Notes under the pieces: model-generated | Database searches by the model: none | The model's input: only the letters and a program-made list of their open reading frames with translations | Told to the model about the DNA's origin: nothing | Source: Allacma fusca | Lineage: Eukaryota > Arthropoda > Collembola > Symphypleona > Sminthuridae | DNA length: 64,000 nucleotides | Direction of reading: 5' to 3' | NCBI GenBank assembly: GCA_947179485.1 | Contig: OX359248.1 | Coordinates: 57,174,386 to 57,238,385, forward strand | Made by a program: the position numbers and the translations under genes | Shown here: positions 1 to 64,000 of the stretch, in pieces | How positions within the stretch are numbered: position 1 is the first letter of the stretch | Layout of the letters: the number at the start of each line of letters is the position of its first letter

Positions 1-312
1 GGAGGAAAAATGAATGTTTTCGCAGTAGGAAATATGTCAAAATATTTATAGGTCTGCCCAGGAAATGTTGTTGATATGTAGGAGGTGCCTGTTAGCGAAA
101 CTTTACTGTAAGGCTTTATAGGCTCACCAGAGGTTTGATCCGGTGGTTTGGGTTTGCTTTCGCTCAGCCATTCAATTCCATGTGAGTGTGGTGAGCTCAG
201 AGCCTTTTCTCCCCATTTGCTCCTACACTCCGTCATCCTGTGCGTGCTTAAGTGTCGAGCAGGAGCTGAGGACGAGACGGAGTGTGCAAACTGACTGCTT
301 GGCTTACCTCTA

Positions 313-487
313 CAATTCACTCCTGTTATAACGGTCCCCCCTCATGACAATACTTTCACAATAAGGACAAAAATTCCTCCTCATATTCATGTCTGTGTCC
401 TCGTTAAATTTTTGCATTATCCAAGCAAGTTGTATTATAAGTCGAATTTTGAGCTTTTAAAGGTGACATTATAGCCCGTGTGCACTG
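313..487. mobile_element. 175-bp pogo-like MITE
   Basis: The element is flanked by TA on both sides. The left end is CAATTCACTCCTGTTATAAC. The right end in reverse complement is CAGTGCACACGGGCTATAAT. The imperfect terminal inverted repeats, CAGT-type end and TA target are typical of pogo/Tc1-mariner non-autonomous elements. It has no coding capacity. Confidence 0.6.
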
Positions 488-999
488 TACCAAAAATGTA
501 CTGTCACTCCAAGGTCTCTTTTCTCTCCACAAAAACTAGGAAAATTCCATCATTTTTCCTAACACAGGAGTTCATTCATACACGGGCTCTATCTCTTTTA
601 AGCAGAGACACTGCCTTTCCCCAATTCCTGAACAACTCACAGCCACAATAATAGGAGAGAGAGAAAGCACGGGAGGAATTGTGGGGAGACGCACGGGACG
701 AGCCACTCGTCCCTCCTCTTCCCTCATTGTGTAGCTCTCAAGAAGAGTAGTGAGAGAGGGCAAGGAGTTACAAAGAGTTTGTTCCTTGCCTCGCGTACAC
801 TTTCACTAAATTTTCTTCAAGCTTGTTTCTTCTACTTTCTCTTTCTGTTTTCCTTCAAATATTTCCAATTGGTTGTGCTATTCCTCAATCGTCTACACGC
901 ATTCAGAGGAACCTACAGTAAATACCTCACAAGTAAAAACAAAAGTGAAAGCATGGTAAAAGTTAGTCCTGCTTTTAATATAAATTTATCATTCCTTGC

Positions 1000-2170
1000 A
1001 AAAGAGACTTGACAAGATTTGTGACTTCAAGTGGTGAAAGTGAAAGCGGAGAAAGTCCACAGACAATAAACCTATTTCAAAAATTACTTCCAAAACTCTC
1101 GTTCGTTTTAAATCCGTTGTCAATTTATAGTGTGGAAAACAATTTTTTTGTAAAACGTTTTTGTGGATAGTCACGTCCTGCAAGACTCAGTGTGAGACAA
1201 TATTCTCAAGAGATTTCGGGGATGTGGAGAAAAATAATCTAGAGAAAGCCTTAGTTTTGGGTAAAAACGCTTTTGGAGAAATTTCTGGAGACATCAAATA
1301 GTTAAAAATAACTTGTGAAGAAATAATTTTTTGCTTTGAAGATTCGTACTTACAATTGGGAAAAACATTTTAATAATTAAATTTTGAAATATGTAGCTGG
1401 ACAAAACTGTTAAAAACATTTGGGAAAGGTATGAATGCTCAAAAATAATCAAATGTTTCCCTTGTACTAAAAATAGCTGGAGAAAAAGTTAAACTGTGTG
1501 AAATTTCTAAAGAAAAGAAAATCTGCAAAATGTTAATCTTTAAAAATCTGAAGCTGAAAAAAGCCTATGTAAAAAAGTGAATTTAATCAATCTGAATAGC
1601 TCAAACAAGAAATACATTTTGAAGTAAATTTGTAGAAACAAATAGTTGAAAAGGATTAGGGTATGCCTGAATGAATATCTTTTGGGAAAAATAAAATTTA
1701 AATCGTTGTGATTGAGAAGAAAAAACCTGGTGACTACTGAATTTTGAGAACGTTCTAGATAAAGAATAACTAGAGAAAGTTTAAACTTGAAAGCAGATAT
1801 CAGTCAACGTTCCAGAGAAATTCAAGTTGCTGGATATTTGAAGAGGCTGTCACTTTCGGAAACTAAATTAAGGGCGATGGGAGCGTGAAAGAAAATTAAA
1901 TTACTTTCATTAATGGCGTGATACATAAGTTTTCATTATGGCCGGTTCAATTGACATTAAATTCTCAGCAGGAGATTTCATTAAATAAGAAATTAGCCTA
2001 GAAAGGGTAAGATGAATTGAAAGGGAGAAAGTCTGTCTCTCAAGCAACTGCTGGCAAGTTCTATCCGCACCTCCTGACAATACTCAGTCGGAGAAAGTTA
2101 CCTTTTAAAAGAAAGTCTGGGATTGTGGAAATATTTGTGGAGACAGATTTCAATACTTGCAGACAGAGAA
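1000..2170. other. Purine-rich stretch with GAGAAAG words
   Basis: The plus strand is rich in A and G, with GAGAAAG, GGAGAAA and GTGAAAG recurring. It mirrors the pyrimidine-rich tract at 52.5-53.5 kb. The frame at 2,017-2,355 (112 codons) shows no recognised domain. Confidence 0.4.
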
Positions 2171-5100
2171 TGAGTGCTTTCTCCTCCAACTTTGTAGCTT
2201 TATTGATGCAAGGTCCTGGGAAAGTCAAAGGGAGCTCTATGCTTGTGAATATGGGCCAGATTTTGTTGTTAGTCTGGGTTCGAAAGCCATGTGTGTCTTC
2301 GTCATCCGCTCCTGATTCCTTGATATATAGTGCACTGAGCCCTGCATATAAATAAATCCCTTCTCACGGCTATTACCACCCAGCCACCGTCTGTAATGGC
2401 ACTTTAGAGAATCTTCTCATTCTCCACTCGACAGTTTCTTCACCTTACAGGAAAATACTACGCCAGTGAAAGGCGACTTTCCCTTTTATCAAATGGCTCA
2501 ATAACCGTGCTTAACACTTTCCCAATCATTTTAAACTACAATCTCAGATTCTAATTTATTTCCCCCTAGAACATATTTTTCATACAGCTAAGACATTTTT
2601 CAAATTGCTTAAAGAATTTTTTCAGATCTTTGTTGCTAAAGCTAAAATTTGTTTCATTATTTTAAAAATATTTCACTGCGCTAAATGTAATTTTTCATAG
2701 TAATATTTACCTAGAGGTGTTTTTGCAGTTCATTACAATATTTTTGTCAAACTTCTAAGTCCTAAGAAAATGTAGTTAGCAATATTCGTTTTTAAACTGC
2801 TAAAGTCATTTTTAAATAAAAACGTTTTAGTAGCTTTAAATCATTCATTTAATCAAAGTTTAAGAAACTTATAATTTATGGGCGTAGCAAATATTTTTTA
2901 AATAATTTTAATAGTGCGACACCTTTTCCTTCATACCCAAAATTTTGGAATAATTCGTGTCACTCGTGAAACACATTTACTGATGCTACGGAACAAAAGC
3001 ATAAATAAAACACTTGAAAATTGTTTTTAAAAACTTTCACAGGAGAAACACAAACAAATGCTTCAAAATAAAATCGGTCGTGATCAGTAGAAAAAGAAAA
3101 CGGTAGACTTTCACTTTGTCTTTTTTGAGTCTTAAACTTGTGTCCAAATTACATTGTCAAGTGCTTTCTTGAGAAAGGTTTTCGGACAAATCACATTTGC
3201 GAGATCTGATGTGTTTGATTGGGAATTGATCGAGACCGTGGGAATTGTGAGAGTGAGAGTCAGTCCTACTGAGTGAAAGACGAGTCATGTTGGAGGTGAC
3301 CAAATGTAGAGTTCACAATGAAAATGAGAGTGAGCACTAAGAGCGGGAGTGAAAGTGCTAGTGGGATCCGAAGCTTACAATGGCATTTGAGGTGCCCAAA
3401 TTGGCCGTTCGACGTCAAACCCTCCAGCGATGGGCTTCCGCGTGAGTTCTTCTTTACACACTTAATGTTTTCCTTCCGCTTTTTCCTTCCCTCTCAAACG
3501 AGATTTTGATCTTTGACTTATCTCAACACCCGCCAATCCACTGTCGTCCACCCTGAATTAATGCTTTCACATTTAACTGCAATTTTGAGTCGGGAAGAAA
3601 TCTGCCCGGGTTTCATTTCCAATTCATTGATTTTCTTAGAGTTGTTACCGTCAGTGGGGACATCCACTTCACTCGACAAAACCGATCCCTTTGGAGGTTG
3701 GCAAATAATGTTCGCAATAGATCCCTCCTTGGCTTGTTTTAATTACAGCATATCAGCTACTCTTGAGCTGAAATTATTTTCTCACTTTATAGCAGGAGTG
3801 ATTTTAATTAAAAATCTAAAAGAAGAAACTTTTAATTCATTTCAAAATAATTCATTTACAGTATCTATCGAAAATTTTAATCACATCAAATTAACTGAAC
3901 AGCGTAAACTCTTATGATACATCGTGTATCTATAGTTTTATCGCTTTTGCAAAATAAGCACCAGATATTATAAAATTAGAAAAACGTACTTTTATATAAG
4001 GGCATTTGACGTGTAAGCTGAAAGAATTAATAATAAATGCTTGGTAAAGCTGTATACATGTGATGAAAAAGTTAAATGGAAGTTCAAGGTGAATTTATTT
4101 TTGCTCTTGAAAATTGTTTCATGTTAAAAAACTCCGAAAAAATACGTGATTTTCACAGCAGTAAAATTCAAGTTTCAAAATTAAATTTGCTGTAAACAAT
4201 TTTACTTGTTTCCCATTTAATTATAATTTTCCAAGTTGGATATCTACAAAACTGCCACTTTAAAAGGAGAAATCTTCGTCACGAAAAACTACTGATTGTG
4301 AATTAAGTAAATTTATTTAAACTTAAAATACGATTCTGTGTTTTGTAATTGGTTGCAAAATGGGGCTTGTTTTGAAATTCATGTTTGAATTTGATTATGG
4401 CAAAGTCACTTAAAACAAGTAGTCATGTTTTGACAATAAAAAAACGAGTACAAATATTGCGTAGCCGAGAATTTTATGTAATCAAAAGACGCATCTATTT
4501 CAAACTGAAATATATCTAATTGTCTGTAATTCCTCAATACCCAACTTTATAATACACTTGATGTAAAGAACTGGCAATTTCAAAGGACAAAATTTAACCT
4601 AAAGCCTAAGCATATAAACCTTTATCTGACTGGAAAGGATGTGACCATCATTTTCATGAAATTTTTATTGAAAGGTAAAAAGAAGTTTCATAAATGCTCC
4701 GTGATTTTCGTGGGAACACAGAATTATTTTTTCATAAATTTGGGCAATATATTTATGCATAAACTACAAGTGTGGGTAGAAAAATGAACTATGGGAAACC
4801 TTTTCAGTACTCCATATTATTATTACTCCTTATAACAACTGTGTGGGCCTACATATGTCGAATTGGTCAATAAATATCTATTAATCTATAATTTTATTAT
4901 ATGTAATTAATTATTACATCGGTACTATTATAAGACACAATTATGTATAAATTTACATCCACGAGAATTTGTTCAAGCTAAATTCTTCCATTTCAGTGAA
5001 ACCTTTTCATAACTGTTGTATATTAGCTTAAGCCGTTAGAAAATGCTGTGTATTTTATATGTGGAATACAATCTTGCATAAAGAGCAACATCAATGCAGG

Positions 5101-8100
5101 ACGAATATAATATCCGTCGGAAAATGCGCAAGCTTAAGAAACTCTGGCTGCAGGTTTTGAAGAAAAATTTAATTATCAATGTTCAAAGATGCTGGAGAAA
5201 AACTTGAAAACTGTGCACTTTGAAATGTTGTTCTCGTTTCATTTTGAGGCTTTGGGTTATGTATACTTGCTTATTTCCTGGAAACAATGGGCAAGGAATT
5301 GCATTGTGAATATCACTTTTGTTATCATTGCTTCTCTTTTAAATGGAACTACTCCTCCCAGTATTTGTTTCACCGACAAAAGAAAATGCTCCAATTCATA
5401 ACATATTATTATTGTTCTCTTCAAAGAGCAAAGCCCATTTCTATGAGTTCCTTTTCCCCGGAAAACCAATTCGCATATCTATAGTAAACCCTATTCATAG
5501 CGGCCTACTAAAGTTTACGATACTATTTTCTTAACTACAAAAAACATGAGGATAACCATTAAAAACGTTGAATAATAAGAAAAAATCATTGGCTTTGTCA
5601 TACATAACTTGGATTAGGTTAAAATCTGATGTTAGAAAGAAATACGTAATAAAGATGTCCTGGACAGTTGAAAATGAGTTTAATATACATAGAATGTGAG
5701 GATCATAACAAGCATATTATGTAATAGATACGATAGAACAGATTAAAATAGGCTACTAAGCAGAATACAGTGCGCAATTGCTGTATGAGTGTGGATTGTA
5801 TTGAGAGCTCAATGTATTTATTTCAAAAATGCCAATACCTGTATACAGTAAAATCTGAATGAAAATATGAGATTAAGTGAAGCGTAGTAATTACTTAACT
5901 TAGGAAAATAAGAACTGGGAAAGCGATTTTGAGAATGTTATGTGGATGTCCGTCATGAATATGGTGTACGGTATAAGAATTCAAATAATGTATTGTCAAA
6001 GTTATTAATATTACGAAACTGTCAAATTTTGAGAGTATGACTGTAAGAAGGTTGAACGGTGTGTAGCCAGCATGTGCTTAAAGCTACACAGAATAGCATG
6101 AAAACAATTTATAGGAATTGTTATACAAAGGCGTACATATTATAAAACTAAATGGTAAAGTTCAAGAGGTTCCGGTGGATTGTACCTCACCGGGTTTGTT
6201 CTGTCGAGACACTACTGTACACTGGTCCTCCGTGAAATGTAATCCCGACTGATTGCTAGCCCTACATATACACAAATAAATTCCACAAGCTTGAGGAAGA
6301 TCCTCGGGAGCATTAGCATCGGAGAAGGATCAATGCTTGAAGTCTACAGTACACTCTACATGTAAAAGAGTGCCTTTAAAGGACACTTTCTTCATCGAAC
6401 CAAAATAATTGGAGCATTCTCATTTACAGTACCAAAATGTACATTTTCCTACTTTTGTTAAACTTAGTAATTATTACAAAGTTCATGTGTTACTTTGGCT
6501 TAGCGCTCCTGTTACAGTTTTAATAGAAATTGGACTAGACACATTTTGTTTTTTCTTCTTATCTCCTTGTGGAATGCTGAGCACCTCCCTCTGAAAGTAT
6601 GTAGTAGAAACTTTGCTATAATGGCATTATAGGTGCCCAGCCCTGAAGGAAGGTATGAAATGCTGAAAGACGGTGCGTTCATGGGGTAGTTTGGAAAGTA
6701 GGGGCAAATGCGGGCTTTCAAGAGAGGTCGTTATAAGGAGACTTCCCTGCATTCCCTTTGTCTCTTTGTGACTGCGAGGAAGAAGAATTGGGAAAAGTTT
6801 GTGTTGAATTTCCATTCTAATGCATTGGGATGAGAGGAGCGTCTTAGCTGAGGAAATTGGGAAAGTAATTTTCTACGGAGGCTTTCCCTTTGGCTCATTA
6901 CCAGTTATGCACTTATTGATGACTCCTGTACAAGTTAATGGCTGTGAGGGAGATATGCGGTCGCAGACCTCCCTTTAATGATATTCCTATTTCTAGTGGG
7001 TGCAATTACATCTTGTATTATCCCCACATTTCCCTCATTTCTTTCGGGCTAAGCAATCCTTCTCTCCTCATAGTTTCTCTTTCCCATTAGTTTCAACCCA
7101 ACAATGGCCTTCAACCTCGTCAATCTCTCTCCTACATTCCCCTCCTTCCGTCCCATAATCCACACAGTACGAGTAAATACTACGCACTGTCACCTTTACC
7201 GGTATCCTGTCGCTGCAAAGGACCACAGCACACTAGCAGCTATTCATGGGGACAAAAATGCTCCAATAAAATACCACACAGTGTAATATGCCCCTCTTAC
7301 ATATGTGGTCCCTGTAATGTAGAAATGAGTGAAGAAGAAAAATGATCTAGATCCTTCGATTAAAAGCATGGAGTTTACATGGCGTTGAACTACAGGAAAA
7401 TTAAGCTTCCGTGAAAAACTTTGATGTATTTTTGTCGACAAGTAGACCATTTTGATTTTTTTAGAAATTTGAATAGGAAAATTATTTTATGTGAGCTATA
7501 GTGCCTTTAGAGGGGAATTATTCTTGATTCTTGAAAATTTTTGATTCTTCACTCACGATATAAAATGTAGTATCGATGGAAGGGACATCCTTGAAAGTTT
7601 GATTTTTGCATCAAGGTGATAAAATCTTGGCGGATTTCCGTTTGCTGCAGTGCTTTTATTTGTCCTCATAAAAGCTAAGTATAGTCTCGTTATATGGGTC
7701 ACTTTTATTATAGTTTTGTCCAAATATTTGTAGAAGAGAAAATTATAAAATCCATAATGAGAAGGTTGATTTCCAGTCTAAAATTGCATTATTGTATCCA
7801 GGGTATTGTCACATGGGATATTTTCCAGTAGTTTTACTCCTATACATAAAATACTCTTACAATGGGCGTCTCTTTTTGGGAATTTTTGCAATTTTCTACT
7901 AATTGTAAGTAAATGGAAAATGTCATTGGCGGAGGAAGAATAGAACTTTTGACATAGATACAAGTATCTACATACGTGAGTTGTAAGAGTAATGTAAATT
8001 GCATCTTACAATATTTACGTGAGGTTTTGTTTTTATGGGAAAGTGAGGGATATTGTGTTGGTTTTAGCTTAGCATATGGACAGGTTGTCAGACTTTTTCT

Positions 8101-9366
8101 GAGTCAGGTTGAGTATACGGAGTCCATTATTTATCATAAAGTAAGTGCTACATGACAAGGACGAGACTTATCGTTACAGGGGAGTACGTGCCCGAGCAAT
8201 TACTTAGGACGTGAAATATTTAGTGGAGGGATAAAATGGCGGTCCTCGGAGTCCTCCTAGTTCCCATGGTAAGCAAATGGAGCTTTTAATTAATTCCACC
8301 ATCCCAATAAACTCCGCTCGTTCCTGCTAATTAAGCCATTTAAACAAATTTCCCTTGTTTGTTCTTGTATCCTGCGTATATAGTAGCACAACAAATACTG
8401 TCTATTCTCCATGTACCGTCACCCCGAAAATGCTCAAGGCTGTATTAATGCGAATCCACTGCATGAATCAGAAAAAATACACTGTAAATAAATTACAGAA
8501 TTGCCCAATAAAGAGCCTGCTCTTACAATGGACTCCTTCAAAGTAAGCACACTGTATTACACTATGGAAGACTTGTTTCCTTAAATATTTATTCACATCA
8601 TACAACACAACTAATGTTTTTCCTATCAAGGTAATTAACAATGTATGTACATAGTAAGGAGGTCTTTGTAATTTAAAAACTTGCTGTTGTGGAAAACTTG
8701 TGGGAAAACAGTGTGTTCCCGCTGTAAGGGCTGTTGTAGATAAATCTGGTTACAATTAAATGCTTTGCATGAGCTTACTCGTCACAGCGGACATTCCATT
8801 AGACAATAATTCTTTTAAAACATGCTCAAAATTAATACAGTAGTTTGTATCTGTAAGTAGCAAAACTTTATTTCCCTTTACCGTAAAAGAAGAGCTTCCC
8901 TTGGGAGGAAAATTGCTCCCTGAAAAAGCAAGCCTTTTGCAATGAGATTTTTCTTGCAAGTTTCAAATTTGTCTTAATTTTTGGATGAAAAAGAATTGTA
9001 CTGTAATAATTAGGATTGAAGTGAAGACTGAATATAAGAAATGGTTTCATATAATTAATTATTTTGTATATGGTGATTTGTTGTTCTGAGTAAACCCACT
9101 GACTATATCTGTTTTATAAGATGAGTGTGGGTTGTTTCTAGATTTGTGCACACAAATATTAAGACTACTTCCGTTTACTGGAACATAAATTTGTGTATAG
9201 ATACACAGGAGTGACGTGATTGGAGGACTGAAAGGCTACTTCTGGAGAATGCTTGCGAGTAGAGAGTGGATTGTATTTTGTGAAAGGAGTAGAAAACATG
9301 ATTTGTCATATTCTTCCTCAGGTGCTCAATTGTAGTGGCTTATTAATAAAAATATTTGTCTGGGGA

Positions 9367-9377
9367 GGGGGGGGGGG
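9367..9377. repeat. G11 homopolymer
   Basis: A run of eleven G, preceded by GGGGA, in AT-rich DNA. Possible G-quadruplex-like or slippage-prone tract. Confidence 0.85.
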
Positions 9378-11095
9378 AGAAATGTCAGCGTCTACTTGAG
9401 TTGAAATGCCTTGGAGGCTAATGAGCATGTAATGTTGAGTGACGTATAAGTGATGCAGACAAGTCTGGATAAAGCGGGCCCTCTGGAATTTTGGTTATTC
9501 GCTCGGCGGGACAGCCTCGTCTATGCACACATTGCTTGGGGACAGTCCACTTTACAGGAGCTTTTCCCAGGGAAAAATAGATACCGAGAGTCCCCAGAGG
9601 AGGAGCCGTATTATAGAGACTCGGTTGCATTTACATATGTATGTAGATATTTGATTGGACAATTATTTAAGGCTTGTTCAGGGGAAGGTAACATTGAGTG
9701 GACTTGTAGTGGATATACACTCACACATGCATTCTTTAGCCCTAGTAAGAAATAAATAATGAGAGTCATGACTGGCGGACCTCATTGCATGTTGAGAGGG
9801 GGGAAGGACGCAATAGAGAGACCTCACGTAATCAAGGACTTCTCTTCCAACAAGTCTGACTGACAGGTTCATGTCCATTTCAATGACAGCTTCAGCTCGA
9901 GTCCATTAGTCGCGGAACTTATTTTTTCCAGGCGAGTGTGCAACTGGGTGTTCCATTACTCTAAATACGCTTACCATTCCACATGCAGTCAGATCTCCTT
10001 TGAACGACTCACCTCCGCACCCATCCCTTCTTTGAAAATGCACAGCTCCTCTACATCTAAATAATTACATGAATATTTACAAAACTCGCGGATTCTCAAT
10101 TCTTTGTCCATATTTCCAGGCACCAACTGTGTGAGAGTGGGTTCCTTATAGTCAGGGTGCACTGTCAGCTCCGAGAGCCCCAATCTCTGGGAACATTAAT
10201 GGAGAGGGATTACCTCCTGAATATACGCAACAGAACCGGGGGGAATTTTCCTTCCAAAAAACTCTTACCCAGCAATGGGCTTTTTCCTCAAATACTTCCG
10301 CACCATATTTTCTAAACCTTCCCAAATCTACGTTCCTCTGAAATTTGTCAGAAACTGGGGAAACATTACGCAAAACTTGTCCTATAAAGAGTCTCAGCTT
10401 ATTCAAGAATTATTATCTTCTGGCTACAAAAATATTTATAGATATGGAAAAATTCCCTTTTACTACTACCTTCATTTTTATATACTTATATAAGACAGTG
10501 TAATACAGTAGTCAGTGAATACTTCTTATAGCAGACCTTTTTCAGACAAAACTCGGTTGGGGCAAAATACTCTTCCAAAATACTCGCATGTTATTACTTA
10601 CTTTGTGAGACCGTAGATAGAGGGGTAATTCCTTCATATACATACTTTAACGGTCACCCTTACAATAGAGTTCTTCACAGGATGAGAAATATGTTGGCAT
10701 AGCCCCATCAATACAAAGGAAATGTATCCCTTTGAAGAAGCACTCTTATATTCCAGAATTTAACTTGGTGGTAAAGGGGAACGTGTTCAAATATTCCCGT
10801 CCCCTAAGGAAACGCTCTTATGCGGGGAGTTTTAATAATGAGAATACACTGTAGAATTATCCTCGTACGCTGGAATTAATTATTCATGAAAGTTACATAT
10901 GCAAGATCCATTCCTAATTGTAAGGGAGTATGTAAAGTGAGAAGACGCTATAAGGGGTGTGGTGGGAAGGGACGGGGGAAATTTCCATCACAAAGCTACT
11001 ACACAAAACACTTATGAATAAAATACTTTGTGAGCAAACAGTCTGTTTCTAATAATTTGAGCTGGATCATTATTGAGATTGTGTGCAGTGCACTC

Positions 11096-11256
11096 TCGCT
11101 ATAAGGAATCCCCCTAAAGCAATTTTTCGCAACAAACCCAAATTTTGATGAAAGAATGAACATTTTTTTTAAACAATCTGAACCTCATTAAAATAGAGCG
11201 TTTTAATAACAAAATTCAAGTTTTTCCAAGGTATCCGTTATAAAGGACCGGTCCTG
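11096..11256. mobile_element. 161-bp pogo-like MITE
   Basis: The left end is CAGTGCACTCTCGCTATAAG. The right end in reverse complement is CAGGACCGGTCCTTTATAAC. TA follows the right end; the left flank is TG. No coding capacity. Confidence 0.55.
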
Positions 11257-11414
11257 TAATGTTTATATGAGAAAAGCGTCCTCGTGAAAGCATATTCTTG
11301 AGTATCTTCTGAAGTTAACTTGTATTTGTATTGGGGTCAAGGCGTAATACCCATTTAGGGAATCTTTTCCTCCACTATGTCTTTCTATTTTTTTTCCCTG
11401 TAATGAAATAAGTT

Positions 11415-11614
11415 CTGTCAAACCCTGTTATAACGGTTTTCTCGCAACAACAGCCTATTGTACCTCAACAGGATTACAATTCAGGGAAAAACTCGTCCTG
11501 CTTACATTTCAATAAAATGCATAATCTTATGGTGAAGAAAATTCAGGTCAAAATTCGAAATCAGCACCACGAGCTAGTCATTTGAAGTCTGGGAGTTGTA
11601 AAGAGATTTGACTG
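11415..11614. mobile_element. 200-bp pogo-like MITE
   Basis: The left end is CTGTCAAACCCTGTTATAAC. The right end in reverse complement is CAGTCAAATCTCTTTACAAC, with TA after it. These ends are the closest in the window to a generic pogo/Tigger terminal repeat. Confidence 0.55.
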
Positions 11615-14358
11615 TATAGTCTTTTCAGTTTACAAAGAATCTCTGGTCTGGAACTTGAACAAGACTAAGGCTGACGACAGTGGTAATTACCCGCTTTTAA
11701 ATTCCCCAAATCAACAACAGTGTTTATTGTGATGGGAATTTCCTCCCAAATTAAACTCCCTTCTGTAGACATAATTACGGTGAGCTCTGCTTACAAAAGC
11801 ATTCCTAAAGCAATTGATTATTTTGTAGAGAGACGGATACCTATGCGTATGCATTCCCTTTTGTCTTTCAAGGATGAGATAAATTTATTCTAGCAAATTG
11901 AATTATATTATTACTATTTTTATAATGCTTATGATAATTATTGCTATAGCGAGAGTCCACTAAATTTGAACCTTGTTCACAACTGCAGAACTCCGTTTAT
12001 AAATATCTATACTTTACAAATCAGAGCCCGCCTTAACATCCATGTTGCAAAAATTTTCTCGCTATACTGGTGAATGTTACAGACGATTTTTAGCGTGTAC
12101 TCTCACTACTGGTGCGTTCTTAAAACGGATTCTTTGACTTGATTGATTTTCGCTACACATGTGTATTGCTCTTTTATATGTATCAATACGTTTTGATAGA
12201 AATGTTGTAAGAGCAACACTACTTGTAGTCCGATTTAATGATTTTGGGATCTATTGGGGAAAAAAATATAATATGTGATAAATACATATCTATGTATGTA
12301 CATATTTTCTTGCTTGTCCTCTTTGAAAGCACTTCTTTTTAAAGATGTTATTTAGATTGAATGAACTGTAAAAATAATTGTAAACCAAGTTTGATTTAAA
12401 ATTGCATTCAGATTAAGCCTATTTGTTTCTGGAATTATCCAAGCTTGAATACATGGTTTCATGTTACTACATAAAAAAGTCTTCATTGGCAAAAAAAAAA
12501 TATTCAGCGAAAGTTTGCAAACTAAATAACTATTTTTAAAAGTGCCTCTTGCCGAATAAATTTTTTACGGCGTATGCTATAATGATAAGGAAATAAGAAT
12601 AAAGAAACAAAGTGGCAATACATTATGTCGTTTAGTTTGTTTGGACAAGATAAAAATCGATTGGGGAATGAGTGCCAAGAAAGAATGCTGAACCTGCAGT
12701 TTTTTTTCAGAGGCCGAGTCAAGTGACTCGAGAAATGTGGAAGAACACTGAAAGGACAGACAAATACTATTGCTCAAGTTGAGCTGTCAAAACCATTCCT
12801 CCGTCTTTAGTTCGTGAATGTGGCTTTCATTGAGGAAGGGAATCCCCGAGCAGAATTCGTCCACGCATTGCAATCCTCCGATTCATTCCACATAATTTCT
12901 TGACAATAGACAAGTCCTAGACGCAACAACTCTTCTTATGTTATTTTTATACCCGCCGATCTCATTCCATCCTTTTACACTCCGATGGCTTCACTTATTC
13001 CCTTCTACAGTTCATGCTCCCTGTTAGGACACCCTGGACACATTACATTTTAAGGAAAACATTCTGTAATGAAAGAAACCTAGAATTGATTTAATCACCC
13101 AAAATGGTTCAGTTGTAAATGAAGAATATTCTACTACAATGAATGTTGCTTGAGTGATTGAAATGTCTAAAATATAATTATATTCGAACTGGACAATATT
13201 TAACAGAAATTTATAAACTGTATAGAATGAAATACAAAATCAAAATTAAGTAACGAGAGTTACCGAAAACTAAGTTTGGAAGTTCAAGGGAAGAGAAATA
13301 ATTATTGAAGACAGTAAAAGCATGGTGCACATGACATTTTAATGCCATTCAACAGTCCAGGGTTCGTAATTTCAAATTCTAAACGAATAATATCCTGGAT
13401 CAAAGATAATTTTAATCTAAAAATAGGAAGAGAAAGTTAAATATCGAAAGCAGAAATAGTAAGTGGTAGTTACAAAAAGGGATAAAGTGTTTCTATGACA
13501 ATGCTGTTTGAAGGATAAACTGGAAAACAAATGTAAATATAATAATGGAGATGAAGAGGATTAAGACATCTGGAGCCAAATGAAAACAAAAACTAGCAAA
13601 CATATTGAAAACTGGATTAAATAATTTAGTAGATATCTATTAACAAGCATAAAAACGTAATGAAACAGCGCCGAAGTAAAATCAGGTAAATATACTGTTG
13701 ATGGAAGAAGAGGAATTCGGTGAAAGCTGAAGAAATTGATGAAAGAATTTATTGAGAAAAAAATTAACATTTTGCGAAATTACACCACGAAAGTAGAGAA
13801 CGTGTAAAACGAAGAAGTATAATGAGGTTACATAGAGGATATGCAGGTAATTACATATAAAATAAGAAAATGAGTTATTCATCAAAGAAATAACATTAAT
13901 CTACTGATGCAATGAGCGAGAGAAAAATTGTGAAAATTATTTAAAAATCCATGGAAAAAGCAAGAGAAAGTAGATACTTGTAGGAGCTAGTGGTGAAAGT
14001 ACAAAATTCAGAAACTCCCGCAAAACTTTCTTTATATAGGAAAATGGGAGCGAAGGAGAGGATAGATGGATCAATGATTATTGTGCAATACTGAGATATA
14101 GGATTTTGCATAAGGAGCATCCGCAATACTTGGACGAAGGGGAAGTGACATGATTGAAAAGCTCGACTGCTTATCGAGTTCTCGGGAAGAAATTTCTTCT
14201 GACGCGATATGTGTCTTATTCATCTTGAGCCCTGATAATACAAAGATTCCCATTGAAATTTTTTATCTCTCCAGAAAGAGAAAGCATTTTAGAAAAAATA
14301 TCATGCAGACATTCTGTAAATGCTGACTTTGGAATTCCATAAGAGTCACTGCTGCACA

Positions 14359-14546
14359 CAGTGCACTCCGTCTATAAGAGCTCCCCTAGAGACCCACAAT
14401 TTTACCCTTACAATAATTATTATGTTGTGTTAAAAAGAGGAAATATAATATTTTCTTCGATTGGGATTTTACCCTATTTCTTGCACCTGCCAAAACCTTA
14501 TCTTTAATAGAGATTTAGAGAGATTTAATGCATCGAGAGTACACTG
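14359..14546. mobile_element. 188-bp pogo-like MITE
   Basis: The left end is CAGTGCACTCCGTCTATAAG. The right end in reverse complement is CAGTGTACTCTCGATGCATT. TA follows the right end. No coding capacity. Confidence 0.55.
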
Positions 14547-17019
14547 TAGATATGCCTGGATGGAAGAGGCAGGAGAGCATTAAACTCTACTGGCAGATCA
14601 ACATAAATTTCTTTTTCTCTTCCCCAAACAGAGGTACATACAGGGGGGTCTCTTTACAACAGTCACAATGGGAGGTTAAAATGAAGGGTTCAAAATAGGA
14701 GCCAAATTTTGGAATGAATAACATCCGTATAAAAATTTCTACGCATCTAAAATCTAGAAGGTGCATTTTTGACAGGGAATGCTTACTCTTCGAAAGGTTT
14801 GTTGTAAAGATACTCCACTGTAGGCAACCATTCCTCGACCAGCAGTGCCTTATCCCTTTTCTAACAAAACGTCCTGATGTCTTTGAATCACACATTTAAG
14901 ATTAGAATAGACAACGGCAGTGTAGGAGCATATACGAGGTGATAAATAGATGTTTCCTCTTGTCACCTTACACAGAAAATGGATGCGAAAATGAAAGTGG
15001 GGTTGTGTAGCTCCTTGAAAATAATCTTTTATAAGAAATGTTTTTAATGAGGCTTTAATATTTTTTCCAAAAAAATGGTATACCCCATTGGTGAATTGTT
15101 AACACCTCAAGGTTAGTCAAATTTTGGTACATTTGTAACTGTTCTCACAGCAAGAAAAATCGAATGTCTATATTTACAGTTTAATATTAAAATTACGAAT
15201 GTCTTATTTTGAAACAAGTTTTCTTCTTCGAAATCCTTCTCTAACAAAATTTTTCAAATTAGTTCCACTGTTTTATTCTAACTTTCCAAATGCGTACTTC
15301 CATATGAATTATGTAATTTAAATTTTTGACAGAATATTTCCCTAAAATAAATCACAATTTCCATATAGATAATTCTAACACGCATATATTTATACATAAT
15401 TATGTTGATATCTATATTTTAAATTTTTACAAAGTATGTACAAATGTATGACTGGCGTTACAAGATTATTTTTGAAAAACTTGAAAGTAAAAGTGTGATG
15501 TAAATAAAGACAAAGAAAAGGAAGAAAGACTGGAAAAATAGAGAGATGTGTCGCTGGAAGAGTCGACTCTATACAAAACCTATTCCATAACCAATAAGTG
15601 TAACATTGTGAGCGGACTGTACTTCTGTACATGTTCTCTAAACATTTCCCTACTAAACGGATTCATTGAAGATTGTTTATCTTTGATTCCTACGTAAGTG
15701 TGAGGGCCTAAGGGAGAAATATTTTTGGGACACTGTAGAAATATCGGTGATAAAGAACGACAAGCTCTCCCGTCCAGAATATTAGAAAAAGACCGTAACT
15801 TTCTCCCGATAGAAAATGAAAGTTTGTGAAAAGAGAAGTTAGGGAAACAAGGCGTCAGCAAAAGAAGGAAAAACAGAAAGTTGTACTCCCCTTCCTCATA
15901 TTGGATTATGTATAGCGGACCTTACGTTGAGAAAACAAGCAGGTTAAAACCCGCAAAAAATTTGGAAAGTACTCAAGGCATTATAGAGAGACATTTCGGG
16001 AATGCAACTCCCCATAGATAAGTGTTGGCCGAAGATTCCGAGGAGTGCAAATCTAAGGAAATAACGCAATGAGAAAATATACAAAAAGAATCAGAAAACG
16101 CTCTCTTTTTCAATTCACCAAACTTGTGTCTTTTCAAGCAGTTGTCACCATTTAAAGTCAGGAGGACCCAAGATCCCTCAAAATACATACTGGAGAGGAC
16201 CATTATAACGGCCTCCGCTAGTCTCGCTCTGGAGGTGTAAATAGCAGAAATTTCGTTAAAACTGTTGACTGATTTAATTGTGTCCTAGGTTCCATTGTAA
16301 ATTATACCAAATGTTAAAGCTAATCCCTCTGTAAGATTGTAATTTGTGAGTTTAAGGAGAACTGTCATTGTAACTTTGTCGACTTTATTCACATAATACG
16401 CCAAGGGGGTGTGGGACACTGGGTGTGGATTGTAGACGGTGGCGATTGGATATAGGGAAGCTGATGTGGGTCTTTGGAAAAAGAAGCATTGCACTGAAGA
16501 TTTATGTTTGGAAAGAAACGTTGGATTTGCTTTGGAAGCACGTTCCACATTTTAGCCTGTAATCAATAAGATTGGAGAGAGAGAGAAGAAATAAATGGAT
16601 TCCGGTGTTGCTTCGGGGCTCACAACTTTATTACCAGTAACTAATCTGGAGTTATTTGAATTTTATCATTTGCTGACAGTTAGAACATCCCAAAGGAACA
16701 ACTCCCAACTTTTCACAACTCCACTTCCAAAATTTCGCATCCTGAACAATTTCTTTCCCCACGCAAAGCAAGATCAAGAAGATTACGCTCTCATCCATTC
16801 CAGCTACAACAGACCCTCTTAGGATCATTTTCGTTATATCTATACAGTGCACTCTCGCTATACTAAATCTACTCTCTAAAATGTACTTTCTCTCTAGGTG
16901 AAAAATATTTCTACATACTGTATTCCTTATCATAAATTTCTTCGGGCATAAAATAGTATGTAAAGTAAACCATCCTCTAATGGACCTGCCAAAGTTTACA
17001 GTATGAACATTGATATTTC

Positions 17020-17330
17020 AGCTAAACACTCGAGCCCGCTTTTGTTTAATAAATGTTAACAAAACAACATGAAAAATACTTGGATTTGAGATTTTTCAGT
17101 GAACGACTCACATCCGAGTGTTATAGTGAACACTCATATTTGGAGTTTTCGTGTGATCCCTTGAACCTGATTTTCCGAGTTCACACACTAATGTTAGTTT
17201 GTGAGGGAATTCTCGTTAATTTGTAGCGTTAATTTTAATTGACGGTTTGAATTTTACATATTTGAGTGAATACTCGAGCATTTAGTAGTAAGTAATTAGA
17301 TACTCGAATGTTGAATTTTGAGGGAATTAA
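17020..17330. repeat. Weaker cluster of CGAGT / ACTCG words
   Basis: At least five ACTCG or CGAGT words occur with recurring GTGAACACTC and GTGAATACTC phrases in about 300 bases. It resembles the 49-kb block in word content but is more decayed. No ends were recognised. Confidence 0.35.
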
Positions 17331-18541
17331 TACCAAAATACAAAAAATATTGCAATACTAAAAAACAATTTTGCTATAATTAATTAATAATATCTTTTCA
17401 AAAAAACCTCCTGTGTGATTTCAAGTTTTCGAATAGGCATGCTCCATCTTAAATTCACCATGTAAAATTTCATTTGAAATTTTGAATTTTACGGCAAGTT
17501 GAAATCTTGCAAAAAGTTTTAGGAAATCAATGGAGGATTATGTAGGTTGCATACATTATTTAAAGAAGTTCAAGAATATGTGCAGTCATGTGTTTTAAAG
17601 GAAATTAAATAGCCCAGGAGTTATAGCATTCTCAAGCTTCACTCTTGTAATGTGTTGATCTTATAAGGAGAAAAATGCATTGAGGTGACAATTTTTATGT
17701 GCAATTATTATAATAATTGCCATTACAGTGATAATTTATAACATGTGTTATAGCATTGCACTTATTATTTATTGGATCCCAAGTAAAATTAGTGAAGAAA
17801 CAGACGAATCATAATGTGCTGAGAAATGCCCTTACAGAGCCATGTTCCACTGGCGGGAAAATTACTGAGACGTGGAATTATAATGGTAAAAATGTGCACT
17901 CCCTTACAGCAAACCTTTTCTGTAACTATTAGAGATCCCTGTAATTGACTATAAATGAACTTCACTGAATCTAGTATTACGAGCCGGGACTTGGAACTGA
18001 TTTCTCTGAGAGTGTGTTTTTAGTGATAAAGTGGAGGGAAGGGTGAGTGGGAGGAGAAGACAGAGTCGTTGTGTTAATGACGTGTGGAGCAATTTATGGA
18101 ACTGAATGAAAGATAACAAGATGCTCTCGGACGGGATAATTAATGAAATCAACTCTAACATTGGACTTGCTCATTTAATAAGTAATTATCAACCAGCACC
18201 CAAAAGTCATTTCCTTAGCTCACGCTTACGTAACTGCCTGAACTCCAAATTAAGAATGGGCACAGAAATTAATCTACAGTGGAATATCTTTGTACTGGTC
18301 TCCCCAAATCCCAGGATCTCGTTTCATAATTTGTTTCATAGCTCAGTTTTGAAGTCCTGAGAAGAGTTTTTTCCTTGATAGTTACATCAGTGATTTATCC
18401 ACTTTAATATCAGCTCTTTATTACGAATAATTATATTTTAACATTACTTCATCGGCTATTCTAACCAAATGATCGAGTAAGATTAGAAAGTAAACATGGA
18501 CAATGAAATTAGAATAATCCCACACAAGGTATATAAAGCTT

Positions 18542-18661
18542 AAATGATATCACAATAGGTCAAGGAAGGTCAAATGATACAGTAATACGTCAAGGAAGGT
18601 CAAATGATATCACAAAAGGTCAAGTCAGAACAAATAATATCACAAAAAGTCGGGTAAGGTC
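18542..18661. repeat. Four-copy 30-bp minisatellite
   Basis: Four consecutive 30-base units start at 18,542, 18,572, 18,602 and 18,632. They share the pattern AAATGATATCACAA, then AGGTCAA, then GG(A/T)AAGGTC, with scattered substitutions. Unit length is constant, so the array grew by tandem duplication. Confidence 0.85.
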
Positions 18662-19066
18662 AAGTATCGTCATTTATTTTTAATTAAGGTAAACCATTTC
18701 AAAAGGAACACTTTATTTTAACTTAATTTAATCACATTAAATATCTAGTAATTACCTAATAGCTGAAGTAAAGTTAATTGCATCTGTCAAATAGAAGTAA
18801 GGTCAAATTATCTCAGGCAAGGGCAATTATTAAACATACTAAAATCGACTAAAATAAGTTTAATCAAGGTGAAGGAAGGCTCAACTATCGTAAAAAGATG
18901 TCTTAACATCAAATTATTGTCAAAATGATCAATTAAGGTTGAGTGGTTTGAAAAACTTTAAGAAAGGTCAAATTATCTCAAATTCAATGATCTCAGGTAA
19001 TATTGGATCATGTGGTAACATAAAAGGGGAATCAAGGCCAAGTCAATGCAGAACAACGTCAGGTCA
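18557..19066 (+). repeat. Cluster of AGGTCA words
   Basis: Exact AGGTCA occurs at 18,557, 18,567, 18,597, 18,617, 18,657, 18,800, 18,965 and 19,061, all on the plus strand, with near-matches between. Five belong to the minisatellite and three lie outside it. AGGTCA is the nuclear-receptor half-site, and TCAAGG extensions resemble FTZ-F1/ERR sites. The regulatory reading is speculation; a decayed satellite is the simpler explanation. Confidence 0.6.
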
Positions 19067-19972
19067 AGCAATCTCGGTTTGGTAGGGTCAATTGAAGCAA
19101 CTCGCTCAATACAGCAAATTTTCAGGTTTCTCTTGAAAGGAACAAAAGTCTCGGAAAATGTCAAACAATATATTTACTTTAGTTCAAGTTTCCTCTACTA
19201 TAAAAGCGGAAGAAAAATCACCAAAAATTAGGCAAGGGCAAAATCAATCGTAATAATGTTGTACTTATTAAGCTTAGCCTTTGGTCATACCAACTTGAGA
19301 CCAAACTCCTAAAATAAATACTGAATTACTCAAAATCCTGGAAGATTGTAATTAAATAATTGGAAGTAGTTAATGATCGGGCTAAACCAATCAATGAGTC
19401 TAAAACCGTGAATTATGATCACCAGAATTAATGTATTATACTTTAAATAATTCATTTTATTCAGTAGACATCAAAAGGAAACTGAAACTTAAGATTTACT
19501 CAAGGATTGACTGTTATTATTTGAAAAGCCTAAAAGTTTCTGAACATTAACAAGTGACTTTAGAGCCGATCTGGTCGTTGCCAGATTTAACAGCTTTAAT
19601 TAAAGTGCATCAAGATAATTATAATTCGGACAACCGGTCGGTGCCTTCCACTGGCAGTAACCTTGGGAAAGTATTTGTACAACATCAGTATTTGTCGCAT
19701 AAAAATTATTTCCATTATAAGGAGCAATGAATTATCAATCTTATTTTATAGAGCTACTAGCACTGCACAGCCAGCTATTGCTGGCTTCGAAATCGAAAGG
19801 GGTAATAGATACATATAAACATTAACGTACGTTACAGAGAAGGGGCTAACGGTTTAATCGGCTAGTATTAAAATATTCTAGACAAAATGATGCGGATAAT
19901 GAGATGCATAAACAAACTTCGGCTTCACCAATGAAAAATACGTACACGCCAATTGTAAATACATGCATATTA
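18662..19972. other. Non-coding flank left of copia
   Basis: Apart from AGGTCA-like words up to about 19,070 and the hairpin repeat at 19,761, nothing was recognised. The copia element inserted at its right end. Confidence 0.6.
19761..19786. repeat. Hairpin-containing short repeat, copy 1
   Basis: CACTGCACAGCCAG and ATTGCTGGCT are separated by CT. AGCCAGC and GCTGGCT form a 7-bp stem with loop TATT. The same 26 bases recur at 44,282-44,307 with two changes. It lies about 200 bases left of copia. Confidence 0.65.
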
Positions 19973-19977
19973 CATAC
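19973..19977. repeat. Target-site duplication of the copia insertion, left copy
   Basis: CATAC lies just outside the left LTR and is repeated exactly just outside the right LTR. Five base pairs is the usual duplication made by copia-type integrases. The match sets the LTR edge at 19,978. Confidence 0.9.
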
Positions 19978-20363
19978 TATGATGATTAGTGTCGCACTGT
20001 ATGAAAATGAGTTAAGATGACTGTTGGATACACAGACGGTTAAACAATAAGGTTCAGGTTTAATAACTTTAGAATAAAAAGTAATGACAGTAATAACGTA
20101 TTAACAAGAGAGTGTGAGCACTCAAACTGACAGAGTAACAATCTAGAATCAACTGTATCATTTTGGACGGAGGGCTCAGTTTAAGTACCCAAAGTGAAAG
20201 GTTGTTTGCATGTGATACTGAGGTTCAAAATAGTAAGGTGATGCATTGTCTGTACTTATAAGTCTGACTCATAGGAAGGTTGAGATTGTAAGGTTATACA
20301 AATATTGGGATGTATGAGTCATACTAGATTATTAACCCAGCAGTCATATATATAAACATCACA
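19978..20363 (-). repeat. 3' LTR of the copia element
   Basis: This is the downstream 386-bp LTR, apparently identical to the copy at 27,791-28,176. It follows the purine tract and would supply the polyadenylation site. No AATAAA is seen on the coding strand, but an ATTAAA variant lies near 20,060. The AATAAA-like word near 20,074 is on the other strand. Confidence 0.95.
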
Positions 20364-20372
20364 CTTTCCCTC
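20364..20372 (-). other. Polypurine tract for plus-strand priming
   Basis: The coding strand reads GAGGGAAAG immediately before the 3' LTR, in the expected position for the RNase H-resistant primer of second-strand synthesis. The Env-like frame stops about 30 bases upstream, so there is almost no 3' untranslated sequence. Confidence 0.8.
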
Positions 20373-20401
20373 AATCTCAACCTTAGTGAAAACAAAAATG
20401 A

Positions 20402-21960
20402 TTACGGTGAGATTATACTGCATTTATTTGGCACCACCATATTGTTAGGAGCTGGATGAGCAATGACGGAGAAGGTGGTTTCAGTAGCGGAGTTTTGTCT
20501 TGTGCAGAGTAGATAGATAACAGTCATGAGTAGTGCCACGGCAACTGAGAGGATGACACCGGTTGACCAGTAATAGTGGATGACATGCATAGGCGAAATA
20601 TGTTCTTCCTGGAAGTTGTCAGTGAGGTTCATCTCAAGCATAAGTGATGTCCAGTTTAACTTGGGCTGGAAGTGCCAGTTGGCCTTTATCGTGAATACGG
20701 GGTCTAGTGTCTCTTGATGCGCCAAGCTGATCCTGGATCCTATAAATTCCATGTCGTTGATGGAGAAATTCGTTTTTATAGGAAAGGAGATGACTTCGTT
20801 TGGACATTTTCGCCGGACTCCTTCGATAGTAATGTTGGACTCCGGACAATATACGTAGTATTGGTCATTGTACGGTTTAATTTGGATGAACGCCTGTTCG
20901 TCGTAAGGGTAGTTTTTCTGGCATCGGGTGATGGTGAAGTGCTTTGTGTCGTTACTGACCGCACTTTGCGACATGCAACCTCTGGCCGGGGCGAGAATTA
21001 GTTCGTATTTGATTGGTTGCTTTATATTAATGGAGAATACACAGTGACTACTTTCAGACAGGATGGCATTTTGAGGACCGGTGTATTCAGTAGTGCATGT
21101 ATTATTTCCCTTTCGGACCATTAGTGTGAAGGGATCCGCTTCAATCAGGGTCAAGTCATCGCTTACTAATGGGACTGCAAAATCCATGAAAAGCTTGTTC
21201 CCATCGTCGGATAAGGCACACCTTTGGGCTTTGCTGAGGTGAATAGGGCACTTATCTCCGCAAGGAAGAGTTATATTAAAATAGTCAATAAAGGATGGAT
21301 CTACCTTTCCCAATTTCCACTGTCTATTTGCTTCCCTCAGCATGGCTTTGGCCATAGTGAGTCGACTGACAATATAGGCGATGGCGTAGGTGGTGCTCAC
21401 GAGCTTTCCCTTAAGCTCAGCGTAATCTTTTTGATGGGCTTCGAGACCAATGATTGCGTGGTTGAACTGAGTTGTGAGTTGACGGATGCTGTCGTGATTT
21501 TTCTTGACCTGTGCTTCAACATTGTTGAGCATAGTGTCCTGGAGGGTGGTGTGGTCTTCTACCAGTGATAGTTGTTGAGCGGTGGTAACTGCAATGACGG
21601 TGTCTGTGATTCCAATACCGGCACTTGCAATTATTGCTACTACGACCAGGCAGATGATGAGGTCCAAAAACCGTTTTTGTCGGTGTGATTGGAGCCAGCG
21701 TTTCTTGGGGCACATAAGTTGAAGTTCATTAATAAACATGGCTTGATACGATTCCTGGCATTGTCTTTTGGCTTCGGATGATAGATCCACGTGCACTGTG
21801 TCATTTGTGATTATCTCACAAGGATTGATAAAATCCACCACTAGGTTTACTTGGTAATGTCCTGTGGTTACCGGGTTGTTGCCTTTTCTCCAAAGTACGG
21901 GTGGAGTTCCACTATTAGCTGAAGCAGAAATGATGAACAGAGCAATGAGTCCGAGTACGA
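20402..21960 (-). CDS. Envelope-like class I fusion glycoprotein domain, 3' end of the copia frame
   Basis: About 519 residues, numbered as in the parent frame. Hydrophobic segment 616-630 ending in small residues resembles a signal peptide. RQKR at 709-712 is a furin-type site, followed at once by a hydrophobic, glycine/alanine-containing segment (713-733) like a fusion peptide, then a helical region (about 740-830). NxS/T sequons lie near 668, 844, 901, 952, 991, 1013, 1051 and 1060. Cysteines are frequent between 849 and 1001. A membrane anchor spans about 1081-1100, with a tail of about 34 residues. This is the layout of a class I viral fusion protein and would place it on a membrane or particle surface. 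The homologous family is not recognised, and function is inferred from layout alone. No methionine occurs between residues 533 and 690, so Env needs splicing or polyprotein cleavage. Confidence 0.8.
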
Positions 21961-23806
21961 CTGAGGGTGAGAAGTTACTTACGAGTCGTCTTCCTGTGCT
22001 TTTGACTTGTTTGTCGTCTTCCGCCGAGGGGTGTCGCTGAAGACCCAGTTGGCTCCTGTTTGTTTCGAGCTTTCCCTTAAGTAAGGGTTTCGTCAGACTG
22101 TCAGCCAATTGTATTGCAGTGGGGACATAAGTGACTTCAATGTCTCCCTGGTTGGCTAAATCTCTTATGTAGTGGAATCTTACGTCTATATGTTTTGTCC
22201 TGGTGTGCATCTCAGGGTTCTTTACTAACCTTATAGCACTTTGATTATCCACTCGAATTTTTGTTGGCTGAGTCTGTGGATGTCCTAATTCGTGTAGAAA
22301 GGACCTTAACCAAACTATCTCTCTGGCTGCGGATGCAATTGCGATGTATTCGGCTTCAGTCGATGAGAGCGATACGCATGGTTGTTTTTGTGATGACCAA
22401 CTGATAATAGAATCGTTGAGTTTGATGACCATTCCACTTGTTGATCGTCGTGTGACTTTGTCCCCTGCGTAATCGGAGTCGGTATAGGCTGTCAGACGCA
22501 TGTTTCCTGTTGAGTGGTAAGTGATTCCCATATTGGATGTCCCCTTTAAGTATCTCAAAACCCCTTTTGCTGCAATCCAATGGGATTCGTTGAAGCAGCT
22601 CATGAACTGAGCTAATTTGGAAACGGCAAAGGATATGTCAGGACGGGAGCATTTTGCGAGGAAGATCAGCGACCCAATTAACTGCCGGTATGGAATAGAT
22701 TCGTCACATTCGGTTGCTGGAATCAACTCCGTGTACGGCTGGAGAGGCACGCTACTTGGATTACAGTTTTCCATGTTGAACTTTTGAAGTAGGTTGCTCA
22801 CGTACTGCTTCTGGGTGATTGTGATCGCTCCATTTGTTTCTCTAGATATCTCCAATCCTACATAATTCGTCGGCTGGTGTTTGGTAATTTTGAATCCCTT
22901 TTCAATCCCTTGCATCACCTGTGATAAGGAATTTTCTTTAGTGCACATGATGAGTCCATCATCAACATATAGTACCAGAATGACGAGGTCATCGTTAATA
23001 GTTCCAAGAAAGACGCTTGGATCATATTGGGATTGACGCAGTCCGAGTGTGTCTTCCAAAAATTTTGAAAACTTTTGGTTCCAGCATCGTGGGGATTGTT
23101 TTAGGCCATAAATGCTTTTTAGGAGGCGCAGTACTTTCCCAGATGTGGTGGAATAGCCGGCTGGAATTTTAACGTAAATTTCTTCTTCTAAATCGCCATT
23201 AAGAAATGCTGTGGTAACATCAAATTGTAGGATGTGTAGGTTAAGATGCGCTGCCAGATTTAGTAGAAGGCGAATAGATTCATATCTACTGACTGCAGCG
23301 AATGTCTCGAAGTAGTCAACTCCTTCTTCTTGTAAATATCCTCTAATGACGAGTCTAGCTTTGAACCTGGAAATTGTTCCGTCTGAATGATATTTGAGTT
23401 TAAATACCCATTTGGTGTCTAATAGTTTTGCATTGAGGGGTCGGTCAACGATTTCCCACGAGTTGTTCAATTCTTGGTTTGAAATTTCTTCACTAATTGC
23501 TTTGAGCCATTCGTCCTTTTGAGGTGAGGTGATTGCCTCTTTGTATGTAGCGGGTTCTTGTACTACTGTTGCAGTGAACATGTTGGGGTTTGCATTCTTT
23601 ATCGTTGTACGCGGTCTCAGCCTGGAGTCGAGGATTTGAGGTTGATAGCCGTTGATTGTGGTTTGGAGGTTTTTAGGGATTGCTACTTTTGTGACCTGAC
23701 CTTCTGGAATCGTTGCTACATATTTGCCTTTTGGTGTTGAGATGAGCACATTGTGCATTTTTGGTTGCGGATCCTCGCTTATATGATCGTGTCCCGTGGA
23801 GGTCAA
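20402..23806 (-). CDS. Copia reverse transcriptase and RNase H fused in frame to an Env-like glycoprotein
   Basis: This is the 3' part of the polyprotein, downstream of the LINE. Its apparent start at 23,806 is TTG, a by-product of the insertion and not a real initiator. Residues 93-345 are copia-type RT, with the catalytic YVDD at 280-283. Residues 435-575 are RNase H, with TDSD at 442-445, E484 and D520. There is no stop after RNase H: the frame runs through a polar linker (about 580-615) into the Env-like region (616-1134) and ends with TAA at 20,402. If the LINE and one copy of its target duplication are set aside, this frame is in phase with the Gag-integrase frame, so the element had one uninterrupted gag-pol-env frame. 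I see no stop or frameshift other than the LINE. Confidence 0.93.
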   Translation of the reverse strand: MTSTGHDHISEDPQPKMHNVLISTPKGKYVATIPEGQVTKVAIPKNLQTTINGYQPQILDSRLRPRTTIKNANPNMFTATVVQEPATYKEAITSPQKDEWLKAISEEISNQELNNSWEIVDRPLNAKLLDTKWVFKLKYHSDGTISRFKARLVIRGYLQEEGVDYFETFAAVSRYESIRLLLNLAAHLNLHILQFDVTTAFLNGDLEEEIYVKIPAGYSTTSGKVLRLLKSIYGLKQSPRCWNQKFSKFLEDTLGLRQSQYDPSVFLGTINDDLVILVLYVDDGLIMCTKENSLSQVMQGIEKGFKITKHQPTNYVGLEISRETNGAITITQKQYVSNLLQKFNMENCNPSSVPLQPYTELIPATECDESIPYRQLIGSLIFLAKCSRPDISFAVSKLAQFMSCFNESHWIAAKGVLRYLKGTSNMGITYHSTGNMRLTAYTDSDYAGDKVTRRSTSGMVIKLNDSIISWSSQKQPCVSLSSTEAEYIAIASAAREIVWLRSFLHELGHPQTQPTKIRVDNQSAIRLVKNPEMHTRTKHIDVRFHYIRDLANQGDIEVTYVPTAIQLADSLTKPLLKGKLETNRSQLGLQRHPSAEDDKQVKSTGRRLVSNFSPSVVLGLIALFIISASANSGTPPVLWRKGNNPVTTGHYQVNLVVDFINPCEIITNDTVHVDLSSEAKRQCQESYQAMFINELQLMCPKKRWLQSHRQKRFLDLIICLVVVAIIASAGIGITDTVIAVTTAQQLSLVEDHTTLQDTMLNNVEAQVKKNHDSIRQLTTQFNHAIIGLEAHQKDYAELKGKLVSTTYAIAYIVSRLTMAKAMLREANRQWKLGKVDPSFIDYFNITLPCGDKCPIHLSKAQRCALSDDGNKLFMDFAVPLVSDDLTLIEADPFTLMVRKGNNTCTTEYTGPQNAILSESSHCVFSINIKQPIKYELILAPARGCMSQSAVSNDTKHFTITRCQKNYPYDEQAFIQIKPYNDQYYVYCPESNITIEGVRRKCPNEVISFPIKTNFSINDMEFIGSRISLAHQETLDPVFTIKANWHFQPKLNWTSLMLEMNLTDNFQEEHISPMHVIHYYWSTGVILSVAVALLMTVIYLLCTRQNSATETTFSVIAHPAPNNMVVPNKCSIISP
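21961..21982 (-). promoter_or_regulatory. Candidate splice acceptor (and adjacent donor-like word) at the Pol/Env boundary
   Basis: On the coding strand a pyrimidine-rich stretch ends in CAG at 21,961, one codon before the Env signal-like segment. That is where a subgenomic Env mRNA would need its acceptor. A consensus donor word GTAAGT starts at 21,982, only 22 bases upstream, too close to pair with this acceptor. I found no strong donor in the short leader or at the start of gag, so the splice is a hypothesis. Confidence 0.4.
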
Positions 23807-23817
23807 TTCTTCAGGTC
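23804..23817. repeat. Target-site duplication of the nested LINE, left copy
   Basis: The 14 bases CAATTCTTCAGGTC recur exactly after the LINE tail. Both copies are copia coding sequence, and removing the LINE with one copy keeps the copia frame in phase. Confidence 0.92.
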
Positions 23818-25011
23818 ATCCTAGCATACAGCCCAGGAGATCTGAGGAAGAAAATAGAAATTCTAGAAGACTACTGCCGAATAAATAAGTTACAGGTAAA
23901 TGCGAGTAAAACCAAGATTATGATCTTTGCAAAACATTTACCTAGAATTTTACCAACTTTCTCATTTGAAGGAAAAAAGCTAGACTTGGTAAAGGAGTAT
24001 ACCTATTTAGGAGTCCCATTTCACTCTACAGGGTCATTCCGACTAACAGCAGGTTTTTTCAAAAAAAAAGCAGAAATAGCACAAAACGCAGTCATTAATA
24101 TAATCAACTCCTCTAGATGCAATTCATGGAACTCAATATGTAAATTGTTCGAGTCAATGTGCATGTCTAATCTTTTGTATGCAGCAGGTATATGGGGTTT
24201 GGGACACGAAGCGCTAGTGGAGAGCCTTCAAACTACGTTTTTTAGAAAAATTCTAAGAGTGAGTCCCAAAACTTCAAACCATACCATAAGGTTAGAAGCC
24301 GGACGTTGTAAAATCAGTTGTACAATAATCAAATTATCATTGGCGTATCTATATAAAATCCTGAAAATGGATCGTAGTAGATATCCATATATTACTTTCC
24401 AGAAGCTTGTAATGATCGATTCCAACACTCAGTTCCCCCCAAACTGGAACTGGGTAACAAAGATTAAGGAGAATCTTAACAAATTGGGTTTTCGGGTAAA
24501 GTGGGAAAATATAAATCCTCAGTGGATTGAGATTAACTATAAATCCATACTAGAAGCGGCAGCGGCAGCTTCAGTTATGGACGACGTAGAGAAGGTCATG
24601 TGTTCAAAGCAAAATCCGTTGTATAAATTTATGCTTAGGGGATCAGTGGTTCCAAAATATTTAATGGGGGAGTTATCATTACAAATGGTTAGATTCATGG
24701 CATTTTTACGCCTTGCAAATCCGATTGACTCGAAAATTGAGTTAAGGGGAAATATACTAGAAATAAGCCCAAATAAGCCATGTATACTATGTAACTACTC
24801 GCAACAATCATGGCAACACTTACTTACAGAATGCTCTAAATTAAGTTATTTAAGAATCAAATATAATATTATTAATGAGAATATAGACAACACACGGACA
24901 CATCTAAATATAATATGTGAATCAAATCCGGTTATTTTAAACAGTTTGTACAAATTATGTATAGAAATCGCAACACAAGTATCAAAACATCAAACTGTAT
25001 CACTACGGTAA
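23818..25011 (+). pseudogene. C-terminal part of LINE ORF2 (RT thumb and CCHC zinc finger)
   Basis: About 397 LINE-derived residues. The open frame extends 19 codons further left, to an ATG at 23,761, but those codons are antisense copia sequence and not LINE protein. The remnant starts in the residues that normally follow the RT YADD box, so the catalytic aspartates are missing. The usual thumb signatures follow (NASKTKIMIF at about 47-56, YTYLGVPF at about 80-87). Near the C-terminus C341, C344, H353 and C358 form a zinc-finger-like CCHC. The frame is uninterrupted to TAA at 25,009, which fits a young copy, but the product cannot be an active RT. Confidence 0.88.
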
Positions 25012-25033
25012 AGTATGGAAATCTAATACGGGT

Positions 25034-27724
25034 CTAAATGTATCTATTTACTATTTGTAAATCTTTTGTGTATGAGCCTACTCGCAAACACAATAAAAAT
25101 ATACATACATACAATTCTTCAGGTCTACTTTGTTGGAGGGGAGGTTCAGATCTGGAGGTATTGTTCGACGTTCTAGTCGCTTTAACGCCTGCTTCTTCGT
25201 CTGATGCTTCGTCGTCAGAGCTGAACATCAGATTAGACAGGTTGGGGTCTGCTTCGATGATCCTTCGGGGCGAACCTCGTGTTTGGGATGTTCCTGGGTG
25301 AGTATGATTTCGGGTTACTATTTCTTGCTCATTATTGTCCTGTGGAGCGTCTTGCTCCTCTGGAGAGTATTCAGATTGAACCGTTTCCGTACATATGACT
25401 ACTTGTTTCAAGGATGTCTCTTGAAAGGTGACATTTCTGTCCTCAATAATCTTGTTGCGATGGGCGTCGTATAGTCGGTATTTACGTGTGTTTGGTGCGT
25501 ATCCTACCACGTAGCATTTTTGACCCTTTGGAGACCAGGCAGTTCGGTTTTGTGGGGGCACGTGTTGGAAGGCAGTTGATCCAAATACCCGAATGTGGGC
25601 TAGAGAAGGTTTTATCCCCATTATTGCTTCATATGCAGTTATTTCGGGACTCTGGCTATCCAGTACTCGGTTGTGTATGTAGACTGACGTGCCTACAGCT
25701 TCCGCCCAGAGTGATTCTGGCAATCCTGAGGCTAGTAAAATCGTCCTGGCACAGTCCTTGATTGTACCGATTTCCCGTTCAATTTTGCCATTCGATTCCG
25801 GGCAGTAAGGCGCTGAAGTCTCATAGGAGATTCCATTTTCTCTGAAAAATGTCTTCAGGTTCCGGTTCACAAATTCGGATCCGTTGTCTGTAAAAAATTT
25901 CTTGACTGTCCTGGTTGTTTGATTCTCAATAAATCCGACGAATGCTTTAATGTGTGAGGGTGCTTCTGATTTTTGTTTGAGGAAGTAAACTGCCCTAAAT
26001 CCCGATGCATGGTCCTTAAGAAGGAGGAAATATTTTGATCCACCTAGTGATGGTACAGGCATTGCACCTGAGAGGTCGGCATATATCATTTCTCCCGGTT
26101 TGGAATGGTTTGGTGTAGAACATCTTGGGAACGGTTGTCGTTTGTGTTTTCCTATTTGGCACTCTTCACATCTGTAGTCTTCGGTAACTTCATTTAGAGG
26201 TACACCGGTTACAGCCCCTTTCTTCACGCTGTCCTTAATGTATTTGGGATTTATATGATTGAGTCGATCGTGCCAGAGTTTGGCGAGTCCTTTTGGTGTC
26301 GTGTTTCCAAAGTTTGCCCAAACTGGATTCTCTAGTGGACGAAAGTTCATAACGTATGCCCCACTTTGTAATACCGCTGTTGGTCCTGCACCACCTCCAT
26401 CTTTTAAGTATCTTGTGAGATCTCCCTTTCTAGTAATTGTAAATATCTTTGCCATTTGAATTTCCGAGAAGAGATTCGCTGCTCCTGGGACGTAGAGCAC
26501 GTTTGAGATCGAGACTTCTTCCCATTTGCTGTCGATCAATGCTTCGAGCCTGACTATACCTATGCCCTTGGCCCTGATCTGATCTTGGGTTGCTAGATTG
26601 ATTGTGGGTGCGTTTGTGGTAAACATTTTCATTGATGCAAACCAGCCTATATTGCCGCTGATATGTTCGCTTGCACCTGAGTCACTCACCCAAACTTCTG
26701 ACAGGTGAGATTCTGTTGCTCCAGCAAGTGCATGGAGAGTTCCTTCATATGCTGGTGATTCATTCGAATTTGATTTGGAAAAACCATACCTTGTTTGTGC
26801 GGGTCCCTCAACTGCTGGTACATTGTCTGTGGAGTTTGACGTCTTCACATGAGCCACCCAGGCATGCGCTGAGGTTCCTTTGTTCTGCCTGTGAGCGAGA
26901 TTCGCGTTACTACCTTGATTCCGAGCTGATTGGTTTCCGGGACGCTTGTGTTGCCCATTTTCGAGATCACGTTTCCTGCTTCTGCAATCTCTCTTGAAAT
27001 GACCATCTTTCTCGCAATAAAAACACTTGCCCTTTGGTTTCTGACCTTTTTCGTGGCTCTGTTGAGGCTTCTGTCTCATGTATTCTTTGTTGAAGAGAAA
27101 GGCCTTCGTCTCCACTTGTTGAGATTCCTGTTCGGCATAAGATGAGAATCTTAAATGTTCTTTCTTGAGTCTGGAAAGTAGGACAGTCGGTGTTTGATCC
27201 TTTATTGGTACACTGTCCCATGCTGATTTGAACGGATGGTACTCTCTGGGCAACATTTCAACGACTTTGGTCACAATAACTTCATCATCTACCTTGTGAC
27301 CCATCGACGAGAGAGAGCTTGCTAGACCTTGTATCTGCATCATTGCTTCCACTGGCGACTGTCCTTTTTTCAGTTGGTAGTTTTGAAATTTTGCATAAGT
27401 CAGCTGTCGGTTCATTTCGCTGAAATCCGCGTTGAGTTGCTCCAGTCTGTCAAACATTTCTCTTGAGGTGCTGAGGTCGTAAATTTGATTGCCTTGGTCT
27501 TCATCAACAGAGTTTCCGATGACACTACGCGCTTGGGCGTCCTTCTTTTTCCATTTCTTCAGTTCGGAGACCTTGTCTGCTGCCGGAGCCGGTTCCGTTC
27601 CGTCCACAATTTCTAGTAGATCAGCTGCTTCAAGGACATTCTTGATCTGCCACTTCCACCTCTTGTAATTAGGACCGATGAGCTTGTCAACCGTGTCGAC
27701 TCTGGTGCTAGTGACACTTGCCAT
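25034..27724 (-). CDS. Copia Gag, protease and integrase (5' part of gag-pol, cut by a LINE)
   Basis: The first ATG downstream of the primer site is at 27,724; the open frame extends 12 codons further upstream without an ATG, so I start here. Numbering from 27,760, the order is: Gag domain (about 13-240); CCHC zinc knuckle C246, C249, H254, C259; aspartic protease DSG at 360-362; integrase zinc-binding H497, H502, C531, C534; catalytic D562, D625, E661, which is exact DD35E spacing; then an acidic, variable integrase C-terminus. It would package RNA, cut the polyprotein and insert the cDNA. The frame leaves copia at about residue 883, and the last 25 residues are antisense read-through of the LINE 3' end. 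RT lies beyond the LINE, so this copy should be inactive. Confidence 0.93.
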   Translation of the reverse strand: MASVTSTRVDTVDKLIGPNYKRWKWQIKNVLEAADLLEIVDGTEPAPAADKVSELKKWKKKDAQARSVIGNSVDEDQGNQIYDLSTSREMFDRLEQLNADFSEMNRQLTYAKFQNYQLKKGQSPVEAMMQIQGLASSLSSMGHKVDDEVIVTKVVEMLPREYHPFKSAWDSVPIKDQTPTVLLSRLKKEHLRFSSYAEQESQQVETKAFLFNKEYMRQKPQQSHEKGQKPKGKCFYCEKDGHFKRDCRSRKRDLENGQHKRPGNQSARNQGSNANLAHRQNKGTSAHAWVAHVKTSNSTDNVPAVEGPAQTRYGFSKSNSNESPAYEGTLHALAGATESHLSEVWVSDSGASEHISGNIGWFASMKMFTTNAPTINLATQDQIRAKGIGIVRLEALIDSKWEEVSISNVLYVPGAANLFSEIQMAKIFTITRKGDLTRYLKDGGGAGPTAVLQSGAYVMNFRPLENPVWANFGNTTPKGLAKLWHDRLNHINPKYIKDSVKKGAVTGVPLNEVTEDYRCEECQIGKHKRQPFPRCSTPNHSKPGEMIYADLSGAMPVPSLGGSKYFLLLKDHASGFRAVYFLKQKSEAPSHIKAFVGFIENQTTRTVKKFFTDNGSEFVNRNLKTFFRENGISYETSAPYCPESNGKIEREIGTIKDCARTILLASGLPESLWAEAVGTSVYIHNRVLDSQSPEITAYEAIMGIKPSLAHIRVFGSTAFQHVPPQNRTAWSPKGQKCYVVGYAPNTRKYRLYDAHRNKIIEDRNVTFQETSLKQVVICTETVQSEYSPEEQDAPQDNNEQEIVTRNHTHPGTSQTRGSPRRIIEADPNLSNLMFSSDDEASDEEAGVKATRTSNNTSRSEPPLQQSRPEELYVCIFLLCLRVGSYTKDLQIVNRYI
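25092..25111 (+). terminator. Polyadenylation signal and 3' tail of the nested LINE
   Basis: AATAAA at 25,092-25,097 is followed by a short A-rich and TACA-repeat tail that ends exactly at the target duplication. The tail is a short tandem repeat, not pure poly(A), a feature of some LINE clades. Confidence 0.7.
25112..25125. repeat. Target-site duplication of the nested LINE, right copy
   Basis: Exact match to 23,804-23,817. It directly follows the TACA-rich LINE tail. Confidence 0.92.
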
Positions 27725-27778
27725 TGTTGATACTAAACTTTGACTTCTTTCTGGTTGCACTGTGGATATAACACAAAC

Positions 27779-27790
27779 GCTCTGCTACCA
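27779..27790 (-). other. Primer-binding site for initiator methionine tRNA
   Basis: On the coding strand the 12 bases TGGTAGCAGAGC directly follow the 5' LTR. They are complementary to the 3' end, including CCA, of insect-type initiator methionine tRNA (recalled, not searched). Reverse transcription would start here. Drosophila copia uses an internal part of the same tRNA, so pairing with the 3' end is a small difference. The leader from here to the Gag ATG is only about 66 bases. Confidence 0.85.
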
Positions 27791-28176
27791 TATGATGATT
27801 AGTGTCGCACTGTATGAAAATGAGTTAAGATGACTGTTGGATACACAGACGGTTAAACAATAAGGTTCAGGTTTAATAACTTTAGAATAAAAAGTAATGA
27901 CAGTAATAACGTATTAACAAGAGAGTGTGAGCACTCAAACTGACAGAGTAACAATCTAGAATCAACTGTATCATTTTGGACGGAGGGCTCAGTTTAAGTA
28001 CCCAAAGTGAAAGGTTGTTTGCATGTGATACTGAGGTTCAAAATAGTAAGGTGATGCATTGTCTGTACTTATAAGTCTGACTCATAGGAAGGTTGAGATT
28101 GTAAGGTTATACAAATATTGGGATGTATGAGTCATACTAGATTATTAACCCAGCAGTCATATATATAAACATCACA
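27791..28176 (-). repeat. 5' LTR of the copia element
   Basis: This 386-bp direct repeat is the upstream LTR relative to the minus-strand genes and should carry the promoter. It begins TGTGATG on the coding strand, followed within ten bases by a TATATATA run that is an unproven TATA candidate. Its inner edge abuts the primer-binding site, which fixes that boundary. Its outer edge abuts the CATAC target duplication. No difference from the other LTR was seen on reading. Confidence 0.95.
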
Positions 28177-28181
28177 CATAC
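28177..28181. repeat. Target-site duplication of the copia insertion, right copy
   Basis: CATAC follows the right LTR and matches 19,973-19,977 exactly. Confidence 0.9.
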
Positions 28182-28207
28182 CACAAATTAACCGGGTGGT
28201 TAGCGTT

Positions 28208-29240
28208 TAAGGTATCTGGTACTCTCAATTACAACCTAATAGGAGGAGTTTTTATCCTTTAAGAGGGAGAGCGAAGATTTAAATTTCGTTATCGTCAAAT
28301 TATGCTATCAGACATCAGACAGGGGATCAAACCACAACCGAATTGGTCGAACCCCAATACCCAAATAACATCACCGATGCAGTCCGTGTGATACGTCAGT
28401 ATGGAAATTATATTGCCGAAATAATTTTTTTTCTTATAGAATATTTTTTGAATGACCTTTGATTCTAAAGTACAATTTCGTATGATTATAATCTAACACT
28501 ACAGAACTTCTTTAAATACACGATTTGCTATTTGTACTCTCGAACCTATAAAACGCGTTTAGGAGAGAGTGAAGATCTAAAAATATTCTCTCATTGTCAA
28601 ATTCTAGTATTAAGAAAGCCAAAAGCATCTGTAAAGACGTTAATAATTTTTACCGTGACCCTAATCCTTAAAATAGATTTGTTGGATAATTACACATGCA
28701 ATCTGAGGACCGTCGTTATTATATTTTTTACCCTGGCCCGGCCAGGGTGAGCCACCCCGTAAATCCACCTCTGACTATATATTATAATAATTAAAAATCC
28801 AACAAATTACAAAACTTTAAAACACAGTTACTTGTGTATGTACCTTCACCTTTGCCCATTATTTTACGTTGTTCGGCCGTATCAGTTACAACGACCTTGA
28901 TATTTTATTTAGACCCTCCTCGAAAAAACTACATACAATTGTTCATGTGAAAATAAATGCCAACATAATCAAAACTTTGTCCATGACATTTGTTAACTGT
29001 CTTTGTGAAGCACTCTAATAGGAAACTGTCTTCTTTTTAAGTAATATAAACGGGTAATCACTGCTTATTTTTTTTATAAAGGTAGCCCGTGACAATATTA
29101 CCGCCCTTGCTATTGTATAATGCTTTGGTATCGCGTTATGGTAATTTGTACTCGCGAACCTATAAAGCGCGTATAGGAGAGTGAGGGAAGTTTTGAACTT
29201 GTCGCCTCATCACGCAAGTTTTATAGTTTAGTGATCCTAT
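28208..29240 (+). repeat. Three diverged copies of a ~90-bp repeat
   Basis: Copies begin near 28,212, 28,530 and 29,145. Each has TGGTACTCTC or TTGTACTCKCGAACCTATAA, then a GCGYRTAGGAGAG-like purine stretch, then a GAAGATTTAAA or similar segment and CTCATYRTCAAATT. The last two copies match closely over the first 35 bases. They lie just right of the copia element but outside its target duplication. The family is unknown. Confidence 0.55.
28730..28748. repeat. GC-rich near-perfect palindrome
   Basis: ACCCTGGCC and GGCCAGGGT flank a single C: nine-base perfect arms, unusually GC-rich for this AT-rich DNA. It may be one end of an unrecognised repeat. Confidence 0.7.
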
Positions 29241-30305
29241 TCTAAGGTTTTGATTAATCACAACTGTTCATTTACATTTATTTTAAGTTCTACCGTCTGC
29301 ATTTAATTAACATATCTACCTAACAATACGATTCAAGTAATGTAACAAAAAATATGGATTTTAATTTTTTTTGTGAGTTTAAAAAATTTATGAAGTTCTT
29401 AAATTAATAAAATATGTACAATTAAGATAATTGGACATGATTTAAAAAAAGGTGAACATGGCATGACATAAAATTGGATTTGTACCTGTGTAAGTGGAGC
29501 TAGAAAAGTTGGCTTAAACGGCAGTCCGTTAGGACTTGCATAGATCATTTATGAAGGTAAATTATGGATGAGATTAGGGGACCAATGATTTAATAGCGTA
29601 CTTCAATGCTTACATAATGTATGTAATTATATACACCGTATCCGTGTACATATATACCTCAACAGCGTACACACAATACATGTATGAGTAGGAAACATCC
29701 AAGAGATGACTTTGTCAAATGATGTATCGTATGTCCGAGACTTACTTTGATAATCCACTTGTCAAATGCTTAAAAACAGCCTGTGGGACTCCCACTAGTT
29801 CTTTTTCTAAATCCGCTGTAAGGAGCTCAGTGGGCGGCCCGAATTAATAGAGCCTTGTAATATCTTTCTCCAGACATGAATCATTCATTTTTCAAATAAT
29901 TCCAAATTGAGCCGGAAAACGGTTTTCTCATGCCGGGCAGATGGGGAATATTCATCCAGTGACATACTAAAATACTTACATACGTAAGGGATATCATTAT
30001 TAGTACGTGTCATGCGAACAAATACGAAGTTAACGAACAGCGAAATATTCTTACAAGGTAGGTACATTCGTACAATATTTTAAATACAGTATATACTATA
30101 CCACGTCTACAGTTCTAATTGTTTCAAATATTCCACCTCAATTGTTTGTCGGTTTATTCACCTGAAATTCTACTTTAATTTTGACTCAGCATTTCAATAT
30201 GACTTAAACGTGGAAAATTAACCTGAAGGTTTTCCTTTAAAATTTGACTCTAGAACTACAACGCATGACTTGAATTTACACTGAAAACATTTTACAATGG
30301 TACTG
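29241..30305. other. Non-coding AT-rich DNA
   Basis: No coding signature, repeat array or element end was recognised between the three-copy repeat and the hAT block. Confidence 0.55.
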
Positions 30306-30321
30306 TGTCTAGTGGTCGGAC

Positions 30322-30446
30322 TAGTTCAGTTCAAAACTGAAAATTTCAGTTCAGTTCAGTTTGGTTCATACGAATTTTGGTTCAGTTCGATACACAAGCT
30401 AAACTGAATGGTTCTGTTCCAGCATAAAACTAAACTGAACTGAATC
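30322..30446. repeat. Block of iterated TTCAGT / ACTGAA words
   Basis: About five TTCAGT on the left and four ACTGAA on the right occur in 125 bases, including three tandem TTCAGT. The arrangement is roughly palindromic and can fold. It lies at the left edge of the hAT block and may be its subterminal repeat. Confidence 0.6.
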
Positions 30447-30824
30447 GTTTGTCATGACGAACTTCTCATCTCTGACGGTTACTTTTTAAGGAATATCTAT
30501 GTAAAATGCGATTGCATTTGCAGTGCTAGAACAGTACTAGATTGAACATATTTAAAATCAGATTAAAGTGGGATACAAAGAACCCCTTATTTAAAAAATC
30601 GTTTTCGGGTATCAAGTTTTCGACCCGAAAATATTGGGTCGAGTTTGAAAAATCGATAGTTCGCTCCTAAAACTCGAAAGTAAATTGTTTTTACAATAAT
30701 TATTATTGATTTAATAGTCCGATTTAATAATAAAAACATGTCGTTTTTGAGCAAAAGATCAAAGAAAAACAAAACAGACTACTTACCCTGCAAAGACACT
30801 CCTCACACCTAAGTTTTATTAGCA

Positions 30825-31034
30825 TACGAATCAGAGTACCCCAATCTTGAAAGAATGGCTCCCGACATTTTGTGCATTCCTGGGACTGCTGTCCCTATCG
30901 AGCGTGTTTTTTTATTTGGCTCCGACCTCTTAACACCAAAATGTATAGCTATTGAAGGAGATACGTTAAGGAATCTACAACCTTTAAAATTACGGTTAAA
31001 GCCGGCATATAGCAAGTTTATCGAAGAAAAATGA
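30825..31034 (+). pseudogene. hAT transposase C-terminal dimerisation domain, remnant
   Basis: A 69-codon plus-strand frame ending in TGA reads YESEYPNLERMAPDILCIPG, then TAVPIERVF, then SDLLTPK. This follows the hAT C-terminal dimerisation motif, in which tyrosine-proline and leucine residues lead to an 'IPxTS/AxxERxFS' core. The usual serine after ERVF is leucine here, and the region after the core has diverged. The rest of the transposase, including its catalytic residues, was not found upstream. It is too short to be active. Confidence 0.72.
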
Positions 31035-31503
31035 GGAGTATCACGGAGAAGATGACTGGTGATACCAATTATAATAAAAATAAAAACCGACCCAGCTGCT
31101 TAAATTTTACAAAAAATTATTTCTTGTGTGTTGCTGACTTTTGGAGTTGCTAGAAGTGTGTGTAATTCTTGTTGTTTTATGTACATTTTATATTTGGTTT
31201 TCGGTTCGAGTTCGAGCGGTTTTGGGTAGAACATTTTCTAACGATTTCGGTTTCAGGTACAAAAAATTTTCCCGAATCGAATGTCCCCAATTTGAGTTTG
31301 GGACAAAAAAATGGATTTACCCAGGGTTTTTGTTTCGATTCGAGTCGAACCCAATTATTTGTTACCGATAGAAATACTCATTTTGACCAATCTAGAACTG
31401 AGGTATAGAACAATGACTATTCGGCGTCCTATATATGTATAATTATGTAATTACATATATCGGAGCAAGAGTAAACCTAGTTGCATTTATAATTATTAAA
31501 TAA

Positions 31504-32115
31504 AGGCAATATGACAGATTTTCTTTAAAGGATTTATTCTACAATGTTCACACTATAGATAAATCAATAGATTATTATTACAGCCAAGGAAATAGCCGTT
31601 GCAGAAACTGCAATGAGTTTGAAACCTTAGGACATATTCTTGGTAAATGCCCGAGGGGGGAACTACTTCGAAACAATAGACACCACAGCATTCGCTCACT
31701 TATAGCTTCTAAACTTAAAGAAACAGGATTAAGAGTTGAGGAAGAAATATACTGTACAGACAACAATAATACAAGTAGAAGAGCAGACATTCTTGCCTAC
31801 GACCATATTAGTAGGAAGGGATACATAATAGACCCTACAATTAGAATGGAACAAGACCTCCACCAAGCAGATAATGTCAACTACGAGAAAAAATCTATTT
31901 ATGATCCATGTATACCTTACTTCAAAAGTAAATTTAATTTACGTGAAATTGAAACAATAGGATTGTATATAGGTGCACGTGGAACAATTTCAAAATTTTT
32001 TGTAAAATTTCTAAAAAGATTTAGAATTTCCAATACTGTTATTGATGAAGTTGTAGCAATAGTGCTAAAAAGTGGTGCTTTAATATGTAATAATCATTTA
32101 TATAGAAATTCATAA
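31504..32115 (+). pseudogene. C-terminal zinc finger and restriction-like endonuclease of an R2-like LINE
   Basis: The plus frame open from 31,504 holds a CCHC knuckle (CRNC at about 31,589, then H and C with x7 and x4 spacing) followed by RHHSIRSLIA. Next come RRADILA (near 31,775) and GYIIDPTIR (near 31,820), which fit the acidic core of the restriction-like endonuclease of early-branching LINEs (R2, R4, NeSL, CRE). The distal part, FNLREIETIGLYIGARGTIS, looks like the end of the same family. The first ATG, at 31,846, is internal and not a start. RT is absent. The frame is intact to TAA at 32,113, so the fragment is not very old. Confidence 0.72.
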
Positions 32116-32205
32116 CACATTGTACTATCATACATATATGATGTAATACACTAGGAAATAGTATACTGAGTCAATGTATGGCTACTTCTGTTGAGAAGCA
32201 GTGTC

Positions 32206-32229
32206 AATAAAGTCTTTATATATATATAG
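32206..32229 (+). terminator. Polyadenylation signal and TA-repeat tail of the R2-like LINE
   Basis: AATAAA about 90 bases after the stop codon is followed by TCTT and a (TA)n run, the likely 3' end of the element. Confidence 0.6.
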
Positions 32230-35200
32230 TTAATTTTCAGTAAATGTTCATTCTAGGACAAGTGTAATAATTATTGTCAGCTATCCTGAATCTTGGTCAG
32301 CCTGCATTGACAATTCGTCAAAGGTTGGAGGATAATTAAAGCACAATTGAAATGTCAAAGGTTGATAATGAGAAGTTGATTCTAGCTAAACAACAGCGTG
32401 GAAAAAGATTGAAGTGTTGCTGACGTAATGCTGTTCTCGGCGATACTGACGTGGAGATGACTCGAAACAAAACATTTGCATCGCCGTTAAAATCGAAGCC
32501 ATGCTCTCGTGGTAAAGAAAAACTACCGACGGAATCTACGGGATGTGGAGATGAATCTTCTGTGACTCTCGTTCCATGATTACGAGAATGAGAGGGACTA
32601 TGCTCGTTATGTAGAGCAACGGCATAAGCAGAAAGCAGAAGGTGTCCCAACAATAAGGAAGTAGTAAAAATGAATTTAGTTAACCCTTTCTGCGAAATAG
32701 AAATATCTGACCTATTTGTTCGGGAGGAAAAATAAGGGTAAGGTGACGTCGTAGAATTAGAGGAAGGATTTCATGTGACGCTGTAGACTGTAACTTGACT
32801 TGGAATCAATAGTGACTGCTGACTCGATATCACGATTCAGCAATGACAATTACTCTTTCAACGGACCGTATCAATTGTATTTCATGCATGCTTGCTCTCC
32901 CTTCCAATGCAATGCCTTGACTATCCTTTTCCTTATCAATCTTGCAAATCTGTTTCCTATTTTGCCCATTTAATCCCCATTACTTGTATACCAACTCCCT
33001 CTTTGCTCATTCAACCAAAAACTCCACACTAAATGTCACCCTTTCAAATTCCATTTTCTCCCACCACCCCCATTCACTATTATCACTTCTTCAGCTTTAA
33101 TAGTCTGCACACACAGTGCACTCCCCGTATCAAATGATATAACATGGACTTTTAATAGGGGCAAAAATATGTCTACCCACTACCTTTCACTTCTTCTCAA
33201 TCTTACTAAATTTTCACTCGAAAATAAAATACATGTCTTTCTTCTATGTACAGATGTAGCTCTTTAGCAGCGCAAACTTTTAGTATCCGGATAGAACGTT
33301 CTAGGGATCATTTTTATAGGTCATTTTTGTTCGAATTTTTTGTTGCACTCTATTAGTCAAATTTTGTTATCGTGTATTTTTCCATTTTTCCTCCTCTTCG
33401 TAGTAGAAATCTAAAAAATTGGTTTATCTCGCTGTGCAAGCTTAGTTCTCATACTGCCAAACTCAGTGAAAACGAACTCCCAAGGTAACGCAGAAACATT
33501 GTAGTATAATTATTGTAAAATTTCTAATAATTGTCCCACTATGAAGAGGTTTTGCAGTACAAACAAGAGGATCATTTTTCTTCAAAATAATCCTTCCAAA
33601 AACTCAACTTTTCTATTAACGAGGATTCGATGGGGAGTATTTTGATTACAACTTAAAATCATACAAACTCATGTATCTAAATACAGTGCACTTAAAATTA
33701 ACATTCAACACTGCAAGCAATGAGCATTCACTTCGCCAAATCCTAATATACAGAATGACTTGAATTAAGGGAAGGATTTAAGATGTGAATGACTCCTCAT
33801 GTATGAAAATTTGTACACTGTTACAAAAATTGCAATGCAACAATTTTGACAAAAAATTAAGCATAATTACTCTTGCAACATGGTCCCTTATTGGGCGAGT
33901 TATTTGCAAGTCCTAAGCGGAGTCCGGAAAATGTGAGCTTTTTAATTGACTTGGAAACACCGGAATTGCGCTATTTTCTAAAATAAATCAATTTTAAACC
34001 AAACTCTCTAGATATTGAAATCGGAAATTAAAAGTAAAGAATTTTCAAAACGGTTTGACTACACAGCACAGTGAACCTCTCATACTATCGATCCCCAATG
34101 CGTTGGAGTTTTTAAACATACATACGTATATGCGTAATTCACTTTCTATCTGATGATTAAGCTTCTGATGCTGTGAATTAGAAAAAATAATAGCACTTGT
34201 AGTTCCCACTCCATATGAAAACCAACTGGAGTGTGTTCTATTCAGAAGTGACTCCCAAGCCCAACTAAAACCGTTATTCTACATGGACAAAACGCTTTGG
34301 ACGCATTCCAGTTTACAACTTTAAATTTTACCCTTGCCAAGAGAAATTTATAAATCAGACTTGCTCCTTTAACGCGGGTGGTTTTTATATTACAAATTAA
34401 TTACACTGCTAATAACAGATATCCGAATGAATATTGGAATCCCGTCACAAACGCCCTTTTGAAATTTTCTTGAAGACAGTGGAGTTAGCTTTGAAATATT
34501 TTCTGCAGAGAATCAATCATGCCTGCGTAACACTTCATTGCAATGTTACAATGACGGCAGGTGGATCCGTTACAGTGAGACTTCCTGTAATCTACTGATT
34601 AACATTATCAACCCTATTGCTTGGGAGTATTGCCAATTTAATTATTATATTTTTGAGAGACGCCGTATACATAGAAATCAAATAAGAATAATTTCCCTTC
34701 GTTCTTACAATAAAACAATTTAATTGTGGGCCTCATAAAAGGTAAATGTCTAATATACAGTACTAGATAATAGCCTAATGATTCAGCGTATTGGAAAAAC
34801 TAAACTAATAGTGTCGGTACAAATTTTCCTATTCAACTGTATGGCTTTTGCGCTACTAGTTCCATTAGGAATTTGTTCCCTTTGTAATTATATAAGAGAC
34901 TGGCGAGAAAACATTTCCTAATGCGCCTCTAATACTGTTGCGGCAGAGTTAACGAGATATTCCTGTGCTCTTACATTGTGGCCCAGTATGGTGAGTTGCA
35001 CTTCGTATAAAATTTGACTCTAAGATGAGGGTCCCTTGTATTGAAAGTCTACTTTACAAAAATATTTTGACACAGGATGTCTTTTATACTGGTAGCTACA
35101 GTGTAGAGGAATTTTCTTCCAAGAGGCTTATACATTGGAAATTGACAGATCGGATAAGATTTCTTACGAGCGGGTCTATTGTAATGACGGGTGACTGTAT

Positions 35201-38018
35201 TTTGCGGAACGAGCGAATTGTGTGATTGGAATGTTTGAGCTCCCTGTGTGACTGTGCTGTCATAAGCGAAAATGTTTATTCCCTGTGACGTTTATGAGAG
35301 AAATTCAGGTCATGTTTCTGATTCCAAATCCCAAGAATGGACAAAGTTTTCCAATGTCTCCTCAAATACAATCACACTCAACACTCACAGCTCGCGTCGG
35401 GAAGGGAAGGAGTGAACGCAAGTGTTACTCTTCCATCTCCACCAAATTCTCAAGGACACACGCTACAACGGCCTCTCATCCCTCTCTCCGCCAAATTCAT
35501 TAACTCTCCCGAAACATCCATCAAGGGTCATGGCTTCAGACCTGGAATAGCATTCCATTCCCATTCTTAACAACGTTTATGATTGAAACATCTACATACA
35601 GTAAGGTGTAATTAGTTATAACGGCTATCCCTTTATTACAACAAGTGACCATGCACTGACGTCTCCTATCCTCTCTTAAATGTGTATGCATTTCCGTTTA
35701 GTAAACCAGAAGCTTCCCAAACATTTGTCCTCTTATAAAGACACTGCTTTGGGAAGCGACTATTGTTAGGACAGGTCGTCCGCTCTTATAAAGGGATCTC
35801 TTATGAAAGATATGAAAGGATAACGTCTCATTTTCTCTAGCAAAGCGAAAGTTAATATTGAGATAAATGGTCCAAATACGGATTTTTACCCTTTTATGTA
35901 AAAAGTTGTTTGAAGGGGGTCGTGAGTGATGAGCGCAAACTGTAGAAGTAGTTTCTTGTAACTACGGGGTTGGATCCGAGGAGGATGAAAGGAAGAAAAT
36001 CATGGGTTTGACTGAGTCCGTGCCGTTTTATAGGAAATGGGCTGAGCATTTGTGAAGAGATTCAATTTCCGGTCAATTTTCACCTCTGGAAACAAGCCAC
36101 GGGCGTAAATGATCAATTACCTTTGATTTCAAAGGGTAATGTTGGGAAAGGAGGAGGGGGAGAGTTGTGGCTCAAAGTCGCGCACAAGTCATTCGCATTG
36201 GGTAGGATGAAGACGTTCCTAATGGATCTTTTCGATTAGGCCAATTAGTCCAGGTTACATGGCACGAGGGAGTCATAAATCAAAACTGAATTTCCAAATG
36301 GCTCTCTCATCCTGATTGCTCCAAAGGCCCATAATGTTACAGCTCAGTACTGTAATCACTCTTTATCCAAGCCTCACCTTCAGCTTTACCTGGCCAGGGG
36401 CTGGCCAAAGCTCTAAATTCCAGTCAGCACGCAATTTCCAATCTATCTTCCACAGTTTTAAGGACTGGTACGAAGTTTCTCCTAAATTTTTATTGCAACT
36501 GAGACCAAATTCTTGAAAACTTGTATTCATGTACCATACCTTTTAAATAATAACAACAACGACATGGCGATAATGTTCTTAAAAGCTGGGATTCCTAAAA
36601 GAGCTGGTCCAAATACATACATGTTTAGTTACAATAACGGAACTTATAAAAAGTTGAAAACATTTGCCCACAATTCTAACAAGTAATGATACATACATTT
36701 ATTTGAAGTGTCTCTTCAGTGCAGTGTAACTGGTTCGGTGGTGGAACCATTTTTCAATTATAAATTTCATATAAGGTTGTAAAGCCATTTAATACAAATT
36801 ATAATAGAAAGTAAATACTGAGTCGTATAGTAATTACACGTACAGAAATTTAACAAAATAACCCCGCATTTTCTGAACAGAAAATATTCAATAATAATAA
36901 ATTCAAGTTGTAATATTACGGTTTGACTGTACTACTTTGCCGGAGACGTGTCATTGGCGGTCATTAAACCGATCGTACGGTTATGATTGTCCTTTTCTGA
37001 GACGAAGCAAGGTCTGACGCATTGACCTGTGAGAACTGATTGTGAAAAATGATCGCTAATGCACTCCTTGCTTGTCAGAGAATGATGGATCCGAATTTTT
37101 CTGGGTTACGAACCCTTAATATTGCATTAAACATGAGAAACTTCTTCCTCTGCGAAACTTTTTTCTCAAAATCCACCCCATAGTTTCTCCCCTTTCCACT
37201 TGAAATCGCTCCATTCCTGTTTAGCATTAAAACCATAATTTTGGGCTGAATGGCAAAAATTGGAAAAATAAAGTAATTATTTGGACGCACTAATTTATTT
37301 CTTAGTTTTTTCTCTTCTATTTCAAAATTTCGTTTTTTTTTTGTAGCGAGAAAAAGTGCTTGTGTAAGATATTATTTTACATTGGGGCAAGCAAATGTCA
37401 ACATTGTCAAAATGCTAAAAATGTTTAGAATTTAGCTTATTTCCAGGAGACTTCAACAAGCAGTGTTGATTCTAGAGAAATTTCTGTTATAAGTTCATAT
37501 TGACTTGTAACAAAATTTAATCCCGATATTGATTCCTTGGGAAAAAATGAATTTTTGTGGTATCTATATTTGGTTTTTCTTATTGTTAGGGCTGCTGTCA
37601 TAGCGAAGGTTAACTGTACTGAAATTGGAGGGAAATATCTACGTGAAGGAAAACATTGACTTTGGAAAGGGGAGATTGGGCTTATGCAGGAATTGGAGCC
37701 TGAAGGGTAGGAAATGTGGGAAACAAGTTTAAACAACATTGGAAATCAGTGGGAGAGAAAGGAAAGCAATTGTGTTTGAATGTGGGACGGAAATAACATT
37801 CTTTGCACCTCATCCATTTTCAGATACGCAGATTCCATCATTCAAAAGAAGAAACAGCTTCGGAAAAACTTTTTATTCAAAGTAAACATTCATATGGCAA
37901 AGCTTTCCAAGGAAGTCAGTCTTCCAAAAAAATCCCATAACCGTCAATTTCCCACAACATATTATCTCTCACCTGCTCAATTTACTCTCCATGCCAAACT
38001 AACATTGACTTGCTCATG
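32230..38018. other. Non-coding DNA with scattered MITE ends
   Basis: Opening-type MITE ends occur at about 33,119 (CAGTGCACTCCCC) and 35,599 (CAGTAAGGTGTAATTAGTTA). Paired partners were not assigned. Open frames are short and without motifs. Confidence 0.55.
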
Positions 38019-38163
38019 GAGTACACTGTCGTTATAAGGGCTTCAGTTAGCAAACCTGGCAACAGATTAATCGCGTGTTCCAATAACGAGAAACATTTAC
38101 AAAGGCAGATTTTTCTCTAAGAAAAACGTTTTCAAGGTAGTCCAAATTAACGAGAATTTACTG
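38019..38163. mobile_element. 145-bp MITE-like element
   Basis: The left end, GAGTACACTGTCGTTATAAG, and the right end in reverse complement, CAGTAAATTCTCGTTAATTT, fit the same terminal pattern. Neither flank is TA, so the copy is older or misbounded. Confidence 0.45.
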
Positions 38164-38970
38164 CATAATGCAGATAAGAAACTGAAATTCAAAAATTGAA
38201 GTTTAGGTAAATGTTTCTATGTGTGAAGTTGACGCGTTTTCGGGAAACACAATTTGTAGTGTTACCATAGAATTTTGATATAAAGTAAATGTTTCTGTCA
38301 GACTGAGAATGTACTAGAATTGAATGGTACAGTATACCCTTGTTATATTAGAAGGCTTTAAATATTACTGAAACATCTAACATTAACATTGGGCTATATT
38401 TTAGCTCTAGAATAAAAACAATTTAATTTGTATTTTAAAAATGTATGGGACGTACATATGTACATTTTTTGGAATTGGAAAGCAAACACGAAAAAAATAA
38501 AGCCGCCGTTCAAGTGAGGTTTTGGATTTTACACATGCCCGTTATAAAAGATATTTAAGATTTGCACTACACGAGTACTTTCGTGTACATACAATTTACT
38601 TGACCTCAATCCTCTCCCTTGCCTTTCCTTATTTATAGGCCAGGAATAGGGCAATTTGCTAAATGCGTTCTCGCATATACAAACATAGACCTGGATCAAT
38701 ACCCTTAAAATATGCTCTTCACTCAAAGGGGAATTTTCAACTGTCATAAATGCCAATCCATTACTTGAGAACTCAGTCTTTCTTTACGGGCACAGCTACC
38801 AAATTTCTCCTTTTCAAATTTACTTTTACTTTCTCCAGCCTAACCAGCGTTACCTGTGTTTCTTCTCATCTCATACCTCTCAAACGCATAAATGTACAAC
38901 CCTTGAAGAAGAGAGCCAGTGCACTGCATACAGTACAACCTCGCTAAACGGATCCTTCTTATTAGAACTT

Positions 38971-39215
38971 TTACTTGAGACACAAATTATGTCCCGTCCC
39001 ATCGGTACAAATTTGCTGTCCCGTCCAGTCCCGATTATCTATGGGGACAATTTTTCTGACAAGTCTCGAAAAATGGGACATCGCGCCAAAATTTCCGTTC
39101 CGTCTCGAACCTTTATTCCAATACAATCGTCCTCGGTTATGTCTCGAAAATCGGGACACCGTTGAATTACTGTCCGACGTGGATGGAGAAGTGATTTTGG
39201 CAGTCTCGAAATCAT
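38971..39215. repeat. Block of iterated GTCCCG / GTCTCGA words
   Basis: GTCCCG, GTCTCGA and the reverse form CGGGAC/GGGACA recur about ten times in roughly 200 bases, on both strands. A MITE-type end (CAGTACAACCTCGCTAAACG) opens just left, at 38,931. The open frames here are by-products of the repetition. It could be subterminal repeats of an unknown DNA transposon. Confidence 0.55.
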
Positions 39216-42200
39216 TCAGTACGTAAATAATTCTAGAATAAGTGCTGCATTTTCCAAGTATTTCATGGAAAAGTGTTTATGAGAAATTTATGTATCGATT
39301 AATTATAAATTTATAAAATTATTTACAAATCGGCGGTGATGAAGGAAAATGGTTAAGATGTATATATTTTTCTAATTGAAAGCAATTCGACATCAATGCA
39401 GTTTAAACAAAACAAATTCTACTTGCATGAATTTAAAAAAAAATAAAATTGATTACATTGTCTTTTGACCTATGGTATGCAATTTCTACGGGAAAAATTT
39501 ATTGCAAACTTCCTGATTATCTGAGGAGACTTGATTTTAATAGTGGGAAAAAATGTTCAACAACATTTTTGGTTGCCATATTAAATGTTTCTGTGTTTAA
39601 GACGATCTTATAATAGAAGTAAAGGTTTGCCTAGTTTAGAGATTGTCATATAATAGCTGATGATAGTATTAGAATAAACACTTGGAAGAACTTGGTTTTA
39701 TTAGAATCCAACTTTTTAAAGGGATGCTTCAGAGCGAGTGTATACTGTGTCGTTATTTACATCGAAATAAAATTTTGACGGTGACGAGACCAAATGGAAG
39801 AGTAGGACGGAAGAAGCCGAAGATTAAACTAATTGTCAGATTTGAAGAAAACAAGGAAGGATTTGATATGGATGTGTTGGAAAAGGAGGCAGAGGGAGAG
39901 ACTGAGAGATTTGAGGAGAGATAAGACTGAGTGAGAGCGTGAGGCAGATAAATGAATATTTCATGAGGAGAGATATTTTGATACACCTTTGCCCGCTTCT
40001 CCCCACAAGGATAACAGGGACAATAGGATGAATATTTATGTGCTTGAAATCTGCCTGGAAACTTGATCCACTGAAAGTTCCCAGCGTAACTTCCTTTCTG
40101 TGTGAGAAAAGGGAGACGAGACAAACACGTATACATTTAAAGGAGTGAACGGAAAAACAAGCTTTTAATACATTACATATGTATGAACACAGGAGAAAGC
40201 TCCTGGTGAAAGTCTTGCTTCGAAAACTCCTTTTCATTAGCAAACACATTTTTTCTGGGTCGCACTTCATTATTTAATTCGTACATCTCCTGTCGGTGTA
40301 TAGGGGGCTCCAAACCCGCACCCAGCCATGCTTTCATACAATTTTATTAGTACAAGCAAATATATTTTATGCAGTTTTCTCGAACACTTACAATTCTCTA
40401 TATTAAGAAAAATTCAAGTTTGAAGTTCACATAATACTGCTGTGTTTTCATACCTTATAGTAAAACAGGTTAGTTTTTCATACCCACTCTATTGCATTCA
40501 CAAACAAATTGATGAAAACTATTACCTGTTTTGCAAAATTTGAACGAAACTTGGAGCAATATTTTTAAAAACTTAATGGAAACAGCAAACGCAAATGTAT
40601 GTTACAGTTTCTTAAGAATAGTTTATTAATCATACTTGAGTTAACTTGGCCAGAACATTTGGTCCAACATTTAATATCTGTATTGAAACAGTGCCGTAAT
40701 TTTACGGAATAAAGATTTTGAAATGTGCCATTATTGAAAAAAAACTAACTATTATTTTAGACAATTTGTTTTCGCATATTCATTTTCTACGAGATTCCGT
40801 TTAAAAAGTATCAATTACAAAATGCAAATGTTACTTTCTACAATTTAGCCAACAATGAATGAACTTTGAAACATTCTTGAAACAAATACGTTGAACTTTT
40901 CTTAGAAATTTTACCACACGCTTGGTTTCTCCTTGCTTGAATTGATGAACTATTTTCTCCACTTTTACTTGCTTGCATAAAGATGGGGACTACCAATATC
41001 TACATTTTCTTAGTAACCTATGACATTAAGATAAATATGGATATAGAATTCATTCTGTTTTCACAGGGTGTTTTAGTTATGGGTTTAAAGTTAAATTGAA
41101 TATCAACAATTAGTAGCAATTTATTGCGTATTTTTACACTGGTTGTGTTTTTAATTACAAAAATAACAAGACAAAATTTCCAAATATGTAGAAAGAAATG
41201 AAATTTGGAACTAAGGGTTGAAGGAAACACAATTGAAATGTTTTAATAGATACAACAGTTTTAATGGGTACATTTTGTTAGCAATTTTTGTTGATGAGTT
41301 GTGAAGGTATTTTAATTTTTTAAAAACATTTTTACAATGTCTATCGAACTTAACATACCCTTAAGCTGTTACCAGCCAAGGGGTGCTGCAATTTTGACGA
41401 TTGAAAGTAATGACACGTTCGTGTTCGCACTTTTGGTACTGGAAATAAATTTAAAGCCAGAATTATTCCAATTAAGTACCTTGCCCTCTTGATAACAATC
41501 CAAACGTATTCACAAAAGCGGAGTATCGTTATATAAAATTTTTTAGAATTTTGGGAACCGGAGTCGGAAAGGAGGAATTCAAGCTTTGTGACATTTTCCA
41601 ACCGCAGTATCTCCAATGACGCATTTTCAAAGCGAGAAATGGGAGAAAGATGAAAGATGTGAGAAATTTATGATTTCTCAGCCATTAACATACGATTACA
41701 ATATGAATGGTTACATGAGAACAAATAAGGTGCTGAAGACAGGAAAATCGGATGAGAACCCCGAAGCTGTCGCCATAGTTCCAAAGGCAGCAATGATGCA
41801 TGGCTTCAAACACAAAGCTATTTAATCTCTAGAGCGTTTTCTGCCCTTTTACCGTACATTTTCGCGTCTCCGTCAAAAATTGTCTGTCTCTCAAACCCCA
41901 ATATTTATAACCCCTTAATTAATAGATTTTCTATGAGGAGAAAGCGGGCTAGTGTTATCAACCCAGTTGACTTACATAGGTGAATTTTTGCATAAAAAGT
42001 ATTTCAGTGGCGGTTTTTCCCTTTTCAAAATTCTCCTCCGCCCGCATCCACGTACGCATTTTATATTTCCGCTCCCTTTTCAAATCACTTTTCAGAGCCA
42101 TTTTGGGAAAAGCATTGACGTTGGACATGTGCTACATTAATTTCTCCTTTCATTTCCGGAACCATATTTTCCTTCATGTACAGTTACGTTTTGGTATAAG

Positions 42201-44281
42201 GCGTCCCATTAAAATGTTTTTGAAACCCGAATAGTTGCGCAGATTTTGTGGCAAAAGTACTTGGAAAAATTCCTGTCTACTTCTGCCGTATTATGTTTGC
42301 CAATTAATAGCTCACGTCTGCTTAAGGGTCAACATTTGCTTTTAAGGGTGTTAACATAGGGTGATTGCACTGTACTTGAATGTGTCTATGGGAATTGTGC
42401 TGAACCAAATAGGTTTACATTTCCGGTGATTCGCGCATTCTGGAGGGGAAATGAAGCCATTTTAATACCTACAATTACTTTTAATACGGTAGAACCACTT
42501 TATAATGGACTCTACTAATGCCATTCATTTCTTGCAACTAGGTTCCGAATACTTTAAAGGCATACGGTTGACAGTTTACGCTTGAAGAGGATTTTGTTTC
42601 CAGAATTTACATTTTTAAGGTTGTTTTGTTACCAATTTTTTCTTCTTGCCGTTAGGTCTTATCTTTAGACACTGTTATCTCTAATCTGACATCAAGATCG
42701 TTCATATTTCTTTTGAAATTTGTAAGAATGTATAGCAAACATGTGTTATTTATAATTATTAAAGGTTCTGAAATTTGCTTGTACCTTTTCGAGACGTCTA
42801 TAAACTGGATCTACTGCACATGTTCTTCGGGTTACAGTCCAGTATCGATAGATGAGACAATTTTAAGGGAGGCTTGTCATTAAAGCGGAGATATAGATAT
42901 TCATCAGTGTCCCTTTCTACGTAACAATTTTAATGTATTTCCTGGCACGAGACTGTAGAATACATCCTCATCCTCAACTAGGTACTTTTATAGGAGAGCT
43001 ATTTTGATTCCATAATGCTTTGAATTTTATGGAACGTAAGGGGGATCCTGGGATTGAGGATGAGGATAAATTCGGTTGAATCAACTACAAAGTGAATGTT
43101 TAGGTTTCCAGGACACTTATTCAGCTTATTGGACAAAGTGTTTAAGAACTATGAGACCCTGAAGACTTTCCGCTTCCTTTCACATGCCTCCCAAATATGG
43201 ACTTTATTTCCGGGATTCGGAAAAGAAATAGTGAATTCTGGGATGTGGTAAAAAGTTGATGAGAGATAAACAAACGATGATAGTTTCAGGTGGAAAGGAC
43301 TTGATGGAGTGTCTCCTGGTTGTGGCACTTGTAATCCTAACCAGGACGAAATTCAAACGAATGCCTTTGATAGGACCTGTGTCGAGTATTTTGAGTATGC
43401 AAAGTCCTTTATCCAGCTGTTGGAGAAGTTTTGTCAGTGAATCAAGTGCGTCCGTAGTCCTTATACAGTAAACCCATTATTTCAAGGAGGTCCGAAAGCA
43501 CTGAAATTTGCCTACTATGTGAAATAAAGAGATGTCCACCATACATGTTAAATTTGAGCGCATTCGCATTCGTCCCAATATTCATTTCTTGTCTTATAAG
43601 AATTTCGCTACTTTTAAGTATTAGAGAACGTTCAAACCAATATGGGCCGAGCAGGAGACAAATTCCATCGTAGGAAAATTTAGCCGATCGGTATGGTGAA
43701 AGTTGCCTAATTATCAAAACAGTATTTTAAAATAAATAATGACTTTGACAAGAAAACATTTTACACTTTAAAGTCGGCAACGAGTTGACAAGTATTCAAT
43801 TTCTTCACACTTGAATCTCCAACACAACCCAACCGTAATTATTTTCCATTTGAACAATTGAGGTATAGTCCAGCTTGCTGGCTCAATCAGGACACTCAGG
43901 TATTTTGATTCGATCGTAACTCACAATTATAATTTTAAAAGTTTTCAGCAATATGTTTAGTAACTTATACTAATCTACGACCTGCAAAGATCAGTTACCT
44001 AATACATTGTAGGCACAACATCACTGGTTTTCAAGAAATAACAAAGCTGGATTCTAGCAGCGTACAGTGAACCAACTACACAACCCACGGAAATGAAACA
44101 AATAGCCATCTCATCACTTTATCTTATTTTTGTATTTATATTGTATTTTTTATCAATCACTATGCCAGTAAAGTAAAATCTACTTTTGGTAATATGTATA
44201 TTTAATCATACAACAAATCTACGGAACAAAGAAAATAAAACAACAAACCAACATTTAACGTCACTTCTTATTCAAAACGAA

Positions 44282-44307
44282 CACTGCACAGCCAGTGATT
44301 GCTGGCT
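44282..44307. repeat. Hairpin-containing short repeat, copy 2
   Basis: This matches 19,761-19,786 at 24 of 26 bases; the two changes shorten the stem to 6 bp. A shorter relative (CCAGCTTGCTGGCTC) lies near 43,872. The flanks do not match, so the shared unit is short, perhaps the end of a mobile element. Confidence 0.6.
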
Positions 44308-46320
44308 CAACAAGGCAAATGTAATTTGGAATGGCAGTAAATAGTTACACCCAATAGCTAGCTGTCCAGTGCTATAGTCATCGATGCGTCTAGAGCGCGC
44401 AAATATCCACTCGCTTAAAATTAGGAGAGAGGATTTCCCGAAAGATTAAATATCTCAAGTGTCCGAAATCAACATACCTGCTCAAGATTGTGAGTGACTA
44501 TTAATATAATGGGAATGACTAATAAGAAATAAAAACAAGTGTGTATTGTGTATGTTAAAAATATGCTATTGCACTATTTAGCTATAGATATACTTTTCAG
44601 GCTTATTTAAATTCAGCACTTAATTATGGAATTATTATTTTCCGAAATATTAAATACAATTCACAAGCCGATTAATTAAATAGATACATTTCACAATAAG
44701 TGATCATCTAATTCATTAATACTTGAAGTTCACATTGCAGTCACATTCAAGTCATTTTCAGACATCTCATTCTGATTGGTGCCATTATCGTATTGCAAAA
44801 AGCTTTATTGAAATGTTACTTCGTCACTAGATTTTTTTTGGAATTTGATTGCTTTAAACCACGTCACTCTCCTCAGATTTCACATTGTCTCGTAAAACAC
44901 AAATTTGATTTCGTTTGGAGGTATCAGTAAATTTCAGTGTTTGGTACCTGCGAAGAGTGTTACATGTGAATGCCTGTATAGGCTTGTATGTACGTGTTCA
45001 TTCTATAGTATTCAAGACATCAAGACAAAAACATGAAGATAAAATTATTGATGATTATTTTGTTTCATGTATTTTATTTGGTATTTTGCCAGCGAGTAGG
45101 ATTTGCATAGCTCTGATTGCCTCCTAATCTGTCCGAACCCCTGTAATAAATCGGTTCCTTGTAATAATGTTCTATCAGTAATGTACTGCGCAAGACATCA
45201 TAAGCCCACACTTAATTTTCACTATGTGTGGCATAGACAAATTAACAGATACATATCTTCGTCCATAAACTATAACGCAGTACACAGTGTAACGACGCCT
45301 TTGTAATGTATTAATTGTGTGTATAATAATAATAAATTGTATTTAGTTCTCTTATTTGGCCTTAACCCCGACAGCGTTAATGGTTTTGAACTTACAATGT
45401 GTAAACACAACGTGGTAATTGTCTTCATCTTAATTAGTATTACAGAGATGTAATGAAAAAGTCCTTGCTCCTTTTATTGGGTTCTATCTCAATGTTCTAC
45501 TGTAAAAAGGAGTAAATTACGGATAGAACAAACGTTATTCATGCATGGAGCGTACATTCATTATAACGTACACTCTCAGGCTAATTATTTTCCTACACTG
45601 TACACTAAGCGTTAAATGCACAATCTCCAAGCTTCCTGTAAATGGAGCTAAGGAAGGAAAAATCTGCTGTAGCAAAATATCGAGTTTATTGACATCCGCA
45701 CTACAACGATAGTAGTGTGTATAGTGGTGTTAGCGAGTGATTATTAAGGGCAGGTCTAACAGGAGCTATGTATTTTGGGGAATAGAGATGAGTGTGTGGT
45801 GAAGGATTGGTGTGATTTGGGCGGAAGTATTGAAGATGTGGAAAGAGACGGAGAATGACATTAGACCCGCTCTCTCACCCCATTACATTACATTCTCACT
45901 GTACTTGAGCCTGTTACAAGGTAATCCACTTTCGCTTACCGGTTCAAGTTCTCTCGGCCATGCGAGTCTCACGCAGGTGACAAATAGCCCATTTTCTCAA
46001 GCGGAAACGAATCTCAAGTGCCCAATCCGACAAATAACAGATTTATTTCTCAAGTCCGGCTCGAGATAACTACAGTACAATTATGTTATAGCCTCCCTCT
46101 ACAAAACTTCTCAAGACCCATTTATAACGGCCGTTTCTCCACGTCCCTTACAGACACCTCACATTACTGAATGCTGTTACAAAAGAGCGGTTTCTTATGA
46201 AACCAGGCCGTTGTAAATAGATTGAAAGTGTATTGATTCAGTCAAGCTTACAATTAGCTAGAACTCCCCTTTTAGCATTTCCTTTCTATGTAACCATTAC
46301 AGCATGCAATTCCGAAACCC

Positions 46321-46346
46321 TGCATCTTGCATCCTGCATCTTGCAT
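46321..46346. repeat. 7-bp tandem repeat (TGCATCT/C)
   Basis: TGCATCT, TGCATCC, TGCATCT and a partial TGCAT follow each other. It is a short microsatellite with nothing else recognised nearby. Confidence 0.8.
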
Positions 46347-48050
46347 ATCCTGGCCCTTATAAAAAATCTATAAGGAACCCGTTTTCAACAAAACCTCATT
46401 ATGAGAGACCCCGTTTATGAAAAACGTATTTTCGTAGAGGCAGAAATATCTACTTTCATTTCGATTTTTTGATATCACAGGACACGATTTAAGGAGTCAC
46501 TTGCCGTCACAGTTTACACAGTTGTTAAGAAACTCTGCGGAAGGGTTAACTTCAATAAGGAGTAATGAAGTTCTACAGTGTTGAGGGTGCTGTTATAAGA
46601 TTCTACAGTAATACTGCTCTGCAAAGAAATTCTTCCCCTTCTACGTTCTCTCCATACGTTCTTCTATTTTCTGGAGATTGGACCTTAGGGGCTAGATCAG
46701 GGTGACAAATTTAGGCAATTACAGTAACTCAGCCCCAGTCGTTTGGCCTTGTTTCGAAGTTTCGATACTTCCAACCGATTATTTAACTGGCAGCAATTTC
46801 TTCCATACCTTCAATACACAGTGCAGTCTCCTTATTGCAGTCCCCTGCAGTTATGTAAATAGTTAGTAATATTTGACCCATTAATAGGCTACATGTTTTG
46901 CCGTCAAAATTACCATACCCGTAACGTACAATGTGACTAATAATTAAAGCACAAATACATACATGCAATTATGGGTATCGTTAAACGTACCTAAACTCTC
47001 AATATAACGGAGCTACAAATTTGAAAATGAAGCACAAAGTAGAACAAGGAGAAAATAGAGACGATGTAGCACATGCTGAGGAAAATGTAGGCTCAAGTAT
47101 TCTTTCTAAGAGAGTACAAAGTGAGCTCTCCATTGCAGGAACTTCCGTATAGGAGTTTTCTATATAAGGGCAAATAAGTATATTTTCAGCATTACCGTTT
47201 TTTACAAATACAAATTATGTACTACAAATTTGTTCGTTTTGTTGTGTTCTTTCTAAAATGAACAAAAGTAGAACAATTTAGCATTGAATTATAAAGAGGC
47301 AAAGAGTTTTTCATATCACGAATTTGATAATTTAAAACTGGATTACGTGATAACATGATAGAAACAAACTGTTTCCACAAAAGGCTTATATCTGGCGACC
47401 ACTAAAAGTTGATACTTAAGACCAGAAACCTTGTTAGCTGCAGACACCTGTGTTTCGTCCTATTTGGGACTCGTCAGTACAGCGCAAACAGAAAAAAATG
47501 ACTAGCGACTGACTTCGTGAACCGTCAGTGGCAGAATGAAGATTGACGTAGAAAATAAAAATATTATTTTCTCAACTTCAATTGCTGCTCGAAATAATTC
47601 AATGTTTGTTTTTTTGGAAAAGAGATGGTTACATCTCAATATCCATGGTGCTCAACGGAGCAGCTATTTACAAAACTTTAAAAGCATTGAATTGTTCACC
47701 AAGTTTTGTTGTATGTTTTGAACAGCCCGTAGATTTATTTTCTAAATATCTAGAAAAACGTTAGATAGTTGACAAACTGTTATTGGGCAAATATGACGTG
47801 TAGGTAAAATTCTTGTTGTTGTTGTTATTGGAAAATGTTTTCAAGAGGGGGTCTATTTTAGTAAGAATGTACTGTATGTAATAATCTACGAGGTATGCTT
47901 TGCATTTATGTATATGCGCACTGTTCGAGCGAGACACCACTTTAAAAATATGCGTTTGTGGAACTTGTGTGTGGTAGTTATTAATGGGTCTTTACCTATA
48001 GCTAAAATGCTATCATTAATAACGTAAATACATGTAGTCTTCCTTACGTA

Positions 48051-48199
48051 CAGTAAACTCTTGCTATAAGAGCACCTGCTAGAGGAACACAATTTCAGAG
48101 GAAAAAATTTACTGTGAGGAAATTAAGATATATGCAGAAATATTACTCGGAGTAAAAGACCCCCCATAATGAATGTGTCTGGCTAACAAGAGTACACGG
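48051..48199. mobile_element. 149-bp MITE-like element
   Basis: The left end, CAGTAAACTCTTGCTATAAG, preceded by TA, pairs with a right end whose reverse complement is CCGTGTACTCTTGTTAGCCA. The shared core is GTxxACTCTTGxTA. Confidence 0.5.
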
Positions 48200-48822
48200 A
48201 TTTTTGACTTGAGGAGATAGGAAACCGATATTGAAAAGTTTTGGAGCTGCACACCTACTACTACAATCTTAAATGCGTCAGTGTGAAAGTGAATGAGGAG
48301 AAAACGAGAGGAAAATATTCGGATCTAATGATAACAGCCTTTGCAAGCATTGACGTCCCTTTCAGACGTAAAATTAATGATCACACAAGATGCTTGACAG
48401 AAATGAAGACAAAAGGGGAAAGCCAGATTGCAATTTTTTCCAGGCTCATTTTATCTCTTGTACAAGTGACAGCAATGACACTTGCGTTAAGCTCAAACCT
48501 GGGTTGGAAAAATTTTGATGACCTTTTGACTTTTTATGAATATTTTCAAGAATTTTGATTAAAAATGCATTTGCAAAAATATTGGATTGTTTCCAGAAAT
48601 GTTTTGGGAAAAATGTGTGGGAAATTGTTTGTATATTTGATGACCATCATTTTCTCTAGTAAACTTCTGTAGTTCTATATTTACATTATTCCAAGATTTT
48701 TGGGGAGTCTTGTTAAGCACCCATAGATTTAACCAACCCACGTTTTACCAAAATAATGCCGAAATATTTTGCCGTCCTTACAAGTAATTATGGAACAGTA
48801 ATACCGACCGACCCGTAATTGA

Positions 48823-49198
48823 ACTCGTACTCAAACCGTACTCGAGTATCAAGTACGGTTCCTAAAAAAGTTTTGTAGACCTTATTTTTAGTTACGCCTA
48901 AAATTTATTCAATCAGTATCAAAAACAGCGTATACACGGACGCCTAAAATTTACAATGAGTTCAAATGAATGAACAAACGGGCTCAAGTACTTTTGAATT
49001 TATGTCCTGAACTCGTACTCGTGCTTTGGTGTAAGTACTTTGAATGTCCTCGTACTCGCTCTGATACTCGTTCGAAATAAACTCAAGTTGGAGTACGAAA
49101 ACGGAAACTCGACGGACGAGTACGATTATCAAACTTGAGTTTATACCGTACTCGACCCGTACTCGTACTCGAAACTCGAGTATCTACTCGAACTCGTG
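48823..49198. repeat. Block of iterated ACTCG / CGAGT words
   Basis: About 14 ACTCG and 3 CGAGT occur in 376 bases, often as GTACTCG, densest at the two edges and sparse in the middle (48,860-48,990). That layout suits subterminal repeats flanking a short core. The core contains a repeated CGCCTAAAATTTA word. Confidence 0.65.
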
Positions 49199-52100
49199 AG
49201 GAGCTATATTGAAATATTGAAGACAGTTATCCAACCCCACATGCGGATATGTTTAAAAATGTAACCAGCAAAATCTAGCCCAGTGAAAAATGTAGACGAG
49301 GCGTATCTTTACGGAGAGGAAGTGTTTTCACAGGTGAAAGTGAGTTTCCCGGCTGGAAATCAACCGGGTATCCTATCAATGTGTGAGTAAGGCCGGGTTG
49401 GGAAAAGGAATTGCCAGCGGGAGTGCTGAGAACACACAAGTTCCCCTTCCAGCTGATTACCATTCGTGTACATGCTCTTAAATTAAGGTCTCCTCTCCTA
49501 TTTATCCATGACTCGCTCCGAGCAACAAACATTCATGAGAACAACTTTCTCTCTCCATCCGAGCATACGCAATTGGCTTACTTTTCCCAATACATACATA
49601 CAGTCCTCTCTTTTCATACAAGCACCCCAAAGTTGTCCGAAATTTCCCTCAATTTTGCAAGCTTTTACAGGTACAGTACAAATAAGCAATAGCATTGTAG
49701 TAAACGGGAATCAGCAAACACAATTCGACCTATGAAAACATTTGTTTTTGAGGGAAATATTTACAAGGGGTTCTGATACAGACAACGCACGCTATTTACA
49801 CATGGATTTAAATTGTACTTCGACAATCAAGAACGGGCCAGAGAGTCGAGGGAAGTAAAAAGACAAGAGGGATGAGGCAATCAAATCAAGTACAAACACA
49901 TGGAAATTCCAACTTTCTTCCTTTCTTTTGTCCCTCTTGAAATATCCCCTTTTCCTTCATTTGTCTCTCGACCTTTTTATTATTTGTTCTGCATACTTTC
50001 GTTATACAATGACCCCTTTCTAAAACGTCTTCAAACTTTAACCTTTTATTGCAGCATGCTCTTAATTTAAAATTACAGCAAATTCGACCATACATTTTAT
50101 AAATACGTCCGCTGGATAAAATATCAAAAAGGGATCTTTTATAAAAATAGCACACTGCATACAGATTCTTTATTAAATGGAGGTAATTATGACTTCTATT
50201 CAAAATATGTCTCTACCTCAGAGTTCAATTAAATATTTTTTATATTTAATTTAAAACTCTTGTATTCGTACACCTGTCTAATGTGTAAATTATTTATTGT
50301 GATATATTTTCATGGGTGAAATTTTGCAACAAATTCTCAGCTTCTCGGTAAATTTATATGACAGAACCAAACTGTTTTTAGGGTGCCCTAATACGAGGCA
50401 TTGACTTGAATATTATTAATAAATATCTATAATTATCTATCATGGTCTCGGTACCTGCCGTGGACATGACCCTTAAACCAGTCTAAAACTCCTCCTTAGA
50501 TGACTACCTATACATTTTAAAGTCTCGAAATTGGTTTCCTTTAGGAAGGCTTTAGCAAGAGTGCACTGTAACGATACTTACCAGGATGCTTTTATTAGGA
50601 ATACAAATTAACGTGAGGACTTTTATAATTAGGTGCTCCAATATTTTTGCCTCAGTGGAGAAAGTTGGACGTGTACTTATAATAATTATATAAGACCTCT
50701 GTATAACGGCACTGGACAATATTGATCTGGTTTATTGACAAAGGGTTGTTATCAGACTTCCAATTTAACTGTGGCATAATTGCGCTCTTCCCGTGCTATA
50801 GTGTTCAGCCTTCTGGTGGTCAAATTTTGTAGTTTGATTGTGAGAAGACCAATATATTTGAAGGTTTCTCTTCATCAGTATCCGTAATAGCGAGAAGCGT
50901 CTTTATACGCCTTAATGATAAATGGGATTGATTATAGTCCAAGGATTGTTTTTCCTTAAAAGGGGAAAGTAGACAATTGGAGGATAAAATGACATATGTA
51001 CATGGAATGGAAGGATGGTCATAAAGCAATTTTGAGTGGGTTCGTACACAACCCATGTGAATGATTAGGGGCGGAGTGGCGAAGAAAGCATTAACTGGCA
51101 ACTCCAACTTCCAATCAAAGCATTATCGACAACAGCTTGAAAAGGTCTGGGACTTATTGTGGGAGCGGACTGAATAATTGAAAAGTTTGGGAAGCTCTCC
51201 TTTGAACTGGACTTATCTCTCCACTCTTTTATTAGAGTCTCCCAACGAAAAACTACAGTCTACTCCGTTTCTACAGGAGACCCCTCAGTAATAGCACGTT
51301 CTCTGCTGAGTCAACAAATTTCCCATGCATTCACATTTACCACCGTGGAAGTCGTCCTCCTCTTGAGACCCCTTTCTATTTCCTCAAATTTCGCTCTTTT
51401 CAACAGAGTCAACTGTAATCGGATTTAGGTCTCGATAATACACCAAGACTCTGCGTTGGGAAAACTGATCGAGGAGTTTTCTTAAAGCTCTGTCCACTTT
51501 CACTATAAGCACTGCTGGTCAAAAATTCGGTACAGTACGTATTTTCTAATCCAGCCCCTCTGGATTCTGGCAATCGGGACGAATCATATGTAAACCTATT
51601 TTCGTTCTTGCAAAGAAAATATTTCATCGAATGTTCAAGTCATAACAAGTGTAATTACACTGTTGTGATGAAAACAGTTGGACAAACTGGACATTTTGGA
51701 AATTAGTTATTTTTCGATTATTAGACAACAAATTAGATGGAAATTGGTTTGGTCCAACTATTCTTATTATACAGGATTTCATTGTAGACAGAATGAAAGC
51801 TAGCAGTCACAGAAACCGTTTCATTGTGGACACTCCCTGAAAGGTCATTCTATGTATGTGGGGATCTTTGAACCCTTATGTCAAAGTAATTTGGCAAATA
51901 AAAAAAACCACTGTGGGGTCAGTCTTATAAAGAATCGTCACAAAACGTGTGGACACTATAAGGGCAGCAAGAAAACAAATGAAAGAAAATTCCTGTAATA
52001 TTGTGAAAAATATTTGAGAGGGATAAGATGTGAAAAATGGGATAGGATTAGGGTGTATAAAATGATCTGGGGGGAAATTTTGGAATGATCGTGGGGTGCT

Positions 52101-52539
52101 GGTATATGAGAGGATGACTGTAATTTGATGACACTCCAGACGGTCATACTTGGCGACAAGAGACTCGAGGGAAAGGAAAGGGAAGGGAAAGTTGCATTAG
52201 GTATATCCCTGGCTGTGGGAGATGGATATAAGAGGAATAATTTGATATTTGTGTGAGATCATTGACAAAGATACGGAGAAGAGGACAGTTTTTGTGATGG
52301 AGAACAAGTCTAACCACTTGATCTTGTCTTGGTCTGACAAAGAGAGCCAGGGAAGGAGGCATATAAATAACTGTTATAAGGACTCGCACAAAGGAAACAA
52401 TCGATTCCGGCAGAATAGAATTCACCTATTGTCCAACCGTAGTCACTGCGAAATTTCCGATGAGACTCATACAAAGTGGGCAAAAGAAACGAGACCAACT
52501 GGGGATGCACATGAGGGCTATTGGCCCTTCAATCTCTCT
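49199..52539. other. Non-coding DNA with scattered MITE ends
   Basis: A closing MITE end, GTGCACTG followed by TA, lies at 50,561-50,570. A GTATAACGGCAC-type end lies near 50,700. Frames of up to about 105 codons overlap on both strands without motifs. Confidence 0.55.
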
Positions 52540-53470
52540 TCCTCATCCTAGATCCTCCAACTTTCTCCACTTTCTCCACTTTCCCCAGTTTCCATTACAT
52601 CTCTTTTTACTACAACTTTCTCCACTTTCAATTTACCTCTCTCTTTCCTCCTCTCTTCATCTTTCTCTTTCTATTCTATTTTTTCATTCCTTTTTCAATA
52701 TTTGTTAATTTCCCCTACATTCCATTCCAACTTCTTCAGTTTTTTCTCCCTTGTAAACTATTTTTAAACTAACTAATTCTTTTTTCACGCTTAACGTTTT
52801 CAATTCAACTTCACTTTTTCCCACGCTACGCCATTTTGTTTTTTTTTCATGCTTTCTTTAACAAAATCTCTCCTTTTGAAATGGCATGTTATTGACTTTC
52901 TCTTCAATTTTTTCAACTTGGCTTTTTTTCACATTCTTACTTTCATGTGAAATTTATCCATCGCGTGTTTCACAAAATTCACTACAGATTGAGCTTTCAC
53001 TTATTTCTCACGTTCTATACTTTCTTTTGCACGATTTCAACTCTGTACTGACACTTCCTTGAATTTTACGCGTTCTGAACAGTCTTTAGGTTTTCCCGTG
53101 TTCTGAAACAGTCTTGCCCGTTTCTCATGTCGTTTTGAACTGTCTCCATTGTCATATTTAACTTTTTTAATTTCTGAACTTTCTCTCCCAACTTTTTGGA
53201 GATGTTGTGCGTTTTCTTAACTTTGCCCATTGGACCTTTTGATTATTATTTTTCACGCTTGGTACTTTCCCTTGTAGTTTTTATGCTTTCTTGTGATTCA
53301 TTTACACGTAATTCACTTTGTCTTTTGTTATCTTCTCTTTTTGTAATTGCAACACTTGCATTCTTGCTTTCTCCAACTTCCCTTTCTCCCAAGTTTTTCT
53401 ACCTTTTGACTTTCTCTTTTACACATGTACTTTATACTCGGGGTCCCTGGAATGGTTTTAAACCTTTTCA
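52540..53470. other. Pyrimidine-rich stretch with quasi-repeats
   Basis: The plus strand is strongly C+T rich for about 0.9 kb. CTTTCTCCA recurs at short spacing near 52,560-52,630. A TTCTGAAC(A)GTCT-like phrase recurs from about 53,060 to 53,180. Open frames here are low-complexity (Ser/Leu/Phe) and not genes. It looks like a decayed tandem array. Confidence 0.5.
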
Positions 53471-55534
53471 CCTCCATTTGAATAGACAGTATTTGAATTT
53501 TCCAAAAGGACTTTCATCTCCGGGATGTATCATTCTTTACTAATTATTACGATTCAATACAATAACCTATTTCTTTTCAATGACTATTAATTGTTACAGT
53601 TCTTACTTTAAGCAATTTATGCATCTACTTTACGCTAGATATCCGTTCTTAATCTTTTTCAACTCTAACATTTTGTTTCCACAAATATTTTTTCTTCAAC
53701 AGGGACTATCTATACCAATATCTGTAGAAAGTCATTGGAGAACATTATGCATAAAACCACTTCTCTTTTTTTACGAGTGTTTCTGGAATGAGTACGTTTT
53801 ATTTTCTTACTGTTTTAGAAATTTGTAAATTTTACCTTTGAATTCCTGCTTTGCCAGTAGAACTCTCGAAAATCGACAATATGTTTTGCAAGGCTCCCTT
53901 CACACCAGTTTTACACCCCTAGTCTTTAAAACTCTTCCCCAGTTTGTTTTTTTTCTCGCTTGTAAATACAACATGGTGTTTTTTAGTTGAAATTTCCCTC
54001 GCTCAATTCCGACGAGCATGAGGAACTGTGTGAGGAATACTGATTAGATCTGGTGGATAAATCCACATATCTATCTATACAGTGCTTTCTCTTTACAACT
54101 GCTCCAATGAACCCCAGTTTCTCTCTTGAATTCGCTTCCCTTCCTAAACAGAAAAATGATTACCATAACAATGGGAATTTTCTCAAATCTCTCCAGCAAT
54201 TTTACATTGATTTCTATCTCACCCCTTATTGGCAGGGAGTCCTTATACAGTACTTACTAGAGCCAGTACCTTATTTCATTGGTTTGGTGTTTTAGAGGCA
54301 ATTATTCCAGCGAAACCTTCTTATAGTGACACCCCACGGGGTCAAAATGTTATGCAATGGTATGGGGGAGGGAGGTGTCGCTCTAGGGACATAAAATACT
54401 GCGTTAATAAATAGGAAAATGTGTGACGTCATAGGGGAAATGTGACTCCGTGGAGAGTGGCCACAGACAGAGGAGGCCACTGTGTGGATGTGGAATGACT
54501 CCTCGGGAATCAAATTGTACATTGGGTAAAGTGCTGGAGCTGAGAAAGGTGTGAAATTGAATTGATGACTGCATACGGCGTATAATTGTCTCATGAAGTT
54601 AATTCCTGTGGATTCGCTCCCCTTGGTGGGAAGAAGGAGAATGTGGGGCAGTGAGGGAAAGACACTTGGGATTCTGTCCCTGCTGATTGGGATTGAAAAA
54701 TATGAAGAGTCCCTAATAATGGGAGCGAGTGTGAGGAAGACTTTAATTCCTCGGTGACAGTTGCTAGATATGCAGAGGAACGTTCTGGGCCTCGGCTTTC
54801 CCTTACAACTTAATTAACATAATTGTCCCATTTCATGCCTACGGTCCACACTTCCTGTGAAGGCACTCGTCAGGAGATGCTTCTTGGACCGTTGTGAGGA
54901 GCACGTCCTCATATCTAACTAACAATTCAACTTAAAATCAAAAAATCCTCCAGTCCTCCTCCTCCTCCGCACGGAACGTATTCAGTGTGGCATTGGAAAT
55001 CTTTGGAAACCTGCTAATATTTCCAGAGAAACGTTGTAGCGAGTGTGGACTGCAATATTAAAGCCCGAGTCTCCCTTGCAGACTCGTTATTAATCCCATG
55101 CTTTGCTCTCTGCCATATAATAAGACGCTTATTCCCTTCCAGTCACACAACTCCCTCCTCAGCATTCTTATTCCCACAACTCTTCATCATTCATAAACAG
55201 TGGACCCTCCTTACAACGCATGCACTCTTAGAATCCCTTCCTCATAATTTGCAAAACTGGTTTAAAAAAAAACTCCCGTTCAAACCTCCGAGTATTTCCA
55301 GTAGCATGAGTTTCTAGAATTATTCAATTTGAGTTGCTTTAGGGCTGTCTCAATAGTGAGACTCTTCTGTACGAATAACTTCACTGCCAAGATCTTTCAT
55401 TAAAATTCCATTGAATGTAACGGAATTCCTGGTGAAACAAAAAAAGTCTTTTTAATTTCGCAGAGAAAAGTTTTTCCCACTGGTTCGAACAATTTCTTAA
55501 AACGTGTAGCCAAACGATCCCCAAATTTCCCCTA
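53471..55534. other. Non-coding DNA
   Basis: One pogo-like end (CAGCGAAACCTTCTTATAGT) lies at 54,308. No gene or other repeat was recognised. Confidence 0.55.
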
Positions 55535-55730
55535 CAGTGTACTCCAATTATAAAAGAACCTTAGTTAAAATTCATTTTCCTACGCTGATCCATGGAGAGG
55601 AAGGGAAACTCACATGGTGATCAGGAAATATGACACATGGCGATTTCTGTTTATTTGATTACGCACAATCTGTATACAGATGAGATCACTGTAGGTCCTC
55701 ATATTAGCGGACCTTTCTTAAACGGCAGTG
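55535..55730. mobile_element. 196-bp MITE-like element, possibly composite
   Basis: The left end, CAGTGTACTCCAATTATAAA, follows TA. The right end in reverse complement, CACTGCCGTTTAAGAAAGGT, is also next to TA. Another CACTG-TA end at 55,690 suggests overlap with a second copy. Confidence 0.4.
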
Positions 55731-56556
55731 TAGCTCTGGAATTCAATGCAGCCAATGTAAATTAAACAGCGTAGGATGTATCAAATTGAGATGATCAAAA
55801 TAATTACGTTTCATTATTTAGGGACAGCTGTGTCAAACTCAAGTTTAGCTATCTTGTGACTGTAGTTATCTATGCCGGGAGGGAATAATTGGGAGGATCT
55901 ACTGTAGATGGGTACATTACGGAAAGTTTGATTTTTGAGTAATGTTTTGGGTGGGAATTGAAGGAACCGTAGTGTAAACTCTGTGGACACGGGGGCTGGA
56001 AATAAATGAGGAGATTCTCGTCACGGACTTTCTCCTACCACCGGACTCTTTTCCACACATACCATACAGTCAGCTCGAGTAACAACACACCCTCTCATAG
56101 CCATTTCTCCCAAGGGGCACACATCTTTCCAAACACTCCCCTTTATGACAGCTTCCGTTTGTAACCCCATCCTCGAAGAAGTGGTTGTGAGCGGAGGGGT
56201 TTCTTCTTGCAGGGGTGCCCTAACAAAAAGATTGCACTGTACTGTTACTTAAAGCGTGAATGCTTCCCAGTGACAAAGTTTTTTCTCAACGAATCTCGCT
56301 TTTGTGTGTAATCGTGCGTGGTTTGATATTCTCCGTCGTTAAGAATAAAGTTTCCTGAGGAAAAACAAAACGGTGTAAGAACATTGTTAAAGTCACTCTG
56401 AGTACAGTGGACTTCCAATATTATTTTCAAAACTCCCATCACAGCACTTCTCAAATATCCTCTCAAACTCCAACGTTCCAAAATCCTATTTTTACGAGTC
56501 AAACTCAAGTCTTCCTCCTTTCCAAGTAGTTCACTGTACATGATCGCAATTTCATA

Positions 56557-56756
56557 CAGTGTTTTCTGCTTATAAAAACACAAAATTTACTGTGAGCAGG
56601 AGGCTCCTTTACTACAAGAAATCCTATATGCTCCGATAAAATATGGGAATGAAAATTTGAGGATTTGAAAAAGGGAAAAAGGTTTAAAATATTTGCATCC
56701 CTTTGGAAAAATGGATATTATATGTAAGGTGGGGCCCGTGTAGTGAGAGCTTACTG
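56557..56756. mobile_element. 200-bp pogo-like MITE
   Basis: TA flanks both sides. The left end is CAGTGTTTTCTGCTTATAAA. The right end in reverse complement is CAGTAAGCTCTCACTACACG. Another opening-type end lies at about 56,405, so copies may be clustered here. Confidence 0.55.
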
Positions 56757-57093
56757 TATTCATGGTATATGTAGGGACAGGAGTCACCTTTGGACCATCC
56801 GGGACATTAGCGCTTAAGGAATTTGTGCCATCCCGTCCCTTCCATTTACCCCCATTTATCTTCCCTCCTCTGAGTCTCCAGACATGGCTGGGAGTGAAAA
56901 ATTGGGAATATTGGACCTAAAATTACGGTGGCAAAAAAATTTCCTCCCATTTATGAGGATTTTTCAAAATGTCCCGAGACTTTTGTACACAAGGAAAAAA
57001 AACCGACATAAATCTCCTTCAAGTTATAGTAGAAGTCGTCTCACATAGAAATGCCCATTAGGGTCTGGACCATTCAATTCCTTTGTTAAAATA

Positions 57094-57252
57094 CAGTCAC
57101 CTCCGACTATCACCGCATCCCCCGTCAGCCCCACTTCCAATATTAGTAGACGATGCATGGATAAAGGTACAAATTAACGTTAGATGGAAATGGATCTACC
57201 TTTATCCCAGTATAGAATTTTTGCATGGGGCCCGTTATAGCAGGCGACACTG
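57094..57252. mobile_element. 159-bp pogo-like MITE
   Basis: TA flanks both sides. The left end is CAGTCACCTCCGACTATCAC. The right end in reverse complement is CAGTGTCGCCTGCTATAACG. It is one of the best-bounded copies. Confidence 0.6.
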
Positions 57253-60200
57253 TATAAATGCTACTTTAAATACCATCTCTACAGTCCGGATTTAATACGA
57301 TTGTGAGTAATTACTCACCCTGTGTACAAAGTTGGGCGCTTCCCTCACCCGCGGAGATTCTTTTAACACGAATCATCTGCTTATTTACATCCTAAATCAT
57401 AATCAGAGAAAATCAACTCTCCTTAAAAGAGCACTTCTAAAGGTACCAATATTGAAATTCTGAAACTGAGTTCTCCTGTACGGACAAAAATAACATAGTG
57501 TGACAGCATGTCCATATTTTATTTCCCTCTGGGACAATTTTGAAGAAAGGGTCCCTTACAGAAAGACAGTATGCCTTCTCGACTCCGTCGTTTCTAAAAG
57601 TTGAGATTGTTGGAAACGTGAGGAGGAGAAAGTTTGGGGAAAGTAGCGCTTCCGTTCTGGTTTGAATTTGTTCCAAGCGCCACCTTTCCTTGTCAAAGCA
57701 AAACACTTGGCCAATTTTCTCGAGTACTTTCAATCCACACCGTTCGCTCTCGCTCTCATTCAATTTCCTAGTCCTTAGTCCCTTCCTTTTCCTCAAAAAC
57801 TACCATTTCTTTATTTCTTTAGCGATTATCCAACGCACTCTCAACATATCAAATTACAAATTAAATATTAACCATAGACCGTAATTGAGAGAGCAGTCAA
57901 AACGTTTTATTATTATTTATTTACTATAAATCAAACCCCTTGAATAGCACATTGAAAAATACCTCCATCTAATGGATTTTTCATTCTCAACAATCATTTT
58001 CGTTTCCTGGAGGAAATGTCCAGGGGTAACTACTTGAGTGTTAGACACCCGCCCGTTTATATGTGCCACATTTTCACATCACATCCAATTATTTGAAACC
58101 TTTATAAATTGCTTCCACCGTATTTTCATCCATTGGAAATCATTTTTGAAGGGGCTAATTCCCATTTCCTCACTGTCCATTTTTATAAAAGCCTTCAAAT
58201 TTACCCCTTTTCCAAATCCTTAACAAAAAATATAATAAAATATGAGAGTATTTACTCCATGAGCAGCCAATTCCAAGGAAAAGGATTATTATGGAATTTA
58301 TAAGGGCAAGTTGTCATTTGTTGTTATTTTATCCTCAGTACGACTGATTCCTTGAATTTATGCACACTACCAAAATTTGCTGTGTTCTCTTTATTAGGGA
58401 TGCCCGACTCCGTATACTTTTAGTCACCCTTACTCCCTCTATGGGAACCTCTTGGACACACACGTTTTTTACCCCACTTCCATTTTTCTTCAATTCAAAC
58501 AACAATAGGTGCAAAACACGTTACATGCCTCTCCTTCTGCTAGTATTTAAGTAAAGTGCGTTGCGCCCATTATAACGAAATTTTAGTTCATTAGGGGTCT
58601 TCATAGCAACATTCTATTTTAAATTGCTCCATTAGAGCCAGAATTTAAATTGAACCTTTATGGTGAGATTGTAGGTGGAGTCGGCCCTTTTAAGAAGATT
58701 TTGGGTAAAATTGAGCCTGAGGTGAGGTTTGTTTTAATGAACCCCTTTGCGGAGCAGGGCTTACTTAACTGAGTCAAGTGTAGAATTTTGGGGGATAGAG
58801 GGGTGCTGTCATAGACAGACTGGACTTTGCATGAGTTGTGAGCGGAAATGTGTTGGAGTGCTCAAGGTCTTTTTGTCGCGTCTTTCGCCTCTTTTGCGGC
58901 TCTGAATTTGGGAAGTTGTGGGCGAGAAACATTCCTCAGCCCAACTTTCCCACTTTATTCCCAAACTTGAGAATTTACATGAGACTTCCAGACAAGTCAG
59001 CTTTCCTCACAAGTAATTTATTCCACATTCCACCACCTTTTTCTTCCTTCTTTCACTTGAGGGGCAAACTACAGTCAAACTCCCGTCACACAACCCTCTT
59101 CAAGTACCCCATTTTCACCCAACTAAATTAAACTGAAAAAACTGAACCTTTAAAAACTATTCCGACAGTGGAAAGAAATTCATGTGCGACGCATCTGACT
59201 GAGAAAAAGGTTTTTACAAGTAGGGGTCAGCTGTATCCAGAGTTCACTATAAATGTAAATGGCATATACACCAAGGGATATTTCGAGAAAGGAACAAGTT
59301 GTGGAATTTGTAACAAAATAAAATATGGGGGCTATTTCGTTAGAAAATCTACTCCTTTCTACGACATTATCATCTACACAGTGCATTCTCCTTATTCAAG
59401 CACCTTTCAAAAATACAGTCTTAAGTAATCTTCTGTCAAATTCTTCCCCATATATTTTATGCAATGTGTATACTTGTCTTTAAAAATTATGTTGTAAGGA
59501 GCAAATACAGAACAAAATGAACATTTAGTCATATTCTCCTGGAATTCAGAAAATTTCAGAGATGATTTCGAAATATGTGGCAATGTACGTGGATAGAGAC
59601 AATATGAAGTATGTATATTTTTATGAGAAAACAACTGTAGCAGGCCCTCAGATATTTCACTTCAAAAATTCAAGTCTTGGGGTTCGATATAGCTAGAGTG
59701 AATACTACTGTATTCGTAAGACGAGCATCTTTATAATGTAAACTTTAGGTTAACTGCTAAAGTTTCCTTGGAACGGGATTTTACCAAGTTTTTGAGGAAT
59801 TGACCATTGAATCTTGTTTTTGGTGGGGAATTAATTATTTGTGTGAAGGTGATTTTGAGGAGTGGATGCTAATATGAGGTCTACATTAAAGCTTCTTGCG
59901 ATTTGTCAACGTCGGGGGTGTGTAGAAGTATTGTATACTTTATTCATGGTCGATTTATGGCCTCAGCCCCAACAACCCAATATTATACATTCATATTTAC
60001 ATACATACATTATGGTTACAAGATTTCTTTATTAGTGCATTTAAGTTAGGTTCCAGTTCTGAATTATCAAATATTTATACGTGCAACCCAGTTTGACATC
60101 CTATCTTAAGGCATTAAAATAATAATAAATAGAAATTACGTACACATCATGGTGTAGGCATACGGTCTGTATTTTCCAGTTTTTCAGAGTAAAATTTTAG

Positions 60201-62959
60201 ATTATTACATCAGAGATTTTTGAAAAAATCTGCTTAAGTGATTGCAGTGAGGAAAAATCTGGCAAGACACCTTTCCTCTTGTGATCGAAAGGGTCATCAC
60301 ATAGTTTACTAAGTCCATTGTAGCTATCTGTGGAAGCTGATTTCAAACAATGCGCCTTGCAGATTTCTGATCGCCAATCGGACACAAGCCTCTGAGCTTT
60401 CACTCATTTATAAATTCGAGTATAAAATTTCTAATTCTGTGATAATTACACTCTGAGATGTGTACATGGTATCTAATACAATTCTAGAGACCCAAGTTAT
60501 ATGCAAATATTTGAGCTGAAAATATTTAAAAATTTGTTTAAAATAATTATTTAATTTTATTAAAAATATTATTTCTTCTCAGAATTCCATGCGTTTATTT
60601 TCCCAGTCTTATAAAATTACTTGATCTAAATTCAGCAGTTTTATCAGCTACAGTATTTTAGTAAAGTTTTTTCTAAAATAATTGCAACTGAATCCAAAGT
60701 TTAGCAAATACAAATTTACAAAAACGGTAAACAATGTGGGGAAGCTTCTGCCTTATTTTTTTAATTTGATTTTAAGCAAATGTAATAATACAAATGTCAC
60801 TCAACAAAATGTCGCAAAGATAACAATCAGAGTAAGTGATTGAATTTGTTTAATACATTTTTGAAAAATTTCATAAACAAAATTGCACTGCTAAATTCGT
60901 ACAACCAAATTGTTTCGAGCAATTTCACATCAAAAATCCTGATGTTAAAAACTAACTTTTATACTTTTATAAATACTTATATATCGAATACTTAACTTAA
61001 ATACTTTTATATCGAAACAAATAAAACTGAAGTAATGGAACTATTTTTCAGAAAGATTTGAGTGTGTAGTAATTGTAATGTGTTTTAATAAGTTTTCAGC
61101 ATCATTTCCATTCATTAGAATGCTATTTTTAGATAGCTTTAAACGTCTGTCAAATTTTAATATTTTTAATGTATCTGAATCAAATAAATGAAAGAATGAC
61201 GTAGCCTGAAATTGGAAATGGTAGTTTAATAATTTGAACTTGCTGTTTCCACCATTTTTCTTTTAAATACTTCTCTTATAATAATTACATTCGTATTTGG
61301 TTTTTTGCTCCCAGGGGAAATTTTTATTGCTTTTTGGGGGCAAGTAAATATTTGCATATTGGCTAAAAATAAAAGTAACTATTCAATGGTTATGTCATCA
61401 ATTTTCGATGTTTACCTCTCATTTCCTTCTTGTCCATAAAATCCAGAAATGCTTCTCCATTTGATATATTTATCCACTAGAGACAGAATTTTTTTAAACG
61501 GCTCTTTTCAAAAGAGTCCCTATATTTTTATAGGAATTATATGAACATTTCAGAGCGTAGAAATAATTAGTTTTAAGTATTTCCCACTCAACGTTTTCCT
61601 ACATTACTTCTTCATAACGATCTTCCTCTGAACAACACAAAATTTTCCTACAATATTGATTTTCTAATTTATGTAAGTGGAAATATTGAAACAATGCAGC
61701 AATAATATTTGAACAGAAAAATAAAAGATATTTTGAACTGGGAAATTTTTTTAAATGGGAAATTTATGAAAGAAAAACCGTAAATTTTACAAATGTAAAA
61801 TGGAAATATTTTATCTAGAAAATATTATTACTGAGGAAAGGTTTCATGGGATAAATTTGAGCTTTTAGGGTGAGATAGCTTTTATAATAGCTTTTTGGGT
61901 GAGAGTATACTTAATTGAATATTTTGTTGAAATGGGATTTTCAAGATTAATAAAAACAAAAATTAGAATTTTATAAAACTAGGGATTTGTTGGGAAAAAT
62001 AAATTTGAGAGTTTGGTGGCTTATGGAAGAGAATTAGTGAAAGTTAGAGCTTACGTAGGTGATGTACATAGATGATGTAGGTGATTGAATGGGGCTAATT
62101 TTGTAGTGACATAGTTTGGGAGGGATTTTCCGTTGTGGGGAAGTTGAGTTGGACGATGTGGAAGGGAACGGACTGGAATGGATAGTTTTTCCATTCACAC
62201 ATTATCCTTAGTTACACCTGCTCTGCCCAAAAAACATCGCCATAACTTTTGAAATTCCCTCTTGAAATCCATTCCAGACCATCAAACCAGACTCTTGGTA
62301 AAATCTTCAGTCGCTCTTCAAAACTCTTTTACAAAGCATCAAAGGCCCCACCAAATCTCTTTCATACAAATTCCAAATGAATCCAACCAATTACTGTCAG
62401 ACCTCTTTACTACGTCCACCCCCATCATAATACCTATGAAGCCTCATTGAGCACCTGTCTCTATACTTGACTAGTTACAATACAAATTTTATCAAATAAG
62501 TCGGTCATAATTATATCTGAACCATGTTGCAATAAAGAGGGTCGACTGCAAGTGTTATAATTTGCATAGAAAATGTCTTCAAAGAATTGATTCCCTGCGA
62601 AAAATGTTGCTTAAATGTCTCTCCATCTCCAGGTATTGAGCGTATATTAATGAAAGTTTTTATATGAGACCTCCCATGGAGAGCAGCAACTTCGTTATAA
62701 CGGTCTTGGTTACAATTTGAAGTTAGATTTTTGTCTAGCATTCCCACCAATAGGAGGTCGTTATAGCGAGACATTTCTCAAAGGTTCTTTCTATACCTGC
62801 ATCGTTTACAAGGCACTAACTAAAAATCGCGTGTCAAAGAAACATACCAATAGCACCTACTGTCCAAATTTGGCGTCTCTATAAAGCACAGTCTCTTTAT
62901 AACAGCCCCCATGCCAGCATCAAATTTGGCCAGAGACTTCTTTATAACACTGAAAATAT
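57253..62959. other. Non-coding DNA with MITE ends
   Basis: A possible 259-bp MITE spans 59,379-59,637 (left CAGTGCATTCTCCTTATTCA, right in reverse complement CAGTTGTTTTCTC). Several TTATAACGG and CTCGCTATAACGACC ends crowd 62,690-62,950. The part 60.4-62.0 kb is very AT-rich and empty. Confidence 0.5.
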
Positions 62960-63536
62960 TGTTACGGATATATTATAAATAGAGTAAAATAAGCATAATC
63001 TAAGTCAGCAAATAGTTTGGAAGGTCGTAAGCAAAGGCTACGTGACGCCAAACGCTGACGTAACATAATTATAAGTAAAGGAAAGGAAATGATTCAGATT
63101 ATTTAATAAACAATAAGATAGGAATAAGATTTAGGATTAGATTAAGACACGTAGATTAAGTACAAGTTCTAATCTCGACTTCAAGCAAGCAACATCAAGA
63201 GGAACCGCACCTAGAGTCCATTCCCTCCGGGATGGAGCTCAAAAGGTAGCAAGCGGGGCGACATGAAATCGGGAGATTTCATGAGAAGAAGAGATTCAGA
63301 ATTCAAGTTCTATTTTGTGTTAAATGTTAATTGTTCAGTGTAAATTGTATCAGTTCTAGGAACAATAAATTGGCCCAAAGTTAAATAAAAGAACTACACA
63401 CAGAATTCAATAGTTCCATTTATTCATGAGTTTCACCAACATCGAAACCATAATTCAGGGGAATGGAACGCCCGAACCTCGGCTACATTGTCTATTACCC
63501 ACACAACATCAATACCCGGGTGATACAAATGTAACA
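62960..63536 (+). repeat. LTR-like segment, probably Ty3/gypsy type
   Basis: The 577-bp segment starts TGTTACGG and ends GTAACA, a perfect 6-bp inverted terminus. Inside are TATTATAAATAG close to the left end, polyadenylation-type words (AATAAA near 63,364 and ATAAAA near 63,386) and a GC-richer part with hairpins (63,217-63,283). That is the layout of an LTR read left to right. No target duplication (ATAT left, TGAT right), primer site or polymerase ORF was found before the window ends. Confidence 0.4.
63262..63283. other. Perfect 9-bp hairpin inside the LTR-like segment
   Basis: CATGAAATC and GATTTCATG flank the tetraloop GGGA. A second stem with one bulged base lies at about 63,217-63,236. 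Paired stem-loops in the transcribed part of an LTR could be RNA structures of the element. Confidence 0.6.
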
Positions 63537-63584
63537 TGATGTTTCTGCCAGGCCTTCGGGTTTTTTTTGGTAAGGACCCGGAGG

Positions 63585-63609
63585 ATCCGTAGGTCGGGGA
63601 CCTGCGGAT
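63585..63609. other. 11-bp GC-rich hairpin right of the LTR-like segment
   Basis: ATCCGTAGGTC and GACCTGCGGAT flank GGG. All pairs are Watson-Crick except one G-U, suggesting an RNA stem. It lies about 50 bases after the proposed LTR end and may belong to the leader of that element. Confidence 0.6.
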
Positions 63610-64000
63610 GACCCTGTGACATAAGATCAAACTTTTTAGCAAGTAAGGTCGTCAGTCAAACAAATTCATGGGATGGAAGTATGGGGCCCGATAAGGAGAA
63701 AATGTTTCATTTCTCTCCAGGGCCACCCGAAACTTCTCGTGAAAGGCAGTTATAACATGCAACAATGTTACCTCAAGAAAGAAAATTTGGCCATTATCAT
63801 CACGCGCGGATTCAAATAACAGTTCAGAAGTCCTAGTGCGGCACTATAAAAAGAACTATTTTTTAGGCCTGAAATATTATTTTAAGTGACCAGTGAAATT
63901 GGGACTCTTTCCAACCGGAAAATTAGGGGAAGAGGACGTCCAATAAGGTAATACAAATTTTTCCTTTTAAAGGTTCATGAATTTCATGTTTAGGAGCATA

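What the first reader, a model, noticed from the sequence alone, without database searches (positions are those of the whole stretch)
20402..23806. Animal Ty1/copia element with an envelope-like glycoprotein fused in frame to Pol
Seen: after RNase H the copia frame continues without a stop for about 520 residues with a signal-like segment, RQKR, a fusion-peptide-like stretch, eight sequons and a C-terminal anchor. Known: Env-bearing LTR elements of animals are mainly Ty3/gypsy and BEL/Pao; among Ty1/copia, Env-like genes are known from plant Sireviruses. Inference: a copia lineage here captured an envelope gene and may be, or may have been, an infectious retrovirus-like agent of arthropods.
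Basis: partly seen in the sequence, partly recalled or inferred. Interest (0 to 1): 0.92.

Follow-up and report, generated by a model that had tools for sequence, protein, structure and literature searches.

The report
Springtail copia elements carrying viral fusogen
In a springtail genome, a large family of jumping genes of the copia type carries a protein that looks built like the membrane-fusion protein of measles- and RSV-type viruses, which suggests that these elements became retrovirus-like agents on their own.

Summary
The window is on chromosome 4 of the springtail Allacma fusca. It contains a young Ty1/copia element (two identical 386-bp LTRs, 5-bp TSD, PBS, PPT), later broken in pol by a LINE fragment. 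After RNase H the frame runs on for 552 codons to just before the PPT and encodes a signal-like segment, RQKR, fusion-peptide-like stretch, long helix, cysteine-rich ectodomain with eight sequons, and anchor. It is not a one-off: at least 130 of 150 copia RT places listed in this genome have a related Env downstream, and relatives with Env in frame with Pol occur in Folsomia candida, Orchesella dallaii and unnamed metagenomes. Env is under purifying selection (dN/dS 0.06-0.11 in four pairs), its tree largely follows the RT tree, and Env-bearing elements form one RT group in one row set (91/95; not in another). An AlphaFold model (pLDDT 63.5) matches only paramyxo-/pneumovirus F in Foldseek's top 50 (best E 2.7e-9). 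Infectivity is inferred; how Env is expressed is open. The papers searched here describe no Env-bearing animal copia clade.

The parts
27791..28176 (-). 5' LTR, 386 bp
   Evidence: 386 of 386 identical to the 3' LTR
19978..20363 (-). 3' LTR, 386 bp
28177..28181 (.). target-site duplication GTATG, 5' flank
   Evidence: read
19973..19977 (.). target-site duplication GTATG, 3' flank
   Evidence: read
27778..27790 (-). primer binding site TGGTAGCAGAGCG, initiator-Met-tRNA-like
   Evidence: tRNA assignment recalled, not tested
25112..27724 (-). 5' coding piece: gag (Retrotran_gag_2, zinc knuckle just under its cut-off), protease region, integrase (rve, SH3); gag ATG at 27724
   Evidence: Pfam; open frame 27784..25034
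23818..25111 (+). insertion of a non-LTR (LINE) fragment that interrupts pol; flanked by 14-bp TSD copies at 23804-23817 and 25112-25125
   Evidence: (RVT_1 and zf-RVT, both below cut-off)
22061..23817 (-). 3' pol piece: reverse transcriptase (RVT_2, about 23467-22739) and RNase H
   Evidence: RNase H by position, no Pfam row
20402..22060 (-). Env: F-like class I fusion glycoprotein, in frame with pol, TAA at 20404-20402
21905..21988 (-). signal-like hydrophobic segment of Env (residues 25-52)
21671..21682 (-). furin-type site RQKR (Env residues 127-130)
21584..21670 (-). fusion-peptide-like hydrophobic stretch (residues 131-159)
21314..21517 (-). long helix 182-249 (heptad-repeat A position)
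20495..20584 (-). C-terminal membrane anchor (residues 493-522)
20364..20380 (-). polypurine tract directly before the 3' LTR
   Evidence: read; the same GATTGAGGGAAAG follows Env in the L006 family

Best explanation
This is one copy of an old, diversified lineage of Ty1/copia LTR elements of springtails that carries an envelope gene between RNase H and the polypurine tract, in the same frame as pol and, in intact copies, as gag. Shown here: the element anatomy, the conserved Env architecture, purifying selection on Env in the pairs that could be measured, broad agreement of Env and RT trees, and a predicted fold like the F proteins of paramyxo- and pneumoviruses. Inferred: Env is made on the ER from an internal signal segment, cut by furin at R-x-K-R into F2 and F1, forms a class I trimer and fuses membranes, letting copia particles leave the cell enveloped and enter other cells (for example soma to germline, as recalled for errantiviruses of flies). 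The gene was most likely gained once by an ancestor of the group, from a virus with an F-type fusion protein or from another element that already had one. Most likely expression route: a Gag-Pol-Env polyprotein, because the frame stays open across the short, fast-changing spacer in the deep branches sampled; splicing is a live alternative.
Confidence: 0.85

Rival explanations
1. Env is expressed from a spliced subgenomic RNA, as in retroviruses, and the open spacer between RNase H and Env is only a relic of how the gene was added.
For: An acceptor-like AG after a stretch with 67-93% pyrimidines, in the same codon phase and just before the signal core, occurs in 5 of 10 families looked at (window, L006, L025, L031, L040). 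No Met is conserved near the signal in the A. fusca families.
Against: The other 5 of 10 (L027, L029, L033, L038, L065) lack it there, and the coding pattern could by itself give such AGs. By eye, no shared donor near the gag start in the four families looked at. A spacer that is not translated should collect stops, yet 49 of 55 well-covered stop-free Envs stay in long frames.
Confidence: 0.3
2. Env was captured more than once, or passed between copia lineages (the L065-L067 group being the second).
For:: with the long Adiantum row and P0083 kept, L065-L067 fall outside the main Env clade in an unresolved part of the tree; 3 changes needed, at least 2 by starred branches.
Against: Without those two rows all 41 Env rows are one side of a branch (91/95); in the Env tree L065-L067 join the A. 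fusca rows; Envs are homologous at 26-32% identity with the same cysteines and cleavage site.
Confidence: 0.2
3. Env serves no infection between hosts: it is kept for transfer between cells of one animal, or to block other elements.
For: No relative was found in IMG/VR with the patterns scanned; some retrotransposons move between cells even without Env (PMC11952523, listing and start of abstract only).
Against: The whole fusion machinery (cleavage site, hydrophobic stretch, anchor) is conserved, which does not by itself tell transfer within an animal from infection between animals.
Confidence: 0.4
4. The tail is a host gene or an assembly or annotation accident.
For: Pfam finds no viral family in it.
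Against: At least 130 places with the same copia-Env order in a chromosome-level assembly, and the same order in other species.
Confidence: 0.01

Closest known systems
Bdelloid rotifer TelKA LTR elements with paramyxovirus-type F (PMC5408684, passages seen)
   Same: LTR element of a small invertebrate with an ORF3 like class I F: furin-like site, fusion peptide, coiled coil, conserved cysteines, anchor
   Different: TelKA is one of the retrovirus-like rotifer lineages; the passages do not call it copia. Env there was matched to pfam00523 with HHpred E 1.9e-106; here Pfam fails and only the fold matches; Env here is in frame with pol
Errantivirus (gypsy-type, baculovirus-F-like Env)
   Same: LTR element of arthropods with an Env between RNase H and the 3' LTR (recalled)
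   Different: Ty3/gypsy Pol and Baculo_F Env (recalled; origin of Env also in a PMC12440569 passage). Here Pol is copia and Env has no Baculo_F match
BEL/Pao elements with chuvirus glycoprotein, 'Anakin' (PMC12440569, PMC13172572, PMC10084718, passages seen)
   Same: Arthropod LTR element that took a glycoprotein from a negative-strand RNA virus group
   Different: BEL/Pao Pol and a type III glycoprotein; PMC10084718 reports no clear evidence of Jingchuvirales glycoprotein capture by Gypsy or Copia
Plant Sireviruses (SIRE-1)
   Same: Ty1/copia with an env-like ORF after pol
   Different: Plant elements; whether their ORF is an envelope is still unclear (PMC5408684, passage). Here class I architecture is clear and hosts are animals
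Envelope-free copia elements of arthropods and metagenomes (e.g. P0062 Photinus, P0091 Lasius)
   Same: RT-RNase H about 44-50% identical to the query, same domain order
   Different: In rows without a plant name the chain mostly ends 7 to 44 aa after RNase H (exceptions P0036 with a long tail; P0055 and P0110 cut short)

Membership tests
Ty1/copia (Pseudoviridae) | RVT_2-type reverse transcriptase | tested here: met
   E 1.5e-62
Ty1/copia (Pseudoviridae) | integrase upstream of reverse transcriptase; copia-type gag | tested here: met
   Retrotran_gag_2, gag_pre-integrs, rve, SH3 in the 5' piece, RVT_2 in the 3' piece
Ty1/copia (Pseudoviridae) | LTRs, short TSD, PBS, PPT | tested here: met
   PBS tRNA recalled. 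LTRs end TG...TA rather than TG...CA
Retrovirus-like element with Env | env between RNase H and 3' LTR with signal, furin site, fusion peptide, anchor | tested here: met
   by sequence pattern and hydropathy only
Retrovirus-like element with Env | enveloped infectious particles | not testable with these tools
   no particle or infection data
Class I F protein (paramyxo-/pneumovirus) | fold of F | tested here: met
   50 of 50 listed rows are F, and, which re-aligns the same list; model confidence middling, TM-scores low
Class I F protein (paramyxo-/pneumovirus) | Pfam Fusion_gly PF00523 above cut-off | tested here: not met
   so it is F-like by fold and is not filed in the Pfam family
Errantivirus | Ty3/gypsy Pol and Baculo_F Env | tested here: not met
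   copia Pol; no PF12259 row for Env; seven PF12259 places elsewhere in the genome
Plant Sirevirus | RT within the plant Sirevirus group | tested here: inconclusive
   four plant rows group together but were used as root, and no Sirevirus was named among them

The most novel reading that the evidence does not exclude
Springtails host a separate lineage of true retrovirus-like agents built on Ty1/copia, which gained a paramyxovirus-type fusion protein once, long ago, express it as the last part of one Gag-Pol-Env chain of about 1900-2200 residues, and still infect cells today. That would add copia to retroviruses, errantiviruses and Env-bearing BEL elements as an LTR superfamily that became infectious in animals.
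Probability: 0.35. Interest if true: 0.92.

Novelty: new variant of a known kind. Interest (0 to 1): 0.8.

Why it matters
Env capture has been described for gypsy, BEL and rotifer elements; an animal copia clade with a class I fusogen would show that the copia superfamily took the same path. Its spread over two springtail orders' worth of named hosts, its copy number, intact frames and identical LTRs make it a system in which gain of an envelope, its co-descent with Pol and its expression from a single frame can be tested in living animals, including Folsomia candida, a laboratory species (recalled).

Tried and rejected
Baculovirus F / errantivirus Env: rejected for lack of PF12259 matches. 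Host gene: rejected by copy number and context. Sequence-only link to F in the PDB: seen but weak, mixed with coiled coils and GCN4-tagged F constructs, so not used as proof. Relatives in IMG/VR: none with the patterns from P0001 or A1. A shared splice donor near the gag start: not seen by eye in four families. PF00523 over the whole genome: no match, and none in the control genomes either, so uninformative about absence. Other ORFs of 140 aa or more in the window: 5 of 5 without a Pfam match at E 0.01. A count of LTR copies by DNA did not complete. The RT tree used 41 Env rows and 23 (then 21) of 95 Env-lacking rows, chosen by me; P0083 and the long-branch P0051 were dropped.

Full report
WHERE IT IS. 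The window is G000:C12:57174386-57238385. A database protein named Allacma fusca (P0004) is all but identical to one of the copies (L033) in alignment A1.

THE ELEMENT. On the minus strand two LTRs of 386 bp are identical over 386 of 386 bases, flanked by GTATG on both sides; a PBS of initiator-tRNA type (recalled) follows the 5' LTR and a polypurine tract precedes the 3' LTR. Identical LTRs mean a recent insertion; no rate is available here to put it in years. The first coding piece holds copia gag, a zinc knuckle just under its cut-off, pre-integrase and integrase domains, the second RVT_2 and, by position, RNase H. Between them lies a LINE fragment with a 14-bp TSD, so this copy is broken in pol. 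The pieces were kept apart.

THE TAIL. From RNase H the frame continues 552 codons. It has a signal-like segment, R-Q-K-R, a hydrophobic stretch of fusion-peptide type, a long helix, a cysteine-rich part and an anchor; eight of ten sequons are in the ectodomain. In a 21-row alignment R-x-K-R is kept in 19 of the 20 rows with residues there, and twelve ectodomain cysteines are invariant or kept in all rows but one.

NOT A SINGLE COPY. The first two merge into 139 places. Of the 150 RVT_2 places scored (of 221 candidates), 124 have an Env match within 3 kb downstream on the same strand; one search adds five (distances checked) and reading L068 one more, so at least 130 of 150. The other 20 were not examined. 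Of the 55 Env matches that are stop-free and cover at least 440 aa, 49 lie in frames of 900 aa or more and 33 in frames of 1900 or more; in such copies gag, pol and env are one frame.

OTHER SPECIES. Protein searches found Env in A. fusca, Folsomia candida (including one named 'Copia protein', 1883 aa), Orchesella dallaii and unnamed metagenomes. With a profile from A1, 27 of the 123 proteins P0007-P0129 have Env; eight of these came from an Env query, so by construction. Among named sources Env is in springtails alone and not in Photinus, Lasius, Cordylochernes or the plants listed. One search listed 120 of 7865 matches, so this is a view of the nearest relatives only. In rows without a plant name the Env-lacking chains mostly end 7 to 44 aa after RNase H; several plant gene models and P0036 have long unrelated tails.

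DESCENT. An RT-RNase H tree of 64 rows puts 38 of 41 Env rows, plus one Env-lacking row (P0083, 887 aa), in a clade of 99/97; the other three (L065-L067) fall in an unresolved part, so the label needs three changes. Without the long-branch fern row and P0083, all 41 Env rows are one side of a branch (91/95; 93% of 200 bootstrap trees), which is support short of the tool's star. For 34 elements the RT and Env trees agree well (r = 0.743, 0 of 999 permutations; 16 of 31 splits shared; nine strong splits in common; three strong conflicts, all with one RT split). This fits one gain and long joint descent, without proving it.

SELECTION. For the four Env pairs with enough silent change, dN/dS is 0.060, 0.107, 0.073 and 0.091; RT of one pair gives 0.033. 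Pairs of near-identical copies gave 0.14, 0.84 and 2.02 on very few changes, two pairs had no silent change, and distant pairs are saturated.

EXPRESSION. A. fusca families have no Met conserved near the signal segment, while 18 of 26 database relatives have a Met at the extrapolated end of RNase H (counted). Acceptor-like sites in the same phase just before the signal core occur in 5 of 10 families and are missing in the other 5; donors near gag, read by eye in four families, are not shared. The open spacer favours a polyprotein; this is inference, and database relatives were largely found because they are single chains.

LITERATURE. Ten paper searches were run. Springtail + copia + envelope: 0 papers; copia + env + Collembola: 0. 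The closest are the rotifer TelKA elements (PMC5408684, passages), BEL elements with chuvirus glycoprotein (PMC13172572 and PMC12440569, passages) and a survey that saw no clear evidence of Jingchuvirales glycoprotein capture by Gypsy or Copia (PMC10084718, one passage). A review says few members of these families have an env-like gene (PMC11599104, passages). Subscription papers, most preprints and repeat databases are not covered, so 'not in print' holds only for these searches.

VERDICT. It is a real, large and diverse clade of copia elements, with recent copies, that carries an F-like class I envelope protein; that it infects is not shown.

Noticed in passing
window 23818-25111 (+): Non-LTR retrotransposon fragment inserted in the copia pol, with 14-bp TSD CAATTCTTCAGGTC.
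   Followed up: partly
G000: C10:16909325, C12:4965495, C12:11545466, C12:34203972, C12:1994270, C10:2254240, C12:27907738: Seven Baculo_F (PF12259) places in the same genome, none at a listed copia Env: a second, different envelope-type family, perhaps gypsy-type elements or a host gene.
   Followed up: no
G000: C1 22.5-23.1 Mb and C8 50.5-51.4 Mb: Copies of the L006 family with nearly identical Env cluster in two regions, which hints at local amplification.
   Followed up: no
G000, 2146-aa family (e.g. L067): Twenty-five copies with 99-100% identical Env in frames of 2144-2147 aa, spread over the six large contigs: a recent burst.
   Followed up: no
15 Env places listed: Env matches without a listed RVT_2 place within 3 kb upstream; ten hold stops and five do not. 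A host-adopted Env gene among them was not ruled out.
   Followed up: no
window 28176-27791 and 20363-19978: LTRs end TG...TA instead of the usual TG...CA if the TSD is GTATG.
   Followed up: partly
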